Source: Gemmatimonadota bacterium (GTDB taxonomy: Bacteria; Gemmatimonadota; Gemmatimonadetes; Gemmatimonadales; Gemmatimonadaceae). Taken from it: DNA of 64,000 nt. Below are positions 1 through 64,000 of the stretch, in pieces. The stretch is taken from the NCBI GenBank assembly GCA_028287305.1, contig JAQBPX010000002.1, positions 186,001 to 250,000 on the forward strand. The letters are read 5' to 3'. The position numbers and the translations under genes are program-made. Within the stretch, counting starts at the first letter, position 1; the number at the start of each line of letters is the position of its first letter. Under the pieces are notes generated by a model. It ran no database searches. It was not told the DNA's origin and saw nothing but the letters and a program-made list of their open reading frames with translations.

Positions 1-1
1 G

Positions 2-49
2 GCGGTGCTCTTCCTGCTGCGCTCACGCAACGCGCGCAATGCCGCCTGA
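2..49 (+). CDS. C-terminal end of an upstream gene (partial)
   Basis: The frame starting at base 2 stays open for 15 codons and stops at TGA 47-49, giving a tail of hydrophobic then basic residues (VLFLLRSRN...). The next gene's ATG at 39 lies inside this tail, an 11-base overlap typical of translational coupling. The hydrophobic-then-basic ending would fit an integral membrane protein, perhaps in the same glycan or lipid pathway as the glycosyltransferase downstream. Too little is visible to name it. Confidence 0.5.
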   Translation, partial: AVLFLLRSRNARNAA

Positions 50-1532
50 CCGGGGCGGCGCCTCGCGCGCCGCCCTGCTGGTCGTGTTGCTGGCGGGCGC
101 GATCCGGCTCTGCTTCGCCGCGTTGATCCCGCTCTTTCCCGACGAAGCGTATTACTGGGACTGGTCGCGTCATCTCGCCGCGGGATATTTCGACCATCCA
201 CCGGCGCTCGCGTGGCTGGTCGCGGGTGGCACCTCACTGTTCGGCGACACGCCCTTCGGTGTGCGCCTCCTGCCCGTGCTCGCGGGGATAGTCGCCACGG
301 CCCTGCTCGTGGACCTCACCGCGCGCGCCTTCGGCGACGCGGCTGCACGCTCCGCCGCCATCCTGATCAGCGTGCTTCCCCTTGCCGCCGCGGGCCTGGT
401 GCTCGCCACGCCGGACGCGCCGCTGCTCTGCGCCGTCTCGCTCGGCATGTGGGCCGTGGTGCGTGCGCTGCTCGCGCCCCTGCGATCCCGCGCGTCGCTC
501 GGCTGGTGGAGCGTGGCCGGCGTCGCGCTCGGCCTGGCGTTCAGCTCGAAGTACACGTCGATCCTGCTGCCGGTGGGGCTCACGATCGCCGTGCTGTGGC
601 ACCCCGCGCTGCGCGCGCGGCTGCGCGAGCCCGGTCCCTGGGTCGCCTGCCTGCTGGCGACGCTCGTGTTCATTCCCGTGCTTCGCTGGAACGCAGCGCA
701 TCACTGGATCTCGTTCGCCTTCCAGCTCGGGCATGGCCTGGGTGCGCCGAAGGGCTCGGCGCTCAAGCGCGAGCTCGACCTGGTCGGCGGCCAGGTGGGG
801 CTGGTCTCGCCGATCCTGTTCGTGCTCCTCGCCATCGTGTCAGTGCGCGCGCTGCGTCGCGCGTCGCACGACGTGGACGCTGCGCTGGCCACGATCGCCG
901 CGTTCACCTTCCTGTTCTTCGCGTGGAGCGCCACGCGCCGCAGCGTTGAGGCGAACTGGCCGGCTCCGGCATACCTGGCGGCGGTGCCGTTGCTCGCCGC
1001 GGCCATGGCGCGGGGCGAGTGGCGGCGGAGCGCGCGGTGGGGCACCGGCCTCGCGGCGGCCATGTCACTTGCCGTGTACGTGCATGCAGCCTGGGGGGTG
1101 CTGCCGCTCGCCGCACGAAAGGATCCGCTGGCGCGAAGTGCGGGATGGGACTCGCTCGCGGCCGCGGCGATGCGCGAATCGCGCGCGCTGGCACCCGCGC
1201 ACGCGTGGCTCGGCGGCGATCGCTACCAGGAGACATCGGAGCTCGCCCTTCACGCGCCTGGCCATCCCACGACGTTCGCCGCGAACATCGGCGGCCGCGC
1301 GAACCAGTACGACCTCTGGCCGACATTCGCCGCCACGGCCCGTTCGGGCGACGCGCTCATCCTCGCGCTCGACGACGGCACCGACGTTCATCCGACCGCC
1401 GCCAGGCTCGCCCCGTACTTCACCGCCATGCGCGCCGGCGCGCGCGTTCCGCTGATGCGAGGCCGAGATACCGTGGCGGTGCGAAGGCTCTGGGTGCTGG
1501 AAGGCTGGCGCGGCGCCTGGCCGGCTCGCTGA
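39..1532 (+). CDS. GT39/ArnT-like membrane glycosyltransferase
   Basis: A 497-residue polytopic membrane protein of the dolichyl-phosphate-mannose/ArnT (PMT_2) type. Such enzymes move a sugar from a polyprenyl-phosphate donor to an acceptor on the outer face of the inner membrane. The first membrane helix (about 12-32) leads into PDEAYYW with the acidic pair D35-E36, the usual catalytic position in this superfamily. YFDHPP at 50-55 is the other hallmark of the first periplasmic loop. About ten further hydrophobic segments follow, then a soluble C-terminal domain (about 370-497). The start overlaps the preceding gene. Donor and acceptor cannot be read from the sequence. Confidence 0.85.
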   Translation: MPPDRGGASRAALLVVLLAGAIRLCFAALIPLFPDEAYYWDWSRHLAAGYFDHPPALAWLVAGGTSLFGDTPFGVRLLPVLAGIVATALLVDLTARAFGDAAARSAAILISVLPLAAAGLVLATPDAPLLCAVSLGMWAVVRALLAPLRSRASLGWWSVAGVALGLAFSSKYTSILLPVGLTIAVLWHPALRARLREPGPWVACLLATLVFIPVLRWNAAHHWISFAFQLGHGLGAPKGSALKRELDLVGGQVGLVSPILFVLLAIVSVRALRRASHDVDAALATIAAFTFLFFAWSATRRSVEANWPAPAYLAAVPLLAAAMARGEWRRSARWGTGLAAAMSLAVYVHAAWGVLPLAARKDPLARSAGWDSLAAAAMRESRALAPAHAWLGGDRYQETSELALHAPGHPTTFAANIGGRANQYDLWPTFAATARSGDALILALDDGTDVHPTAARLAPYFTAMRAGARVPLMRGRDTVAVRRLWVLEGWRGAWPAR

Positions 1533-1541
1533 CCGCGAGAC

Positions 1542-2045
1542 CTACTTCGGCGGGCCCTTGCTCCGCACGCGGTCCAGCAGGGAGATGAGCAGCTTCTTCT
1601 CCGCATCGCTCAGCATCCCGACGATCACGTCATCCATCTCGTTGATGGTCGCGTCGAGCCGCGCGAGCAGCGTGAGTCCCTTGGGCGTGATCACGCAATG
1701 CACCTGTCGCCGGTCGCTCGACCCGCGGCTGCGCTTCACCAGTGCCGCACGCTCCAGGCGATCCACCAGTCGCGTGACGCCCGGTGACTCGTCAATCATG
1801 CGATCGCGAATCGCGAGCGTCGCCAGGCCGGTGACCCCTGCGCCGCGCAGGATGCGCAGCACGTTGTATTGCTGTCGGGTGATGCCTTCCTGCTCGGCCA
1901 CGGCCGACAGGCGGCGGTCCACCAGCGACGCCGTGCGCAGCAGGCCAACGGTTGCCGCCGCCCCCAGGGAATGAAAGGGGACGGTCTGCTTCAGTTCCGA
2001 CTGGATGGCGCCCTGGTCGGGCGCAGCGGCTCTGCGTCGAGGCAT
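1542..2045 (-). CDS. MarR-family transcriptional regulator
   Basis: A 167-residue winged-helix regulator. After an N-terminal extension of about 25 residues it has the MarR layout: a dimerisation helix, the recognition helix-turn-helix (TRQQYNVLRILRG..., then ESPGVTRLVDRLE) and the wing SSDRRQVHCVITPKG, where D-R-R is the usual MarR wing signature. The C-terminal helix closes the dimer. It is transcribed away from the M20 peptidase gene, whose start is 58 bases off, so it may control itself and that peptidase. It ends 9 bases from the end of the convergent glycosyltransferase gene. The ligand is unknown. Confidence 0.88.
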   Translation of the reverse strand: MPRRRAAAPDQGAIQSELKQTVPFHSLGAAATVGLLRTASLVDRRLSAVAEQEGITRQQYNVLRILRGAGVTGLATLAIRDRMIDESPGVTRLVDRLERAALVKRSRGSSDRRQVHCVITPKGLTLLARLDATINEMDDVIVGMLSDAEKKLLISLLDRVRSKGPPK

Positions 2046-2103
2046 GATGGAGTGTGCGACGCGAGTAACTTACATTCACATCCCCTCGAACGTAGCCCTG
2101 ATC

Positions 2104-3486
2104 ATGTCGAACTCACTCGCCCCCGATCTCGAGCGCTGGTTCACCGAGCACGACGCTCGCCACCTCGATGAGCTGTTCGCCTTCCTGCGCATCCCGAGCG
2201 TCAGTGCGCGCTCGGAGCACAACGACGACACGCGCCGCTGCGCGGACTGGCTGGCTGATGCGGTGCGCGCGGCGGGGCTCACCGCCGAGGTGCATGCGAC
2301 GAAGGGGCATCCCGTCGTCCTGGGCGAGTGGCGCGGCGCCCCCGCCGGCGCGCCCACCGTGCTGGTGTACGGCCACTACGACGTGCAGCCGGCCGAGCCG
2401 CTCGACCTCTGGAGCTCTCCGCCCTTCGAGCCCACCGTGCGCGACGGCAGGCTCTACGCTCGCGGGTCCGTGGACGACAAGGGACAGCTGTACCTGCACG
2501 TGAAGGCCCTCGAGGGTTTCCTCGCGGTGCGGAAGAGCCTGCCGGTGAACGTCATCCTGCTGGCCGAGGGCGAGGAGGAGGTCGGGAGCGAGAACCTGGC
2601 AGAGTTCGTGGAGGCGAATCGCGAGCGACTGACGTGCGACGCGGTGGTCATCTCCGATTCCTCGATGTTCGCGCCGGGCTTGCCCAGCATCCTCTCGTCG
2701 CTGCGCGGCCTGGCGTACTTCCAGGTCGACGTGGTGGGTCCCACGAGCGACCTGCACTCGGGCAGCTATGGTGGTTCGGTGGTCAATCCGGCCATGGCGC
2801 TCGCGCGAATCCTCGCGACGCTGCATGATGCGGACGGGCACATCGCGATCCCCGGGTTCTACGATGCGGTGCAGGACTGGGACACGCAGGCGCGCGCCGA
2901 CATTCGCGCGCTGCCATTCGAGGACGAGCACTTTCGTGCGGAGACCGGCGCCCCGAGCCTGGGCGGCGAGAAGGGCTACACCACGCTCGAGCGCATCTGG
3001 TCGCGCCCCACGTGCGAGGTGAACGGCCTGCTGAGCGGCTATACCGGCGAGGGCGCGAAGACCGTGTTGCCGAGCAAGGCCATGGCGAAGGTCAGCTGCC
3101 GCCTGGTGCCCGACCAGGAGCCCGCCGCCATCGAGGCGCTGATGAAGGCGCACGTGGCGCGCGTCGCGCCCGCGGGCGTGACCGTGACGGTGACGCACCT
3201 CCACGGGGGACGTCCCTGGCGCGCGCCGCTGGCAGGCCCGCTCTATGACGCCGCGCGTCGCGCGCTGGCCGCGGCCTTCGGGCGCGAGCCGGTGATCGTC
3301 GGCGAGGGTGGCTCGATTCCGGTGGTCGGCGACTTCCAGCGCATCCTCGGCGCCCCCGTGCTGCTGATGGGCTTCGGCCTGCCGGGCGAGAACGCACACG
3401 CGCCAGACGAGTGGATGGCGGTCGAGAACTTCCAGAAGGGGATGCGCGCCGTCAGTGCGCTCTATGAGGAGCTGGGAGCGCAGTAG
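2104..3486 (+). CDS. M20-family metallo-dipeptidase (cytosolic type)
   Basis: A 460-residue co-catalytic zinc aminopeptidase/dipeptidase. The metal-site motifs appear in order: VYGHYDVQP (His and following Asp), GSVDDKGQ (bridging Asp), EGEEEVGS (catalytic Glu and metal Glu), SDSS and a late NAHAPDE (last His). DLHSGSYGG marks the lid/dimerisation domain. No signal peptide, so it probably cleaves small peptides in the cytosol. I start at ATG 2104 (MSNSLAPDLERWF); the frame is open back to 2005, but that extension overlaps the MarR gene and looks non-coding. A TAACTT at 2066-2071 could be its -10 element. Confidence 0.88.
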   Translation: MSNSLAPDLERWFTEHDARHLDELFAFLRIPSVSARSEHNDDTRRCADWLADAVRAAGLTAEVHATKGHPVVLGEWRGAPAGAPTVLVYGHYDVQPAEPLDLWSSPPFEPTVRDGRLYARGSVDDKGQLYLHVKALEGFLAVRKSLPVNVILLAEGEEEVGSENLAEFVEANRERLTCDAVVISDSSMFAPGLPSILSSLRGLAYFQVDVVGPTSDLHSGSYGGSVVNPAMALARILATLHDADGHIAIPGFYDAVQDWDTQARADIRALPFEDEHFRAETGAPSLGGEKGYTTLERIWSRPTCEVNGLLSGYTGEGAKTVLPSKAMAKVSCRLVPDQEPAAIEALMKAHVARVAPAGVTVTVTHLHGGRPWRAPLAGPLYDAARRALAAAFGREPVIVGEGGSIPVVGDFQRILGAPVLLMGFGLPGENAHAPDEWMAVENFQKGMRAVSALYEELGAQ

Positions 3487-3512
3487 CGCGCGGCGCTCCA
3501 GAATGCGGCATC

Positions 3513-3567
3513 ATCATTCGGGGATGACGTTTCTGAGCAATGCTCAGAAACGCCATTCCCGAATGAT
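3513..3567. terminator. Long nested hairpin between convergent genes
   Basis: Two nested perfect inverted repeats: an outer 10-bp pair (atcattcggg 3513-3522 with cccgaatgat 3558-3567) and an inner 10-bp pair (cgtttctgag 3528-3537 with ctcagaaacg 3543-3552) around a 5-base loop. It lies between the ends of the M20 gene and the TamB-like gene, and the TamB stop codon (3544-3546) is inside it. There is no clear T-run, so it is a candidate bidirectional terminator or transcript-end structure. Confidence 0.6.
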
Positions 3568-6500
3568 GAACGCTCCATACGACATGGTCTTCGGCAGGAT
3601 CTGCGACTGCAGCGTGGGCTCGCGCAGCAGGTAGCGCGGCTCCATGCTCGCCTCGTAGCGCCACCCCTTCGGCGTGCGATACTGGATGCTGAAGCCCGGC
3701 GTGAGCTCCGTGGCCTGCACGCCCAGGAAGGTGCGCGTGTTGATGTACTTGCCCGCCTCCACCTTGGTGCCGGCCAGGAACGCGGTGATGCCCTTGCCGC
3801 CGAACTCCGTGGGCACGTCGGCCGGGGTGATGTTGAAGACGTCGGCGCCCACCGCCTTGCTCGCCTCGCCCTGCACTTCATCGGCGGCGATGCCCAGCGC
3901 CACCGCCGCCATCCGGCGCACGGCGAGGGACGCGCCGTATCCCACGAGGTTGCCGCCAGTCGACGGGCCGCTCAGCGAGCTCCCCTCGAGTTGCAGCAGC
4001 GACGACGAGCTCCGGCCGAACGCCAGGTAGCTCAACAGGTCCGACTGCGAGATGGGCGGTTGCGCGTCGCTTTCGAGCGACACGCGCGGCTTGGAGAGCG
4101 TGCCCCCGATCAGCACGCGAATGTTGAACGAGGGAGCGGCAGCCAGTGCCACCTCGTACTCGCCCGTCACCTGCAGCGTGGGGTTCAGCTCCGGACCGCC
4201 GATGAACGTCGCCGACCCGCGCTTGATCTGGAATCGCTTGCTGAGGAAGGTGTACTCGCCGCGATCCGTGGCGACCACGCCCGTCATGGCCAGCGCCTGC
4301 TGCTCCACGTGCACGTTGATGCGGCCGTCGCTGAACACCTCGATGTTCGCGTCCTTGGTGCGCACCCACGTCCCACGGTCGATCGCCATGTCCACGTCCA
4401 TCCGCAGGTTCTTCAGCAGCGGCGACTGTGCCGGGAAGAGCTGGGTGCTCGCCACCGCGGTGTCCACCACGTTGAAGATCGCCGGGTCGCCGGCGCTCAC
4501 CAGGCGCTTGCCGGTGGGCTCGGGCGCGTAGGCCACGCCGTGCCGGATCTCCACCTGCCCGCTCAGGTACGCATCGTTGAACGGACCCTTCAGCGCGAGC
4601 CCGGCGTTGGCGTAGACCCGTCCGCGCGCATTGTTGAGCACTTCGGCGTCGCTGGCAATCAGGAACAGGTTGAAACCCGGCGTGCGCCAGTCGCCCACCG
4701 ACAGTGAGCCGGTGACCCGCACGGGGCCATTCGAGAAGCCCGCGAGCGAATCCACGTACACCGTGTCGTTCGCCATCCGCAGCGACGCCACCATGTCGTT
4801 GATCGCCATCCCCGTGGCGGCAAGCTTCAGGTGGCCCTGGGAGAGCGTGAGTGCCCCCGCCAGCGATGGCCGCTTGAAGGTGCCGCGCATGGCGACGCGC
4901 CCCGCGGCGCGCCCCGAGAATTCATCGAGCTGCGAGACGAACTGGGGCACCAGGTCGAGCGGCAGGCTGTCGGCGTTGAGCGTGAGCTGCATCGGCGCGT
5001 CGAGCATCCGGCTTCCCGTCACGCCGCTGAAGGCGAGGTTGATGGGAATGGTTCCCTCCGCGGTGGCAAAGGGCGCCGACGTTCCACGCAACAGGTCCGT
5101 GTGCGCCACCAGTTGCTGCGACGCATAGTCGAAGCTCGCGCGCAGGTCGGGGAGGTCAGCCCCGTTGTACCTGCCGCGCACGAGGCCCACGCCACCCTTG
5201 AATCGCGGGTCGCTCATGGTGCCCTCGAAGGTCACGCGCGCCGTGATCAGGCCCACGAGGGGAAGGTCCGCCTCGGCCAGGTCGAGCACGTTGTCCACGT
5301 CGAGGTTGTCCACGGCCAGCACGAGGCTGGCGCGCCCCTGCTTCGGCAGCAGGCCGTCCACGTAGATGCGACCGTTCGACGCGTTGCGGAAGTCCAGGGT
5401 CTTGACCTCGATGCCGGCCGCGCTCCAGCGGATCGCCGCGGGCTGCACGCTCCGCCAGGTGGTGGTGTCGAAGCGCAGCGTCGCATCCGCGATGCGCACC
5501 TCGTTGTGGTCGGGCGACAGGCTGAAGTCACCCTTGAGCGCGTAGTCCTTCTCCTTGCCCTGGCGCACGACCGCTTCCACGTGGCCGGCGCGCTGGCCAT
5601 ACGCCAGGCGCACATCGGCGGTGTCGAAGACGAAGCCGTACGCGGACACCGAGTCGGCCTTCGCCCCGATCACCAGCTGGGAGTTCGGGGTGCGCGCGGC
5701 GTTCCATGCCACCTCCGCGCGCAGCTGCTTCACGGAGTTGCCGCGCGCCACCAGGTTCTCCGCACCAACGCGCGCGCGCAGGTCGAAGCGCTCGATGGAA
5801 CCGGTGAGGGTACCGGCGGCGAGCAATGAACCCGAGAGCGTGTCACGCCGCACCGCGGCGGGCACGTTGAGGTTCAGCCTGGGCGCCGCCTTGCCCGCGG
5901 CGAGGCGCTCGATCTGGGTGGCATTCGATTCCTTGACCGAGTCACTGCGCGCCTTGCGCGTCAGCCGCGCTACGAGCCCCTTCCTCGGCGCGATCGTTCC
6001 GGTGTCGGCAGCGGTGCGCGGCAGGAAGCGATTGAAGGCGCCAAGGGAGTCCACGCTCGCGCGGAAGGACAGCGTGCCGCTTCGCGCGGCCACCAGGCCA
6101 ACGGCCCCCGATGCGTCGAGCGTCGCGTGGCCGCCGCGCACGTACGCGCGCTCGATGCGCGCCAGCCCGTCGGCGACGCTCACGCGCACGCTCGCCGTGT
6201 CCACTGCCAGGCTGTCCCAGCTGGACGTGGCAAGGTCGGCCGCGATCGTCGCGCGCGCGGTGGCGGCGCTGAAGCCCGTGCCTTGCGCCGAGATGCGCGC
6301 CGTGAGCGACGTGCGCGGTGCCTTGGTGAGCACGGTGCTGGCATTGAAGAGCCGCGCGTCCGCCACCAGGTCGTAACTCGTGGCCTTGCCCGCAACGCCC
6401 AGCGAGCCGTTCACGGCCAGGCGGCCGCCATCGGAGGTCGCGAGGTCACTGCGGACGGCCATGGCGCGCGTGGTGCCCGTGATGCGAATGGGCCCCGCGG

Positions 6501-8112
6501 CGAACCCGCGCAGTCCCACCGCAGGCGCGAAGCGGCCGACGGTCACCAGCGAGAGCGGGCGCGCGCGCACGTTGACGTCGAACCAGGGCGACGTGCCGGC
6601 GCCGGCCAGGCGAACCTCGCCGCGGCCGGTGAGGCGCGAGTGCGCGCCCTCCTCATCGTGCATGATGTCGGCATCCGCCACGAGCGAGCGCTTCGAGTCG
6701 CCCTGCAGCACGCCGGTGCCCGATATCGTTCCGCCGATGGGGAGCGATGGCATGTACGCCTTGACCAGCGCCACCTGCAGCGGCGCCAGGCGGAAGCGCA
6801 GCGCACGCGCCTGCATGGAGCCGTTGTTGAAGCCGATGCCTCCCACGGCCACCAGGCGATTGTAGCCGGCGCGCGCATCCTGGAACCCGATGTCGGTGTC
6901 CACGCGCATCGCATGCACGCTCCCATTCAGGGCGACGCGCCCGGTGAGCGCGCCGCGGCGGGGCGCCTTCAGCCCCGGCGCCAGCTGCTCCACCAGGCGC
7001 GTGTCGAGGTTCGTCACGCGCACGTTCACGCCGTGGAAGTACGTCGTGTCGCCGCGCGTCATCCCGAAGTCGCCCTGCGCACGAGCGCCCTCGGTGCGCA
7101 GGTCCGCGTTGCGCACGACGTAGCTGTCGGTGGTGCCCTTCCAGTCGAGCGCCAGCTCGAGCGGCCCACCGCCACTCGACGGCAGCCGCGGGTAGAGCCA
7201 GCGAAAGTCCGCGAACGCCGCGGGAGCGCCGCGCGTGCGGAGCGTCATGTCGCCGCTGTTGAATGCGTAGCGCCCGCTGCCGTTCATCTTCGACGCCGGC
7301 ATGGCGACGTTCACCGTTCCCCACCAGAGGGAGTCGTCGTTGAACGCGAACCGGCCCTTCAGGTCGGAAACGACGGCCGCGGGCGGCCGGAACGGAAGCG
7401 CCTGCATGTTCAGCGAGGCCACGTCGATCAGCCGCGACTTCTGCGCCGGGTCCTTGAGGCTCACCAGCGGCAGCCGCGCGTTGATGTCCTTCATCTCCAC
7501 AACCTTCTGGAACCCGCCCGCCACCTGCACCACCATCAGGCGCGTGCCGCCACCCAGCGCATCACGCACGGAGCTGTCGCGCGCGGTCGCGGAAAGCGAG
7601 GTGTCCGGGTGCCAGAGCGTTCGCACGACCACATGGCCGCGCGTGACCACCACGTCTCGCAGGCGGATGGTGGTGAAGCTGAAGCCTCCCCCACTCGACG
7701 GCCGGGTGCTGTCGCTCGCGAAGAGGCGCTTGTAGTTCCAGCCGCGCGTCGGCGACTTGTCGAGCACCAGCAGCGGCTCCACCAGCGTCACGTTGCGCAG
7801 GTCGAGCTGGTGTCCCAGCAGGCCGCGCAGCCCGTAGCGCGCGCCGAGCTCGCGCACCACCAGGAAGGGCGCGCCGCTGCTGTCGCGAATGGCGACGTCG
7901 TGCAGCGTGGCGCCGGTGAGCAGGTTCCCGCTCACGCTGCCGATGGTGACCTGGCCGTGGATGGAGCCGCGCAACGCGTTCAGCGCGACCTGTCGCACCT
8001 TGTCGTGACCCCACTGCGTGCTGGACAGCACGAACACCGCGAGCAACCCCAGGACGACGAGTCCCGCGATGCTGCCGAGAATCGCGACGAGCACGCGCTG
8101 CGGGCGCGTCAT
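3544..8112 (-). CDS. tamB: TamB/AsmA-like translocation and assembly protein
   Basis: A 1522-residue envelope protein. One N-terminal membrane helix (about 6-30) is followed by a very long repetitive beta-rich body (short strands with alternating polar and apolar residues, many D-x-R and G-x-L turns) and a C-terminal TamB/DUF490-type domain in roughly the last 350 residues (...IRVLIGGTLSKPRVSLES..., DLLSYLAFGR). Such proteins form a groove spanning the periplasm and act in outer-membrane protein insertion or phospholipid transport. The start ATG (8112-8110) overlaps the stop of the upstream Omp85 gene by one base (TGATG), so the two are probably co-translated. The same frame is open much further upstream, antisense-like over the Omp85 gene, but that stretch is Arg/His-rich and not coding. 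Confidence 0.88.
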   Translation of the reverse strand: MTRPQRVLVAILGSIAGLVVLGLLAVFVLSSTQWGHDKVRQVALNALRGSIHGQVTIGSVSGNLLTGATLHDVAIRDSSGAPFLVVRELGARYGLRGLLGHQLDLRNVTLVEPLLVLDKSPTRGWNYKRLFASDSTRPSSGGGFSFTTIRLRDVVVTRGHVVVRTLWHPDTSLSATARDSSVRDALGGGTRLMVVQVAGGFQKVVEMKDINARLPLVSLKDPAQKSRLIDVASLNMQALPFRPPAAVVSDLKGRFAFNDDSLWWGTVNVAMPASKMNGSGRYAFNSGDMTLRTRGAPAAFADFRWLYPRLPSSGGGPLELALDWKGTTDSYVVRNADLRTEGARAQGDFGMTRGDTTYFHGVNVRVTNLDTRLVEQLAPGLKAPRRGALTGRVALNGSVHAMRVDTDIGFQDARAGYNRLVAVGGIGFNNGSMQARALRFRLAPLQVALVKAYMPSLPIGGTISGTGVLQGDSKRSLVADADIMHDEEGAHSRLTGRGEVRLAGAGTSPWFDVNVRARPLSLVTVGRFAPAVGLRGFAAGPIRITGTTRAMAVRSDLATSDGGRLAVNGSLGVAGKATSYDLVADARLFNASTVLTKAPRTSLTARISAQGTGFSAATARATIAADLATSSWDSLAVDTASVRVSVADGLARIERAYVRGGHATLDASGAVGLVAARSGTLSFRASVDSLGAFNRFLPRTAADTGTIAPRKGLVARLTRKARSDSVKESNATQIERLAAGKAAPRLNLNVPAAVRRDTLSGSLLAAGTLTGSIERFDLRARVGAENLVARGNSVKQLRAEVAWNAARTPNSQLVIGAKADSVSAYGFVFDTADVRLAYGQRAGHVEAVVRQGKEKDYALKGDFSLSPDHNEVRIADATLRFDTTTWRSVQPAAIRWSAAGIEVKTLDFRNASNGRIYVDGLLPKQGRASLVLAVDNLDVDNVLDLAEADLPLVGLITARVTFEGTMSDPRFKGGVGLVRGRYNGADLPDLRASFDYASQQLVAHTDLLRGTSAPFATAEGTIPINLAFSGVTGSRMLDAPMQLTLNADSLPLDLVPQFVSQLDEFSGRAAGRVAMRGTFKRPSLAGALTLSQGHLKLAATGMAINDMVASLRMANDTVYVDSLAGFSNGPVRVTGSLSVGDWRTPGFNLFLIASDAEVLNNARGRVYANAGLALKGPFNDAYLSGQVEIRHGVAYAPEPTGKRLVSAGDPAIFNVVDTAVASTQLFPAQSPLLKNLRMDVDMAIDRGTWVRTKDANIEVFSDGRINVHVEQQALAMTGVVATDRGEYTFLSKRFQIKRGSATFIGGPELNPTLQVTGEYEVALAAAPSFNIRVLIGGTLSKPRVSLESDAQPPISQSDLLSYLAFGRSSSSLLQLEGSSLSGPSTGGNLVGYGASLAVRRMAAVALGIAADEVQGEASKAVGADVFNITPADVPTEFGGKGITAFLAGTKVEAGKYINTRTFLGVQATELTPGFSIQYRTPKGWRYEASMEPRYLLREPTLQSQILPKTMSYGAFIIREWRF

Positions 8113-10373
8113 CAGTACGCCTCCCCGATCGAGAGGTGCAGCGTGAGGCGATTGAGGAGCTTCCCGATGCCGTTCGACGAGCCGGTGGGCGAGAAGCTGC
8201 GCATCGTGGTGAGGGGCACGAGCGTCACCACGCCGTTCTGCGTCACGGACGTGACCACCGTGAGGTTCTCGGTGCGCGACGGATTGAACCCGATGTCGAT
8301 GCGGATCGGGCCCGCCGGCGACGCATAGCGAATCCCCGCTCCCGGCGTCACGGCGCCGCTTCCTCGCGCGAGGTTGCGCAGGTTGCCCACGCCCACCAGG
8401 GAGTTGGACCCCACCACGCCGGCGTCCAGGAACACCGCCGCCGTCACCTTGCGCGCGACGGGCGTGCGCCACTCCACGCTTCCCTCGAGCAGCGAGGTGC
8501 CCCCGATCGGGCGCGACGTGAAGAACGACTGCTTGATCGTGTTCGGGTCGCAGGTCGCGACGGTGGCCGCGGACGACACGTCGCACTTGCCCCCGCCGAT
8601 GGCCGTGGCGCTGGCCAGTTCGCTCGGCGGCACGGTGAGGATGCGCGGCCCGAGCTGGTTCTCGCCATAGCCCCGCACGCTCTGCGCGCCGCCCGCGTAG
8701 AACCGCTTGCGCGGGTGCAGCACCGAGATGCCGGCGTCGCCGTTCGTGAGGGGCTGCACCCATCCCATCTTGAGGTGTCCCGCCAGCACCTTGGTGCTCG
8801 GATAGAAATAGTGCGTGTACGCGGACGCCTCGAGAAAGAGGCGGTTGTACCGGTAGTCCGACATCGTGACGTTCGACGCGTGCTCGAGGTCGAGGCGGCC
8901 GATGTATCCCTTCGTCGGCGTGAAGGGCGCGTCCGTGCGGTCCACGTACGCCGACACGATCGCCGGTGACAGGCTGCGATGCCCGCGAAGCTGGCCGATG
9001 GTCGAGAGGTCGCAGACGCCATAGTACACGCAGAAGTACACGTCGCTCGCCTCGACCTTCGTCTGCTCGTACCGGTACGTGCCGCTCAGCGGCGCGCGGA
9101 TGCGCAGGTTGTGCGTGAACGTCACCGCTCCGCCGTACCCGCGATCGATGTAGATGCCCGGGGCCGCCCGGCGATGCGCGAACGCCGAGAGCCCGAAGGC
9201 ATTCGGCGGCTTCGAGAGCCATGCCGGCTGCTTGAACTCGATGCTCGCCAGCCAGGTCGGCGAGAGGAAGGGCGCCGGGGCGCCGTTGAGCTCCGTGGCC
9301 GACTTGCGAAAGAATCCCTTCCCGTTGAGCGTGCTCGCGCCCAGGTTGCCGATCACGCCGTTGATGTCGAGCCGGCGCGCGCCGCCGATGAAGTTGTAGT
9401 CGGTGAAGCGACCGTCGGCCTGCAGGAAGTCGATGTTGTTGAAGCCGAAGCTCACGCGCCCCTCGTGCAGCGGCGACTCGCTCACCGAGATCAGCAGGTT
9501 CTTCACGCTGTCCTTCTGCGGCGGCACCACGATGGTCGCCTGGCGGAACAGGTTCGACTCGTAGAGGTTGCGCTGGCTCTCGATCACGTCGTCGCGCTTG
9601 TAGAGGCCACTCGGCCGCAGCGCGATGGTGTTCTGGATCGTGAGCGGCGTGATGTGGTTGTTGCCCTTCACGGTGATCGTGCCGACCGTGGTGCGACGGT
9701 TGGGCACCACCGTGATGTCCACCGTGCCCTGGCGCGTCTCGGCGTTGGCCGACGTCGCGGTGTCCACCGCCGCGTCGCCGTAACCGCGGTTCCACATCTC
9801 CTGCTGGAAGTAGTAGCGCGCGGTGTCGAGCGCGATGAGGTTGAGCGGCTTGCCGGCGCGCAGTTCACGCGTGATGCGCGTGACGCGCTTGAGCGGCAGG
9901 ATCAGGCTGTCGTAGGCCACGCGAATGGACTGGACGAGGGTCGGCGCTCCCTCTACCACGTTGAACGTGACCTTCACCTGGTTCTTCTCGGCGTTCTCCA
10001 CCACGACCGTGGTGTCCACCGTGGCCTCGCGATAGCCGCGCTTCCAGTAGTAGACGCGCATCCGGAGGACGTCGCGCGCCAGCTCGTCGTGGTCCAGGTA
10101 GTGGCGCTGCACCCAGAGCGGCGACTTGCTGAGCGCGCAGAAGGGGACCAGCAGCAGGCTGCGGCACTCGCTGCCCGTGGTCGAGATGCTCTTCCGGAGG
10201 TCGTAGGAATCGACCCCCTTCACCCCGTTCAGCACGAGGTGGCGGATCTCGGGATCCGGGCGTTTCTGGCCGCGATCGGCCTGGGCGGGCAGGCAGGAGG
10301 GCGCACAGGCAAGGAGCAGGGCCACCAGCCCTGCCCACCGCCTCCGCCCCCGGATGAGTTCGGGACGTGGCAT
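8112..10373 (-). CDS. tamA: Omp85-family outer membrane protein (TamA/BamA-like)
   Basis: A 753-residue outer-membrane insertase. The signal peptide is basic (RRRW) then hydrophobic, with cleavage near LPAQA at about residue 32. Several POTRA domains follow (for example PEIRHLVLNGVKGVDSYDLRKSIS and TVGTITVKGNNHITPLTIQNTI), then a 16-strand-type beta barrel with the surface-antigen region (PFTPTKGYIGRLDLEHAS) and a loop-6-like VRGYGENQLGPR. It ends in an alternating strand with a terminal aromatic residue, the usual beta-signal position. Pairing with a TamB gene argues for TamA over BamA. I start at ATG 10373 because the open frame further upstream is low-complexity and contains the rho-tamA hairpin. 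Confidence 0.88.
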   Translation of the reverse strand: MPRPELIRGRRRWAGLVALLLACAPSCLPAQADRGQKRPDPEIRHLVLNGVKGVDSYDLRKSISTTGSECRSLLLVPFCALSKSPLWVQRHYLDHDELARDVLRMRVYYWKRGYREATVDTTVVVENAEKNQVKVTFNVVEGAPTLVQSIRVAYDSLILPLKRVTRITRELRAGKPLNLIALDTARYYFQQEMWNRGYGDAAVDTATSANAETRQGTVDITVVPNRRTTVGTITVKGNNHITPLTIQNTIALRPSGLYKRDDVIESQRNLYESNLFRQATIVVPPQKDSVKNLLISVSESPLHEGRVSFGFNNIDFLQADGRFTDYNFIGGARRLDINGVIGNLGASTLNGKGFFRKSATELNGAPAPFLSPTWLASIEFKQPAWLSKPPNAFGLSAFAHRRAAPGIYIDRGYGGAVTFTHNLRIRAPLSGTYRYEQTKVEASDVYFCVYYGVCDLSTIGQLRGHRSLSPAIVSAYVDRTDAPFTPTKGYIGRLDLEHASNVTMSDYRYNRLFLEASAYTHYFYPSTKVLAGHLKMGWVQPLTNGDAGISVLHPRKRFYAGGAQSVRGYGENQLGPRILTVPPSELASATAIGGGKCDVSSAATVATCDPNTIKQSFFTSRPIGGTSLLEGSVEWRTPVARKVTAAVFLDAGVVGSNSLVGVGNLRNLARGSGAVTPGAGIRYASPAGPIRIDIGFNPSRTENLTVVTSVTQNGVVTLVPLTTMRSFSPTGSSNGIGKLLNRLTLHLSIGEAY

Positions 10374-10443
10374 CACGATCCTGTCCCTAGCAATGACCGG
10401 GCCCGACTGCGGGGGCAGCCGCAGGGGCGCGGGGATGAGGAAA

Positions 10444-10480
10444 TGGGGGGCTGGGGAACACGAATGTCCCCAGCCCCCCA
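10444..10480 (-). terminator. GC-rich 14-bp perfect hairpin after rho
   Basis: tggggggctgggga (10444-10457) pairs perfectly with tccccagcccccca (10467-10480) around a 9-base loop. It sits between the rho stop and the tamA start on the same strand. It lacks a T-run, so it may end or attenuate rho transcripts, or protect the 3' end. The ccccagccccc word recurs near 31.7 kb. Confidence 0.5.
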
Positions 10481-10516
10481 TCCAGCAGTTCCCCAGCCCC
10501 TCAGCCCCTCAGCTCC

Positions 10517-12025
10517 TCACAACCCGCTGAGGAGCGCGTCGTTGTTCACCGTGCCCGCGATGCGCTTGATCAGCCACTCCATCCCGGAGCTGGGCGGCAT
10601 CTGGCTCAGCCCGCGCCGCAGCGTGTACACGTTGTCGATCTGGTCGGCCCGGAACAGCTTCTCCTCCCGGCGCGTGCCGCTCGTCGCGATGTCGATCGCC
10701 GGGTAGATGCGCTTCTCGGCCAGGCTGCGATCCAGCTTGATCTCGCAATTGCCCGTGCCCTTGAACTCCTCGAAGATCACGTCGTCCATGCGCGACCCGG
10801 TCTCCACGAGCGCCGTGGCGATGATCGTCAGCGAGCCCGGTCCAGGCGCCATGTTCACCGCCCGCGCCGAGCCGAAGAACGCCTTCGGCTTCGACATCGC
10901 CGAGGAATCCAGCCCGCCCGACATGGTGCGCCCCGTGCCGCGCTCCGCGGTGTTGTGCGCGCGCGCCATGCGCGTGAGCGAATCGAGCACGATCACCACG
11001 TCCTTGTTCATCTCCACCAGCCGTCGCGCGCGCTCCATCACGATCTCGATCACCTGGACGTGACGCGCCGCGGGCTGGTCGAAGCTCGACGCGATCACCT
11101 CGCCCACGCCCCACGAAATGGCCTCGCTCACTTCCTCGGGACGCTCGTCCACCAGGAGGATCAGCAGCGTGGCCTCGGGATGGTTGATCGCGATCCCCTC
11201 GGTGATCGCGTGCATCAGCGTGGTCTTGCCGGCTCGCGCCGGCGCCACGATCAGCGCTCGCTGCCCAAAGCCGATCGGGGCGATGAGGTCGATCGCCCGG
11301 CGGATCAGCTCCGGTCCACCCTTGGCCGGCCGGCCCGTCTCCAGGCCGAGCTTCCGGTCGGGATAGTACGCCGGCAGCGTCGCGAACTCGGCCCGCTTTG
11401 CGAGCTCCTCGGGCAGGACCCCATTCACCGTGCGCACCTCGACCACCACCGTGCGGCCGCGATGGTCGCGCCCCGTGGTCGCCTCGACCTCATCGCCCTT
11501 TCTCAGCCCGATGTCCCGCACCACCTGCGGCGGCACGAAGGTATCGCCGGGCTCGGGCAGGTAGCTGCCGTCAGGACGGCGGATGTATCCACCATCCCGG
11601 CCGATGTCGAACCAGCCGCGAACCTCACCGGTGGCGGTCACCGCGGCGATCGCGGGCGCAGCCTGGGCCTCGCGGGGCGCGGAACCTTCAGTGCGCGGAG
11701 TGGCGCGTCCCCGGCCGCGACGGTGGCGCCGGCCATTCTTTCCGTAGACGTCCCCGCGATCCGGGCGCTCACCGCGGTCCGGTCTCGGCCCGCGATCGCC
11801 GCTGGGGCGGTCGCCGTTGGAGGGAGGCGACTGTATGCCGCGCTCCGGGCCGGCGTCGCTACTCACGGGTGGGGTGGGGGAGGAGGCGATGGGCGGGGGC
11901 GCCTCGGCGCCGCCGTCGTCCGCATTGTCTTCGCGATAGGGATTTGGCTCGCCCCCCTCGGCCTGCGAGGGATCCGACGGGCGGGGTCTGCGACCGCGAC
12001 GGGGCGGACGGCGACGTTCGTTCAT
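10517..12025 (-). CDS. rho: Transcription termination factor Rho with basic N-terminal tail
   Basis: A 502-residue hexameric RNA helicase that ends transcription. Residues 1-130 are a disordered Arg/Pro/Gly-rich tail instead of a helical N-terminal domain. Residues about 131-200 are the cold-shock-like primary RNA-binding domain (GWFDIGRDGGYIRRPDGSYL). The ATPase core has a P-loop APARAGKTTL with K267, LLVDERPEEV and the Walker B strand VVIVLDSLTRMARAHN, followed by Q- and R-loop regions and TGTRREE. Tails of this kind are known in Rho from other high-GC bacteria and add RNA binding. The start ATG at 12025 avoids a His-rich non-coding extension. The gene leads a minus-strand run with tamA and tamB. 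Confidence 0.97.
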   Translation of the reverse strand: MNERRRPPRRGRRPRPSDPSQAEGGEPNPYREDNADDGGAEAPPPIASSPTPPVSSDAGPERGIQSPPSNGDRPSGDRGPRPDRGERPDRGDVYGKNGRRHRRGRGRATPRTEGSAPREAQAAPAIAAVTATGEVRGWFDIGRDGGYIRRPDGSYLPEPGDTFVPPQVVRDIGLRKGDEVEATTGRDHRGRTVVVEVRTVNGVLPEELAKRAEFATLPAYYPDRKLGLETGRPAKGGPELIRRAIDLIAPIGFGQRALIVAPARAGKTTLMHAITEGIAINHPEATLLILLVDERPEEVSEAISWGVGEVIASSFDQPAARHVQVIEIVMERARRLVEMNKDVVIVLDSLTRMARAHNTAERGTGRTMSGGLDSSAMSKPKAFFGSARAVNMAPGPGSLTIIATALVETGSRMDDVIFEEFKGTGNCEIKLDRSLAEKRIYPAIDIATSGTRREEKLFRADQIDNVYTLRRGLSQMPPSSGMEWLIKRIAGTVNNDALLSGL

Positions 12026-12454
12026 GCAGCGGAACTCGTGGTGATGGTGTGATTCGGTGGACCCAGCCCGCATGAGGCGGGACGATCCGGACTTCTGGAT
12101 TGCCGACTGCGGATTGTGCGACTTCGCACACGGCGCCCCGCTGGGCGCATGTGGCCATCAGGCAGCGCGTACGAAACGCCAGTGACGGGATGGTGCGACG
12201 CGACCTGCTCGGTGCTGGTTCTTCCGGGCCGCGGACACTACACGCGGTTTCGGATGAAGGCCCTGCTGCGGCGCGGCTGGTCGCGACGGTGCGACGGCAA
12301 GCCACGCAGGACGGGGATCGGCTGCAGCGAAAATGCTCGCTCACTCCGCCGAACGCCATCGAGTATCGCCACTTCTACCGCCGGGCGCAACCCTCAACTC
12401 GCCCGCTCCGTACCGGAACCCCGCTTCCGCGAAGTCCGTGCCTATTTTTCGTGC
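12026..12454. other. Intergenic region upstream of rho and the next plus-strand gene
   Basis: 429 bases between two divergent starts, so it must carry the rho promoter and leader. It contains small inverted repeats: cccgc-atgag-gcggg at 12067-12081 and tgtgcg-actt-cgcaca near 12115-12130, followed at once by gcgccccgctgggcgc. On the rho side these would lie in the 5' leader, where autoregulation of rho is common in other bacteria, but I cannot identify a rut site by eye. A plus-strand frame is open from 12116, but its first 110 codons are Arg-rich and non-coding in style. Confidence 0.45.
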
Positions 12455-13036
12455 ATGCTCTATCCCGCACCGGAACTCGCCTCCGCCGTCGATGAATACC
12501 GCCGCACCGACAACCTCGGTGTCCTCCTCGATCGCGTGCGCCGGCTGGCGGGCCTCGTGTCGGTGGAGGCCCTGCGCCAGGCGGCCGCGCCATTCCAGGA
12601 GTTGCCGGAGGTCATGATCCCGGTCTACGAACACGTCGTCGCGAATCGCCCCGCCGATGCACAGGCGATGGTGATCCTCGCCAACGCCTACTGGCTCACC
12701 GGCCGCGGCCCCGACGTGGTGGGAGAGCTGGCCGAGCGGGCGAAGGTCGCCGATCCCCAGAATCGCGGCGCGTGGCACCTGTGGGCCCTGGCGCAGTCCG
12801 ACCCGCGCGCGCGCATGGAGCGATGGGAGCAGGTGGCAACGGCCTTTCCCACCGACCAGCTGGCTCGCGCCGCGCTCGCCGACAATGCGGCGAGCGTGGC
12901 CGGAAACGAGCACGACCCGCTGGCGCTCGACCTGGCCGTGCGTACCTATGAATCCCTGCTGGCCGAGGCGGTGCAGCCGGAACACAGGACCGCCCTCACG
13001 ACCACCATCGACTCGCTGCGGAACTGGAAGTTGTAA
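12455..13036 (+). CDS. Helical TPR-like protein of unknown function
   Basis: A 193-residue soluble protein with no signal peptide. It looks all-helical with TPR-like spacing (PADAQAMVILANAYWLTGRGPDVVGELAERAKVADP; NRGAWHLWALAQSDP). I start at ATG 12455 (MLYPAPELASAVDEYRR), where amino-acid use becomes normal; a GTG at 12451 is an alternative. There is no Shine-Dalgarno match, but TATTTT at 12443-12448 could be a -10 element of a leaderless transcript. It is divergent from rho. Not recognised beyond the TPR-like pattern. Confidence 0.6.
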   Translation: MLYPAPELASAVDEYRRTDNLGVLLDRVRRLAGLVSVEALRQAAAPFQELPEVMIPVYEHVVANRPADAQAMVILANAYWLTGRGPDVVGELAERAKVADPQNRGAWHLWALAQSDPRARMERWEQVATAFPTDQLARAALADNAASVAGNEHDPLALDLAVRTYESLLAEAVQPEHRTALTTTIDSLRNWKL

Positions 13037-13137
13037 GCTCCAGGAGGGTCGGGGCTGGGGGGCACGATGCGCTCCGGCGTGAGGAATTGAGACGCAACGG
13101 TACGGCGCCGCGCTTATCCCGGTGCGAACGTCAGGAC

Positions 13138-13698
13138 ATGAGAAACCACCGGACCTCGCCCTTCCCGGGCCACCTCACGCTCGTCCCCGACGACCATCCG
13201 GGACTTGCCCCCGACCTCGCGGACGCACCCCGCATTCCGCGCTCCTGCATCGTCCTCGAGGGCGCTCCAGCCCTCGATGACGGAGCGCTCGCCGGACACA
13301 TCGTCCGCAGCGTGACCTCGACTGGCGCGGCGACCACCCTGCTCGAGCGCCAGCTACCCGCGGGCACGCAGCCCGGGTCGTGGCCCGTGCTGGTGGTCGC
13401 GTTGCGCGACACGGAGGGCGGCTCGTTCATTCCCTTCGTGGCGGCCGTGCGCCGGCGCTGGCCCTCGCTGCCCGTGGTCGCGTGGACTGGCGTGGGCGGC
13501 TCGTGGGGCCGGGACGTGCTGCTCGCGGCGCGCTCCGGCGTGCAACACCTCGCGTTCGCCGGCGTCGATGCGCTCAGCGAGGTGGTGTTCAGCCTGCCGC
13601 CGAGCGAGTACGTCGCCCGGGCGCCCGAGGAACGAAAGCGGGTGCGCGCGTCGGGTGACAAGCCGCGGCCCCACGGGGAAGCGCCGTCGTCAGGCTGA
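13138..13698 (+). CDS. Receiver-like protein without a clear phospho-acceptor
   Basis: A 186-residue protein whose middle (about 75-160) resembles a response-regulator receiver fold: strand WPVLVVAL, helix FIPFVAAVRRR, strand SLPVVAWTG, helix RDVLLAARSG, strand VQHLAFAG. The usual acceptor Asp after the third strand is not evident and no DNA-binding domain follows, so it is probably a pseudo-receiver. The same strand-helix pattern (LPIVAW..., ALAQAGVDDLLF) occurs in the AraC-type protein encoded tail to tail with it; the genes overlap by 9 bases. The start is uncertain: ATG 13138, or TTG 13087 just after GAGGAA. Confidence 0.55.
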   Translation: MRNHRTSPFPGHLTLVPDDHPGLAPDLADAPRIPRSCIVLEGAPALDDGALAGHIVRSVTSTGAATTLLERQLPAGTQPGSWPVLVVALRDTEGGSFIPFVAAVRRRWPSLPVVAWTGVGGSWGRDVLLAARSGVQHLAFAGVDALSEVVFSLPPSEYVARAPEERKRVRASGDKPRPHGEAPSSG

Positions 13699-14523
13699 CG
13701 CCGCCTCGGCGTCCTCGGCCAGCGCCGAGGGGTGGTTCAGCTCGCGGACGAACGCGTCCACCACGGGCTGCAGCCCCCCGGCAGCCCGAAGGTCCTGCGG
13801 GCGCATCCCGAGGTAGCGGGTGAGCAGCGCACGGAGTGCGTTCGGGGAGGGGAAGGCGAGGTCGTAGGCGATCTGCTCCACGCTGCGTGAGGTGCCACGC
13901 AGTCGCGCGCCGACCATCAGCAGCCGGCTCCATCCGATCAGCTCGCGCGGGGGCGGGATGCGCTGGGCGCGGCAGATCCGGAAGAGGGTAGCGCGGCTGA
14001 CGCCCATCGTGCGCGCCATGGCCTCGAGGTCGAGGGTTTCAGTGGCCGACTTCACCGCGTATTCGACGATGGCCCAGGCGGGCCGTGGAATGTGCGGCAG
14101 GATCGCGTCCAGGATCTCGCTCGAGTGACGGCTGTGGCCTGCGCGCTGCAGCGCGAGCCGGAGCACGGCCTGCGGCTCGTCCACGTGACGGAAGAGCAGG
14201 TCGTCCACGCCGGCCTGCGCGAGCGCGAGGATCGTCTGCGAAAACTCGTGGCCCGCCTCGCACCAGGCCACGATGGGCAGGGTCGCGGCCGCCGCGCGCA
14301 GTCGCAGGAGGCTCGGCGCGACCGCGGTTCCCTGGGCGTCCACCGGCTCGATGATCAGGGAGCCGACGTCCTCCAGGTACTGGCCGGCCAGCGACTCGAG
14401 GGCGGCAGCGGACTCCACGAACTCGATCGTGCCACGCGCACCCAGTGCGCCCCGGAACAGCGCCGCTTCGCGACGGTCCCGGATCAGCGCGATCAGGAAG
14501 GGCAGGCCAGGAGAGGGAGGCAT
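13690..14523 (-). CDS. AraC-family regulator with REC-like N-terminal domain
   Basis: A 277-residue regulator. The N-terminal part (to about 130) is receiver-like (FLIALIRDRREAALFRGAL, GSLIIEPVD, LPIVAWCEAG, QAGVDDLLF), without a convincing acidic phosphorylation site. The C-terminal AraC double helix-turn-helix (about 165-260) contains LEAMARTMGVSRATLFRICRA and VEQIAYDLAFPSPNALRALLTRYLGMRP. The start is ATG 14523; a GTG at 14550 in the same frame is possible. It shares its REC-like pattern with the convergent neighbour, so the two may have arisen by duplication or may interact. The signal is unknown. Confidence 0.75.
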   Translation of the reverse strand: MPPSPGLPFLIALIRDRREAALFRGALGARGTIEFVESAAALESLAGQYLEDVGSLIIEPVDAQGTAVAPSLLRLRAAAATLPIVAWCEAGHEFSQTILALAQAGVDDLLFRHVDEPQAVLRLALQRAGHSRHSSEILDAILPHIPRPAWAIVEYAVKSATETLDLEAMARTMGVSRATLFRICRAQRIPPPRELIGWSRLLMVGARLRGTSRSVEQIAYDLAFPSPNALRALLTRYLGMRPQDLRAAGGLQPVVDAFVRELNHPSALAEDAEAASA

Positions 14524-14719
14524 GGCGGGGACCGTCGGAGCGAGGCGCACGGCGGTAGTTCAATTACCCCCGCCTGGCCGGAGCGCGCAAGACTGCGAAA
14601 AAAGATTGAGACGCTGCGTGACGACGTGAGACGACGCGGGAGGGTGCAGGGCGGGCGCGAGCGCGACCTTCCTGATTCGCGCCTGCGGCGCGCCCCTCAC
14701 CCCTCGGCTGGAGCTACCC

Positions 14720-14908
14720 ATGACCCGTCCTACGATCGCCTCGCGCTTTCCCCTGGTAGCGTCCCTGATCGGGCTCGTCGCCGTTCTCGCCGCCTGCTCG
14801 TCGTCGCCCACCGGTCCGGTCGCACAGGGTCGCCAGGTCTTGCGCTCCGTGGACTCGACGCTGGTGACCGATTCGACCGGCCGCAGCGGCTACGTCGTCA
14901 TTCACTAG
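14720..14908 (+). CDS. Small lipoprotein, 62 residues
   Basis: A very short protein with a typical lipoprotein signal: basic start, hydrophobic stretch (LVASLIGLVAVLA) and lipobox LAAC with the lipidated Cys at 26, then a Ser/Pro-rich linker. Only about 36 residues follow. No known domain. It is preceded by ctggagctacccatg, a reasonable ribosome-binding context. Its end is 10 bases from the convergent TPR gene. The function is unknown; outer- or inner-membrane anchoring is inferred from the lipobox. Confidence 0.65.
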   Translation: MTRPTIASRFPLVASLIGLVAVLAACSSSPTGPVAQGRQVLRSVDSTLVTDSTGRSGYVVIH

Positions 14909-14918
14909 GGCCGGCTGG

Positions 14919-16166
14919 TCAGCTCCCGCTGGGGGCCATGGCCAGCGCCTGCGCGTCGTCGGCCTCCAGTTGCTCCAGCTCGAAGAGCACTGAACGCGCC
15001 TGGTGCATCTCTGCCGGGACCGGGGGCCACTCAGCGCGCGTCTGCAGGGTCTCCGCTCGCCAGTCGATCTCGTGATGGTCGTGTACCTGGGCGATCTGCT
15101 GCGCCCGTACGCGATAACCCTCGGCCACGTCGGCCGCGTTTATCGTCGCGAAAGCGACCGCCATTTCGAGGTGCGCCACCGCGCGCTGATAGCTCAACCT
15201 CGGTCCCGGCACGTCGGCGCGTGCGTCGCCGTCGTCGAGCAGCGCCTCCCACTCGTCCAGCCGGCGCGCTGCCGCGCGGAGCGTAGCCCCGGACGCGAGC
15301 CCACGGTCTCGAGCCACCGCCACCGCATATCCGCCGAGCGCGGGAAGCGACAGTCGAGCGAGGGATGCGTGGCCAAGCACGTGCGCAAAGCCCTTCGTGG
15401 CGGGACGGGGATGCCCAGCGTCGAGCAGCAGCTGTGACAGGTTCACCAGTGCCGCACTCGCATCCTCCTGCCGCTTCGCCGCCGTGAACGCCGACCACCC
15501 GTGCTGCGCCGCGGTCGAGAGGTCACCTGCCGACGCCGCACTGATCAGCAGCATCTGGTGCGCCATCGCGATGGCCTGTGCGCCCACGCCGTCGTGCGCG
15601 AGCACGCGCGTGTAGAGCGCGCGACCCTGCGGATGGTTTCCGCGGAAGGTCTGCAGCACGCCCTGGCCCAGCCACGCGAGTCCCAGCAGCTCGTCGTCGG
15701 ACGACGCCTCGCCGATCGACTCGATCTCCTCGTAGTACGTCTGCGCCGCCTTCACGTCGCCCATCTGCCGCGCCACGCGCGCCAGCTGGTTGAGCAGCTC
15801 TCCGTGTTCACGCGGAATGTCGCCGGCCGGCACCAGTACCAGCAGCGCGCGCAGGCACGTCGCCGCCAGCGCGAACCGGCCGGCGTCTTCCATCCCGACC
15901 GCGGCGCGCGTGCCGACGTCGATCGCCTGGTCCATCAGCGAGGCCTGCTGCACGGGGGGCGTTCCGTCCGCGCCGATGCTGATCACGCTGCGGAACAGTC
16001 GCTCGTGCTGCTCGCACGACCCAGCGCCCGGCGCAAGTTCGGAGGCACGCGTGAGCAGCTGCGCCACCTGGAGCCACGCGCCGTCACGCGCATGGGCCTG
16101 TGCGGTGCGTCGGCGCTCGAGGTCCGAGCGAAGGGCGGCGGCGGGCGCCTGGATCGGTAGCAACAT
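14919..16166 (-). CDS. Tetratricopeptide-repeat protein
   Basis: A 415-residue soluble, Ala/Leu-rich helical protein with TPR-like repeats (for example GELLNQLARVARQMGDVKAAQTYYEEIESIG and ALVNLSQLLLDAGHPRPA). No signal peptide or enzymatic motif. I start at ATG 16166 (MLLPIQAP), which has GGGAG 8-9 bases upstream; the frame is open to 16703 but that part runs antisense to a response regulator gene and is non-coding in composition. Such arrays usually hold other proteins. Divergent from the response regulator at 16351, which might control it. Confidence 0.7.
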   Translation of the reverse strand: MLLPIQAPAAALRSDLERRRTAQAHARDGAWLQVAQLLTRASELAPGAGSCEQHERLFRSVISIGADGTPPVQQASLMDQAIDVGTRAAVGMEDAGRFALAATCLRALLVLVPAGDIPREHGELLNQLARVARQMGDVKAAQTYYEEIESIGEASSDDELLGLAWLGQGVLQTFRGNHPQGRALYTRVLAHDGVGAQAIAMAHQMLLISAASAGDLSTAAQHGWSAFTAAKRQEDASAALVNLSQLLLDAGHPRPATKGFAHVLGHASLARLSLPALGGYAVAVARDRGLASGATLRAAARRLDEWEALLDDGDARADVPGPRLSYQRAVAHLEMAVAFATINAADVAEGYRVRAQQIAQVHDHHEIDWRAETLQTRAEWPPVPAEMHQARSVLFELEQLEADDAQALAMAPSGS

Positions 16167-16350
16167 CGGTGAGGTCTCCCGCGAATGCGGTGGTGAGGGT
16201 GCTGGTCGCAGTCTGTGGGAAGCGGGGATGCGCGGGCAAGGGCGTTTGCACCAGAAACGGCCGAAGTGAGACGCTACGTGAGGGGAAATTTTGAATCGGA
16301 GGCTTTTTGGGGGTGCGCGAACCGGAGCGTACCTGCCATTGTCCTGATAG

Positions 16351-16932
16351 ATGATCGACGCCAACCCTCGATTCGGTGGCGCGCGCGTCGCCGTGAATGA
16401 CGGCCCGCCGCGCGATCCCGATGACCGACGTACCGCTTCATCCCTGCCGGACGCTGCCGCGGAGCAGGCGCCTCCGCGCACGCGTCGCGCGTCCGGGCCC
16501 GCCACCGGACAGGTACCGGACAGGGGAGCCGAGGACCGTCCCGCGCCCGAGGCGAGCTCGCCACTGCTGCTGCTGGTGGAAGACGAGCCCGCGGTCGCGC
16601 ACATCGTGGGACGCGTGCTCAGTCGCGCTGGCTTTCGCGTGGTGCACGCCACGCGCATCTCCGAGGCGCGCGCGATCCTCAGCGCGCAGGTGATCGACAT
16701 CATGCTGCTCGACTACCGCCTGCCCGATGGGCGCGCTGACCGGCTCTATACCGACGCGGTGCGGCTGCAGCCCGCGCTCGCGGTGAGCACCGTGTTCCTC
16801 ACCGGTGACCTCTCGGAGACCACCGAGGCGAGCCTCGCGGCGACCGGCTGTCCCTTCCTCGCGAAGCCGTTCAGCATCGACGCGCTGGTGAAGGCGGTGC
16901 AGCACGCCGCGAAGCGCGGCAGGCACGTCTAG
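16351..16932 (+). CDS. Single-domain response regulator
   Basis: 193 residues: a disordered Pro/Arg-rich N-terminal tail (1-70) and one receiver domain (about 71-190). The receiver has all key residues: acidic pair E77/D78 (VEDE), phospho-acceptor D121 (LLDYRLPDG), switch Thr T151 (FLTG) and K172 (AKPF). With no output domain it probably acts by protein contact, as CheY- or Spo0F-type regulators do. No kinase gene is adjacent. The start at 16351 has only a weak ribosome-binding site, so part of the tail could be untranslated. Confidence 0.82.
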   Translation: MIDANPRFGGARVAVNDGPPRDPDDRRTASSLPDAAAEQAPPRTRRASGPATGQVPDRGAEDRPAPEASSPLLLLVEDEPAVAHIVGRVLSRAGFRVVHATRISEARAILSAQVIDIMLLDYRLPDGRADRLYTDAVRLQPALAVSTVFLTGDLSETTEASLAATGCPFLAKPFSIDALVKAVQHAAKRGRHV

Positions 16933-16953
16933 CCCGCTCCGCGCGACCGGTCC

Positions 16954-17973
16954 TCACTTCCCGCCAATGACCATCCGCGTGCCCGTGGAGTCCAGCCGCG
17001 CGAGCACCTTCCGGATGTCGTCACCGATCGCCTCCACGCGGGTGATGCTGTGCGGGTCGAACTTCGCGTCGTACGGGCTGCGCGCGGGGCCGCCGGACAC
17101 CTCGAGGACCGCCTCGAACTTGTAGGGGTGCGCAGTGCCGGTCTTCGGGTCGGTCCAGCTGCCCGCCCACGCCAGCGGCCTGTTCCTCGGCCAGATGCCG
17201 TAGGGCAGCGCGAAGGTCCGAACGCGATAGCCGGCGACCGCGGAATCGATCCCCATCACGTTGCGGGCGACCTGCTCCTGCACCACGGCATCGGGGTACT
17301 TGTCGAGGCGTGCATGCCAGAGGGTATGCGCGCAGAGCTCGAAGCCGTTGTCGGCCAGCCACTTCACCTTCTGGAAGCGCCACTCCTTCTTCTGTCCGCC
17401 GAACTTCGGCGCATCACCGAAGAAGTTGTGCCCCGCGGCGCCGCCGTTCAGCATGCAGAACGTCGCGCGATTCTTCCAGCCGGCGTGCGACTTCGAGAAC
17501 GCGAGCAGCAGCCCCACCGCGCTGGTCGGGTCCACCTCGAGCGCGCCATTCCGCTCCACGTACCGGAACTGCGAGTCGCTCGCGTCGTCGAACACCAGCA
17601 CCACGGGCGACATTCCCGCGGGCACGTCGCGGAAGTCCCTGTCGAGCACCTGCGCGATCGTGACGGGGCGATATCCCCTGCGATATGCTTCCTCCAGGTC
17701 GGCGAGGAACGAGGCCGTGGTGCGCGAATACGCGGCATTCTTCTCCGACCCGATCACGTGATATTCCAGCACCGGTATGCGGCCGGCGAGCTTTTCGCCT
17801 CCCGGCGCCATTGCGGTGGACGAGGGCGCCGCGACCGGCGTTGCCACGGCGGCAGCTGAATCCCCCTTCAGCATGGTCGAGGTACTGGCGGTGGCAGCGC
17901 TGTCGTGCTCTCCCGCGCCGGCCGAGCAGGCCGCGGAGAGGAGGAGAAGGGCGATGAGGCGTGGTGCGAGCAT
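16954..17973 (-). CDS. Polysaccharide deacetylase-like lipoprotein
   Basis: A 339-residue lipoprotein (lipobox LSAAC, Cys16) with a Ser/Ala/Thr linker and then a NodB-type carbohydrate esterase-4 fold. Visible motifs: VVLVFDDASD (D129-D130, the catalytic/metal Asp motif), CAHTLWH (H216 and H220, the H-x3-H metal site) and TFALPYG. Such enzymes remove N- or O-acetyl groups from peptidoglycan or exopolysaccharide outside the cytoplasm. The start at 17973 gives a clean signal peptide; the frame is open to 18015. It neighbours a class A PBP gene, divergent from it, which supports a cell-wall role. Confidence 0.85.
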   Translation of the reverse strand: MLAPRLIALLLLSAACSAGAGEHDSAATASTSTMLKGDSAAAVATPVAAPSSTAMAPGGEKLAGRIPVLEYHVIGSEKNAAYSRTTASFLADLEEAYRRGYRPVTIAQVLDRDFRDVPAGMSPVVLVFDDASDSQFRYVERNGALEVDPTSAVGLLLAFSKSHAGWKNRATFCMLNGGAAGHNFFGDAPKFGGQKKEWRFQKVKWLADNGFELCAHTLWHARLDKYPDAVVQEQVARNVMGIDSAVAGYRVRTFALPYGIWPRNRPLAWAGSWTDPKTGTAHPYKFEAVLEVSGGPARSPYDAKFDPHSITRVEAIGDDIRKVLARLDSTGTRMVIGGK

Positions 17974-18067
17974 GGATTCCTGGCGAGCGATGGTTCGGGT
18001 GAAGGCCGCGGGCATGGATTGCGAAGTCTAGGGGCGGCAGGAAACCTGCGCAGGCCGGTGGCGTACC

Positions 18068-20260
18068 ATGGATCATGATGGCCACTCCCCCCAGGGGCGC
18101 ATGACGCTTCCCCCCGCGCTCGCGCGAAGAGTTCACATCCTGCGCCAGCGCTGGAGCGATCGCTCCGAGCCGCCCTCGCGCTGGATCCGCCGTCAGTGGC
18201 CCGGGATCGCCGCGCTCGCGGTGGCCATCACGGCCCTGTTCGCTTTCGATGCCTGGCTGGCGACCTGCGGATTCGCGGGCTGCCCCACGCGCGCGGAGGT
18301 GCGCGCATTCCACCCCAGCGAGGGTGGGCGGATCCTCGACAGGCAGGGGCGCCTGATCGGCCACCTGGCCATCGTGCGTCGCGTGAACGTGCCGCTCGCC
18401 AGCGTGCCGGCCTTCGTGCGCAACGCGTTCATCGCCACCGAGGACCGCCGCTTCTACGATCACAATGGACTCGACTGGCGCGGCTTCATCCGTGCCACCA
18501 CCCGCAACGTGGCCCACATGGGCGTGCGCGAGGGCTTCAGCACCATCACCATGCAGGTCGCGCGCAACTCCTTCCTGCAGTCGCGCTACCATGGGCGCTC
18601 GTTCCGCCGCAAGCTCGTCGAGCTGCGGCTCACGCGCGTCCTGGAGTCCGAGCTCACCAAGGACCAGATCCTCGAGCTCTACCTCAACGTCATCTACCTG
18701 GGCAACGGCATGAACGGCATCGAGGCCGCGAGCCGGGACCTGTTCGGCAAGAGTGTGGAGAAGCTCACGCTCTCCGAGGCGGCGTTGCTTGCGGGCCTTC
18801 CCAAGGCACCCTCCTCGTACACGCCGCGCCGGTCCCCCGCGCGCGCCGAGAAGCGCCGCAACCTGGTGCTCGGGCTCATGACCGAGCAGGGATACATCAC
18901 GGCGGGCGAGGCGGCCGGCGCCACGCGGCAGCCGCTGCGCATCGCCGAGGAAGAGTGGCGCCCATCCACCAACGAGCTCTCCGCCATCGATGCGGTGCGC
19001 GCCGTGGTCGACTCGGTGCTTCCCGATGCGCTCAAGGAAGGGGAGGTGACGGTGCAGACTACCCTCGACCTCGGGCTCCAGCGCGCGGCCGACCGCGCGG
19101 TCGCGCGCCAGGCGGCGGTGATCGAGGGCGAGTCCGGTGGGCGCGAGCCGGTGCAGGGCGCGCTCGTCGCCCTCGATCCTGCCACCGGCGACCTGCGCGC
19201 GCTCGTGCCGGGTCGGCGCACGCAGCGCGGCGGGTTCAATCGCGCCTTCTCCGCAAGGCGACAGCCCGGCTCCGCATTCAAGCCCTTCGTCTACGCGGCC
19301 GCGATTGCCGCCGGCATGTCTCCCGCCACCGAGGTGGACGACACCCCCGTTGACGTGGACATCGGCGGGAGCACGTGGTCACCATCCAACTACGGGGACC
19401 AGTACGCGGGACGCATCACCTTTCGCAGCGCGCTGGCGCATTCGTCGAACGCGGCGACCGTGCGCGTGAGCCGGAACGTGGGCGAGGAGCGAGTGATCGC
19501 CGCCGCGCGGCGGAACGGCATCACCAGCGCGCTCTCCCCGGTGCCCGCGATCGCGCTGGGCGCACTCGAAGTCACGCCACTCGAGCTGGTCACGGCGTAC
19601 GCGCCATTCGCGAATGGCGGCACGCGGGTCAGGCCTCGCCTGGTGGAACGCATCCAGGCGCCCGACGGCACGGTGCTCTGGAGCATCGAGACGCAGGCGG
19701 CGCCCGCCATGGACCCGCGCGATGCCTACGAGATCACCGGCATGCTGCGCGCGGTGGTGGATCACGGCACCGGCCGCGTGATTCGCGACATGGGACTCAC
19801 GGGCCCGATCGCCGGCAAGACCGGCACGACCAACAACGGTGCCGACGTGTGGTTCGTGGGCTACACGCCCTCGCTCGTCGCCGGCGTCTGGTTCGGCTAC
19901 GACACGCCGCGGCAGCTCGGCAACGATGCCAGTGGCGGGCGCCTCGCCGCGCCCGCATGGGCGGAGGCCTACCGCAATGGCTGGCACGAGAAGGCTGGCG
20001 CCACCTGGGTGGTGCCTCCGGGCATGGTGTCCGCCATCATCGACAGCCAGACGGGCTACCTCGCCAACGAGTGGTGCCCCGTGAAGCGGCGCGAATGGTT
20101 CAAGCCGGGGAGCGAGCCGACCATCTCCTGCCCGATCCACAGCGAGAACCCGATGGACATGGGCGACTCCACCGGCATCAACCTCCCCGACGTCACCGCC
20201 CCGATCCGGAAGGCGGGCAAGGGACTCGGGAAGCTGTTCCGGCGCATCTTCCATTTCTGA
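18068..20260 (+). CDS. Class A penicillin-binding protein (PBP1-type)
   Basis: A 730-residue bifunctional peptidoglycan synthase. One membrane anchor (about 45-65) is followed by a GT51 glycosyltransferase domain (about 95-280; catalytic E125 in ATEDRRFYDHNG, GFSTITMQVARN, RKLVELRLTRVLE). The transpeptidase domain (about 365-640) has SxxK S402-K405 (PGSAFKPF), SxN S459-N461 and KTG K584-G586 (AGKTGTTNNGADVWFVGYTP). All catalytic residues are present. The tail is short and basic-aromatic. An alternative start is Met12 (18101). It polymerises and cross-links glycan on the periplasmic face; the divergent deacetylase may act on the same wall. Confidence 0.95.
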   Translation: MDHDGHSPQGRMTLPPALARRVHILRQRWSDRSEPPSRWIRRQWPGIAALAVAITALFAFDAWLATCGFAGCPTRAEVRAFHPSEGGRILDRQGRLIGHLAIVRRVNVPLASVPAFVRNAFIATEDRRFYDHNGLDWRGFIRATTRNVAHMGVREGFSTITMQVARNSFLQSRYHGRSFRRKLVELRLTRVLESELTKDQILELYLNVIYLGNGMNGIEAASRDLFGKSVEKLTLSEAALLAGLPKAPSSYTPRRSPARAEKRRNLVLGLMTEQGYITAGEAAGATRQPLRIAEEEWRPSTNELSAIDAVRAVVDSVLPDALKEGEVTVQTTLDLGLQRAADRAVARQAAVIEGESGGREPVQGALVALDPATGDLRALVPGRRTQRGGFNRAFSARRQPGSAFKPFVYAAAIAAGMSPATEVDDTPVDVDIGGSTWSPSNYGDQYAGRITFRSALAHSSNAATVRVSRNVGEERVIAAARRNGITSALSPVPAIALGALEVTPLELVTAYAPFANGGTRVRPRLVERIQAPDGTVLWSIETQAAPAMDPRDAYEITGMLRAVVDHGTGRVIRDMGLTGPIAGKTGTTNNGADVWFVGYTPSLVAGVWFGYDTPRQLGNDASGGRLAAPAWAEAYRNGWHEKAGATWVVPPGMVSAIIDSQTGYLANEWCPVKRREWFKPGSEPTISCPIHSENPMDMGDSTGINLPDVTAPIRKAGKGLGKLFRRIFHF

Positions 20261-20289
20261 CGCGGGCCGGCGCGCGTAACTTGCGCGCC

Positions 20290-21093
20290 ATGCTCCGTAA
20301 GATCGCCGCCGCGTCGAACGTGCTGCGTCACGCCGTGCTCTCGCGCGGGGCGCGGCGCTTCGGCCCCGCGTTCACGCGCGACTATGCGCGCTTCCTCCTC
20401 CGCGCCAGCCGGCACTGGGGCCACGCGGCGCCGGGGCACATGACGCTGCTCGGTCGCGAGATGGAATACCAGGACCAGCACGCGGTGCTGCTGTTCCTTC
20501 ACGAGATCTATTCCGACGAGGCGTACTCCTTCGAGAGCCGCGTCGCGTCGCCGCGCATCGTGGATTGTGGCGCGAACATCGGCTTCTCGCTGCTCTACTT
20601 CAGCCTTCGCTTTCCCGGCGCGCGCATCATCGCGGTGGAGGCGGACCGCGACAACTTCGCGCTCCTCTCCCGCAACACCCGCAGCCTCTCGCCGAACGTC
20701 GACGTGCGCAACGTGGCCGTGGCGGGTGCTCCGGGTTTCGTGCGCTTTTCCTCGCGCGCCAGCGCCGGCGGCGGCATCACGTCATCCATCGCCACGAGCG
20801 AGGATGCCGCGAGCTACGAAGTGCCCGCCATCACGCTCAGCTCCCTGCTCCAGGAACCCACGGACCTCCTCAAGGTGGACATCGAGGGCGCGGAGTACGA
20901 CGTGCTGGAGGAGGCCGCCGCCTCGGGCGCGCTAGCGAACGTGCGCGAGTGCATCCTGGAGTTCCACACGCGCCACGCACCCGGCGGCCAGGCGCGGCTC
21001 ACCGCCCTGCTCGAGGGCGCGGGAATGCGGGTGGCGCAGCAGGGCCCCTTGCGTGACGACACGGGACTGCTGCGCGCCGTGCGACCCAGCTAG
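20290..21093 (+). CDS. FkbM-family methyltransferase
   Basis: A 267-residue SAM-dependent methyltransferase of the FkbM type. The fold starts around residue 95 with IVDCGANIGFSLLYFS (SAM-binding motif I), then IIAVEADRDN (acidic motif II), VAVAGAPG and DLLKVDIEGAEYDVLE, the diagnostic FkbM motif. The family O-methylates sugars, glycolipids and polyketides. No signal peptide. TAACTT at 20277-20282, seven bases before the ATG, could be a -10 element giving a nearly leaderless mRNA. It ends on a CTAG shared with the stop of the convergent DUF1501 gene. Confidence 0.85.
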   Translation: MLRKIAAASNVLRHAVLSRGARRFGPAFTRDYARFLLRASRHWGHAAPGHMTLLGREMEYQDQHAVLLFLHEIYSDEAYSFESRVASPRIVDCGANIGFSLLYFSLRFPGARIIAVEADRDNFALLSRNTRSLSPNVDVRNVAVAGAPGFVRFSSRASAGGGITSSIATSEDAASYEVPAITLSSLLQEPTDLLKVDIEGAEYDVLEEAAASGALANVRECILEFHTRHAPGGQARLTALLEGAGMRVAQQGPLRDDTGLLRAVRPS

Positions 21094-22367
21094 AGGATAC
21101 CCAGGAACTGGCTCGGCTTCGGATCGAAGCCGGGGAACACCGAGTCCAGCTTCTGCGCCCCCAGGTGCCGCGTTGCCACCTCGGCGAACACGCTGCGGAA
21201 GTCCGTGGTGAGCGCCAGGTCGCGCCCCTCGTACAGCTGCTCCGGTTCCATTCCCGGCCAGCGGCCGAACACCTGCTTGCCGCCATGCACGTTACCGCCG
21301 ATCACGAACAGCGCGCTGGCGTGCCCGTGATCGGTGCCGCCGCTGCCGTTCTGTCGCGCGGTGCGCCCGAACTCGCTCATCGTCATGATGGCGACGTCGC
21401 CCATCCGGTCGCCGAGGTCGGTCACGAGCGCGGCGATCGAGCGAGCGAAGTCGTCGAGCCGCAGCGCCAGCTGGCCGGTGGCGCCGCCCTGGTTCACGTG
21501 CGTGTCCCATCCGCCCACGTCCGCGAACGCGACCTCGAGTCCCACGTCGCTCTTGATGAGCTGCGCGACCTGTCGCAGCCGCTGGCCGAATGGCGAGCTC
21601 GGATAATCGGCGCCGTGCTCGGCGGAATACTTCTGTGGATTCGCGGCGCGCAGGATCTTCACCGCCTCGAACATCTCATTACCCGCCGCATGCACCACGT
21701 CGGCGGAGCCCGTGCGGTAGAGCGCCTCGAGGCGATCGGCCTGCGAGCCGTTCGTGCGCACGGTGAACTCGTCCAGCGAGTTCATCGCGACGGTCGGTGC
21801 CGGGCCCTCGAGGATGCGCGGTGTCTGCTGCGTCATGGCCACCGCGCGGAAGGGCGATGGTGCATGCGTCGAGCAATCCTCGCACGTGCCGCGCGTTGCC
21901 AGCAGCCGGTTGAGCCAGCCGTCGGCAGTGCCCTTGTTGTCGGGCGTGCCGCTTTCCATGTAGTCCTGCGCGTCGAAGTGCGAGCGCGTGCTGCTCGGGC
22001 TGCCCACGGCGTGCACGGGTGCCAGCATGCCGCGATCCCAGAGCGGCTTGAGCGGGCGCAGTGCGGGATGCAGCCCGAAGAATCCATCGAGGTCGATCGC
22101 CGAATTCACCGCCGACGCGGAGGGGCGCGCAATCGCGATGTTCGGGCGCAGCCTGTAGTAGCTCGCGTCCCCGTGCGGCACCACCACGTTGAGCGCGTCG
22201 GCCGCGCCGCGCTGGAAGAGGCAGATCAGCGTCTTGCCGTTCGCGCCCCTGGTCGCCGCGCCATTCAGCAGGTCCATGCCGAACGCCGTGCGCCGCAGGA
22301 AGCTGGGAGAGAGTCCCATCGTCAGGAGCGACATGGCTCCCGACTTCATGAATACGCGCCTGTCCAT
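21090..22367 (-). CDS. DUF1501 protein with Tat-like signal
   Basis: A 425-residue exported protein of the DUF1501 family (related to the alkaline phosphatase/sulfatase fold). The signal begins MDRRVFMKSGAMSLLTMG, a twin-arginine-like start. Conserved stretches include LICLFQRGAADALNVVVPHGD, GGWDTHVNQG, IMTMSEFGRTARQNGSGGTDHGHA and VHGGKQVFGRWPG, where the Asp and His residues resemble a metal site. The function of the family is not established. The start ATG 22367 has GAGAGG eight bases upstream. Only 19 bases separate it from the DUF1800 gene; this gene pair is widely conserved in bacteria. Confidence 0.9.
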   Translation of the reverse strand: MDRRVFMKSGAMSLLTMGLSPSFLRRTAFGMDLLNGAATRGANGKTLICLFQRGAADALNVVVPHGDASYYRLRPNIAIARPSASAVNSAIDLDGFFGLHPALRPLKPLWDRGMLAPVHAVGSPSSTRSHFDAQDYMESGTPDNKGTADGWLNRLLATRGTCEDCSTHAPSPFRAVAMTQQTPRILEGPAPTVAMNSLDEFTVRTNGSQADRLEALYRTGSADVVHAAGNEMFEAVKILRAANPQKYSAEHGADYPSSPFGQRLRQVAQLIKSDVGLEVAFADVGGWDTHVNQGGATGQLALRLDDFARSIAALVTDLGDRMGDVAIMTMSEFGRTARQNGSGGTDHGHASALFVIGGNVHGGKQVFGRWPGMEPEQLYEGRDLALTTDFRSVFAEVATRHLGAQKLDSVFPGFDPKPSQFLGIL

Positions 22368-22386
22368 CGTCACATCCTCTCGGCGC

Positions 22387-24171
22387 TCAGCGCCGCTGAA
22401 ATTCCGGGGCGCCGAGCGCGAGCCCCACTACCTGCGCCAGCCCCTGCAGCTGCACCGGGCGATCGGCGGCCCGCATGACCGCAGGCGCCATTCCAGCATC
22501 CGGGTCGCCGCGATCGAGCAGCGGATTCTCGCCGCGCACCAGGATGGCGCGCGTCTCGCTCGACACCTGCCCGCCGAGCAGCGCGCGCACCACGCCGTCC
22601 ACCTGCGCCTCGCGCGTCGCATTGCGGAGTTCAGCGGCAGGCGCCCATCCATTCATGGAAACCCCCGTCACGCGCCCGCCCGCGAGTGACAGGCCGAAGT
22701 TGATGCGGCTGAGGATCGCGCCCGTATTCATCCAGGCATCGGCGCGATCGGGCCATCCATCCGGCGTCTGCCGTCCGAAGATCGGCTGGCCCAGCCGCGC
22801 GACGATCTGCGCCGAGCGCGCCGTGCTGTCGGGCGGCGCGTTCATCGCGCGCAGCGCGCTGGCGACCAGCTCGAAGGGCGACTTGACCTTGGCGCGATAC
22901 ACGCTGCGGCTGAAGAATTCCGGCGACGTCACCAGGCAGCGCACGGTCTCGCGAATGTCGCCGTCACTGCTCGTGAAGCGTGCGGCGCAGCGATCCACCA
23001 GCGCGGGCGCGGGCACGTCGCTCACGAAGCGCGCCGCGAGCTTGCGCGTCACGAAGTGCGCGGTGGCCGGCGCGCGGGCGAGGATGTCCAGCACGTCGTT
23101 GCCGTCCTCGATCCCGCGGCCCGCGGGCAGCCGGTGACCCAGCACCACCTTCTCGCCCGCGTCGTGCATCTCCGGCCGGAAGGTGAATCCGCCCGCCTGT
23201 TGCGGCGCGAACGTCCAGCCGGTGAGCGCGCGCGCGACCTCGATCACGTCATGCTGCGTGTAGCCCCCATCCACGCCGAGCGTGTGCAGCTCCATCAGCT
23301 CGCGGGCGTAGTTCTCGTTGAGGCCTCGGCCCGAGCGCTTCTGCATGGCTTGCATGGCGCGCTGCCGCTGCTCGTCGCCCAGGCTGGCGAGCAGGCGCGC
23401 GCGCACTTGCGCGTTCTGCCGCGAGGCCGTGAGCGTGGGATGCGCGGTGTCCGCCATGCTCTGCCAGTTGTCCAGGTAGAAGAGCATCGCCGGGCTCTTC
23501 GCCACCGCACCCAGCAGGTCGCGGAACTTTCCCATGGCGCGCGGGCGGATCACGTCGCGGTCGTACTCGGGGATATAGAAGCGCACCGGGCCCTTGCCGG
23601 CGAAGACACTGAAGTGGTTCTCCCAGAAGTCCACCATCACTTCATTCAGCTGCCGGTCGCTGGCCACCGCCATCGCGAGGCGGCTCGACTGCAGGTCGAG
23701 GTTCACCTTCTGCGCGCGCTGGCTCACCTGCCGCAGCCGCGGAATGTCGACGCGCGCCGCCATCTGCGCGGTGCGCGCGGCGGGGTTCGTGTCGGTGATG
23801 GAGGTCTTCACCCGCTGCGCGTCCCGGCGAATGGACTGCAGGTCGCGATAGAGCGCCGCGAGGTCGCCGCTCGACGACCGGAAGGTGTCGTACGATGCCA
23901 TCACCGCCACGCCTGCCGCGTCGGGAACGGATTCGACCGCGAGCTGCTGGGCGATCCATCGGTCCACGCCGATCTCGCGCACATGCTGCACGTCGCCGGG
24001 GCGGGCGCCGAAGGCGAGGCGGTTCAGCACGTGCTGCACCTGCTCGTCGGGGAGCATTTCCCGCGGCCCGCTTGCCACGGGTTGCTCCAGGGGAGTCGCG
24101 GAGGGCGACACGCGCGTTGCGCAGGCGGCGAGGGTGCCGGCGAGCAGTACGATCGACGTTCGTGTGCGCAT
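22387..24171 (-). CDS. DUF1800 lipoprotein
   Basis: A 594-residue DUF1800 protein with a lipoprotein signal (LLAGTLAAC, Cys17). Typical family stretches are visible: HVLNRLAFGARPGDVQHVREIG, VDFWENHFSVFAGKGPVRF, LGAVAKSPAMLFYLDN, NENYARELMELHTLGVDGGYTQHDVIEVARALTGW and ARFVSDVPAPALVDRC. The biochemical role is unknown; with DUF1501 it forms an exported pair. The true start is ATG 24171; the open frame to 24693 is antisense to the next gene and non-coding. It is the first gene of the two-gene unit. Confidence 0.9.
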   Translation of the reverse strand: MRTRTSIVLLAGTLAACATRVSPSATPLEQPVASGPREMLPDEQVQHVLNRLAFGARPGDVQHVREIGVDRWIAQQLAVESVPDAAGVAVMASYDTFRSSSGDLAALYRDLQSIRRDAQRVKTSITDTNPAARTAQMAARVDIPRLRQVSQRAQKVNLDLQSSRLAMAVASDRQLNEVMVDFWENHFSVFAGKGPVRFYIPEYDRDVIRPRAMGKFRDLLGAVAKSPAMLFYLDNWQSMADTAHPTLTASRQNAQVRARLLASLGDEQRQRAMQAMQKRSGRGLNENYARELMELHTLGVDGGYTQHDVIEVARALTGWTFAPQQAGGFTFRPEMHDAGEKVVLGHRLPAGRGIEDGNDVLDILARAPATAHFVTRKLAARFVSDVPAPALVDRCAARFTSSDGDIRETVRCLVTSPEFFSRSVYRAKVKSPFELVASALRAMNAPPDSTARSAQIVARLGQPIFGRQTPDGWPDRADAWMNTGAILSRINFGLSLAGGRVTGVSMNGWAPAAELRNATREAQVDGVVRALLGGQVSSETRAILVRGENPLLDRGDPDAGMAPAVMRAADRPVQLQGLAQVVGLALGAPEFQRR

Positions 24172-24357
24172 GCAGCAGCTCCGGGTCAGGCCAGGTCCTT
24201 CTGCGCCGTTGGACGAACGCGCGTCCCGCGCGTTAAGCTTGCGTGAGGCCGCGGCCCCCTCTACGGTAGTGAACCAACCTCGCACCCGCTGGAGCTCGAG
24301 ATACCTCCCGCCACCGTCCTGCCCGCAGACGCCTTCCTCGATGCCGCCGCTTCCACG

Positions 24358-27333
24358 GTGGCGGAACGTCGCGCGTCCCTGCTTCCCGTCGCGCTCGCCG
24401 CGGTGAGGCTCGGGCTTCCCGCATCGGAGGGGGCCCAGCGAGACGCGCTGATCGAGCAGGCCATCGCGCTCGTCGCGGCCAACCTGCGCGGCGACGATCG
24501 CATCGCGCGCGATGACGACGACGTGCTGCTCCTGCTCCCGGGCGCGGGCGCTCGCGAGGCATACGACGTCTCGATCCGCCTCGCCGCGGCCGTCCGCGGG
24601 CATCCCTTTGCGGGCATGGGCGGCGGCGGCGAGCAGATCACCCTCGCCTCGGGCATCGCGGCGGTGCCGGAGCATCCGGGCGAGGTGGCGCACCTCATCC
24701 AGCTCTCGCGCTCGGCCCGCGACGCGGTACTCGCCACCGGTGGCGACGGCGCGGCCATCGCGCCCACTCGCAGTGGCGAGCAGCCCGAGCGCCCGCTCGA
24801 CATCGAGCGCTTCGCCGGCCGCGCGGAGCAGCGCAACTCACTGGTGCATGCGCTCGACGACGCCGTGCAGGGCCGGCCGCGCGTGGTCGCCGTGCTCGGC
24901 GAGCTGGGATTCGGGACCGCTGCGCTCATTCGCCAGCTCGAGCCCGAGATTCGCCTGCGTGGCGGCTCCCTGGTCACCGGCCACGCGCGCGAGAGCGACG
25001 TGCGCGCGCCGTACGGGGTCTGGGCCGAGGTGCTGAACGCGCTGCGCAGGCTGCCGGACCCGCCGCAGCGCTCGTGGCGCGAGCTGCAGCACCTGGTGCC
25101 CGCGCTCGTGCTGGATGGCGCGACCGTCGAGGAGCGCACCGGCAGCAAGTATCGCCTGCTCGAGGAAGTGTCGGACTACATCCGCCTCGTGGCGGAGGGA
25201 CGACCGCTGGTGCTGGTGCTCGACGACATGCACTGGGCGGACGACGTCTCGTGGGACATGCTGGAGCACCTCATCCGCCAGCTCGATGGCGAGCGCGTGC
25301 TGCTCTGCCTCACCCTGCGCACCGACCCCGCCTTCGTGGAATCGGCCGAGCGCCTGCAGGCGCTCGTGCGCGGCGACCTGGTGCAGGAACTGCGGCTCTC
25401 GCGCCTCACGCGCGACGAGGTGAAGCGCTGGCTCGAGGCGGTGCTGCACCACCAGATGGTGGGACGCGAGCTGCTCGCCTTCCTCTACCGGCATACCGAG
25501 GGCAATCCCTTCTTCGTCGCGCAGCTGCTGCGCACCCTGATCGAGGAAGGCGCGCTCTGGCAGGGCGTGGACCAGTGGGAGTGGACGCCCGTGTCGGAGC
25601 TCCGCTTCCCGCCCGGGCTCACCGCGCTGCTCGCGCGACGCCTCGGCCGGCTGTCGAGCAGCACGCAGGCGGTGCTCACCGCCGCGGCGGTGGTGGGGCG
25701 CGCCTTCGACGTGGGACTCGTGGTGCAGTCCGGCGCGGGGAGCGAGCCCGCGGTGAGGCTCGCGCTCAGCGAGGGGATCGCCGCCGGCGTGCTGCACACG
25801 GCGGCCGAGCGTCGCGGTGGCACCTACCGCTTTGCGCACGAGGCGATGGCGAGCGTGCTGCTCGGCACCACCCCGCCGGAGCAGCGGCGCCAGCTCCACG
25901 AGCGCGTGGCCCAGGTGCTGGAGCGGCGCGGCTCGATCGACGCGACCGAAGTGGCGATGCACTGGGATCGCGCGCTGCGCGCCCCCGACGCCTATCGCAG
26001 CGCGCTGCGCGCAGCGATCCATGCGGAATCGGTCTACGCGCACTCGATCGCCAGCGCGCTGCTCCAGGTGGCGGTCCGCAACGCGGGCTCGCCGGCCGAG
26101 CTGGCGGAGACGCGCGTGCGCCTGGCGCAGATCGCCGAGGCGCTGGGACGCTACGACGAGGCCGAGGAGCTCTGCGACCTCGCGATCGAGTGGTTCGCCG
26201 GCCAGGGCGACCAGCGTCGCGCGCTCACCCTTCGGCGCATGCGCGAGCGCGCGCGCAAGGAGCTGGGGCAGCCGGCGCCGATCACCCTCGAGGCGCTCCA
26301 GGCGCTCGACGTGGAGGCGGCGCGCATCGGGCTGGACACGGAGCGGGTGGCGATCCTCACGCTGCTCTCGCAGACGTACGGCCGGCTCGGCGACCCGGCC
26401 AGCGCGGAGCGCATCGCGACGGAGACCGTGGCGATGGCGGAACGCATCGGAGACCCGTCACTGCTCGCGGAGGCGCTGAACCGCCTGGCGATCACGCTGG
26501 AGAACGAGGCGCCGGCGCGGGCGCGCGAGAATTACCAGCGCGCGCTGCAGATCTTCCAGGCGGCGGGCGACGTGCGTGGGCAGGCGCGATGCTGGAACAA
26601 CCTCGGCATCGTGGGGCAGACGGAGATGCGCGTGGACGAGGCGCGCGAGGCGCTCACCACGGCGATCGCGCTGGCGCGTGCGGCGGGAATGCCGGACCTG
26701 TGGGGAACCGCCGCGCTCAACCTGGGAGTGATGGCGAACAAGGCGGGAGACTACGATCGCGCTCGCGAGCTGTTCGGCGAGGCGCTCGCGCTGTTCGCGG
26801 CGGTGAAGAACAGCGAGCTCCAGCTGTATGCCCTCTACAACATGGCGAACGTCGAGCGAGAGCGGGGCGCGTTCGATTCGGCATCTGAGTTATATGAAGC
26901 GACGAGCTCGCTTGCGAAGCGAATCGGGGCCGCCGACGTGGAGATTGGGGCGCTGGCGGGTGAGGGACTTTGTCACTTGGAGATGGGCCGGCTGGACGTT
27001 GCCCGTGGGCCGCTCAAGCAGATGGAAGCTCGACTTGGCGATCGAAGCGACTGGTTCCAGGGGCGAGAGCTGGTGGAGACCTTCCGGGTTCGACTGGCCG
27101 TTGCCGAAGGGGAACCGGACATCGCACTGGAGCGTTTCCGGACGGCGCACGCCATGGCTGAAGGGGCCGATCTCTATAGCGCAGCGTGGCTTACGGCAGC
27201 TTGCGCAGACGTCATGATGCCGCTGGACCCGGAGGGGGTGAGGGCACGGGTAGGCAGCTATGGCGACCGCGTGGAGAGTCTGGGGTACATCGAACTCACG
27301 AGGCGCTACCAGACCCTTCTGGGGAGCGGCTAG
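24358..27333 (+). CDS. Degenerate GGDEF-pseudo-STAND ATPase-TPR protein
   Basis: A 991-residue protein in three parts. Residues about 1-140 resemble a GGDEF (diguanylate cyclase) domain (LIEQAIALVAANL, VLLLLPG, ITLASGIAAVPEHPGE), but the signature is DDDDV at 52-56. Residues about 150-480 match an AAA_16/MalT-like ATPase (FAGRAEQRNSLVHALDDA), but the P-loop reads G181-E-L-G-F-G-T187-A with the Lys and Thr lost; Walker B is intact (D289-D290). Residues about 540-991 are TPR-like repeats. No C-terminal helix-turn-helix is seen. The GTG start lacks a ribosome-binding site, and the frame is coding-like back to about 24289, so a rare upstream start (CTG or ATA) is possible. Probably a scaffold or signalling protein. 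Confidence 0.8.
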   Translation: MAERRASLLPVALAAVRLGLPASEGAQRDALIEQAIALVAANLRGDDRIARDDDDVLLLLPGAGAREAYDVSIRLAAAVRGHPFAGMGGGGEQITLASGIAAVPEHPGEVAHLIQLSRSARDAVLATGGDGAAIAPTRSGEQPERPLDIERFAGRAEQRNSLVHALDDAVQGRPRVVAVLGELGFGTAALIRQLEPEIRLRGGSLVTGHARESDVRAPYGVWAEVLNALRRLPDPPQRSWRELQHLVPALVLDGATVEERTGSKYRLLEEVSDYIRLVAEGRPLVLVLDDMHWADDVSWDMLEHLIRQLDGERVLLCLTLRTDPAFVESAERLQALVRGDLVQELRLSRLTRDEVKRWLEAVLHHQMVGRELLAFLYRHTEGNPFFVAQLLRTLIEEGALWQGVDQWEWTPVSELRFPPGLTALLARRLGRLSSSTQAVLTAAAVVGRAFDVGLVVQSGAGSEPAVRLALSEGIAAGVLHTAAERRGGTYRFAHEAMASVLLGTTPPEQRRQLHERVAQVLERRGSIDATEVAMHWDRALRAPDAYRSALRAAIHAESVYAHSIASALLQVAVRNAGSPAELAETRVRLAQIAEALGRYDEAEELCDLAIEWFAGQGDQRRALTLRRMRERARKELGQPAPITLEALQALDVEAARIGLDTERVAILTLLSQTYGRLGDPASAERIATETVAMAERIGDPSLLAEALNRLAITLENEAPARARENYQRALQIFQAAGDVRGQARCWNNLGIVGQTEMRVDEAREALTTAIALARAAGMPDLWGTAALNLGVMANKAGDYDRARELFGEALALFAAVKNSELQLYALYNMANVERERGAFDSASELYEATSSLAKRIGAADVEIGALAGEGLCHLEMGRLDVARGPLKQMEARLGDRSDWFQGRELVETFRVRLAVAEGEPDIALERFRTAHAMAEGADLYSAAWLTAACADVMMPLDPEGVRARVGSYGDRVESLGYIELTRRYQTLLGSG

Positions 27334-27599
27334 CGCAGGGGTCCTGCGCTCGCGCCCGCCGGCCGTGATGGCACTATGGGTCGCTCCGACATCAGTCCGG
27401 ACTGGGCTCGAGCGAAATCTCCCCCTGGTGACTCAGGTCACCGCGCCAATGATGGCTCTGGCGGCATTTACTATCCGGCGGTAATATGGCTTGACGGGAA
27501 TCCCATCAGGGACGCCCGCGAACCGCCGATTTTCCCATGAAGATGCGTCGAGGAGCGAATGTCTCCTGGCCTGCATCTCCGCACGGGTCGACGAAGACT

Positions 27600-28205
27600 A
27601 TGCGCCGCTCATTCTCGTATCTCCTCGCTGGTGCCGCCGCTGTCCTGGCCGTTTCGTGCAGCGACAGCATCCAGCCGCCCGTTGCGGCTACCGGTTCCAT
27701 CGCACTTGCATCGAAGGGCGGCACCCCGCCAGGACTCACCACGTCGTTCACGCTGACTTCGGCCGGCGGAACGTACTACATGGGTAACCCGGGCCTCGGA
27801 CTGTGGAAGCTCACCGTGCCGGCCGGCGCCGTGACGAGCAGCATCGACGCGAGCGCTGCCGTGGTCAACCGCGGCGGGCGCATCTACGTGGTCGTCTCGC
27901 AGGTGAATGGGGAGCACATCAACTTCGCGCACCCCGCGATCCTCGAGACCACGATCGATGCATCCACGCTGCGCCAGGCGCGCGGTGCGAGCTCGCTCAA
28001 CGTCCTCGCGATCCTCTACTCGACGTCCGTGGGCGGCGCGCTGAATGCCGACCAGCCGACGCACCTCGACCTCGGCACCGGTCGCCTCTGGCGCGAAGTG
28101 ACGCACTTCAGCGGCTACAGCGTTCACTCCGGCCGCTGGGTCGATTGCGAAGCCAACCCGAGCGATCCCGAGTGCCCGCTCCCCGGCGAAGTCATCGCCA
28201 ACTGA
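27600..28205 (+). CDS. Lipoprotein of unknown function
   Basis: A 201-residue lipoprotein: basic MRRSF, hydrophobic stretch and a lipobox-like LAVSC with Cys20. The mature part is beta-rich (GGTYYMGNPGLGLWKLTVPAGAVTSSI; GGRIYVVVSQVNG) and ends in an acidic Cys-containing tail (VDCEANPSDPECPLP), which could form a disulphide. A ZU5-like or Ig-like fold is possible from the phrase LTVPAGAV, but I am not sure. I start at 27600; the frame is open from 27537. A strong terminator follows. Confidence 0.65.
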   Translation: MRRSFSYLLAGAAAVLAVSCSDSIQPPVAATGSIALASKGGTPPGLTTSFTLTSAGGTYYMGNPGLGLWKLTVPAGAVTSSIDASAAVVNRGGRIYVVVSQVNGEHINFAHPAILETTIDASTLRQARGASSLNVLAILYSTSVGGALNADQPTHLDLGTGRLWREVTHFSGYSVHSGRWVDCEANPSDPECPLPGEVIAN

Positions 28206-28225
28206 GCCAGCGCTCCCGAAGTACC

Positions 28226-28262
28226 CGACGCCCCGCCGACCTCGGCGGGGCGTCGTGCTTTT
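28226..28262 (+). terminator. Rho-independent terminator
   Basis: cgacgccccgccga (28226-28239) pairs perfectly with tcggcggggcgtcg (28242-28255); with a realistic loop the stem is still about 12 bp. It is followed by tgctttt. It ends the lipoprotein gene. Confidence 0.85.
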
Positions 28263-28548
28263 GTGCCCTGCGTCACACAGTCGCGATGCGCGGCGGGCAC
28301 GTCCATCGCACGTGACCTTTTGCGGGGAACGACGGTTGTATCAGCAGGCGCACGAATGTGGCATGCCCGTTGCCTTTCCAGCCGCCACTGAAGCCCTCGC
28401 TACCCGTGGAACCGAAGTGCCCGTGCAGGATATCACCTGTGCTGGCGCTCTCTCCCTCTCGCGGCGCGGGTTGAAACCGAACGCTGGATTCGCGCGTCGA
28501 GAGGGCAGGCTCATGAAGTCGCAGGACACGTTTCACGAAGGAGGGGTT

Positions 28549-29088
28549 ATGGAAGTCCTCGTCATGCTCGAGGAGAACCCCGATCACTCGCCAGTGCTGG
28601 CGCACGTCAACTCCGTGCCGAGCTCGCTGTTCAACGAGAAGCCGTCACGGGAGATCGTGACGCTCTACGGGGCCCCGAGCGTGGAGTCACTCGCACTTGC
28701 ACTGGCAGCAGCGGTGGAATGTCACCGCGTCAACGATGGTAGCGCTGACGCCATTCGCCATCTGGGTGTGTGGCCGGAGCGCGGAGCCATTGGGGATGCG
28801 GCCTGGCGGGATGCCGTATCGGGACAGCTGGTAACGCAGGACCTGGAAATTCCGCTCGAGATCCTTCACAGCACGGCCGCGAAGCTGTTGTCCGAATGTG
28901 GGCAGCTGATCCGTCGCCTCGCTGCGGGACTCTCGATGCCTGACTGGCCCGAAGGGGCTCGCCGGGCTATCAACATCACCATTGGACCCGTAGTCGGCCT
29001 TACCGCACCCGTCTTCGCCCCGCTCGAGCACGTGCTCGACTCGCTGCGTGAAGCCGACGGTCTCGCCTACGACTACGACGGAGAATGA
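28549..29088 (+). CDS. Hypothetical protein, 179 residues
   Basis: No family recognised. A soluble alpha/beta-looking protein (MEVLVMLEENPDHSPVLAHVNSVP...; ESLALALAAAVECHRVNDG; LEILHSTAAKLLSECGQLIRRLAAGL) with an acidic C-terminus (YDYDGE). I choose ATG 28549 because it has a near-perfect AAGGAGG four bases upstream, the best Shine-Dalgarno match in the area; ATG 28513 in the same frame also has a weaker GAGGG. A UUCG hairpin follows. It lies in the same direction as a small gene and the EF-G2 gene. Confidence 0.65.
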   Translation: MEVLVMLEENPDHSPVLAHVNSVPSSLFNEKPSREIVTLYGAPSVESLALALAAAVECHRVNDGSADAIRHLGVWPERGAIGDAAWRDAVSGQLVTQDLEIPLEILHSTAAKLLSECGQLIRRLAAGLSMPDWPEGARRAINITIGPVVGLTAPVFAPLEHVLDSLREADGLAYDYDGE

Positions 29089-29119
29089 CAATCGAACGCT
29101 GATTCGTCAGGTGCAGGAC

Positions 29120-29149
29120 ACACGGGGACGCCTTCGGGCGTCCCCGTGT
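29120..29149 (+). terminator. Hairpin with UUCG tetraloop
   Basis: acacggggacgcc (29120-29132) and ggcgtccccgtgt (29137-29149) form a perfect 13-bp stem closed by the very stable C(UUCG)G loop. There is no T-run after it. Likely a transcript end or 3' stabiliser for the 179-residue gene. Confidence 0.7.
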
Positions 29150-29230
29150 CGCATTCGTGGCTGCGTCTGCCGGAGTTCCTCCTTGACAGTGCCACTCGCC
29201 GGGCGAATGATCTAGGGAGGAAGAGAGGCC

Positions 29231-29494
29231 ATGCCGAGACTGTCCGCCGGAACACCTGCACTGCGCCGCCCCTCGGGCGGCGAACGCGTCTTCTCCGATG
29301 CCCGCGGGCGTCTGTGGAGCGCCGCGCAACTGCGCGACGATCCCGACAACGCCATAGTCTTCGCCTGCATCAGCGATGGGCGCCAGTCTGGCCGCGCCAT
29401 CTCCGTCGAGCTGTCACTGCAGCTCCCGGACGTGGCCGACGAGACCCTGCGCAGCTGGCTCGACGCAGCCCCCCGCATCGGCCTCCTCTCCTAG
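29231..29494 (+). CDS. Small hypothetical protein, 87 residues
   Basis: An 87-residue protein with no signal peptide or membrane helix. A compact domain runs from about 18 to 68 (ERVFSDARGRLWSAAQL, AIVFACISDGRQSGRAISVEL), followed by an amphipathic helix (DETLRSWLDAAPRIG). Purine-rich AGGGAGGAAGAGAGG directly before the ATG is a strong ribosome-binding region. It lies 63 bases upstream of the EF-G2 gene and may share its transcript. No family recognised; the reading frame has normal codon character. Confidence 0.6.
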   Translation: MPRLSAGTPALRRPSGGERVFSDARGRLWSAAQLRDDPDNAIVFACISDGRQSGRAISVELSLQLPDVADETLRSWLDAAPRIGLLS

Positions 29495-29557
29495 CGCCGC
29501 ACTGCGCGACGCTCGTGATGACACGAGCCCGGCGCGGATGCGCCGAGGAGGTGATGT

Positions 29558-31654
29558 ATGCGGGACTATCGCGGATCTGACATCCGGAACATCGCAGTGG
29601 TGGGACATGGAGCGAGCGGCAAGACCAGCCTGGTCGATGCGCTCGCTTTCGTGTCTCAATCCTCCCGGCGACACGGGAGCGTACGCGACGGCACGGCACT
29701 GACCGACAGCTCACCCGAGGAACTGGAGCGCGGCTACTCCATCAACCTCGGCTGCGCATTCGCCGAGTGGAACGGCTCGAAGATCAACCTCGTGGACACC
29801 CCGGGGTTCCTCGACTTCCAGGGTGAGGCCGTGGCGGGGCTCTCCGCCGCCGACGGCGCCCTCTGCGTGGTGAGCGCCACCGCCGGCGTGGAGGTCGGCA
29901 CGGAGCGCATGTTCCGCGAGGCGGTGAAGCGGCGCGAACCTGTCCTCTTCGTGGTCACGATGATGGACAAGGAGCACGCGGACTTCGACCGCGTGTTCCA
30001 GCAGGTCAAGCAGCGGCTGAGCGCCAAGGTGATCCCCATCGAGGTGCCCGTAGGGCAGGGCGCCGACTTTCACGGCATCGTCAACCTCTTCTCGAAGAAG
30101 GCGCACGTCTACGCGCGCGGCACCAGGACCGGCAACTACGAGGAGACCGACGTCCCTCACGAGGCGCGCCCTCTCTTCGACCGCTACTATCAGGAGCTGA
30201 TCGAGACCATCGCGGCCACCGACGACTCGCTGCTCGAGCGCTACCTGGAGGGCGGCGAGATCTCGCGCGACGACGCCATTGCCGGCATGCGCGAGGCGAT
30301 GAAGCGCATGGAGCTCTTCCCGCTGTTCGTCGTCTCCAGCGAGCACATGTACGGCACCCAGGCGCTCCTCAGCACCATCGTGGAGCTCATGCCCAGCGCG
30401 TACGACATGGAGGAGCTCCATGCCTTCGTGGGGGCCGAGGGCGATCACTCCGTGGAGATTCACGCGCGCGATGACGCGCCCTTCGCCGCGCAGGTGTTCA
30501 AGACGCTCAGCGAGCCGCACGTGGGCGACGTCTCCTACTTCCGCATCCTCTCCGGCTCCCTGTCGAATGGACAGGAGGTCTACAACGCCACGCGCGACGC
30601 AACCGAGAAGTGCAACCACCTCACCATCGCGCAGGGGCGCGAGCGCCTCGAGGTGCCCATGCTGCACGCCGGCGACATCGGCTGCGTGGCCAAGTTGCGC
30701 AACACGCACACGAACGACACGCTCTCGTCCCGCGAGCATCCGGTGCGCCTGCCGCAGGTGCGCTTCCCGGAGTCGCTCATCACGATGGCGGTGCACGCGC
30801 ACGTGCACACCGACGAGGAGAAGACGCAGCAGGGGCTCCACAAGTTGCACGACGAGGATCCCACCTTCGAGGTCCACTACAACGCCGAGACGCACGAGAC
30901 GGTGGTTTCGGGCATGGGCGAGCGCCACCTCGAAGTCTCGATGGCGAAGCTCAAGCGGAAGTTCGGCGTGCAGGCCGACCTCAGCACGCCGAAGATCGCC
31001 TATCGCGAGACGATTCGCGCCAAGGCCGAGGCGCAGGGCCGCCACAAGAAGCAGACGGGCGGGCGCGGGCAGTTCGGCGACTGCTGGGTGCGCATCGCGC
31101 CGGTGGCGCGAGGGGACGGCTATGTCTTCAACGACGCGATCGTGGGCGGCGTGATCCCCGGCAAGTTCGTGCCGGCCGTGGACAAGGGAATCCAGGAGGC
31201 CGCCGTGCGCGGCGTGCTCGCCGGCTTCCCACTGGTGGACTTCAAGGTGGACCTGTTCGACGGCTCGTATCACTCCGTGGACTCGAACGAGATGTCGTTC
31301 AAGATGGCGGGGATACTCGCCTTCAAGGCGGTGGCGCAGAAGGCGAAGCCGGTGCTGCTGGAGCCGCTGGACGAGATCCAGATCACCACGCCCGACAGCT
31401 ACATGGGCGACATCCTCGGCGACCTGTCGTCACGGCGCGCGCACATCCAGGGGTCGGACTCGGAAGGCGACGGGTTCACCATCATCAAGGCGGTGATCCC
31501 ACAGAGCGAGCTGCACCTCTACGCGAGCGCGCTGCAATCCATGACCAGCGGCCACGCGATCTTCACCCGCCACTTCAAGGGCTACGAGGAGATGCCCGCG
31601 GAGGCGGCGCAGAAGGTCATTGAGACTGCGGGGGCACGGGAACTCGGGAGCTGA
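29558..31654 (+). CDS. EF-G2-type elongation factor G-like GTPase
   Basis: A 698-residue translational GTPase with all five EF-G domains. G1 is GHGASGKTS (16-24), G3 is D80-TPGF. The G2 region reads ERGYSI instead of the usual RGIT. The G4 position reads T134-M-M-D-K, where canonical EF-G has NKMD. Domains III-V are intact (GMGERHLEV, HKKQTGGRGQFG, GGVIPGKFVPAVDKGIQEA, YMGDILGDLSSRRAHIQG). The type matches EF-G-like paralogs found beside a normal EF-G in many bacteria. The start has an ideal GGAGGTGAT ribosome-binding site. It is convergent with the KamA operon. The role (translocation, recycling or regulation) is uncertain given the altered G4. Confidence 0.9.
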   Translation: MRDYRGSDIRNIAVVGHGASGKTSLVDALAFVSQSSRRHGSVRDGTALTDSSPEELERGYSINLGCAFAEWNGSKINLVDTPGFLDFQGEAVAGLSAADGALCVVSATAGVEVGTERMFREAVKRREPVLFVVTMMDKEHADFDRVFQQVKQRLSAKVIPIEVPVGQGADFHGIVNLFSKKAHVYARGTRTGNYEETDVPHEARPLFDRYYQELIETIAATDDSLLERYLEGGEISRDDAIAGMREAMKRMELFPLFVVSSEHMYGTQALLSTIVELMPSAYDMEELHAFVGAEGDHSVEIHARDDAPFAAQVFKTLSEPHVGDVSYFRILSGSLSNGQEVYNATRDATEKCNHLTIAQGRERLEVPMLHAGDIGCVAKLRNTHTNDTLSSREHPVRLPQVRFPESLITMAVHAHVHTDEEKTQQGLHKLHDEDPTFEVHYNAETHETVVSGMGERHLEVSMAKLKRKFGVQADLSTPKIAYRETIRAKAEAQGRHKKQTGGRGQFGDCWVRIAPVARGDGYVFNDAIVGGVIPGKFVPAVDKGIQEAAVRGVLAGFPLVDFKVDLFDGSYHSVDSNEMSFKMAGILAFKAVAQKAKPVLLEPLDEIQITTPDSYMGDILGDLSSRRAHIQGSDSEGDGFTIIKAVIPQSELHLYASALQSMTSGHAIFTRHFKGYEEMPAEAAQKVIETAGARELGS

Positions 31655-31673
31655 GGGGCTGAGGACTACGACG

Positions 31674-31708
31674 ACGCGGGCCCGGGACGCTGAGTCCCGG
31701 GCCCGCGT
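31674..31708. terminator. Bidirectional terminator in a nested inverted repeat
   Basis: acgcgggcccggga (31674-31687) pairs perfectly with tcccgggcccgcgt (31695-31708) with a 7-base loop, followed on the plus strand by tcctttctcctc. It is flanked by a second, wider imperfect repeat: ctcgggagctgaggggctgag on the left against an inverted ctcgggagctggggggctggg on the right, reaching about 31750. It separates the convergent EF-G2 and KamA genes. Confidence 0.75.
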
Positions 31709-31752
31709 TCCTTTCTCCTCAATTCCCCAGCCCCCCAGCTCCCGAGCCCCTG

Positions 31753-32889
31753 CTACTCGTTCCCCGCCTTCCTCCGCTTCGGGCTCGCCTTTCGCGCGGC
31801 GCGCATCGGGAGCACCTGCGGCTCCGCCGCGGGCACCGTGATCACCGGCTGCTTGTAGACGTAGCGCTCGCCGGCGTAGTTGCGGAACACCACCTCGTCC
31901 TCGTTCATCGACTCCACGTATTCCGGCAGCAGCGGCACCTTGCCCCCGCCCCCGGGCGCGTCGATCACGAAGTGCGGCACCGCCATGCCGCTCGTCCAGC
32001 CGCGCAGCGCCTGGATGATCTCGATCCCCTTCTGCACCGTGGTGCGGAAGTGCTCGCCGCCCGCGACCTGGTCCGCCATGTACAGGTAGTACGGCTTCAC
32101 GCGCGCCCGCAGGAGCTTCTGCATCAGCTCCTTCATGATCGCCGGGTCGTCGTTGATGCCGCGCAGCAGCACGGTGTGCGCGCCCAGCGGGATCCCCGCA
32201 TTCGCCAGCCGGCCGAGCGCCGCCACGGTGTCGGGCGTGAGCTCGCTCGGGTGGTTGAAGTGCGTGTTCATGTAGATGGGGTGGTACTTCTGCACCATCT
32301 CGCAGAACTCGGGGGTGATCCGCTCCGGCAGGTGCGCGGTGATGCGGCTGCCGATGCGGATGATCTCCACGTGCGGAATGGCGCGCAGCCGCTGGAAGAC
32401 GTACTCCAGCCCCCGGTCGCTCAGCATCATGTGGTCGCCACCCGAGAGGATCACGTCACGCACCTCCGGGTGCGCCGCGATGTAGTCGAACGCCGAGTCG
32501 TACTGGTTGAGCGGAATCTTCTCGGGGTCGCCCACCTTGCGGCGTCGCGTGCAGAAGCGGCAGTAGCTCGCGCACACGGGGCTCACCAGGAAGAGCACGC
32601 GGTCGGGATACCGGTGCGTGATGTTCGGCACCGGCGAGTCGCCATCCTCGTCGAGCGAGTCGATCACGCCGTCCACCACGTCCAGCTCCTGCGTGCTCGG
32701 GATGTATTGCTGCCACGCCGAGTCGCCCACTTCCTTGATCTGCTCGAGGATCTGCGGGGTGATCCGCATCTGGAAGTTCTCGAACGCGGGCTTCAGCGCC
32801 TCGACGTCGATCTGGTCGCGGCCGAACTTCTCCGCGAGCTTGTCGAGGCTGTCGACACTTCCGTGCAGGACTCGCTGCCAGTCACTCAT
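31753..32889 (-). CDS. kamA: KamA-family lysine 2,3-aminomutase (radical SAM, PLP)
   Basis: A 378-residue radical-SAM enzyme that converts L-lysine to L-beta-lysine. The cluster motif is C106-x3-C110-x2-C113 followed by TRRRK. The PLP Lys is K317 in DAPGGGGK. Two Asp residues known in clostridial lysine 2,3-aminomutase to hold substrate lysine correspond to D273 (YLYMADQ) and D310, and both are present, so lysine is the likely substrate. The length fits KamA rather than the shorter EpmB. Its start overlaps the GNAT stop by 4 bases (ATGA). It is the last gene of a four-gene operon with two ATP-grasp ligases. It ends in a basic, disordered tail. Confidence 0.93.
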   Translation of the reverse strand: MSDWQRVLHGSVDSLDKLAEKFGRDQIDVEALKPAFENFQMRITPQILEQIKEVGDSAWQQYIPSTQELDVVDGVIDSLDEDGDSPVPNITHRYPDRVLFLVSPVCASYCRFCTRRRKVGDPEKIPLNQYDSAFDYIAAHPEVRDVILSGGDHMMLSDRGLEYVFQRLRAIPHVEIIRIGSRITAHLPERITPEFCEMVQKYHPIYMNTHFNHPSELTPDTVAALGRLANAGIPLGAHTVLLRGINDDPAIMKELMQKLLRARVKPYYLYMADQVAGGEHFRTTVQKGIEIIQALRGWTSGMAVPHFVIDAPGGGGKVPLLPEYVESMNEDEVVFRNYAGERYVYKQPVITVPAAEPQVLPMRAARKASPKRRKAGNE

Positions 32890-33386
32890 GACCTGTGGCT
32901 CCGCGTCAGGCGGGTGAACACGACCCGGTCGTCACCGGGCGCGTAGAAATCGGTGAGGCGCGCCTGCTCGGCGTATCCCAGCCGCTCGTAGAACGTGCGG
33001 GTGTTGCTGTAGTCGTCGCGCGACGAGGTCTCGATGGCGACCAGCCGCCCCTCGCGCTTCACGATCTCCTGCTCCGCGGCGCGCAGCAGCGCCGCGCCGG
33101 CGCCGGCGCCCTGGGCGTCGGGATGCACGGCGATCCAGTAGAGGTCCCAGCTGCGGTCGGTCTCCGGGGTGGGGCCGAATGCCGCATAGCCGATGAGCGC
33201 GTCGTCCGTTCGCGCGGCAACCAGCAGGTAGTCGGGATCGGGGTCCGCGCGCTGCGCGGCGGCGAGCGCATCGTCCACCACTTCCAGCGCGACGTCGACC
33301 TCGCTCTCGCTGAACGCACGCGTCGCCCTGAGGAGCGACTCGACCGCGGGGCGATCGGCGTGCACGAGGGGACCGACGTCTATCAT
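32886..33386 (-). CDS. GNAT-family N-acetyltransferase
   Basis: A 166-residue GNAT protein. The acetyl-CoA loop is AVHPDAQGAGAGAALLRAAEQE (motif A), preceded by the strand DLYWI and followed by AIETSSRDDYSNTRTFYERLGYAEQARLTDFYAPGDD (motif B, with the conserved Tyr). The partner KamA suggests the substrate could be beta-lysine or a derivative. In the known N-epsilon-acetyl-beta-lysine pathway the partner is AblB, but AblB is clearly longer, so this is not simply AblB. The start is 4 bases from the upstream ligase stop and its end overlaps kamA, so all are co-translated. Confidence 0.85.
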   Translation of the reverse strand: MIDVGPLVHADRPAVESLLRATRAFSESEVDVALEVVDDALAAAQRADPDPDYLLVAARTDDALIGYAAFGPTPETDRSWDLYWIAVHPDAQGAGAGAALLRAAEQEIVKREGRLVAIETSSRDDYSNTRTFYERLGYAEQARLTDFYAPGDDRVVFTRLTRSHRS

Positions 33387-33390
33387 CACG

Positions 33391-34455
33391 TCAGGGCTCC
33401 GGTGCCACGAACAGCTCTGGCTCGCCGCTGGGCAGCGCCACTCCAGACAGCCGTTGCGACTCGTCCCAGCGCGCGCCCGCTTCGCGGCGCGCGCGGTCGC
33501 GCGCCAGCCCCAGCTCACACACGGTGCGGATCATGGCCCCGTACTCGATGCCTGCCACGCGCGCCATGCGCGCCAGGCCGGCGTCGGGGGAGATGTCGGG
33601 ATTCGCGTTCACCTCGAGGATCCACGGCTTCCCCTCGGCGTCGATGCGCATGTCCACGCGGCCGTAGCCGTGCCCGCCCACGATCTTCCACGCCGCGAGC
33701 GCCGTGCGGCGCACCTCGGCGGCGAGCCGGGCCGAAAGGGGAGCGGGGCACTGCGGCAGCGCGCCGAGGTCCTCGTCGGAGCCCTCCTCCCACTTGGAGC
33801 GGTAGGTGATGATGCGCCACTTGCCGCGCGGCATGCCGCTGAAGTCGATCTCGGCGATCGGCAGCACCTGGTCGCCGAGCACGCCCACGTTCACCTCGCG
33901 CCCGTCGATGTAGCGCTGGACGATCACCTCGTCCCACCGCTCGAGCATCGCTTCCAGGCGATCGCCGAGTGCGCGCGTGGTGCGCACCACCGAACGCTGC
34001 TCGATGCCGATGGAGGCATCTTCCGCCGCCGGCTTGCAGATGGCCGGGAACCCCACGCCGGGTGTGAGCTTGCCGCCGGGGCGGATGGTCGCGAAGCGCG
34101 GCACCGGCAGCCCCGACTTCTCCAGCAGCGAGTTCACCACGTGCTTGCGGAGGCAGAGCGCCGTGGTGGCGCTCGAGCTGCCGGTGTACGGGATGCCGAA
34201 GAGCTCGAGCACCGCGATCACCGCCGGCTCGAGCGCGGCGACTCCGTCCACGCCCTCGCACATGTTGAACACGAGGTCCACCTGGGCGCGGCGCAGCTTC
34301 TCGATCCACTTGCCGTCGGGGTGGACCGCGATGCGCAGCACCGCATTGCCTTCCGCGACGAGTGCCGCCTGGATGGCGTCGACCGTACCGAGGATCAGCT
34401 GGTCGGGTACCGTCGCGAACGCCGAGGCGCCGTCGAACAGGATGGCGACCTTCAA
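33391..34455 (-). CDS. D-Ala-D-Ala ligase-like ATP-grasp enzyme (second of pair)
   Basis: A 354-residue ATP-grasp ligase related to Ddl. N-terminal Rossmann-like part (MKVAILFDGASAFATVPDQ; VDLVFNMCEGVDG), ATP-binding strands (GFPAICKPAAEDASIGI; EVIVQRYIDGREVNVGVLG) and the Mg site YGRVDMRIDAEGKPWILEVNANP. The start is TTG (34455-34453), which overlaps the stop of the preceding gene as TTGA; frame and homology leave no better start. Enzymes like this join an acyl-phosphate to an amino group. Two tandem copies beside KamA suggest peptide-bond formation with beta-lysine rather than cell-wall D-Ala-D-Ala synthesis. Confidence 0.87.
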   Translation of the reverse strand: MKVAILFDGASAFATVPDQLILGTVDAIQAALVAEGNAVLRIAVHPDGKWIEKLRRAQVDLVFNMCEGVDGVAALEPAVIAVLELFGIPYTGSSSATTALCLRKHVVNSLLEKSGLPVPRFATIRPGGKLTPGVGFPAICKPAAEDASIGIEQRSVVRTTRALGDRLEAMLERWDEVIVQRYIDGREVNVGVLGDQVLPIAEIDFSGMPRGKWRIITYRSKWEEGSDEDLGALPQCPAPLSARLAAEVRRTALAAWKIVGGHGYGRVDMRIDAEGKPWILEVNANPDISPDAGLARMARVAGIEYGAMIRTVCELGLARDRARREAGARWDESQRLSGVALPSGEPELFVAPEP

Positions 34456-35558
34456 ACTGCGATCCCCAGGCGCTCGGCGGCGTGCCGGGCGCAGCGCTGG
34501 ATCAGGGAGTCGTAGTCGATGCCGGCGGCGCGTGCGGCCTTGGGCAGGCACGAGTTGTCGGCGGGATTGGGCAGGATTCCGGGCAGGGGATTGATCTCGA
34601 CCACGAGCGGATTTCCCGCGGCGTCCAGCCGCACGTCCACGCGCGACCAGTCGCGGCAGCCCACGGCGCGGTAGGCATCGAGCGCGACACCGGCCACTCG
34701 GCGCGCAAGCGCGTCGGGGATGCGAGCCGGGCACTCGAAGATCTCGAGCGGATTCTCGGGTTGGTCCCAGATCCACTTGGCCTCGAAGCCATAGATCGGG
34801 AGGGCGCCCTTCGGCAGCGCGGCGAAGTTCAGGGCGACCAGCGGCAGCACCTCGGCCTGGGCGCCGTTGCCGAGAATTCCGCAGGTGAATTCCGCGCCCG
34901 GAAGGAATTCCTCCACGAGCACGGGCTGCGCGTAGCGCGCGAGCAGCCAGCTGCCCTGGGCGAGCAGCTCCTCGCGCGAACTGACGAAGTTCCGCTCCGT
35001 GATCCCCTTGGACGAGCCTTCCTGCGACGGCTTGAGGAAGAGCGGAAAGGGGAGGGCCACGTCGCGCAGCTGGGCCTCCGTCTCCACGAGGGCGAAGCGC
35101 GCGGTGGGAATCCCGGTGGCGGCCAGGAACTGCTTGGTGCGCGCCTTGTCGAGGCAGAGCGAGAGGGTGAACGGGTCGCTGGCGGAGTAGGGCACGCCGA
35201 GGAACTCGCAGATCGCCGGGACGTGGGCCTCGCGGTTCGGCCCGTAGAGTCCCTCGGCGATGTTGAAGACGAGGTCCGGACGCTCGCGTCGCAGGCGCTC
35301 GGGAAAGTGCTCGTCCGCCTCGAGGCGGATCACGTCACCGAGCGGGGCGAGCGCGGCGGCAACGGCATCGATGGTCTCGATCGTGTCCCACTCGGCGAAC
35401 GCGTCGTCCACGAGCTGGGGCGCCGTCGCCAGGGCCACGCCGTCACGACGTGCGCCTCGACTGGGAGGCTCGTCGTCGGCGTCCGTGTCGAGCGCCGCGG
35501 TGGGCGCGCTGACGGAGAGCTCGGGCTTCTGGTTGTAGGCGAGGGCGATGCGCGTCAT
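34452..35558 (-). CDS. D-Ala-D-Ala ligase-like ATP-grasp enzyme (first of pair)
   Basis: A 368-residue Ddl-related ATP-grasp enzyme and the first gene of the operon. It has RPDLVFNIAEG, the GVPYSASDPFTLSLCLDKARTK region, KPSQEGSSKGI (ATP-binding loop, close to the KPxxEGSSxG of Ddl), VLVEEFLPGAEFTCGILG and DWSRVDVRLDAAGNPLVVEINPLPGILP (Mg-binding E-x-N, close to Ddl). Residues 12-45 are an acidic, disordered insertion (TDADDEPPSRGARRDG) not usual in Ddl. It is more Ddl-like than its partner, from which it has clearly diverged. A promoter candidate lies 47 bases upstream. Confidence 0.88.
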   Translation of the reverse strand: MTRIALAYNQKPELSVSAPTAALDTDADDEPPSRGARRDGVALATAPQLVDDAFAEWDTIETIDAVAAALAPLGDVIRLEADEHFPERLRRERPDLVFNIAEGLYGPNREAHVPAICEFLGVPYSASDPFTLSLCLDKARTKQFLAATGIPTARFALVETEAQLRDVALPFPLFLKPSQEGSSKGITERNFVSSREELLAQGSWLLARYAQPVLVEEFLPGAEFTCGILGNGAQAEVLPLVALNFAALPKGALPIYGFEAKWIWDQPENPLEIFECPARIPDALARRVAGVALDAYRAVGCRDWSRVDVRLDAAGNPLVVEINPLPGILPNPADNSCLPKAARAAGIDYDSLIQRCARHAAERLGIAV

Positions 35559-35604
35559 GCAGTGTGACGGCGGGGCAATTCAGGTGCCAATCAGGATGCG
35601 CGGC

Positions 35605-35633
35605 AAGATAGGAAAATTTATTTGGTATCGCAA
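35605..35633 (-). promoter_or_regulatory. Candidate sigma70-type promoter of the ligase-KamA operon
   Basis: On the minus strand, TTGCGA (35633-35628), a 17-base AT-rich spacer and TATCTT (35610-35605) match the -35/-10 layout (four of six bases each). This is one of the few AT-rich patches in the window. It sits just after the thyX stop and leaves a leader of about 45 bases before the first ATP-grasp ATG, so the operon need not depend on thyX transcription. Confidence 0.5.
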
Positions 35634-35649
35634 TGAGAAAAAACGCGCG

Positions 35650-36405
35650 TCAGACCTTGTGGTATCCCACGCGCGCCGCCTCGCGACGATCCTCGGCGAC
35701 GTAGACCTCGAAGTCCGAGAAGAACGCCGGCGCTTCCTGCTGCAGCACGCGCAGCACCATCACCGCCATGCGGCGAATTTCCTGCTCCGCGCCCTCGCCC
35801 GAGCGGAGCTCGAGCATCGTGCGCCAGGCGCGCGCATTCCCGGTGACCACGATCTTGGTCTCGGTGGAATTGGGCAGCACGCCGCGCGCCGCCTCGCGCG
35901 CCATCTTCCGGCGATGGACCTTGTCGGTGACCCATCCGTACCGATCCATCAGCTGCTCCACCAGCGCGACGTAGGCCGCCTGCGCGCCTTCGATCTGCGA
36001 GCGCCAGGCCGTCTCGAGCGCCTCGTCGCCGATGATGGCGGGCGGCACCACGAAGCTCGCCTTGGATTCGTCCACGTAGCGCTGTGACAGCTGCGAGTAG
36101 GCGAACCCGGCGCGGTGACGCACGAGCTCGTGGGTGAGCGAGCGGCTGATCCCCTCGATCAGCAGCGAGTAGTTCGCGTGCTCGAGCACGCTGCCGTGGC
36201 CCTGCTTCTTGATGTTCTCGAGGTACTCGCGCGTCTCGCGCTTCGCCGGATTGTGCTGGCTCATGTAGCAGAGGCGCCCGGCGAATTCGGCCAGGCGCTC
36301 GCCGTCGGTGCCCTCACCCATCCACTCCACGGGCAGGTGCCCGGGCGTCGCGAAGGAGGGGCGCGAGAGGACGGTGACGACGGGGTCGGTGTAGAACTGC
36401 GGCAT
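35650..36405 (-). CDS. thyX: FAD-dependent thymidylate synthase ThyX
   Basis: A 251-residue flavoprotein that methylates dUMP to dTMP using methylene-tetrahydrofolate and NADPH. The ThyX motif is R96-H-R98 followed by S107 (RHR-x8-S form, AGFAYSQLSQRY). Other family parts are GHGSVLEHANYSLLIEG and TGNARAWRTMLELRSGEGAEQEIR. No thyA is in the window. It has its own start 38 bases downstream of the FAD oxidase stop on the same strand, so it may be transcribed with it. Confidence 0.96.
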   Translation of the reverse strand: MPQFYTDPVVTVLSRPSFATPGHLPVEWMGEGTDGERLAEFAGRLCYMSQHNPAKRETREYLENIKKQGHGSVLEHANYSLLIEGISRSLTHELVRHRAGFAYSQLSQRYVDESKASFVVPPAIIGDEALETAWRSQIEGAQAAYVALVEQLMDRYGWVTDKVHRRKMAREAARGVLPNSTETKIVVTGNARAWRTMLELRSGEGAEQEIRRMAVMVLRVLQQEAPAFFSDFEVYVAEDRREAARVGYHKV

Positions 36406-36443
36406 GAGTGCTGGGCTCGGGGCGGGCGGCGCGCGCGACGGGG

Positions 36444-38102
36444 CTACGCCGGGGTGACCAAACTTACCTCTTCCTCGGCCAGCAACTCCAGCCTAGGCCG
36501 ATCATAGGCACGATCGCGCTCGATGCGGGCGAGCACGCGACGCGCGGCATCGGGCAGGGCGGCGAGCGACGGGTCGTACTTCACCGCGCCGATCGAGCTG
36601 GCGGTGCCGGCCGGAACCTTTACGCCAGGATTGAGGATCCCCGCCGGGTCGAAGGCGTGCTTGACGCTCGCGAACCGCGCGATGACGTCGGGAGTCCACA
36701 CGCGACCGAGGAGCGGGGTGCGGAGGCGGCCGTCGCCGTGCTCCCCGGTGAGCGTCCCACCCAGGCGGGCCGCGAGGGAGGTCACGTCATCGAGCAGCGC
36801 GACCACGCGCTCACGCCAGTCTGCGCGCGAGAGGTCCACCAGCGGATTCACGTGGACGTGCGCGTCGCCCGCGTGGCCGAAGATCACGCCGCGCATCTCC
36901 TGCCGCTCGAGTGCCTGGCGCACGCCCAACACGTACTCGGCCAGCCGCCCCGGGGGCACCGCGCCGTCCTCGACGAACTGCATCGAGCGCAGGGAGGGGT
37001 CGAGGCGAGAGAGGATCGGGCTTGCTGCGTGGCGGAGCTCCCACATCTCGACCTCGGTGTCCGAGTCGAGCGCGAGCGTCACCTGCTCCGCGCCCAGGCG
37101 CGCGAGCTCGGCGCCGAGCGCGGAGGCGCGCGCCGAGGCCTCGGCTGCGGTAGAGCCCTCGACTTCCACGAGCAGCACCGACTCGGCGTCAGCCGGCACG
37201 GGCACGTGCGCGCCACCGTCGCGGGCGACGTCGAGGAAGGTGCGGTCGAGGAGCTCACAGGCAACGGCGCCGGCGTGGCTCGACGCGATGGCGGCGGGCA
37301 CCGCGGCCTGTGACGACCCGAACGCGGCGAGGATGCTGGCGGTGGCCCCGGCCACGGGAATGAGCGAAAGCTCGACGCTCGTGATGAAGGCCAGGCTGCC
37401 CTCGCTCCCCACGATCAGGTCAACCAGGTCGCCGCTGTCGGACCACGCTGCGATGCCGTAGCCCGAGGAGTCCTTGCGCACGCCAGCGTGGACGGATGGG
37501 TCCGTGCGTTCGACTGCCGAGAGTGACGGGGCGACGGTGGTGAGGAATCGCTCCAGCGCGGGGATGCCGTCGGGAGCGGGCACGCCTCGCTCGAGCCGGC
37601 CCGTGGAACCGTCGCCGAAGACGCATTCCACGGCATGCACCCAGCGCCGCACCGAGCCGAAGGCCAGGGTGTGCGCGCCGGCGGCGTTGCAGGCAACCAT
37701 GCCGCCCACCGTGCAGAAGCGGCCGCTGGAGGGATCCACCGGGAAGCGCAGTCCCGACTGCCGGGCTGCGTCGTCCACGTCGTTGCGAAGCGCGCCCGGG
37801 CCCACGCGGATGCGACGGGTTTCGAGGTCCACCGATTCGATCGAACGCCACCTGCTCACGTCCACGATCACGCCGTCGCCCACCGCGCCGCCCGACATGC
37901 TGCTTCCGGAGCCGCGCGGGATGAGCGGGACGTTCGCACCGCTCGCCCATTTCACGAGAAGCGAGAGGTCGCCCACGTCGACGGGGATCGCCACCGCGCG
38001 CGGTTGCACGCGCGCGATCCCCGCGGCCTCGGAATACACCGCGAGCGCCGCGTGATCAGTGCGGAAGGTGCCTCGAAAGCCCTGCGGGGCGAGCAGCGTC
38101 AC
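36444..38102 (-). CDS. FAD-linked oxidase (GlcD/D-lactate dehydrogenase-like)
   Basis: A 552-residue flavin oxidoreductase. The N-terminal PCMH FAD-binding domain has PLIPRGSGSSMSGGAVGDGVIVD and GRFCTVGGMVACNAAGAHTLAFGSVR. The C-terminal FAD-oxidase domain has FGHAGDAHVHVNP and TLTGEHGDGR. This is the set seen in GlcD, D-lactate and D-2-hydroxyglutarate dehydrogenases, which oxidise 2-hydroxy acids and pass electrons to quinone or cytochrome. No 4Fe-4S domain is fused and no glcE/glcF genes are adjacent. The substrate is not determined. The gene starts divergent from the squalene/phytoene synthase. Confidence 0.88.
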   Translation of the reverse strand: MTLLAPQGFRGTFRTDHAALAVYSEAAGIARVQPRAVAIPVDVGDLSLLVKWASGANVPLIPRGSGSSMSGGAVGDGVIVDVSRWRSIESVDLETRRIRVGPGALRNDVDDAARQSGLRFPVDPSSGRFCTVGGMVACNAAGAHTLAFGSVRRWVHAVECVFGDGSTGRLERGVPAPDGIPALERFLTTVAPSLSAVERTDPSVHAGVRKDSSGYGIAAWSDSGDLVDLIVGSEGSLAFITSVELSLIPVAGATASILAAFGSSQAAVPAAIASSHAGAVACELLDRTFLDVARDGGAHVPVPADAESVLLVEVEGSTAAEASARASALGAELARLGAEQVTLALDSDTEVEMWELRHAASPILSRLDPSLRSMQFVEDGAVPPGRLAEYVLGVRQALERQEMRGVIFGHAGDAHVHVNPLVDLSRADWRERVVALLDDVTSLAARLGGTLTGEHGDGRLRTPLLGRVWTPDVIARFASVKHAFDPAGILNPGVKVPAGTASSIGAVKYDPSLAALPDAARRVLARIERDRAYDRPRLELLAEEEVSLVTPA

Positions 38103-38194
38103 GCGGCGGTAGTCCGGGGGGTGAGCGGCCGGTAGCTTTGTGGAGCGGGGAAGTCCCTCGCGAAGTCTAATCGCGATGGAGCGAGGGCAGTCGG

Positions 38195-39256
38195 GTGGCC
38201 GAGCGGGGCGATGCGAACGGGGCGGGCGACACGCCCGAGGCGGCGAGGCGATTCGCGCGGGAAATCCTTCCGGCGGTCTCGCGCACCTTCGCGCTCAGCA
38301 TCAGGATGCTGCCCGGCCCCCTGGGTGATGCGGTGCTCGCGGCGTACCTCCTCTGCCGGATCGCCGACACGGTCGAGGATGATCCAGTGCTGCCCGCGGA
38401 CCACAAGGCGCGACTGCTGGATCGCCTTGCCGCCTGCTTCGACGCTCCGGGCACTGCCGCCGCGTTCGCGAGCGAGGCGAGCATCCTCTCGGGCGACGAG
38501 GCGCACCTGCGCCTGGTGTCGCGCAGTGCGCTGGTCTTCGCCCTCTACGAGTCACTGCCGGTGGGCACGCAGCGCCACGTGCGGAAGTGGGTCTGCGAGA
38601 TGATCGTGGGGATGCGGAAGTTCGTGCTGCTCTACCCGCGCGGCATCCGCATCCAGACGCTGGAGGAGTACAAGGAGTACTGCTACTACGTGGCGGGCAC
38701 CGTGGGCTACATGCTCACCGACCTCTGGCACGAGCACGCGCCGAGCATCGACGACGCGCTCTACTCCGCCCTGCGCGAGCGCAGCCGCGCGTTCGCCGAG
38801 GCGCTGCAGACGGTGAACATCCTCAAGGACGTCGCCGTGGATGCGGAGAAGGAGAACTCCATCTACGTGCCGCAGCAGCTGCTCCAGGCGCATGGCAGCA
38901 GCCACGCTGCGCTGCTGTCACCCGACCTCGCGCGGGAGACGCGGGAGGCGATGACGTCGCTGGTGGAGCTGGCGTGGTCGGACCTCGAGCAGGCGCGGAT
39001 CTACCTGCTGGCGATACCGAGGCGGGCGTGGCCGATTCGGGCGTTCTGCGTGCTGCCGCTCTTGTTCGCGTACGCCACGCTGCGCGACTTCACGCGCCTG
39101 GCGGCCGCGCCAGCGGACCGGCGAGTGGTGAAGATCACGCGCGCCGAGGTGAAGTCGCTCACGCTGCTGGGGATGATGGGGATCATGAGCAACAGCGCGC
39201 TCGACCGGCTGATCCGGAGGTCGGCGAAGAAGAAGCTTGAGTTGAGGTGGGTGTAG
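38195..39256 (+). CDS. Squalene/phytoene synthase-family enzyme
   Basis: A 353-residue trans-prenyltransferase that couples two prenyl diphosphates head to head. The first Mg motif is D58-T-V-E-D62 (YLLCRIADTVEDD) and the second is NILKD212-VAVD216. YCYYVAGTVGYMLTDLW at about 162-178 resembles squalene synthases more than phytoene synthases, so squalene or a C30 carotenoid precursor is likely. The start is GTG 38195 with GAGGG upstream. The C-terminal stretch (LLGMMGIMS...RRSAKKKLELRWV) is hydrophobic then basic, possibly membrane-associating. No other isoprenoid genes are nearby. Confidence 0.87.
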   Translation: MAERGDANGAGDTPEAARRFAREILPAVSRTFALSIRMLPGPLGDAVLAAYLLCRIADTVEDDPVLPADHKARLLDRLAACFDAPGTAAAFASEASILSGDEAHLRLVSRSALVFALYESLPVGTQRHVRKWVCEMIVGMRKFVLLYPRGIRIQTLEEYKEYCYYVAGTVGYMLTDLWHEHAPSIDDALYSALRERSRAFAEALQTVNILKDVAVDAEKENSIYVPQQLLQAHGSSHAALLSPDLARETREAMTSLVELAWSDLEQARIYLLAIPRRAWPIRAFCVLPLLFAYATLRDFTRLAAAPADRRVVKITRAEVKSLTLLGMMGIMSNSALDRLIRRSAKKKLELRWV

Positions 39257-39573
39257 GGGCTGGCTCCGGTGCGCTCCACACGTACGGATCTCTCGGCGTA
39301 CCGGCGTCCTTGGGGGCACTACGCACGCTGATAGCCGCTGAACGGCAACTGAAGATGGCCGCCGCACGGCAACTACAACTGATTCTTTGAAAACAGCACA
39401 CCAGTCGGAGTTCGAACCCTGACTATTCTGCTGTTACCAAGGGAAGTTGCAGTCATCTGCCGTTGCAGTGTCTGCCGTTGCAGTTCAGCGGCCATTCGCG
39501 TGCGTAGTTCCCCAGCTGCAACCGTTACGCCTCACGAACCTCTACGTGTGGAGCGCAACAAAGCCCGGCAAGA
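39257..39573. repeat. Intergenic region of nested inverted word repeats
   Basis: 317 bases between convergent genes with no ORF. gccgctgaac (39334-39343) is inverted as gttcagcggc (39483-39492). Between them the words acggcaact, tgccgttgcag and caactacaactg recur in both orientations (for example ctgccgttgcagtgtctgccgttgcag near 39458-39484), so the region can fold into a long imperfect cruciform. The 16-mer acggcaactacaactg (39366-39381) is repeated exactly at 47053-47068. Probably a terminator built from a genome-specific repeat. Confidence 0.7.
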
Positions 39574-42180
39574 CTAGAACCCGAACCGCAACCCGAACGC
39601 CACGGTGCGCCCCGGCACGATGGTGATGTTGTCCGGCTCACCGCGCTGGTGGTTGAGCAGGTTGTCCACGCTGAACGTCAGCGCGGCGCCTCGCAGCACC
39701 GTGACCGAGCCGCGCGTGCCGAGCTGCGTGGCGCCATCGTAGCGGCGCCAGAACTGCCGCAGCTGCACGCCCACCGGGATCGCCGCGGTCGCACCGCTCG
39801 ACGTGACCGACTTCGACACCGAGTCCGCGAGCGCCAGCCGGTCGTAGTTGATCCAGTCGAATGCGCGCGACGCCGACAGCGACATCGACCAGCGACGCGC
39901 CAGCCAGCTCGCGCTCAGCCCCGCGGTGCGCGCCGGCACCTCCAGCATCCGCTCGCCCAGCTGCAGGTCGCCACGATATCCCGGCGCCAGCTGGTTCACG
40001 CGGCTGTCCACCAGCGACAGCGTGGCCGTGAGCGCCAGCGGGCCGGTCCGCGTTCCGCCCTGGAACTCCCATCCGCGATTCGTGATCGCCCCAACGTTCT
40101 CGAGCTCGTACCCAATGCGACGACCGCCCGGACCCGAGGGCCCGCCGCGACCACTCGTTGCCGTGTCCGTGATCACCGCCACCGGCTGCACGAGGTTCGA
40201 CGCGAGCTGGTCGAAGCGCGTGACGTGAATGCCCATTCGCCCGAGCAGCGCCGAGTCGAACAGCAGGTCCACCCCGGCCTCGGTGCCCGACTGCTGCTCG
40301 GGCGAGAGTGCGCGCGCGAGCTGGTCCTCGCGGCCACCACTCCACGTGGCGCCGCGCGCAACGGTGCGCGCCGGGCGGATGCCGCGACCGTACGCGCCGC
40401 GCAGCTTGAAGGTGAACGCGCCCGCGTCGCGCACCACTGCACCGCCCACCATTGGGAGCCACGCGTCCTGCGCGCCCGTGGCAGTGCCGCCTATGCGCTC
40501 GTAGCGCTCACCACCGCTGATGAACAGGGTGTTGCGCAGCGCAAGCTGCCCCTGCGCCAGCACGCCGGTGTTGCTCCAGCTCGTGGTGCCGCTCCCGGAC
40601 TCGGCCAGCGTGGCGGCCGGTGGCATGTGGTCGTCGCCGCCGTGGCGCATGTTGCTGTCCGCGCGCGCGCGCCAGTCGTCGGGCACGATGAGGTTGCCCC
40701 AGCCGTTGCTCGTTTCGCGCGCCGCGGAGTGATCCACCGCGTAGGTGAGCGAGAGCCCGTTCGACTCCGGCGCGCCGAAGCGCTGCGTGCTGCTCGCCTT
40801 GAGCGTGAGCCGGTCCGCGCTGCCGCGCGCCGCGCGCAGCGCCGAATCTGCCGCCGAGGGAACCAGCAGGTCATCGGCGCTCATGCCGGCCATGCGATAC
40901 CCGTCCACGCCGGCGGTGATGACATGCGTCCAGCGATCCGACGAATGCGCGGTGAGGGTTCCACCGACGGTGTACTGGCGCGTGCTCTGCGGCGTGTTCG
41001 CGCCGAGCGGCTGCGTGAGCGGACCGAGGTTGAGCCCCACCAGCAGCGGGTTGGTGCCGATGTGCGAGTCGAACGCGTCGAAGCGCGCGATCCCGGTGAG
41101 GATGGTGCTGGCACCCACGCGGCGACCCGTTGCGCCGAGCAGCACGCGCTGTGCGTCCGCGCCCGGGACGTAGGCGCCCATGCGGCTGAACGAGGCGTTG
41201 AGCGCGGCGGTGCGCGCGCCGGTCCCGGTGCGCAGCACCGCCTCGTGACGCTGCGTGAGCACGCCGCCATTCACGAAGGAGCTCGACGTCGCGCCGGCAC
41301 TCCCCTGGACCTCGGCGCGCGGCGCGAGCGCGCTCACGCCATCGTGGCGCGTGACCACGTTCACCACGCCGCTGATTGCGTCGGAGCCATAGAGCGCGGC
41401 GCCCTGCGGCCCGCGAATGACCTCGATGCGCTCGACCTGCGACGGGTCGATCTGCTGGAAGAGCAGGGGGTTCGCGACCTCGATGCCGTCCACGTAGATC
41501 TTGGGGGTGGTGACGCCGAACGAGTTGGCGCCGCGCATGCTGCCGTAGCGCGTGAGCGCGCTCGTGGGCGCCTGCGTCCACACCCACACGCCGGGGATGT
41601 TGCCGTCGAATGCCTGCGCGAGCGACAGCGCGCCCTCCTCGGGCAGGGTGCGGCGATCGGCGACCTCCACCGCGAACGGCGATGCGCGCTCGGGCGCGCC
41701 ACTCGCGGTGCCCGTGACCACCACGCGCTCCAGGCGACGCGTGGCCGTGATCGCCACCGCGGGCGTGGCGTCTGCGACCGCGGCGGCTCGCGAGGGCGTG
41801 AGCACCACCTGGTCACTGCCCGCGACCACCGGCGTGATGCCCGTGCCGTTGAGCAGCAGCGTTAGCGCGTCGCCGAGCATGGCGCGCCCGCTGCCCACGC
41901 AGGCGGAACGCTGCAGCGGGAGCAGCGACGCGCTGTAGCTCAACCGCACGCGCGCCTCGGTGCCGATGCGCTCGAGCGTGGCGCCGAGTGACGCGTCGTC
42001 GCTCCGCAGCGTGACCATGCGGTCGAGCGGGGCGGGCCAGCGCGCGTCGTCGTGCGCGGCGCTCACCGGCTGCGGGCGGGCCGAACAGCCGTCATCGGTG
42101 GCGCGGGGCACAGACGCATACGCCGCGGGCGTGAAGCCCGCGGCGAGTGCGACCAGCAGCGACACCGCGCGCGCGTTCAC
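39574..42180 (-). CDS. TonB-dependent receptor with STN domain
   Basis: An 868-residue outer-membrane receptor. Signal peptide (1-27, AAYASVP), then a secretin/TonB short N-terminal (STN) domain at about 45-110 (MVTLRSDDASLGATLERIGTEARVRLSYS), as in FecA-type transducing receptors. The TonB box/plug follows (ERVVVTGTASG; SQVERIEVIRGPQGAALYGSDAISGVVNVVTR) and a 22-strand barrel ends in Phe. The start is GTG 42180, which overlaps the FecR stop as GTGA; the upstream open frame is antisense to fecR. The ligand is unknown (siderophore, cobalamin or carbohydrate). With the FecR and sigma genes it forms a transmembrane signalling unit. Confidence 0.9.
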   Translation of the reverse strand: MNARAVSLLVALAAGFTPAAYASVPRATDDGCSARPQPVSAAHDDARWPAPLDRMVTLRSDDASLGATLERIGTEARVRLSYSASLLPLQRSACVGSGRAMLGDALTLLLNGTGITPVVAGSDQVVLTPSRAAAVADATPAVAITATRRLERVVVTGTASGAPERASPFAVEVADRRTLPEEGALSLAQAFDGNIPGVWVWTQAPTSALTRYGSMRGANSFGVTTPKIYVDGIEVANPLLFQQIDPSQVERIEVIRGPQGAALYGSDAISGVVNVVTRHDGVSALAPRAEVQGSAGATSSSFVNGGVLTQRHEAVLRTGTGARTAALNASFSRMGAYVPGADAQRVLLGATGRRVGASTILTGIARFDAFDSHIGTNPLLVGLNLGPLTQPLGANTPQSTRQYTVGGTLTAHSSDRWTHVITAGVDGYRMAGMSADDLLVPSAADSALRAARGSADRLTLKASSTQRFGAPESNGLSLTYAVDHSAARETSNGWGNLIVPDDWRARADSNMRHGGDDHMPPAATLAESGSGTTSWSNTGVLAQGQLALRNTLFISGGERYERIGGTATGAQDAWLPMVGGAVVRDAGAFTFKLRGAYGRGIRPARTVARGATWSGGREDQLARALSPEQQSGTEAGVDLLFDSALLGRMGIHVTRFDQLASNLVQPVAVITDTATSGRGGPSGPGGRRIGYELENVGAITNRGWEFQGGTRTGPLALTATLSLVDSRVNQLAPGYRGDLQLGERMLEVPARTAGLSASWLARRWSMSLSASRAFDWINYDRLALADSVSKSVTSSGATAAIPVGVQLRQFWRRYDGATQLGTRGSVTVLRGAALTFSVDNLLNHQRGEPDNITIVPGRTVAFGLRFGF

Positions 42181-43298
42181 CGCCGCATTGGACGGAGCGT
42201 CACGACGTTCGCGGAGCGCTCGGCCTCCGCGCCGATCGCGAGGGCGATGACCTGGATCACGCGCTCGACGGGGTCGTGCTCGAAGGAGGCCGTGAGTGGG
42301 CGACGAGCCAGCGCGCCGTCGGGAATGCGGAGCTCGACGCCGTACCAGCGCTGGAGGTCCGCACTCACGGTGGCCAGCGAGGCGCCGCGATACACGAGCT
42401 GGCCGCGCGTCCACGACAGCTCGTCGTCGTTCACGGCGCCGTGCGTGACGGCCACCGAGCCGGATGCGTCGAGCATGCCGCGATCGCCGCGGCCGAGCAG
42501 GAACTCGCCGTCGGAGGAGGAGCCGGCGGCGTGGCGGGCATTTACCGGAAGGAGCGCGACGACGCCATCGGTCACGGAGACCGTGAGGCGCGCGCCGCCC
42601 GCGGAATCATTGCGAACCACGAAGGCGGTGCCGACGTCGCGCAGGATCGCGTTGCCGGACTTCACGCGGAAGGGTCGTGCGTCGTCGTGATGGACGGTGA
42701 AGAACGCCTGGCCCACAAGCGTGACGTCGCGGTTGGTGGCGGTGGCGGCATCGAAGTCGGCGGCCACGGTGAGGCGGCTGCCCGGTGCGAGCAACACGCG
42801 GCTTCCGTCGGAGAGCGAGATCGTGTCGATGCGGCCGACGGGCGTGGAGTAGTCGCGCGCCGCGGCGACCGTGACCGGCGTGGGTGACGCCTGCGTCGCG
42901 CGATTACTGCGCGAGATCCCGACCGCGAAGGCCGCGGCGGCAGCAGCAGCGGCAAGGGTGCCGAGTGCCCAGGCACGACGCCGGCGCGGCGCCGGCGTCA
43001 TGAGGCGAAGCATCGGCGCGCCGCGCGCGGGCGGCGCCATCACGCTCCGGGCCTTCACCACCCGGAGCGCGTGCTCGACGTCCACGGGGGCGTCGAGGGC
43101 GACGGGAACGGCCGCCGCCTCTCCACCCGCCAGCACGTCGAGCGCCGCGACGAGCATCGCGTCATTCGGGTTGGCCGCCAGCCACCGCTCCACCGCGCGC
43201 GATTCCGCCTCGGCGCTCTCGCCCGAGAGGAAGCGCGTGAGCGCCTCCCAATCGGGGCGCGGGCCGGTGGAATCCGGGGGAGTGGCGTTCGTGGTCAT
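42177..43298 (-). CDS. fecR: FecR-family anti-sigma/sigma regulator
   Basis: A 373-residue inner-membrane protein. The N-terminal cytoplasmic part resembles DUF4880 (WEALTRFLSGESAEAESRAVERWLAANPND), followed by one membrane helix (about 110-127) and a periplasmic FecR domain (DYSTPVGRIDTISLSDGSRVLLAPGSRLTV). The C-terminal STN-binding/DUF4974-like part is LTASFEHDPVERVIQVIALAIGAE. In this family the protein carries the signal from the receptor's STN domain to the ECF sigma factor. It is divergent from the sigma gene (38 bases) and overlaps the receptor gene. Confidence 0.88.
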   Translation of the reverse strand: MTTNATPPDSTGPRPDWEALTRFLSGESAEAESRAVERWLAANPNDAMLVAALDVLAGGEAAAVPVALDAPVDVEHALRVVKARSVMAPPARGAPMLRLMTPAPRRRRAWALGTLAAAAAAAAFAVGISRSNRATQASPTPVTVAAARDYSTPVGRIDTISLSDGSRVLLAPGSRLTVAADFDAATATNRDVTLVGQAFFTVHHDDARPFRVKSGNAILRDVGTAFVVRNDSAGGARLTVSVTDGVVALLPVNARHAAGSSSDGEFLLGRGDRGMLDASGSVAVTHGAVNDDELSWTRGQLVYRGASLATVSADLQRWYGVELRIPDGALARRPLTASFEHDPVERVIQVIALAIGAEAERSANVVTLRPMRR

Positions 43299-43336
43299 GT
43301 GATCTGGAACACCCTTGCTGGAGGGTACCCTATGCC

Positions 43337-43963
43337 ATGCCCGGACCCGTATCAGTGGGTCGCGGGATGGACGCCCGGAATGTACATATCGGCGTGGATG
43401 ACCGTGAACTCCTCCAGCGCCTCATGGGCGACGAGCCCGGGGCCCGGGATGCGTTCGATCGCATCTTCCGCCTCTGGTACGAGCGCGTGGTGCGCATGGC
43501 CACGGCCATCCTGCGGGAGCAGGCCGTGGCGGAGGAGGTGGTGCAGGACGTGATGTTGGAGCTGTGGCGACGCCGGCAGCAACTCGATCCCGAGGGGTCC
43601 ATCCAGGCGTGGCTGTTCCGCTCGGCGCGCAACCGGTCGCTGAACCATATCCGGCACCAGAAGGTGGCGCGCGAGGGCCAGGTCTACATCGACCAGGAGA
43701 CGACGCGCGCGCCCACCGGGCCGAACGAGCTGGTGAGCGAGGAGATCGAGGTGGCGCTGCGCGACGCGGTGGCGAGCCTGCCGCCGCGGTGCCAGGAAGT
43801 GTTCCGGCTGTCGCGCGTGGACGGGCTCAAGTACGCGGAGATCGCGGAGCGGCTCGGGATCTCGGTGAAGGCGGTCGAGGCGCAGATGACGCGGGCGCTC
43901 CGGGCGTTGAGGGAACGGCTCGCGCAGTGGTTGCCGGAGAATGGCTCGGGCTTGGGTAACTGA
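43337..43963 (+). CDS. ECF RNA polymerase sigma factor (FecI-like)
   Basis: A 208-residue sigma70-family ECF factor. Region 2 (RDAFDRIFRLWYERVVRMATAIL, VAEEVVQDVMLELWRRR) and region 4 (LPPRCQEVFRLSRVDGLKYAEIAERLGISVKAVEAQMTRALRALRERL) are intact. Together with fecR and the STN receptor it should drive receptor expression when ligand is bound. ATG 43337 or Met11 (43367) may be the start. TACCCT (43326-43331), only five bases before 43337, and GGAAC (43306-43310) could be part of an autoregulated, leaderless promoter. Confidence 0.92.
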   Translation: MPGPVSVGRGMDARNVHIGVDDRELLQRLMGDEPGARDAFDRIFRLWYERVVRMATAILREQAVAEEVVQDVMLELWRRRQQLDPEGSIQAWLFRSARNRSLNHIRHQKVAREGQVYIDQETTRAPTGPNELVSEEIEVALRDAVASLPPRCQEVFRLSRVDGLKYAEIAERLGISVKAVEAQMTRALRALRERLAQWLPENGSGLGN

Positions 43964-44257
43964 GGGGCTTCAGGCTTCTGGCAGGGGCTTCAGTCATCGG
44001 GCTTCGGTAACGCCGGCTACGGGCCTCGGAAACTGCCTCGAGTGCGCCTTCTCGTTTTGCCGTTCCCGAAGCCGTAGTTACAGTGGCCTGACGACCGTAG
44101 CCCGCGCCAGAAGCCAGAAGCCACGCTGTTACAGGAGCCCAGTCAGCACTCCGAAAACACGAGGAGCACCGCTTTCGCGATGCTCCAGGTGTCTTCCCCC
44201 AAACTTCACGTTCCCGGACCTTCCCGGAAACGGGGGTCCCCCCCACTCACGCCACTC
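43964..44257. repeat. Intergenic region with long imperfect inverted repeat
   Basis: 294 bases between convergent genes, no ORF. ggcttctggc (43973-43982) is inverted twice in tandem as gccagaagcc (44106-44115 and 44113-44122). The inner part gggcttcggtaacgccggctacgggcc is answered by cccgaagccgtagttacagtggcc, so the whole can fold on itself. It resembles the repeats at 39.3 and 60.8 kb. Likely a bidirectional transcript end. Confidence 0.6.
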
Positions 44258-45325
44258 TTACGAGCAGGTGAGCGGGCCCCTCGGTAGCGGCCGCGTGCAG
44301 CTGCGGACCGTGCCATTCTCGGTGATCACGACCTTTGCGGTCGCGGTCCCGTCGTAGGTGATGACTTCGCGACGCGTGAGCGTCGTGGTGGTCGAGCCGT
44401 AGGTGAGCGAGGCGCTCATCGCGCGAATCACGCTGCCGGCAGTCGGATAGGTCTGCGTGGTGGTCGTCGCGACCGGGATCACGAGGCCCGAGGTGGTGTC
44501 GCCCATGGTGCGCGTCGCCGAGAAGCTGCCGCGGCTCGAGGTGCCGGTCGTCGACTCGCTGCCTGCCGACTTGCCGTTCACCGTGCGCTGCGTGCTGCCG
44601 GAGGCGAGGCCGCTCACCGTGCGATCGCTGCTGCTGCTCACGACCGTGGTTGCGGTGAGGATGCGGGCGGTGTCGCCCAGGAGCACGCCGTGCTCGCCGC
44701 GGCCATGACCCCACCCCGGCTCGCCGTGATGACCGTGATCGCCCAGGCTGTCGCTGCCGGCCACGAAGGTGATCGTGCCTGCGACGGAATTCTGCAGGTT
44801 CACGGTGTTCGTCGTGACCGTGTCGAATGCGGACTGCGCGGTTCCCGCTGCGTTGGTGTACGCGGCAGAGGCGTTCACGACGAGGCCGTTCGGGAGCGTC
44901 ACCGGTGCGCAGGTCACGCGCCCGTTGGCGAAGGTGCCCGAACTGCAATTGAGGCCGCCGCGCACGCTGCCGAAGGGACCATGATGCCCGAAGCCGTCGC
45001 CGCGACCGATACCGCCGGCGAAGGCATCACCGAGGCCGCCGCCCATCAGCCCGCCGTGCTCGCCGCCGTGATCGAACTCGGCGCCGCGACCGCCGGCGAT
45101 CCAGAGGTCATTGCCCGCGCTGGCAGCGTCGCTGCCCACGAAGCTGCTGTTCACGCTGCCGAAGCCGGCGGCGGTGGAGGAAAGCGAAGCGGCGAGGGCC
45201 GCATTCGAGATCGCCAGCGAGCCGGGCGCAGTACCGTCGGCGCAGGCGGTCGCGATGAGCGCGGCAGCGACGGCGAGGCCGGCACGCAGCGCACGAGTGG
45301 TGGAGTGATTCCGGGAAGTGTGCAT
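44258..45325 (-). CDS. His/Gly-rich lipoprotein of unknown function
   Basis: A 355-residue lipoprotein (lipobox IATAC, Cys28; then DGTAPGS). Two low-complexity His/Gly/Asp clusters stand out: about residues 73-110 (DHGGEHGGLMGGGLGD, GFGHHGPFG) and about 190-215 (LGDHGHHGEPGWGHGRGEHG). The rest is Thr/Ser-rich and beta-like (TATTVVSSSSDRTVSGL; TTTTLTRREVITYDGTATAKVVI). It ends with a Cys pair (RSCTRPLPRGPLTCS). His clusters can bind metal, but no known family is recognised. GAGGG four bases before the ATG supports the start. Confidence 0.65.
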   Translation of the reverse strand: MHTSRNHSTTRALRAGLAVAAALIATACADGTAPGSLAISNAALAASLSSTAAGFGSVNSSFVGSDAASAGNDLWIAGGRGAEFDHGGEHGGLMGGGLGDAFAGGIGRGDGFGHHGPFGSVRGGLNCSSGTFANGRVTCAPVTLPNGLVVNASAAYTNAAGTAQSAFDTVTTNTVNLQNSVAGTITFVAGSDSLGDHGHHGEPGWGHGRGEHGVLLGDTARILTATTVVSSSSDRTVSGLASGSTQRTVNGKSAGSESTTGTSSRGSFSATRTMGDTTSGLVIPVATTTTQTYPTAGSVIRAMSASLTYGSTTTTLTRREVITYDGTATAKVVITENGTVRSCTRPLPRGPLTCS

Positions 45326-45433
45326 CGAACCCTCATCGGTGTGGCGTCGTGGATGGCGACCCCTCGCCGTCCATCGTCCAGGTTGTGCTGAGGGAACACA
45401 CGGGGCGCGAGGTACCCTACGTCGGGGAACTGC

Positions 45434-45467
45434 GGGCTTTGGGCTTTGGGCTTTGGGCTTTGGGCTT
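45434..45467 (+). repeat. Tandem heptamer gggcttt, nearly five copies
   Basis: Four exact copies of gggcttt (45434-45461) and a fifth partial one (gggctt). It ends 16 bases before TACTAT (45484-45489), a possible -10 of the downstream M20 gene, so the repeat occupies the -35 region and upstream promoter. Confidence 0.9.
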
Positions 45468-45493
45468 GGCAACGGCGGCGGCATACTATAGGG

Positions 45494-47053
45494 ATGACAC
45501 TCAATCGCTTCCTGTTCGCCGGACTCGTGCTCGCCGCGCCGCTTGCGGCGCAGTCCACGGGCGCTTCCTCTCGCGCCGCCGCGCGCACGTATCGCGAGGC
45601 GCACGAGGGGTCGATCCTGCGCGAGTTCTCCGAGCTGCTCTCGTTGCCGAACCTTGCGAGCGACAGCGCTGGCATCCGTCGCAACGACGAGTACCTGCTC
45701 GCGATGCTCGCGAAGCGCGGCTTCACCTCCACGCAGTTGCTCACGGTGCCCGGCGGCCCGCCCGCGGTGTACGGCGAACTGCGCGCGCCGGGGGCAACGC
45801 GCACGCTGGTGCTGTACGCGCACTACGACGGACAGCCGCTCGACCCGAGGCAGTGGAGCAGCCCGCCGTGGTCGCCCGTGCTGCGCGACCGGCAGTTCAC
45901 CGATGGCGGCGTCGCGATCCCGCTTCCGGCGGACGGCGAGCGCGCGAATCCCGACGCGCGCCTCTACGCGCGCTCCGCGGGCGACGACAAGGGCTCTATC
46001 ATGGCGATGCTCGCGGCGATCGACGCGATGCGCGCCGGCGGGCAGCGTCAGTCGGTGAACCTGAAGCTGTTCCTCGAGGGCGAGGAGGAAGCGGGGTCGT
46101 CGCACCTGCAGGCGATCCTCGAGAAGTACGCGTCGCTGCTCGCGAGCGACGGCTGGCTCTTCTGCGACGGCCCCGTCCACCAGAGCGGGCGCCAGCAGCT
46201 GGTGTTCGGCGTGCGAGGCGTCACCAGCTTCGAGCTCACGGTGTTCGGGCCCACGCGCGCGCTGCACAGTGGGCACTACGGCAACTGGGCGCCGAATCCC
46301 GGCGCGATGATCGCGAACCTCATCGCGAGCATGCGCGACGACGACGGCCACATCCGCATCGCCGGATACTACGACGACGTGAAGCCCATCTCGGCGGCCG
46401 AGCGTCGCGCGATTGCCGCGGTGCCCCCGTTCGACTCCTCGCTGCGCAAGGCATTCGGCCTGGCGCGCACCGAGGCGAACAACGCGTACCTGGCCGAGCG
46501 CATCATGCTACCCGCGTTCAACGTGAGGGGGATCCGGGTGGGCGGCGTGCGCGAAACGGGCTCGAACACGATTGCCACGGAGGCGTATGCGTCGTTCGAC
46601 CTGCGCCTGGTGCCCGACCAGCAGCCGGCGCGCGTGCAGCGACTGGTGGAGGCGCACATCCGCAAGCAGGGATACTTCGTGACGCACGACAGCGTGACGG
46701 TGGCGATGCGGCTCGCGCACGCGAAGGTTGCGCAGCTGACGTGGGAGAACGGATACGCGGCGCAGCGTGTCGCGATGGATGGTGCGTTCGGGAAGGCGGT
46801 GATGTCGGCGATCGGCGAGGGCGCGCCGGAGCGCCCGGTGGCGGTGCCGACGATGGGCGGGAGCGGGCCCACGCACCTGTTCGAGCAGGTGCTGCGCGCG
46901 CCGGTCATCATCCTTCCCATCGCGAACTACGACGACAACCAGCACGCGGCGGACGAGAACCTGCGGCTGCAGAATCTCTGGGACGGGATCGAGTTGTATG
47001 CGGCGCTGCTGGCGTCGCTGGGGGCGCACTGGGGTGTTCGGGTGGTGCCGTAA
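45494..47053 (+). CDS. Secreted M20-family metallopeptidase
   Basis: A 519-residue peptidase with an N-terminal signal peptide (about 1-20, FLFAGLVLAAPLAAQ). Metal-site motifs: LYAHYDGQP, RSAGDDKGS (bridging Asp), LEGEEEAGS (catalytic and metal Glu), LHSGHYGN (lid) and DDNQHAADEN (last His). It probably cleaves dipeptides in the periplasm, unlike its cytosolic relative at 2104. The start is ATG 45494. TACTAT four bases upstream would give an almost leaderless transcript, and the heptamer repeat lies in the promoter. The open frame further upstream reads through the repeat and is not used. Confidence 0.88.
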   Translation: MTLNRFLFAGLVLAAPLAAQSTGASSRAAARTYREAHEGSILREFSELLSLPNLASDSAGIRRNDEYLLAMLAKRGFTSTQLLTVPGGPPAVYGELRAPGATRTLVLYAHYDGQPLDPRQWSSPPWSPVLRDRQFTDGGVAIPLPADGERANPDARLYARSAGDDKGSIMAMLAAIDAMRAGGQRQSVNLKLFLEGEEEAGSSHLQAILEKYASLLASDGWLFCDGPVHQSGRQQLVFGVRGVTSFELTVFGPTRALHSGHYGNWAPNPGAMIANLIASMRDDDGHIRIAGYYDDVKPISAAERRAIAAVPPFDSSLRKAFGLARTEANNAYLAERIMLPAFNVRGIRVGGVRETGSNTIATEAYASFDLRLVPDQQPARVQRLVEAHIRKQGYFVTHDSVTVAMRLAHAKVAQLTWENGYAAQRVAMDGAFGKAVMSAIGEGAPERPVAVPTMGGSGPTHLFEQVLRAPVIILPIANYDDNQHAADENLRLQNLWDGIELYAALLASLGAHWGVRVVP

Positions 47054-47261
47054 CGGCAACTACAACTGCTGGACACGAATGACACGAGCGCCGGCTTCGC
47101 CGGCGGACACGAAGAAGGGCGAATCAAGAACGACTGTCGCTATTCGTGTTCCTTCGTGAGGCCACGCAGCGGCCCCTTCGTGAGGGCCGCGTCAGCGGCC
47201 TTAGTGTCCCTGCAGTTCTGGAGGCCAGTATGCCGAGGAAACCATACGAGTGACGGATGTG
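47054..47261. repeat. Intergenic repeat-word region
   Basis: No gene. It begins with acggcaactacaactg (47053-47068, an exact copy of 39366-39381) and aactgctggaca (47064-47075, an exact copy of 60802-60813). ggacacgaatgacacgag is answered in inverted, imperfect form by ctattcgtgttccttcgtgagg, and gccggcttcgccggc and ggccgcgtcagcggcc form local hairpins. Probably the transcript end of the M20 gene made from the same repeat vocabulary as 39.3 and 60.8 kb. Confidence 0.6.
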
Positions 47262-47277
47262 TCCTACACTTGTAGGA
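47262..47277. promoter_or_regulatory. BlaI/MecI-type operator
   Basis: tcctaca-ct-tgtagga: 7-base perfect arms around 2 bases. The core TACA-N2-TGTA flanked by symmetric bases matches the known BlaI/MecI half-site arrangement. It is 32 bases upstream of the ATG of a beta-lactamase-family gene, the expected target class. No blaI or blaR1 gene is in the window, so the repressor would act from elsewhere. Confidence 0.7.
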
Positions 47278-47309
47278 AAGACCAGAATGCCCCTCTCACC
47301 CGTCCAAAC

Positions 47310-48668
47310 ATGCGTTTCCTCCTCCCTCTACTCGCCTCGGCCGCGCTCGCGTCAACAACCCACGCCCAGGACGTCTCCGCCCGCATCGACTCGGCCCTGA
47401 CCGCCCTCCAGAAGGAAGGATTCAGCGGCGTGGTGCGCGTCGAGAAGGACGGTGCCGTCCTGCTCGAGAAGGGCTACGGCCTCGCCGACCGCTCGACCGG
47501 CCGCGCCATGACGCCCGCCACCGTGGTCCAGATCGGATCGAATACGAAAGACTTCACCGCCGTCGCCGTCCTCCAGCTCAAGGATCGTGGACTGCTTGCG
47601 CTGACCGACCCGATCTCGAAGTACTTCCCGGGCGCGCCGGCGGACAAGAAGGGCATCACCATCCAGCAGCTGCTCGACCACAGCGCCGGCCTGCCCGAGT
47701 ACGCCGGCGGCGATTATGACCCGGCCACGCGACAGCAGATCATCGACGCCATGATGAAGGCGCCGCTGCGATTCACCCCGGGCGCGAAGTCGCTCTACTC
47801 GAATCCCGGCTTCAGCCTGCTTGCCGCGATCATCGAACAGCTCACGGGCAAGACGTACGACGCCTACGTCCGCGACGCGATCCTCGCACCGCTCGGCCTC
47901 AGGAAGACGGGATTCCTCTTCCCCAACTTCGCGAGCGACGAGCTGGCGCACGGCTACTTCGCCACCGGCAAGGACAACGGCACCATGCTCTCCAGGGCGC
48001 ACGCCGCTGATGGCCCGTACTGGAACCTGCGCGGCAATGGCGGCATGCTCTCCACGGTCGAGGACATGCACGCGTTCTACTCCGCATTGTTCGAGGGCGA
48101 ACGGCTGCTGCGCGCCGAGACGCGCGACCTGCGCTTCGATCCCCGGCAACCGGTCGGCCTGGCCGGCTCCGACGGCATCGACTTCTTCCTCTATGAGCGC
48201 GACCCCATCGCCCATACCGAGATCATCATCGCGGCCAACAACCCCACGGTCAGGCCGCCGCGCATTCGCGGCGCGGTCGCCGGAATTCTCGGGCTGCCGA
48301 ACGCCGAGATGGACGGGCCACCGGAAGGGCGCGAAGGCGGGCACCCCGCACCGGCGCCGATCCTTTCGGCGGTCTCCGAGCTTGTCGCCGCGCTCAACAG
48401 CGCCGATGACACGAAGATCGCCGCGGTCATCCGGGATCACTTTGCCGTGGAGCCCGATGCACCGTCCGTCGCCGTTCGCACCGAGCGCTTCAAGGGGCTG
48501 CACGAGCGCTTCGGCGACTTCGTCGTGACGTCGGTCGAGGCTTTCGACTCCGGGCCGGTGGACGTGCACGTCTCGAGCAAGGGCGGCAACGCGACCCTCA
48601 AGGTCCAGGTGGACCTCAAGGCTCCCTGGAAGATCCACTCGATCCAGCTGCTGGCAGGCGGTGACTGA
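47310..48668 (+). CDS. Secreted serine hydrolase, beta-lactamase/esterase family (class C-like)
   Basis: A 452-residue exported protein: signal peptide 1-20 (FLLPLLASAALASTTHAQ), a class-C-type serine hydrolase domain (about 25-330) and a C-terminal NTF2/DUF3471-like domain (about 345-452). The catalytic S-x2-K is S77-N-T-K80 and the Tyr motif is Y163-S-N. HSAGLPEYAGG is family-typical. The third motif (K/H-x-G) is not clear, so it may be an esterase or peptidase rather than a true beta-lactamase. A BlaI-type operator lies directly upstream, suggesting cell-wall-damage or beta-lactam-responsive control. Confidence 0.85.
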   Translation: MRFLLPLLASAALASTTHAQDVSARIDSALTALQKEGFSGVVRVEKDGAVLLEKGYGLADRSTGRAMTPATVVQIGSNTKDFTAVAVLQLKDRGLLALTDPISKYFPGAPADKKGITIQQLLDHSAGLPEYAGGDYDPATRQQIIDAMMKAPLRFTPGAKSLYSNPGFSLLAAIIEQLTGKTYDAYVRDAILAPLGLRKTGFLFPNFASDELAHGYFATGKDNGTMLSRAHAADGPYWNLRGNGGMLSTVEDMHAFYSALFEGERLLRAETRDLRFDPRQPVGLAGSDGIDFFLYERDPIAHTEIIIAANNPTVRPPRIRGAVAGILGLPNAEMDGPPEGREGGHPAPAPILSAVSELVAALNSADDTKIAAVIRDHFAVEPDAPSVAVRTERFKGLHERFGDFVVTSVEAFDSGPVDVHVSSKGGNATLKVQVDLKAPWKIHSIQLLAGGD

Positions 48669-48736
48669 CCCGCTGCCCTTGCGGGCGCCGGAGGGGTCGG
48701 CCATGCTAGCGATCCCTCCGCACCCTGGAGCCCGAC

Positions 48737-49627
48737 ATGAGCAACACCGCGCCCGGCACGCGCACCGACCCCTCGCTCGCGCCAGACCGCCCGCGCGACG
48801 ATGAGCTCGACCTGTTCGGGCTCACCCACGCGGGCGTGGTGCGCGAGGAGAACCAGGACCAGTTCCTCCTCTGCACCGTGCATCCGCAGGTCGTGGTGCA
48901 TGCGTCCAGCCTGGCGGACACGGACTCACTCGCGCTGCGGGGCCAGCGACTCGCGACGCTGATGCTCGTGGCCGACGGCGTGGGCGGGCGCGCGGCCGGC
49001 AGTCGCGCGAGCCAGCTCGCCACCGAGGCGATCACCCAGTACGTGGCGTCCACGCTGCGATCGTATCACACGGCAGGCTCCGCCAGCGACGCGGAATTCA
49101 CCGAGGCGCTGCGGAACGCGGCGTGCGACGCGCACGAGGCAGTGCGCGGCGAGGCGCGCACCAGCCAGTCGGGTGCGGGAATGGCGACCACGCTCTCGCT
49201 CGCGGTAGTCGTCTGGCCCTGGATGTACGTGGTGCAGGTCGGCGACAGTCGGTGCTACTTCTACCAGGACGGCGTGCTGCGCCAGGTGACGCGCGACCAG
49301 ACCTTCGCACAGGACCTGGTGGAGCGGGGAGTGATGACGGCCGAGAAGGCGAAGAGCTCCCCGCTCAACAACGTCCTCTCGAGCGCGATCGGGGCCGAGG
49401 ATGCGCTCCCCGAGATCACGCGCGTGGACGTGCGCAAGCGCGGGTGCGTGATCCTCGTCTGCAGCGACGGGCTCACCAAGCACGTGACCGACGCGGAGAT
49501 CGCGTCGCGGCTTGGCGCCATGCAGGGCGCCGAGCAGGTGGCGCAGGAGCTGCTCGCCCTCGCCCTCGCGCGCGGTGGCTCCGACAACGTGACGATCGTG
49601 GTCGGCCGCGCGCTGAAGAAGGCCTGA
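48737..49627 (+). CDS. PP2C-family protein serine/threonine phosphatase
   Basis: A 296-residue cytosolic PP2C/Stp-type phosphatase. Motifs: REENQDQF, VADGVGGRAAGSRAS (metal Asp-Gly), GAGMATTLSLAVV, VQVGDSRCYFY, RDQTFAQDLVERGVMT, LVCSDGLTKHV and GGSDNVTIVVGR. All metal-binding Asp positions are present. Such enzymes oppose Hanks-type kinases, but no kinase gene is adjacent. It ends 12 bases from the convergent EncFtn-like gene. Confidence 0.93.
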   Translation: MSNTAPGTRTDPSLAPDRPRDDELDLFGLTHAGVVREENQDQFLLCTVHPQVVVHASSLADTDSLALRGQRLATLMLVADGVGGRAAGSRASQLATEAITQYVASTLRSYHTAGSASDAEFTEALRNAACDAHEAVRGEARTSQSGAGMATTLSLAVVVWPWMYVVQVGDSRCYFYQDGVLRQVTRDQTFAQDLVERGVMTAEKAKSSPLNNVLSSAIGAEDALPEITRVDVRKRGCVILVCSDGLTKHVTDAEIASRLGAMQGAEQVAQELLALALARGGSDNVTIVVGRALKKA

Positions 49628-49639
49628 CTTCAGGCCTGA

Positions 49640-49954
49640 CTACTCGCTGGCTTCCTCGGCCTTGTCGGCCTTCTTCACGATGTCGCCCGTAGTGAAGAGG
49701 ATGCCCTGGAGCATGGTGCGCCACTGCTCGTTCTGCCGGAGCAGGAACTCCAGGTCCATCCCGAAGTGCTTCATCTCCTCGTGCTGGGCGTTCTGCATGA
49801 TCTTCTTCGCCTGCACATTCTTCTCGAGGGAGATGCGCTGCTCGTACCAGCCGATCGCCTCCGCCTCCTCGGTGAGTGAGGTGATCATGCGGGCGAAGGT
49901 GCGGGTCTCGTCGGAGAGCTCGCCAGGCGGCTCGTGATATTGGTCGAATGACAT
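49640..49954 (-). CDS. Encapsulated ferritin-like protein (EncFtn) homolog, orphan
   Basis: A 104-residue two-helix iron protein. The start MSFDQYHEPPGELSDETR matches the EncFtn opening. The ferroxidase residues fit exactly by spacing: E30, E60 and H63 (EEAEA and HEEMKH) correspond to E32, E62 and H65 of the Rhodospirillum protein, and Y37 (GWYEQR) to Y39. Such proteins form annular decamers that oxidise iron inside encapsulin shells. No encapsulin shell gene is adjacent or recognisable in this window, and the C-terminus (KKADKAEEASE) lacks the usual hydrophobic cargo peptide. Divergent from a Cys/His-motif TPR gene, 45 bases away. Confidence 0.82.
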   Translation of the reverse strand: MSFDQYHEPPGELSDETRTFARMITSLTEEAEAIGWYEQRISLEKNVQAKKIMQNAQHEEMKHFGMDLEFLLRQNEQWRTMLQGILFTTGDIVKKADKAEEASE

Positions 49955-49999
49955 GGTCGCCCCTCCTGCAATTGATGCGCCCGCTGCAGATTTCCCGTC

Positions 50000-51616
50000 A
50001 TGCGCACCTCCCGACTGGTAATCGCCGCTGCCTCCGCGCTGCTGGCGCTCTCGCTCGGCCCCCGCTCGCTCGCTGCACAGCACGAGGGGCACGCGAACGC
50101 GATGGTCACCGATTCGGGAATGCCGCTGTTCCGCGCGGCGCTCGGCCCCTTCACGCGACGCGTCACCACAAGCTCCGCCGACGCCCAGTCGTACTTCGAC
50201 CAGGGCGTGCAGCTCATGTACTCCTTCGCGCGCTCGGAGGCGGTGCGGTCGTTTCGCGAGGCGGAGCGACGCGACTCCACCTGCGCCATGTGCTGGTGGG
50301 GCGAGGCCTGGTCGCGCGGCGCGTACCTGAACGAGCCCATGGACTCGGCCGGCGGCGCGCTCGCCCATGCAGCGGCGCAGCATGCGAAGCGCCTCGCGGC
50401 AACCGTGAAGCCGCAGGACGCGGCCCTCATCGAGGCAATGACGGCGCGCTACGCGCCCGCGTACTCGCTTCCTGGCCGGCCGCGACTCGACTCGGCCTAC
50501 GCCAGCGCGATGGCCTCTGCATACGCGCGCTATCCGAAGGATCAGGAGGTGGCGACGCTCTACGCCGAGGCGCTGATGCTGCTCGAGCCACGGCGCGGGC
50601 AGTGGTCGCTGGAGAAGCCGTCCATCCAGCGGATTCACCAGGTGCTGGAAGGCGTGCTTGCGGCGGACCGCACGCACCCCGGCGCGTGCCACCTCTACGT
50701 GCACGCCACGGAGTCCACCAGCAAGCCGGAGAAGGCCGAGTGGTGCGCCGACCTGCTCGGCAGCAGCATTCCGGGAGCGAGCCACATCAACCACATGCCG
50801 TCGCACACGTACAACCGGGTGGGACGCTGGGGTGATGCGGTGCGCGCGAACCTCGATGCATGGCACACGGACCAGCGCTCGGTGGCCGGACAGGGCTTCA
50901 CGATCTATCCGTCGCACAACCTGCACATGCTCCTGTTCGCCGCCTGCATGGATGGGCAGGGAGCGGTTGCCGAGCAGGCAGCGCGTGACTACGCGAAGAT
51001 CACCGCGGGAGGCAGCTACTATCGCGCGCTGGTGCTCATGCGCTTCGGGCGCTTTGCCGAGGTGCTCGAGCTGCACGCGGCTCCAACGGACCCGGTGACG
51101 CGAGGGTTATGGGACTTCGCTCGCGGCTACGCGCACCTGCGGCTGGGCGCGGTGGACAGCGCGCGCTTCTACCTGGCAGGCGTCGATAGCAGCGCGCGAG
51201 ATACGCCGGCGTCAGTGAACTTCCGCGGTCACACGGCGGCGCAACTGCTCGGCCTCACCGGCGGAATCCTGCGAGCGGAGCTTGAGCGACATGATGGCAA
51301 GCTGCGCGACGCGATCGGCTCACTGCAGCGATCGGTGGCCATCGAGGATTCGCTGCGCTACGACGAGCCCGAGCCGTTGAACTTCTCGGCGCGCGACTGG
51401 CTCGGTGCCGCGCTGCTGGAGGACCAGCGCGCGGTAGAGGCCGAGCAGGTCTATCGCACGGCCCTGGTGCACCGCCCACGCAACGGGTGGGACCTGCTCG
51501 GACTCGAGCAGTCGCTCTCCGCCCAGGGGAGAACGGCCGAGGCCGCTGACGTGCATCGCCAGTTCATCGCGGCGTGGGCGCGATCGGACAGCTGGATCAC
51601 GTCGTCTCGTTTCTGA
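50000..51616 (+). CDS. Exported TPR protein with conserved Cys/His motifs
   Basis: A 538-residue protein with a signal peptide (about 1-26, LALSLGPRSLAAQ). TPR-like helices hold conserved metal-ligand-like motifs: C95-x2-C98 with WW (CAMCWWGEAW), C230-H-L-Y-V-H235, and H262-INH-MPSH269. These recur in the family and resemble a metal or haem site, but the function is unknown. The C-terminal half has further repeats (RDAIGSLQRSVAIEDSL; ALLEDQRAVEAEQVYRTAL). It is divergent from the EncFtn-like gene, sharing a 45-base promoter region. Confidence 0.78.
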   Translation: MRTSRLVIAAASALLALSLGPRSLAAQHEGHANAMVTDSGMPLFRAALGPFTRRVTTSSADAQSYFDQGVQLMYSFARSEAVRSFREAERRDSTCAMCWWGEAWSRGAYLNEPMDSAGGALAHAAAQHAKRLAATVKPQDAALIEAMTARYAPAYSLPGRPRLDSAYASAMASAYARYPKDQEVATLYAEALMLLEPRRGQWSLEKPSIQRIHQVLEGVLAADRTHPGACHLYVHATESTSKPEKAEWCADLLGSSIPGASHINHMPSHTYNRVGRWGDAVRANLDAWHTDQRSVAGQGFTIYPSHNLHMLLFAACMDGQGAVAEQAARDYAKITAGGSYYRALVLMRFGRFAEVLELHAAPTDPVTRGLWDFARGYAHLRLGAVDSARFYLAGVDSSARDTPASVNFRGHTAAQLLGLTGGILRAELERHDGKLRDAIGSLQRSVAIEDSLRYDEPEPLNFSARDWLGAALLEDQRAVEAEQVYRTALVHRPRNGWDLLGLEQSLSAQGRTAEAADVHRQFIAAWARSDSWITSSRF

Positions 51617-51684
51617 GGAAACGTGGTGGTGCCCGGCGGGGTACCTTGAGGGTCGAACTTTTCATGCCCAACGGGAAACCATAC

Positions 51685-53844
51685 ATGCTCCGTCATCGTT
51701 CGTTGCTGCTGCTGCTCGCCGCCTCCGCGAGCTGCGTTCGTTCGCCCGCCACCACGGCGTCCGCTCCGGTCGCGATTTCGGCGTCGCAGGCGCTGCCGGC
51801 GTCGAGTCCGTTCGCGTCTGCGAGCACGCTCGCCTTCCAGGCGCCGGACTTCGGCCGCATCCACAACGGTGACTACCAGCCGGCGTTCGAGGAGGGGATG
51901 CGCCAGCACCTCGCCGAGATCGATGCCATCGCGAACAACCCGGCGCTGCCGACGTTCGACAACACCATCCTCGCGATGGAGCGCTCGGGCGAGCTGCTCA
52001 CGCGCGTGAGCAAGGTCTTCAACGGCGTGGTGGGCGCGAACACGAACGACACGCTGCAGAAGGTGCAGGAGGTCGAGGCAGGCAAGCTCGCGCAGCACTT
52101 CGATGCGGTGTACCTGAATGCGAAGCTGTTCCAGCGCGTGAAGGCGGTGTACGACCAGCGCGATGCGCAGGCGGGCGGCGTGGAGGAGAAGGCGTTGCTC
52201 GCGCGATACTATCGCGACTTTGTGCGCTCCGGGGCGCTGCTCAGCGAAGCCGACAAGGCGAAGCTGCGCGCGCTGAACCTCGAGGAGTCGAAGCTGACCA
52301 CGGACTTCCAGAATCACCTGCTGGCGGCGACGAAGGCCGGCGCGGTGGTGGTGAGCGACCGTGCGGAGCTCGAGGGGCTCGATGAGGGGCAGGTTGCCGC
52401 GCTCGCGCAGGCCGCGAAGGAGCGCGGCATGGAGGGCAAGTGGGTGATCGTGCTCCAGAACACCACGCAGCATCCGCTGCAGGCGTCGCTGAAGAATCGC
52501 GCGCTGCGGCAGCGGCTGTTCGTCGCGTCCACCACGCGGGCGGAGCATGGGGACGCGAACGACACTCGGGCGATCATCGCGCGCTACGCACAGCTGCGCG
52601 CCGAGCGGGCGGCGTTGCTGGGATATCCCAGCTACGCGGCGTATGCATTGGAGACGCAGGGCGCGAAGACGCCCGAGCAGGCGATCGGCCTGCTGACTGG
52701 CCTCGCCGCGCCGGCCACGGCGAAGGCGCGCGACGAGATCGCGAAGATGCAGGCGCTGATCGACCGGCAGGGCGGTGGGTTCAAGCTCGCCCCCTGGGAC
52801 TGGCAGTACTACGCGGAGCAGGTGCGCAAGGCGGAGTACGACCTGGACAACAACCAGATCAAGCCGTACTTCGAGCTCGATCACGTGCTCAAGGACGGCG
52901 TGTTCTTCGCGGCGCACCAGCTCTACGGGTTGACGTTCAGGCAGCGCACGGACCTGCCCGTGTACCAGCCCGACGTGAGGGTGTTCGAGGTGTTCGACGC
53001 CGACGGGAAGTCCATGGCGCTGTTCTACTGCGACTACTTCAAGCGCGACAACAAGAACGGCGGCGCCTGGATGGACAACTTCGTGGACCAGAGCGGCATG
53101 ACCGGCCTGAAGCCGGTGGTCTACAACGTGGCGAACTTCCAGAAGCCGGCGCCCGGGCAGCCGGCGCTGCTCAGCTTCGATGACGTGACCACCATGTTCC
53201 ACGAGTTCGGGCATGCGCTGCACGGGATGTTCTCGAGCGTGCAGTACCCCACTTTCTCCGGGTCGAACGTGCCGCGCGACTTCGTGGAGTTCCCGAGCCA
53301 GTTCAACGAGCACTGGGCGCTCGAGCCCACGGTGTTCGCGAACTTCGCGAAGCACTACCAGACCGGCGCGCCCATGCCGCAGGCGCTGGTGGACAAGATC
53401 AAGCGCGCGCGAACGTTCAACCAGGGATTCGCGACCACCGAGTACCTGGCCGCGTCGCTGCTGGACCTGGCGTGGCACACGCAATCGAAGGACGCGCCGA
53501 AGCAGGACGTGGGCGCCTTCGAGGCCGCGGCGCTGCAGCGCTTCGGCGTGGCGATGCCCGAGGTGCCGCCGCGCTATCGCACGCCGTACTTCGCGCACAT
53601 CTGGGCGAACAGCTACGCCGCGGGCTACTACGCGTACATGTGGAGTGAGCTGATCGACGACGACGCGTACGCGTGGTTCACCGAGAACGGCGGCATGACG
53701 CGCGCGAACGGCCAGCGTTTCCGCGACATGATCCTCTCGCGCGGCGGGGTGACCGATGCGGCGACGCTCTACCGGGCGTTTCGCGGACGCGATCCAAAGA
53801 TCGATGCGCTGCTGGAGCAGAGGGGGCTCAAGCCGCCTGAGTAG
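51685..53844 (+). CDS. dcp: M3-family peptidyl-dipeptidase (Dcp-like) lipoprotein
   Basis: A 719-residue oligopeptidase with an N-terminal lipoprotein-type signal (LLLLAASASC, Cys17). The zinc site is H506-E-F-G-H510 (TMFHEFGHALHG), with the downstream Glu in the FVEFPSQFNEHW block typical of Dcp. Family stretches: LPVYQPDVRVFEVFDADG, ALFYCDYFKRDNKNGGAWMDNF, TPYFAHIWANSYAAGYYAYMWSE. Dcp removes C-terminal dipeptides; periplasmic location is inferred from the signal. Starts at 51664 and 51574 are in frame but do not improve the signal. TACCTT at 51642-51647 may be a -10. Confidence 0.9.
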   Translation: MLRHRSLLLLLAASASCVRSPATTASAPVAISASQALPASSPFASASTLAFQAPDFGRIHNGDYQPAFEEGMRQHLAEIDAIANNPALPTFDNTILAMERSGELLTRVSKVFNGVVGANTNDTLQKVQEVEAGKLAQHFDAVYLNAKLFQRVKAVYDQRDAQAGGVEEKALLARYYRDFVRSGALLSEADKAKLRALNLEESKLTTDFQNHLLAATKAGAVVVSDRAELEGLDEGQVAALAQAAKERGMEGKWVIVLQNTTQHPLQASLKNRALRQRLFVASTTRAEHGDANDTRAIIARYAQLRAERAALLGYPSYAAYALETQGAKTPEQAIGLLTGLAAPATAKARDEIAKMQALIDRQGGGFKLAPWDWQYYAEQVRKAEYDLDNNQIKPYFELDHVLKDGVFFAAHQLYGLTFRQRTDLPVYQPDVRVFEVFDADGKSMALFYCDYFKRDNKNGGAWMDNFVDQSGMTGLKPVVYNVANFQKPAPGQPALLSFDDVTTMFHEFGHALHGMFSSVQYPTFSGSNVPRDFVEFPSQFNEHWALEPTVFANFAKHYQTGAPMPQALVDKIKRARTFNQGFATTEYLAASLLDLAWHTQSKDAPKQDVGAFEAAALQRFGVAMPEVPPRYRTPYFAHIWANSYAAGYYAYMWSELIDDDAYAWFTENGGMTRANGQRFRDMILSRGGVTDAATLYRAFRGRDPKIDALLEQRGLKPPE

Positions 53845-53845
53845 C

Positions 53846-53922
53846 GGTGACTGAGGGGCTCGGGTGCTGGGGAGTCAGGCAGTTCCCGATTTCCTCAGCC
53901 CCTCATGCCTGAGCCCCTGCCG
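53846..53922. terminator. Inverted-repeat hairpin between convergent genes
   Basis: tgaggggct (53852-53860) is inverted as agcccctca (53897-53905), and the same word recurs once more as gagcccctg at 53911-53919. It lies between the convergent M3 peptidase and LytTR genes and uses the same ctgaggggct vocabulary found at 31.6 and 44.0 kb. Confidence 0.5.
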
Positions 53923-53923
53923 T

Positions 53924-54763
53924 TCAGCCCTTCATCCCCAGCCACTTCTCCAGCGCCTCGCGCCGCGTGCGGCTGGCGCGCAGGCTGATGCCGCCGCGCA
54001 GCAGTACCTCTCCATCGCCGCCGGCTCCGCGGCGGAGGCCCTCCACCAGCTCGAGGCGCACGATCACCGAGCGGTGCACGCGCATGAACTTCGCCGGGTC
54101 GAGGCGATCTTCCAGCGACTGCATGGTCTCGCGGATCAGGTGTCGCTTGCCCGCGGTGAAGATCTCGGCGTAGGGGCCGCTCGCCACGATGTAGTCGATC
54201 TCGGAAACCGGAACCGGTCGCACGGTGCCCTTCACGTCCACGGCGATGCGCTCGAGGTACTCGCCAGCGCCCGGTGTCGCAGCGCCTGGCGAGGGCGCCG
54301 ATGCAGAAGCGGTGGGCGCAACGGCGCCGAGCACTGACAGCATCCGCTCGCGAAGATCCTGGAGGCCCGATGACTCCACCGCCTTTCGCGCCCGGACGAT
54401 CGCCTGCTCGAAGCGCTCGTCGTCGAATGGCTTCACCAGGTAGTCGATGGCCGCGATCTCGAACGCCTCCACGGCATAGCGGTCGTACGCGGTCACGAAG
54501 ATCGTGGCGGGCATCTGCGCGGCGCCGACCTCACGCACCACGTCGATCCCGCTCTTCCCGGGCATCTGCACGTCGAGGAACACCACGTCGGGCGCCAGCG
54601 CGCGGATCGCGGCAATTGCCTCGATGCCGTCCGCCGCGGTTCCCACCAGGTCCACTCCCGGCTCGCGCGAGACCAGGTCCTGCAGCCGCAGGCGATTGAA
54701 GGCCTCATCATCCACGATGAGCACGCGCAGTCGCCGGCCCTCTCCCGCGGCCCGGTCGCTCAT
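53924..54763 (-). CDS. LytTR-family response regulator
   Basis: A 279-residue regulator. Receiver domain (12-125): acidic VDDE, phospho-acceptor D64 (FLDVQMPG), T91 and K111 (VKPF). An Ala/Pro linker (about 148-168) leads to a LytTR DNA-binding domain (about 170-275: VPVSEIDYIVASGPYAEIFTAGKRHLIRETMQSLEDRL, FMRVHRSVIVRLELVE). It is co-translated with its kinase (ATGA overlap) and divergent from the MacAB-TolC operon, its likely target. Confidence 0.93.
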   Translation of the reverse strand: MSDRAAGEGRRLRVLIVDDEAFNRLRLQDLVSREPGVDLVGTAADGIEAIAAIRALAPDVVFLDVQMPGKSGIDVVREVGAAQMPATIFVTAYDRYAVEAFEIAAIDYLVKPFDDERFEQAIVRARKAVESSGLQDLRERMLSVLGAVAPTASASAPSPGAATPGAGEYLERIAVDVKGTVRPVPVSEIDYIVASGPYAEIFTAGKRHLIRETMQSLEDRLDPAKFMRVHRSVIVRLELVEGLRRGAGGDGEVLLRGGISLRASRTRREALEKWLGMKG

Positions 54764-55878
54764 GCGCGCGCGCCCTGGCGGGCTGGCATGCGCGCCTGCA
54801 CGCGCGCCTCCCGGGCATCCAGCCGCAGGTCGAGTGACGCGGCGCGTCCGTGCAGCTGCGCCAGGCGCGCCCGCGAATTGGAGAGACCCACCCCGGACCC
54901 GTCGCTCGCCGGCGCAGGCTCGGCGCCGGCCGGCACCTCATTCCGCACCTCGATCATCAGCGTCTCGCCATCCAGCCACGCGCGCAGCGCGATGGTCGTG
55001 CTGCCGCGCAGCTTCTCCACGCCATGCTTGATCGCGTTCTCCACCAGCGGCTGCAGCAGGAGGCTGGGCACCAGCATGTCGAGCGTGTCGTCGCTCGCGT
55101 CGACGGTCACTTCCAGCCGGCCCTCGAATCGCATGCGCGTGATGTCCAGGTAGCGCTCGAGGATCGCCAGCTCGTCTCGCAGGGTGATTTCCGGCGATCC
55201 CGCACCGTCGAGCGAGAAGCGCAGCAGCTCGCTGAGCCTCGAGATCATCCGTCGCACGGCGCGAGGATCCCGTTCCACGAGGGCCGAGATCATGTTGAGC
55301 GTGTTGAAGAGGAAGTGCGGGTCGAGCTGGCGGCGCAGCGATTCGAGCTGCGCGCCGGCGAGCTGGGCCTCGAGACGAGTGGAATGTTCCTTCCGGGCGC
55401 GATAGCGGAACGACCAGGCCCTCGCGAGCCCCGTGGTCAGCACGGCGAGGAAGATCACCAGTCCGTTGATGACGCCGAGCCAGAGGGGCGGCCCGCCGCC
55501 AGGGCCGCGGCCGGCGGGGCGCGGCGGCATGATGGAACCGCGCAGGGCGCGCCCGAGCATTGCCATCATGATGGCCGTGGGCAGCGCGACCGCGGCGAAG
55601 ATGAGCACCTGCTTCGCGCGCGAGTTCCGGTCTACGCCCACGCGGGCCGCGACCGCGAAGATCCCCGGCGTGAGCAGCGCCCAGAAGGATGCCTCCACCA
55701 GCGAGATCACGATGGACGCGATGTTCGCCTGCGCGCTCACGTCCATGCCGCGCACGTCGAGCAGCCGGCTCGCCACGTTCAGGAAGGCGTACGCCAGCCA
55801 GAATGCCCCGATGTAGGCGAGCTCGCGGCGCGAGAGCGGGATGCGCTCCAGCGTGGCGGGATGTTCCGCGGTCACCAT
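54760..55878 (-). CDS. LytS-type sensor histidine kinase
   Basis: A 372-residue membrane kinase of the His_kinase (PF06580) type. Four membrane helices (about 22-160) without a large sensor domain are followed by the phospho-acceptor motif QLDPH188FLFNTLNMISAL. The ATPase domain has LLLQPLVENAIKHGV (N box) and SGVGLSNSRARL (G box). The sensed signal may be in the membrane or envelope. The start ATG 55878 avoids the long open frame upstream. It is paired with the LytTR regulator by a 4-base overlap and lies divergent from the efflux operon, 241 bases away. Confidence 0.92.
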   Translation of the reverse strand: MVTAEHPATLERIPLSRRELAYIGAFWLAYAFLNVASRLLDVRGMDVSAQANIASIVISLVEASFWALLTPGIFAVAARVGVDRNSRAKQVLIFAAVALPTAIMMAMLGRALRGSIMPPRPAGRGPGGGPPLWLGVINGLVIFLAVLTTGLARAWSFRYRARKEHSTRLEAQLAGAQLESLRRQLDPHFLFNTLNMISALVERDPRAVRRMISRLSELLRFSLDGAGSPEITLRDELAILERYLDITRMRFEGRLEVTVDASDDTLDMLVPSLLLQPLVENAIKHGVEKLRGSTTIALRAWLDGETLMIEVRNEVPAGAEPAPASDGSGVGLSNSRARLAQLHGRAASLDLRLDAREARVQARMPARQGARA

Positions 55879-56119
55879 CGGGGTCCAGGCATCGGCATTC
55901 TGCACGCCTGAGGATACCCCATCGCGTGCGCCGCGCGATAGCGCCAGTGCACCATCGGCAGGGCAGGCGTCACGAGGCGCCGCCTCATGGCATGAACCGC
56001 GAGCTCCCATTCGTGACGCCCAGCGCACCGCTCGAAACACCGTGCGGCGCCCCGTGACAACCGTCCCATGGGGCTCTCCGGAAAGGCGTATGGTGCATGA
56101 GCCCCGAACAGAGGAAACA

Positions 56120-57355
56120 ATGAAGAACTCCATCCGCATCGCCATCGCCATCGCCACCGCAGCCTCGCTGGGCGGCGGCTTCTATGCCTGGCACAACGCG
56201 CAGGCCAGTGCCGTCACCAGCTGGCGCTACGCCGCCGTGGAGCAGGGATCCCTGCGCTCGACGGTCTCCGCCACCGGCACCCTCAACGCCGTTCGCACCG
56301 TCGAGGTCGGCACCCAGGTCTCCGGCCAGATTGCCGCGATCAACGTGGACTTCAATGATCACGTGAAGAAGGGACAGCTGATCGCGCGGATCGACCCCAC
56401 GCTCCAGCAGCAGGCGGTGCAGGACGCGCAGGCCGGTGTCGCCAAGGCGGATGCCCAGCTCACGCAGGCGAAGCTCGAGTACGAGCGCAACGTCAGCCTG
56501 CACGACGCGAAGATCGTCACCGAGTCCGAGTTCAACGTCACGCAGGTGAACTACGCCGTGGCGAAGTCCAACCGGACGTCGGCGCAGATCAGCCTGGACA
56601 AGGCGCGGCAGAACCTCGCGTACACGAACATCCATGCGCCGATCGACGGCGTGGTGATCGAGCGCGCGATGGACGTCGGCCAGACCGTCGCGGCCAGCCT
56701 CTCGGCGCCGAAGCTGTTCGTGATCGCGAACGACCTCTCGCAGATGGAGATCCTCGCGAGCGTGGACGAGAGCGACATCGGCAAGATCCAGGAAGGCCAG
56801 GCAGTTTCGTTCACCGTGCAGTCGTTCCAGGATCGCGGCTTCCGTGGCACCGTGCGGCAGGTGCGCCTCAGCTCCACCACCGCGAACAACGTGGTGAGCT
56901 ACACCGCCGTGATCGCCGTGGACAACAAGGATGGCAAGCTGCTCCCCGGCATGACGGCGACGGTGAAGTTCGTCACCGGCTCGGCAAGCGACGTGCTCAC
57001 GGTCGCGAACACCGCGCTGCGCTTTGCGCCGCCGGCCGTGACCACGGCACCGAAGGCGACGACTCCTCCCGCGGCGGGCCCGCAGGGTGGGCAGCAGCGC
57101 GGTTCCCGCGCCGGCGCAGTGAAGAGCGGGACGCTCTATACGATGGAGAAGGGCGCGCTGGTGGCGCACAAGGTCACGCTCGGCCTCACCGATGGCTCGA
57201 AGACGCAGGTGAGCGGCGAGGGGATCGCGGCCGGCCTGCAGGTGGTGGTCGGCAGCGGCACCGGAACGGCAGGTGCCACCGCGTCGGCCGCCGCGAGCAG
57301 CAACCCGTTCCAGCAGCAGCCGTCTGGCGCGCGCCGCGCGCCGGGACCGTTCTGA
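56120..57355 (+). CDS. macA: MacA-like periplasmic adaptor (membrane fusion protein)
   Basis: A 411-residue adaptor with one N-terminal membrane anchor (about 5-22). A lipoyl/biotinyl half (TVEVGTQVSGQIAAINVDFNDHVKKGQLIARID) leads into a helical hairpin (about 95-165, QQQAVQDAQAGVAKADAQLTQ...). The second lipoyl half is IHAPIDGVVIERAMDVGQTV, followed by beta-barrel and membrane-proximal domains (ILASVDESDIGKIQEGQAVSF). A Gly/Pro/Ala-rich insertion (about 315-335) and tail are unusual but common in GC-rich genomes. GAGGAAACA gives a good ribosome-binding site. It links the MacB ATPase-permease with the TolC channel. Confidence 0.93.
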   Translation: MKNSIRIAIAIATAASLGGGFYAWHNAQASAVTSWRYAAVEQGSLRSTVSATGTLNAVRTVEVGTQVSGQIAAINVDFNDHVKKGQLIARIDPTLQQQAVQDAQAGVAKADAQLTQAKLEYERNVSLHDAKIVTESEFNVTQVNYAVAKSNRTSAQISLDKARQNLAYTNIHAPIDGVVIERAMDVGQTVAASLSAPKLFVIANDLSQMEILASVDESDIGKIQEGQAVSFTVQSFQDRGFRGTVRQVRLSSTTANNVVSYTAVIAVDNKDGKLLPGMTATVKFVTGSASDVLTVANTALRFAPPAVTTAPKATTPPAAGPQGGQQRGSRAGAVKSGTLYTMEKGALVAHKVTLGLTDGSKTQVSGEGIAAGLQVVVGSGTGTAGATASAAASSNPFQQQPSGARRAPGPF

Positions 57356-57375
57356 TACAGCGCGAGGAGACGACC

Positions 57376-58145
57376 ATGAATCACACGATTGCAAGTCCGG
57401 TGATCCGGATCGAGGGCGTGAAGAAGGTCTACCGCACGGGCTCCACCGAAGTGGCGGCGCTCCGCGGGGTGAACCTCACGGTGCAGAAGGGCGAGCTCAT
57501 CGCAATCATGGGCTCCTCCGGCTCCGGCAAGTCCACGCTCATGAACATCTTGGGCTGTCTCGACGTGCCCACCGACGGCAGCTACTCGCTGGACGGCACG
57601 CGGGTGGAGGGAATGTCCCGCAACGCGCTGGCCGACCTGCGCAACCAGAAGCTCGGCTTCGTGTTCCAGGGGTTCAACCTGCTGTCGCGCACCTCGGCGC
57701 TCGACAACGTGGAGCTCCCGCTGCTCTACGACCGGCGCGGCGTGCAGCGCGACACGCGGGCACTCGCCAACGAGGCGCTGCGCCGCGTGGGGCTCGGCGA
57801 TCGCGTGGATCATCACCCGAGCGAGCTCTCCGGCGGGCAGCAGCAGCGCGTCGCCATCGCCCGTGCGCTGGTCACGCAGCCCACGCTGCTGCTGGCCGAT
57901 GAGCCCACGGGCAACCTGGACAGTCGCACGTCGGTGGAAGTCATGGCGCTCTTCCAGGAGCTCAATGAACAGGGGATCACCATCCTGCTCGTGACGCACG
58001 AGCCGGACGTGGCCCAGTACGCGAAGCGAATCGTGGAAGTGCGCGATGGCCTCATCCGTCGCGATCACCCCGTCGAGCAGCCGCGTTCCGCGGCGGCTGA
58101 CCTGCTCCAGCTGGACGAGGCCGCGCAGGCGGTCGAGGAGGCCGC

Positions 58146-58149
<4 letters not shown>
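57376..58149 (+). CDS. macB: ABC transporter ATP-binding protein (MacB/LolD type)
   Basis: A 257-residue nucleotide-binding protein. Walker A GSSGSGKST, Q-loop FVFQGFNLL, signature LSGGQQQRVAIARAL, Walker B LLLADEPTGNLD and H-loop VTHE. It is a separate gene here, while in enterobacterial MacB it is fused to the permease. It overlaps the permease gene by 4 bases and starts 21 bases after macA. Confidence 0.95.
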
Positions 58150-59363
<1,214 letters not shown>

Positions 59364-59392
59364 TCCCTACACCCAACGTCAGGAATACATCC

Positions 59393-60748
59393 ATGCGTGC
59401 AGCACATAGAATTGCCATGCTGGTCGCGATCGCGGCGGGCGCAGCGAGCCCCGCGCTCGCGCAGGTGCCCACCACGGCGCCAACGACGATCAGCTTCCCG
59501 GAAGCACTGCAGATCGCACTGCGCCAGAACACCACCCTCAGGCAGGCGGAGAACACCGCCACCTCGAGCAGCGTGGCGGTGCGGCAGCAGCAGCTGTCGT
59601 TCCTTCCCTCGTTGTCGGTGTCCACGAGCGGCGCCGAGAATGTGGGACGGAGCTTCAGCCAGTCCGACGGTGCCATCGTGGACCAGACCACGCAGTCGGT
59701 GAGCGCCGGCCTGTCGTCCGGCGTCACGCTGTTCAATGGCGGCAAGAACGTCGCCTCGCTGCGCGAAGCAAGGCTCGGCGAGCAGGCGAGCAACTCGCAG
59801 CTGACTCGCGCCCGGCAGACCACGGCGTTCACGGTGGCGCAGGACTATGTGTCACTCGTCACGTTCACCGCGCAGGTGCGCGTGCAGCGCGAGAACTACG
59901 CGGCGCAGCAGGCGCAGCTCGACCAGATCCAGAGGTTCGTGACGGCGGGTGCGCGCTCGATCTCGGACCTGTACCAGCAGCAGGCGAGCGTTGCCAGCGC
60001 CCAGTCGGCGCTGGTCTCGGCGGAGCGCGACGTGGAGCTCGCGAAGGTGGACCTGATGCAGGTGCTGCAGCTCGACCCGCGCGGCACCTTCGAGTTCACG
60101 GCGCCGGCCGTGGCCGACAGCGTGGCGACGGTCCAGTTCAGCCTCGACAGCCTGCTGACCCGTGCCTTCGCGCAGCGCACCGACCTGGCCGCGCAGCAGT
60201 CGCGAGTGGCGGCGAGCGTCCAGGGAGTGAAGGGCGCGGCGGCCGGCCTCTGGCCGTCCATTTCACTGAGCCTCGGCTACAACAGTGCCTACAGCTCGGC
60301 CACGGCGCTGAGCTTCTCCGACCAGCTCAATCAGCGCCGTGGTGGATCGGTGGGCGTCGGCATCTCGATTCCGCTCTTCGATCGGGGCGCCACCAGCGCG
60401 GCGAAGCAGCTCGCGCAGGTGCAGGAGGAGAACGCGCGCCTCGCGCTCGACGACCAGCGGCAGTCGGTGGCGCTCGAGGTGCGACGCGCCTGGCTGGATC
60501 ACCAGGCGGCGCGACAGCTGCTGGTCGCCACCACGGCGCAGCAGAAGGCCGCTGACCTCGCTGTGAGCGCCACGCAGCAGCGCTACCAGATAGGGTCGGC
60601 CACGCTGCTGGAAGCGACGCAGGCGCGGGCCGCTGCACTGCAGGCGGCGGTGGCGGTGGTGAATGCGCGCTACACGCTGTTCTTCCGCCAGGCGCTGATG
60701 TCGTACTACACCGGTGACCTGGATCCGGTGAGGGTCACGCTTGGGTGA
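59393..60748 (+). CDS. TolC-family outer membrane efflux protein
   Basis: A 451-residue outer-membrane factor with a signal peptide (about 1-23, LVAIAAGAASPALAQ). It has two OEP repeats of long helices (SFPEALQIALRQNTTLRQAENTATSSS; NSQLTRARQTTAFTVAQDYVSLVTF; DSLLTRAFAQRTDLAAQQSRVAA; SVALEVRRAWLDHQAARQ), typical of the TolC tunnel. It completes the tripartite pump with the three genes upstream (29-base gap to the permease). AGGAATACATCC precedes the ATG. Ends just before a large inverted-repeat terminator. Confidence 0.92.
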   Translation: MRAAHRIAMLVAIAAGAASPALAQVPTTAPTTISFPEALQIALRQNTTLRQAENTATSSSVAVRQQQLSFLPSLSVSTSGAENVGRSFSQSDGAIVDQTTQSVSAGLSSGVTLFNGGKNVASLREARLGEQASNSQLTRARQTTAFTVAQDYVSLVTFTAQVRVQRENYAAQQAQLDQIQRFVTAGARSISDLYQQQASVASAQSALVSAERDVELAKVDLMQVLQLDPRGTFEFTAPAVADSVATVQFSLDSLLTRAFAQRTDLAAQQSRVAASVQGVKGAAAGLWPSISLSLGYNSAYSSATALSFSDQLNQRRGGSVGVGISIPLFDRGATSAAKQLAQVQEENARLALDDQRQSVALEVRRAWLDHQAARQLLVATTAQQKAADLAVSATQQRYQIGSATLLEATQARAAALQAAVAVVNARYTLFFRQALMSYYTGDLDPVRVTLG

Positions 60749-60912
60749 CCCCCAAAGGCTGAACAGCACAAAGCAACAGCCTGAACAGGACAAGAGCGGA
60801 TAACTGCTGGACAACGACAGGACAACGACACAACTCATTCATTTGAGTTGGACTATCCGGAGCCTGTCCAGCAGTTCTCTGCAGTTGTCCTGTTCAGGCC
60901 TTTTGTGGTTCC
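60749..60912. terminator. Long nested inverted repeat between convergent operons
   Basis: Three nested stems: gcctgaacaggacaa (60779-60793) with ttgtcctgttcaggc (60885-60899), 15 bp; aactgctggac (60802-60812) with gtccagcagtt (60866-60876), 11 bp; caactca (60831-60837) with tgagttg (60844-60850). On the plus strand ctttt follows the outer stem. It separates the TolC gene from the convergent ABC exporter gene. The words match those at 39.3 and 47.1 kb. Confidence 0.75.
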
Positions 60913-62715
60913 CTATGACCCAACACTGACCGGTGTTCGTGCGGGGCCGAGGGTCACCGGGGCAGCACTCCCCTCGCGCCGCTCACCCACCTGCTGCCTC
61001 CACATCGCGTAGTACAGCCCGCCCTGCGCGACCAGCTCCTCGTGGCGCCCCGATTCCACGATGCGACCCTTTTCCAGGACGTGGATGCGGTCGGCGTGCA
61101 TGATCGTGGAGAGGCGGTGCGCGATGAGGATCGTGATGCCGTCCTCCGCCTTCGACACCGCGCGCACCGTCTGGGTGATCTCCTCCTCGGTGAGCGAGTC
61201 GAGCGCGCTCGTCGCCTCGTCGAACACGAGCAGCTGCGGGTGGCGCAGCAGTGCGCGCGCGATCGAGAGTCGCTGTTTCTCGCCGCCGGATACCTTCACG
61301 CCTCCCTCGCCGATCAGCGTATCGAGCCCCTGGTCCGCGCGAGCCAGCAGGCTCTGCGCCGCGGCGCGATGCAGTGCCTCGAGGCACTCCGTGTCGGTGG
61401 CCTGCGGGCGCACGAAGGTGAGGTTCTCGCGAATGGTGCCGGAGAAGAGCTGCGTATCCTGTGTCACGAGCCCCATGCGCTCGCGAAAGCGATCCAGGTC
61501 GATCAGCGTGCTCGGGTTCCCGTTGTAGAGGATGCGCCCCGCGCGCGGCTGGTATAGCCCCACGAGCAGCTTCACGAGCGTGGTCTTTCCCGAACCCGAC
61601 GGTCCCACGAAGGCGATGGTGTCCCCGCGCCGCATCCTGAACGAGATGTCCTCGAGCGCCGGGGCACTCGCGGTGCGGTGTGCGAAGCTCACGTGGTCGA
61701 ACTCGAGCTCCTGCAGCACGTCCACCTCCACCGGGTGCTCCGGCTTCGGGTCGAGCGGGATCGCCATCACGTTCTCGTAGTTCGCCATCGACGCCTCGGT
61801 TTCCCGATAGATGTTGATGACGTTCCCCAGCTCCTGCAGCGGCCCGAAGATGAAGAAGGAGTAGATGAGGAGCGAGAAGAACTGGCCCACCGTGATCTGC
61901 TGCGCGAAGATCAGGTAGAGCATCAGGAAGAGGATGCTCGTGCGCATGAAGTTCACCGCGGTGCCCTGGATGAAGCTCAGGCTCCGCAGGTAGCGCACCT
62001 TCTTCAGCTCGAGCTTGAGGATCTTCTGCGTCACGCCATTCAGGCGATCGACCTCCTGCTCGGCGAGCCCAAGGCTCTTCACGAGCTCGATGTTGCGCAG
62101 CGACTCCGTGGTGCTCCCGGCCAGCGCCGTGGTCTCGGCCACGATCACCTTCTGGATGGTCTTGATCTTCTTGCTCAGCACGGAGCTGAGGAAGCCGAGG
62201 AGGGGCACCGTGATGAGGAACGCCGGGGCGATGGCCCAGTGCACGTTCCACGCGTAGATCATCACGAAGACCACGCCGACGAGCGTCGTGAACACCACGT
62301 TGACCGCGGCCGTCACGAACCGTTCGGTGTCGGCGCGGGCCTTCTGCAGCTTGCCGAGCGTCTCGCCGCTGCGCTGGTCCTCGAACTCCGAGTAGGGGAG
62401 CGCGAGCGAGTGGCGGATGCCGTCGGAGTACATCTGCGCGCCGAGGCGCTGCGTGATGACGTTGACGAAGTAGTCCTGGAAGTTCTTGGCCACGCGCGAC
62501 ACGAACGCGACGCCGACCGCAGCCGCGAGGAGGAGTGCCACTCCCCGGAAGAACTGCTGGGTGGTGTAGTCCTTGTACCGCGTGGCGTAGCTGTCGATGA
62601 TGTGCCGGAAGATCAGCGGATCGAGCAGCGAGAACACCTGGTTGATCGCCGCGAGGAGCAGCGCGACCAGGATCAGCTTCCAGTACTGGCGCAGGTACGC
62701 GAACAGTATATGCAT
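60913..62715 (-). CDS. ABC exporter, fused permease-ATPase (MsbA-like)
   Basis: A 600-residue half-transporter. A six-helix type-IV exporter domain (about 1-310) is followed by the ATPase domain: Walker A GPSGSGKTTLVKLL, Q-loop GLVTQDTQLFSG, signature VSGGEKQRLSIARALL, Walker B LLVFDEATSALDS and H-loop IAHRLS. It works as a homodimer or with a partner; drugs, lipids or peptides are all possible cargo. The minus-strand MATE gene upstream ends 45 bases before its start, so both may be in one multidrug/export operon. Confidence 0.93.
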   Translation of the reverse strand: MHILFAYLRQYWKLILVALLLAAINQVFSLLDPLIFRHIIDSYATRYKDYTTQQFFRGVALLLAAAVGVAFVSRVAKNFQDYFVNVITQRLGAQMYSDGIRHSLALPYSEFEDQRSGETLGKLQKARADTERFVTAAVNVVFTTLVGVVFVMIYAWNVHWAIAPAFLITVPLLGFLSSVLSKKIKTIQKVIVAETTALAGSTTESLRNIELVKSLGLAEQEVDRLNGVTQKILKLELKKVRYLRSLSFIQGTAVNFMRTSILFLMLYLIFAQQITVGQFFSLLIYSFFIFGPLQELGNVINIYRETEASMANYENVMAIPLDPKPEHPVEVDVLQELEFDHVSFAHRTASAPALEDISFRMRRGDTIAFVGPSGSGKTTLVKLLVGLYQPRAGRILYNGNPSTLIDLDRFRERMGLVTQDTQLFSGTIRENLTFVRPQATDTECLEALHRAAAQSLLARADQGLDTLIGEGGVKVSGGEKQRLSIARALLRHPQLLVFDEATSALDSLTEEEITQTVRAVSKAEDGITILIAHRLSTIMHADRIHVLEKGRIVESGRHEELVAQGGLYYAMWRQQVGERREGSAAPVTLGPARTPVSVGS

Positions 62716-62760
62716 TGGGGAAAGATACCTGACGGCAGGAGGGCTGTCCGAGCCCCGGCG

Positions 62761-64000
62761 CTAGTGGCTTACCCCACCCTCTGCCGCCAGGATCTCCGCC
62801 GCCACCTCTCCCTCGATCTCCTCCTCCGCATCCGGCTGCGTCAACCGCTTCTTCTTCCAGTCGCCCCTGGCGTACACGCCCATGGTGATCAGGGTGATCA
62901 TCACGTTCGAGATCGGGAACGCCCACCAGATGCCCGGCGCACCAAGGCCCGCGTGCTTCGACAGCACGTACGCGATCGGGAACTGGAACACCCACTGCGA
63001 CACCAGCGTCAGCGTCATCGTCACCACCATGTTGCCGCTCGCGCGCAGCACGCCGGTCATGGAGAGCTGCGCGCCCATGAATCCCCAGAAGAGCGACATG
63101 GTGCGCAGGAACACCGCGCCTGCGGCGATCACGCCCGCGTCACCGGGGACGAAGAACGCCACGAGCTGCGGTGCAAAGGTGAACGCGACCAGCCCCATGC
63201 CGCTCAGGATCCCGAAGCCGAGCATCGCCCCCAGCCGGCCGATGCGCGCCGCGCGGTCCATGTTGCCCGCGCCGATGTTCTGCCCCACCAGCGTGGACAC
63301 CGACATCGCGAGTCCCATCGCGGGGATCATCACCACCTGGAGGATGGTGGAGCCCACGCCGTACGCCGCGACGGTGAGCGTCCCGAAGCTCGCGATGAGG
63401 AACGTCATCACCGTGAGGCCCAGCGCGCGCGCCGACTGCTCGATGGATGCGGGAAATCCCAGGAAGAATGCGCGCTTGATGTAGGCGAAGTCCGGCCTGA
63501 AGTCGCCCCACGACAGGTCGATGCCGTGCTTCCCCCGCAGCAGCACCGCGAGCCCGATCATCGCCGCGATGCTCTGCGTCCCGAGCGTCGCGACTGCCGC
63601 GCCCATCACGCCCATGGCCGGCACGCCATGCCACCCGAAGATGAACAGCGGGTCGAGCAGGAAGTTCAGGATGACGGTCCCGAGCACGATGAACACGGGG
63701 AGCCTCGCCTCGCCCACGCCGCGCATCACCGACTGGAACATGAAGAAGAAGAAGTTGAACACCAGCCCCACGAACGACACGCGCATGAAGCCGAGGGCGC
63801 CCGGGTAGACGTCCGGCGCCACGCCGAGCAGGCGCAGGAAGGTGGGCGCGGCGAAGAAGCCCATGGTGCCGAGCACGATCGAGACGAGCACGATCATCAG
63901 CAGCGTCTGCGCGGCGACGTGGTTCACCATCGCCTGGTTGCGCGCGCCGAAGTACTGCGCAATCAGTGTCGAACCCGCGATCGCCAGGCCGGCGCCGAGC
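62761..64000 (-). CDS. MATE-family efflux transporter (5' end cut by window)
   Basis: 412 C-terminal residues of a MATE antiporter; the frame continues to the window edge (LGAGLAIAGSTLIAQYFGARNQ at the visible start, the conserved first-lobe region). About 11 membrane helices remain. Family stretches: FAAPTFLRLLGVAPDVYPGALGFMRV, DPLFIFGWHGVPAMGVMGAAVATLGTQ, GMGLVAFTFAPQLVAFFVPG. It ends in an acidic tail (DAEEEIEGEVAAEILAAE). It probably exports cationic compounds using a Na+ or H+ gradient. Confidence 0.9.
   Translation of the reverse strand, partial: LGAGLAIAGSTLIAQYFGARNQAMVNHVAAQTLLMIVLVSIVLGTMGFFAAPTFLRLLGVAPDVYPGALGFMRVSFVGLVFNFFFFMFQSVMRGVGEARLPVFIVLGTVILNFLLDPLFIFGWHGVPAMGVMGAAVATLGTQSIAAMIGLAVLLRGKHGIDLSWGDFRPDFAYIKRAFFLGFPASIEQSARALGLTVMTFLIASFGTLTVAAYGVGSTILQVVMIPAMGLAMSVSTLVGQNIGAGNMDRAARIGRLGAMLGFGILSGMGLVAFTFAPQLVAFFVPGDAGVIAAGAVFLRTMSLFWGFMGAQLSMTGVLRASGNMVVTMTLTLVSQWVFQFPIAYVLSKHAGLGAPGIWWAFPISNVMITLITMGVYARGDWKKKRLTQPDAEEEIEGEVAAEILAAEGGVSH

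Follow-up and report, generated by a model that had tools for sequence, protein, structure and literature searches.

A gene set of two Ddl-like ATP-grasp ligases, a GNAT acetyltransferase and a lysine 2,3-aminomutase-like enzyme recurs across bacterial phyla and may serve a route to acetylated beta-lysine amides

Within the 64,000-nucleotide stretch of a Gemmatimonadota genome analyzed here (the window), four consecutive genes encode two Ddl-like ATP-grasp ligases (LigA and LigB), a GNAT acetyltransferase, and a lysine 2,3-aminomutase-like radical SAM enzyme (KamA). Across phyla, these four genes are grouped far beyond chance, and we are highly confident that they act in one pathway. On balance, we favor a dedicated route to an acetylated beta-lysine small peptide or amide, which might serve as a compatible solute. 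The sequence-only reading that preceded this work had proposed an acetylated or ligated beta-lysine product, a view largely supported by the conservation of the set and by the clades that its ligases form, with the product itself being one that we infer. Further, a deacetylase gene, gene fusions, and the co-inheritance of unlinked genes, all beyond what that reading could see, strengthen the case.

The four genes run along the minus strand from 35558 to 31753 in the ORF reading of the window. Specifically, LigA (34452..35558; ATG start, 368 aa) and LigB (33391..34455; TTG start, 354 aa), each with a Dala_Dala_lig_C domain, are followed by the GNAT (32886..33386; ATG start, 166 aa; GNAT in both Pfam and NCBIfam) and by KamA (31753..32889; ATG start, 378 aa; Radical_SAM and LAM_C), and the family names given to all four proteins by the sequence-only reading are confirmed by Pfam and NCBIfam. 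The tight junctions it described also agree with the coordinates, in that the TTG start of LigB lies within the LigA stop (a TTGA overlap), a 4-base gap separates LigB from the GNAT, with an in-frame GTG one codon 5' of the GNAT ATG, and the KamA ATG sits on the GNAT stop (an ATGA overlap). The promoter it placed ahead of the set fared less well. The sequence TTGCGA-17-TATCTT is present (35605..35633, minus strand), but it matches 8 of the 12 sigma-70 consensus positions, and a scan at a threshold of 9/12 returned zero sites, a result not above chance; being under the scan threshold, it is no evidence of a promoter. Because the same strand carries, ahead of LigA, ThyX (35650-36405; 91 bases from LigA) and then an FAD-linked oxidase (36444-38102; 38 bases from ThyX), transcription may begin further upstream. 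These two genes together span 35650-38102 in the window, and their order ahead of the set was seen again in other Gemmatimonadota loci. At the opposite end, an EF-G gene converges on KamA, and a G+C-rich hairpin of 16 pairs between the two genes (31673..31709) is a possible shared transcription end for both, with the hairpin scan giving one site versus 1.4 expected by shuffling, a weak signal that is not above chance.

To place the set more widely, 84,980 species genomes were searched with the GNAT alone, and the best 80 loci were analyzed. These fall in about 11 phyla (at least 10), namely, Gemmatimonadota, Chloroflexota, Planctomycetota, Desulfobacterota, Myxococcota, Verrucomicrobiota/Lentisphaerota, Acidobacteriota, Nitrospirota, Sumerlaeota, Krumholzibacteriota, and Pseudomonadota, of which single placements may be wrong, as nearly all of the loci come from metagenome bins. 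All four genes were present at 41 of the 47 loci that had sufficient flank, and in each of the six remaining genomes KamA was found elsewhere; hence, the grouping first read as an operon in the window is conserved across phyla, and a lack of conservation in every relative, which the sequence-only reading had named as a refuting outcome, was not what we found. Most phyla have the order KamA-LigA-LigB-GNAT, and Gemmatimonadota have LigA-LigB-GNAT-KamA. Recurring neighbors were ThyX and the FAD oxidase in Gemmatimonadota and MarC in Chloroflexota; transporter, nonribosomal peptide synthetase (NRPS), murein, regulator, and resistance genes were absent from the recurring neighbor families, as were the lysine fermentation genes kamDE, kdd, kce, and kal, and no osmotic-stress gene was linked to the set. 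Some loci carry insertions. A small CxxCxxCC (PF03692) protein, perhaps linked to the iron supply of KamA, lies between KamA and LigA or directly before LigA in L080, L093, L115, and L119; a restriction-endonuclease-like gene (PF22558) separates LigB from the GNAT on a Chloroflexota contig (L078:6508-7395); and a 307-aa protein without a Pfam match separates KamA from LigA in a Nitrospirota bin (L086:2507-3430).

The genes are also kept and lost together. Of the 59 relatives compared, almost all from the window's own family or order, 27 encode both KamA and LigA and 29 encode neither, with LigA alone in two and a KamA fragment alone, at a contig edge, in one. In one of the two genomes with LigA alone (G054) the assembly is fragmented, and the other (G010), at 100% estimated completeness, is a real exception that has no KamA in its whole genome. 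There, intact LigA, LigB, and GNAT genes keep the position close to EF-G and ThyX that they have in the window (L126, at G010:C3:98000-112000), and this organism may thus either import beta-lysine or do without it. A separate irregularity was seen in G006, where the intact KamA is followed, ~1.7 kb downstream, by a partial second copy (G006:C8:59425-59916; 65% identity over residues 211-373). In 118 Planctomycetia, KamA and LigA occurred in exactly the same 36 genomes (Fisher 4e-31, a value inflated by shared descent), and they were unlinked in 8 of these 36; in two of the eight, a single contig carries both genes, at distances of 1.8 Mb and 2.7 Mb. That unlinked KamA and LigA are retained and lost jointly argues for a single pathway.

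LigA and LigB belong to the ATP-grasp ligase superfamily by fold and by their ATP/Mg residues. Their AlphaFold models (pLDDT 90.6 and 94.2, respectively) show the Ddl fold and match solved Ddl structures, and both retain the residues corresponding to K97, K144, E187, K215, R255, D257, E270, and N272 of DdlB. Both are nearest to the small-molecule Ddl type. They differ from that family in their separate clades, in scores of 144.9 and 131.9 against the TIGR01205 (Ddl) cut-off of 245.65, and in changed substrate residues. With residues E15, S150, and Y216 of Escherichia coli DdlB as the reference for the D-Ala site, LigB keeps none of the three; S150 is replaced by A/G and Y216 by W in 99 of 99 aligned rows, and the positions of S281 and L282 are mostly Ala and Gly. 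LigA retains Ser/Thr at 150, the EGS(S/T) motif, and a large part of its C-terminal loop, and Y216 is replaced by W/E/R in 97 of 103 rows; its E15 position is not safely alignable, as the profile alignment begins past the N-terminal loop, a region in which LigA has invariant acids of its own, E56 and D58. Judging from these residues, the D-Ala pocket is gone in LigB, as is much of it in LigA. In the trees, the LigA sequences group together with a support of 0.998, and the LigB sequences form a second clade that includes one unlinked paralogue (0.81). The 18 true Ddl sequences lie apart from both, and the two ligases are old clades outside true Ddl. The sequence-only reading had named placement of both ligases inside true Ddl, with the D-Ala site intact, as an outcome that would overturn it, and trees and residues alike show otherwise. 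A true Ddl is encoded separately in the window's genome (L124). That genome also holds a third Ddl-like ATP-grasp gene (L125:3698-5856, contig C21), which is 36% identical to LigB, lies directly 3' of a predicted zinc metallopeptidase-like gene (a weak Peptidase_Mx match), and has orthologues in G012 and G033; it is another ligase system.

KamA, the sole member of its family in the window's genome, has lysine 2,3-aminomutase 2a5h as its nearest solved relative (E 3e-113). The two Asp residues reported earlier as expected for lysine binding are indeed present, as D273 and D310, alongside the PLP lysine K317 and the Fe-S cluster cysteines C106/C110/C113. Both Asp residues and the CxxxCxxC cysteines are kept in all 63 KamA sequences aligned, and the PLP lysine is kept in 61 of them. 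These features argue strongly for the conversion of L-lysine to beta-lysine by KamA, and the Asp pair would also be compatible with arginine or ornithine as the substrate. The score of KamA falls under the cut-off of the AblA equivalog model TIGR03820 (429 versus 525 bits), as do those of KamA from two other phyla (476 and 472). The set resembles the ablAB pathway of methanogens and Pelobacter in pairing a lysine 2,3-aminomutase with a GNAT acetyltransferase that would act after it, and differs from it in a GNAT that is not AblB, a KamA below the AblA cut-off, and two additional conserved ligases. As AblB (TIGR03827) had no match in the window's genome, the earlier view that this is not a simple ablAB pathway holds. 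The same is true of its exclusion of EF-P modification, given that KamA scored 218 bits against the 369-bit cut-off of the EpmB model and that no match to EpmA (genX model) in that genome passed the cut-off. The only EpmA-like match scoring well over the whole model was a full-length LysRS beside prfB.

The best solved relative of the window GNAT is PDB 2r7h from Desulfovibrio (E 9e-29), a "putative D-alanine N-acetyltransferase" for which, to our knowledge, there is no function known beyond its name. Searching 348 Desulfovibrionales genomes with the 2r7h sequence gave matches in 61, and the KamA-LigA-LigB-GNAT set was found at all 15 loci read; at four of the set loci, the GNAT is 66-69% identical to 2r7h, making these its nearest available relatives. 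Such surroundings speak against a GNAT that acts on free D-alanine. LigB and the GNAT are fused into one gene in nine loci. Further, a gene combining a GNAT-like N-terminal domain with a histone-deacetylase domain occurs in 19 of the best 80 loci and is fused with the pathway GNAT in six of those 19, with the frame open throughout. Its catalytic residues are all retained (17 of 17), and four genomes that lack it at the locus have a full-length copy elsewhere. A search of the window's genome found two plain deacetylases, whose open frames span 309 aa and 335 aa, and no GNAT-deacetylase protein, which marks the latter as an accessory gene. Together, the LigB-GNAT fusions and, in some relatives, the GNAT-deacetylase gene link acetylation to the pathway. 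Two further apparent fusions were set aside, as a KamA-deacetylase fusion in L098 proved to be two genes in different reading frames, and a frameshift interrupts the LigB-deacetylase-GNAT chain in L100, which was therefore left out of the count.

From these components, we infer the following route, including its order, partner substrates, and use. KamA would convert L-lysine to beta-lysine, after which LigA and LigB, with their rebuilt pockets, would each activate a carboxylate at the expense of ATP and couple it to an amine, forming one bond apiece and linking beta-lysine to one or two further amino acids. The GNAT would then acetylate either the substrate or the product of LigB at an amino group. 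In some relatives, although not in the window's genome, the GNAT-histone-deacetylase would remove the acetyl group, probably for turnover. A cytosolic solute or stress metabolite is the likely use. The working analogy for the LigB-GNAT fusions is the synthetase of N-acetylglutaminylglutamine amide (NAGGN), an osmolyte that is itself an acetylated dipeptide, in which a GNAT is likewise joined to an ATP-grasp ligase. That enzyme is of a different ligase branch and uses glutamine, where the set would use a beta-amino acid; its model (TIGR03103) gave a weak GNAT hit only (20.5 versus 569 bits), and no NAGGN-type amidotransferase partner was found among the recurring neighbors. Comparative genomics has predicted operons with two linked ATP-grasp ligases and a GNAT, a gene arrangement also seen in the window, and successive ligation with acyl capping was proposed for them (Burroughs et al. 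2015, PMC4431377, which cites an earlier survey), but the ligases described there are of the R2K type and the text mentions no aminomutase or deacetylase. Acetyl-capped beta-lysine is a known compatible solute (PMC1224877, PMC3543383). The set had no PADLOC match that would indicate anti-phage defense.

Several other explanations deserve weighing. LigA and LigB could make a beta-lysine or D-amino-acid dipeptide for the murein stem or cross-link, in the manner of Ddl or Van ligases, an idea in keeping with their Ddl fold, their shared C-terminal domain, and the motif and loop retained in LigA. With a pocket that is absent in LigB and mostly absent in LigA, a genome that has its own true Ddl, no murein genes among the recurring neighbor families, and acetyltransferase and deacetylase partners that fit such a role poorly, we regard this as very unlikely. 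The set is also found in Planctomycetes and Dehalococcoidia, in which murein is reduced or absent. Alternatively, the ligases might attach beta-lysine to a protein, such as a translation factor, as in EF-P beta-lysylation, with acetylation and deacetylation as regulation. The KamA family does lead to beta-lysine, some ATP-grasp enzymes, such as RimK and TTL, act on proteins, and a histone-deacetylase-type enzyme is linked in relatives; we nevertheless consider it unlikely, given that the window's genome lacks EpmA and EpmB, that both ligases are nearest to a small-molecule type, and that no recurrent substrate-protein gene adjoins the set.

A secondary metabolite with a beta-lysine unit, such as an antibiotic or siderophore, seems similarly improbable. 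Streptothricin and viomycin do contain such units, and stand-alone ligases can replace an NRPS, yet the recurring neighbors include no transporter, regulator, NRPS, or resistance genes, and a core set fixed in at least 10 phyla and often unlinked is unlike a mobile cluster. A plainer possibility is that KamA and a non-homologous acetyltransferase make N-epsilon-acetyl-beta-lysine as an osmolyte, with the ligases serving another purpose, since methanogens need no more than KamA and an acetyltransferase to make this solute (Pfluger et al. 2003, as cited in PMC1224877 and PMC3543383). We give it a low probability, because the LigA-KamA co-occurrence, which is without exception in Planctomycetia, and the nine LigB-GNAT fusions place the ligases in the same route. 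The acetylated beta-lysine peptide or amide that we favor has evidence against it as well, specifically, the complete genome estimate of G010 with LigA, LigB, and the GNAT but no KamA, the sub-cut-off AblA scores of the three KamA members scored, the lack of a linked osmotic-stress gene, and the GNAT-deacetylase missing from the window's genome.

The component families, and the linkage of two ATP-grasp ligases with a GNAT, are known. For the KamA-LigA-LigB-GNAT set, with or without the deacetylase, we found no description in the open full-text papers searched, and the sequence-only reading had likewise not recognized a described pathway with this exact set, although the ATP-grasp amidoligase survey of Iyer et al. 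2009 may list it. About half of the near relatives of the window's genome, about 30% of the Planctomycetia sample, and, judged by the GNAT, about a sixth of Desulfovibrionales genomes carry the set, for which we found no named product. It would account for the role of many genes annotated as "D-Ala-D-Ala ligase," "D-alanine N-acetyltransferase," and "lysine 2,3-aminomutase," and it cautions against assigning genes so annotated to the cell wall or to lysine degradation. Desulfovibrio, which is culturable and for which genetic methods exist, is a direct place to seek the product. More speculatively, the set could represent a very widespread and hitherto undescribed class of small beta-peptides made without a ribosome or NRPS. 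An acetyltransferase and an enzyme of the histone-deacetylase type would switch their charge, and they may act as a common solute, redox, or signaling metabolite in many little-studied phyla.
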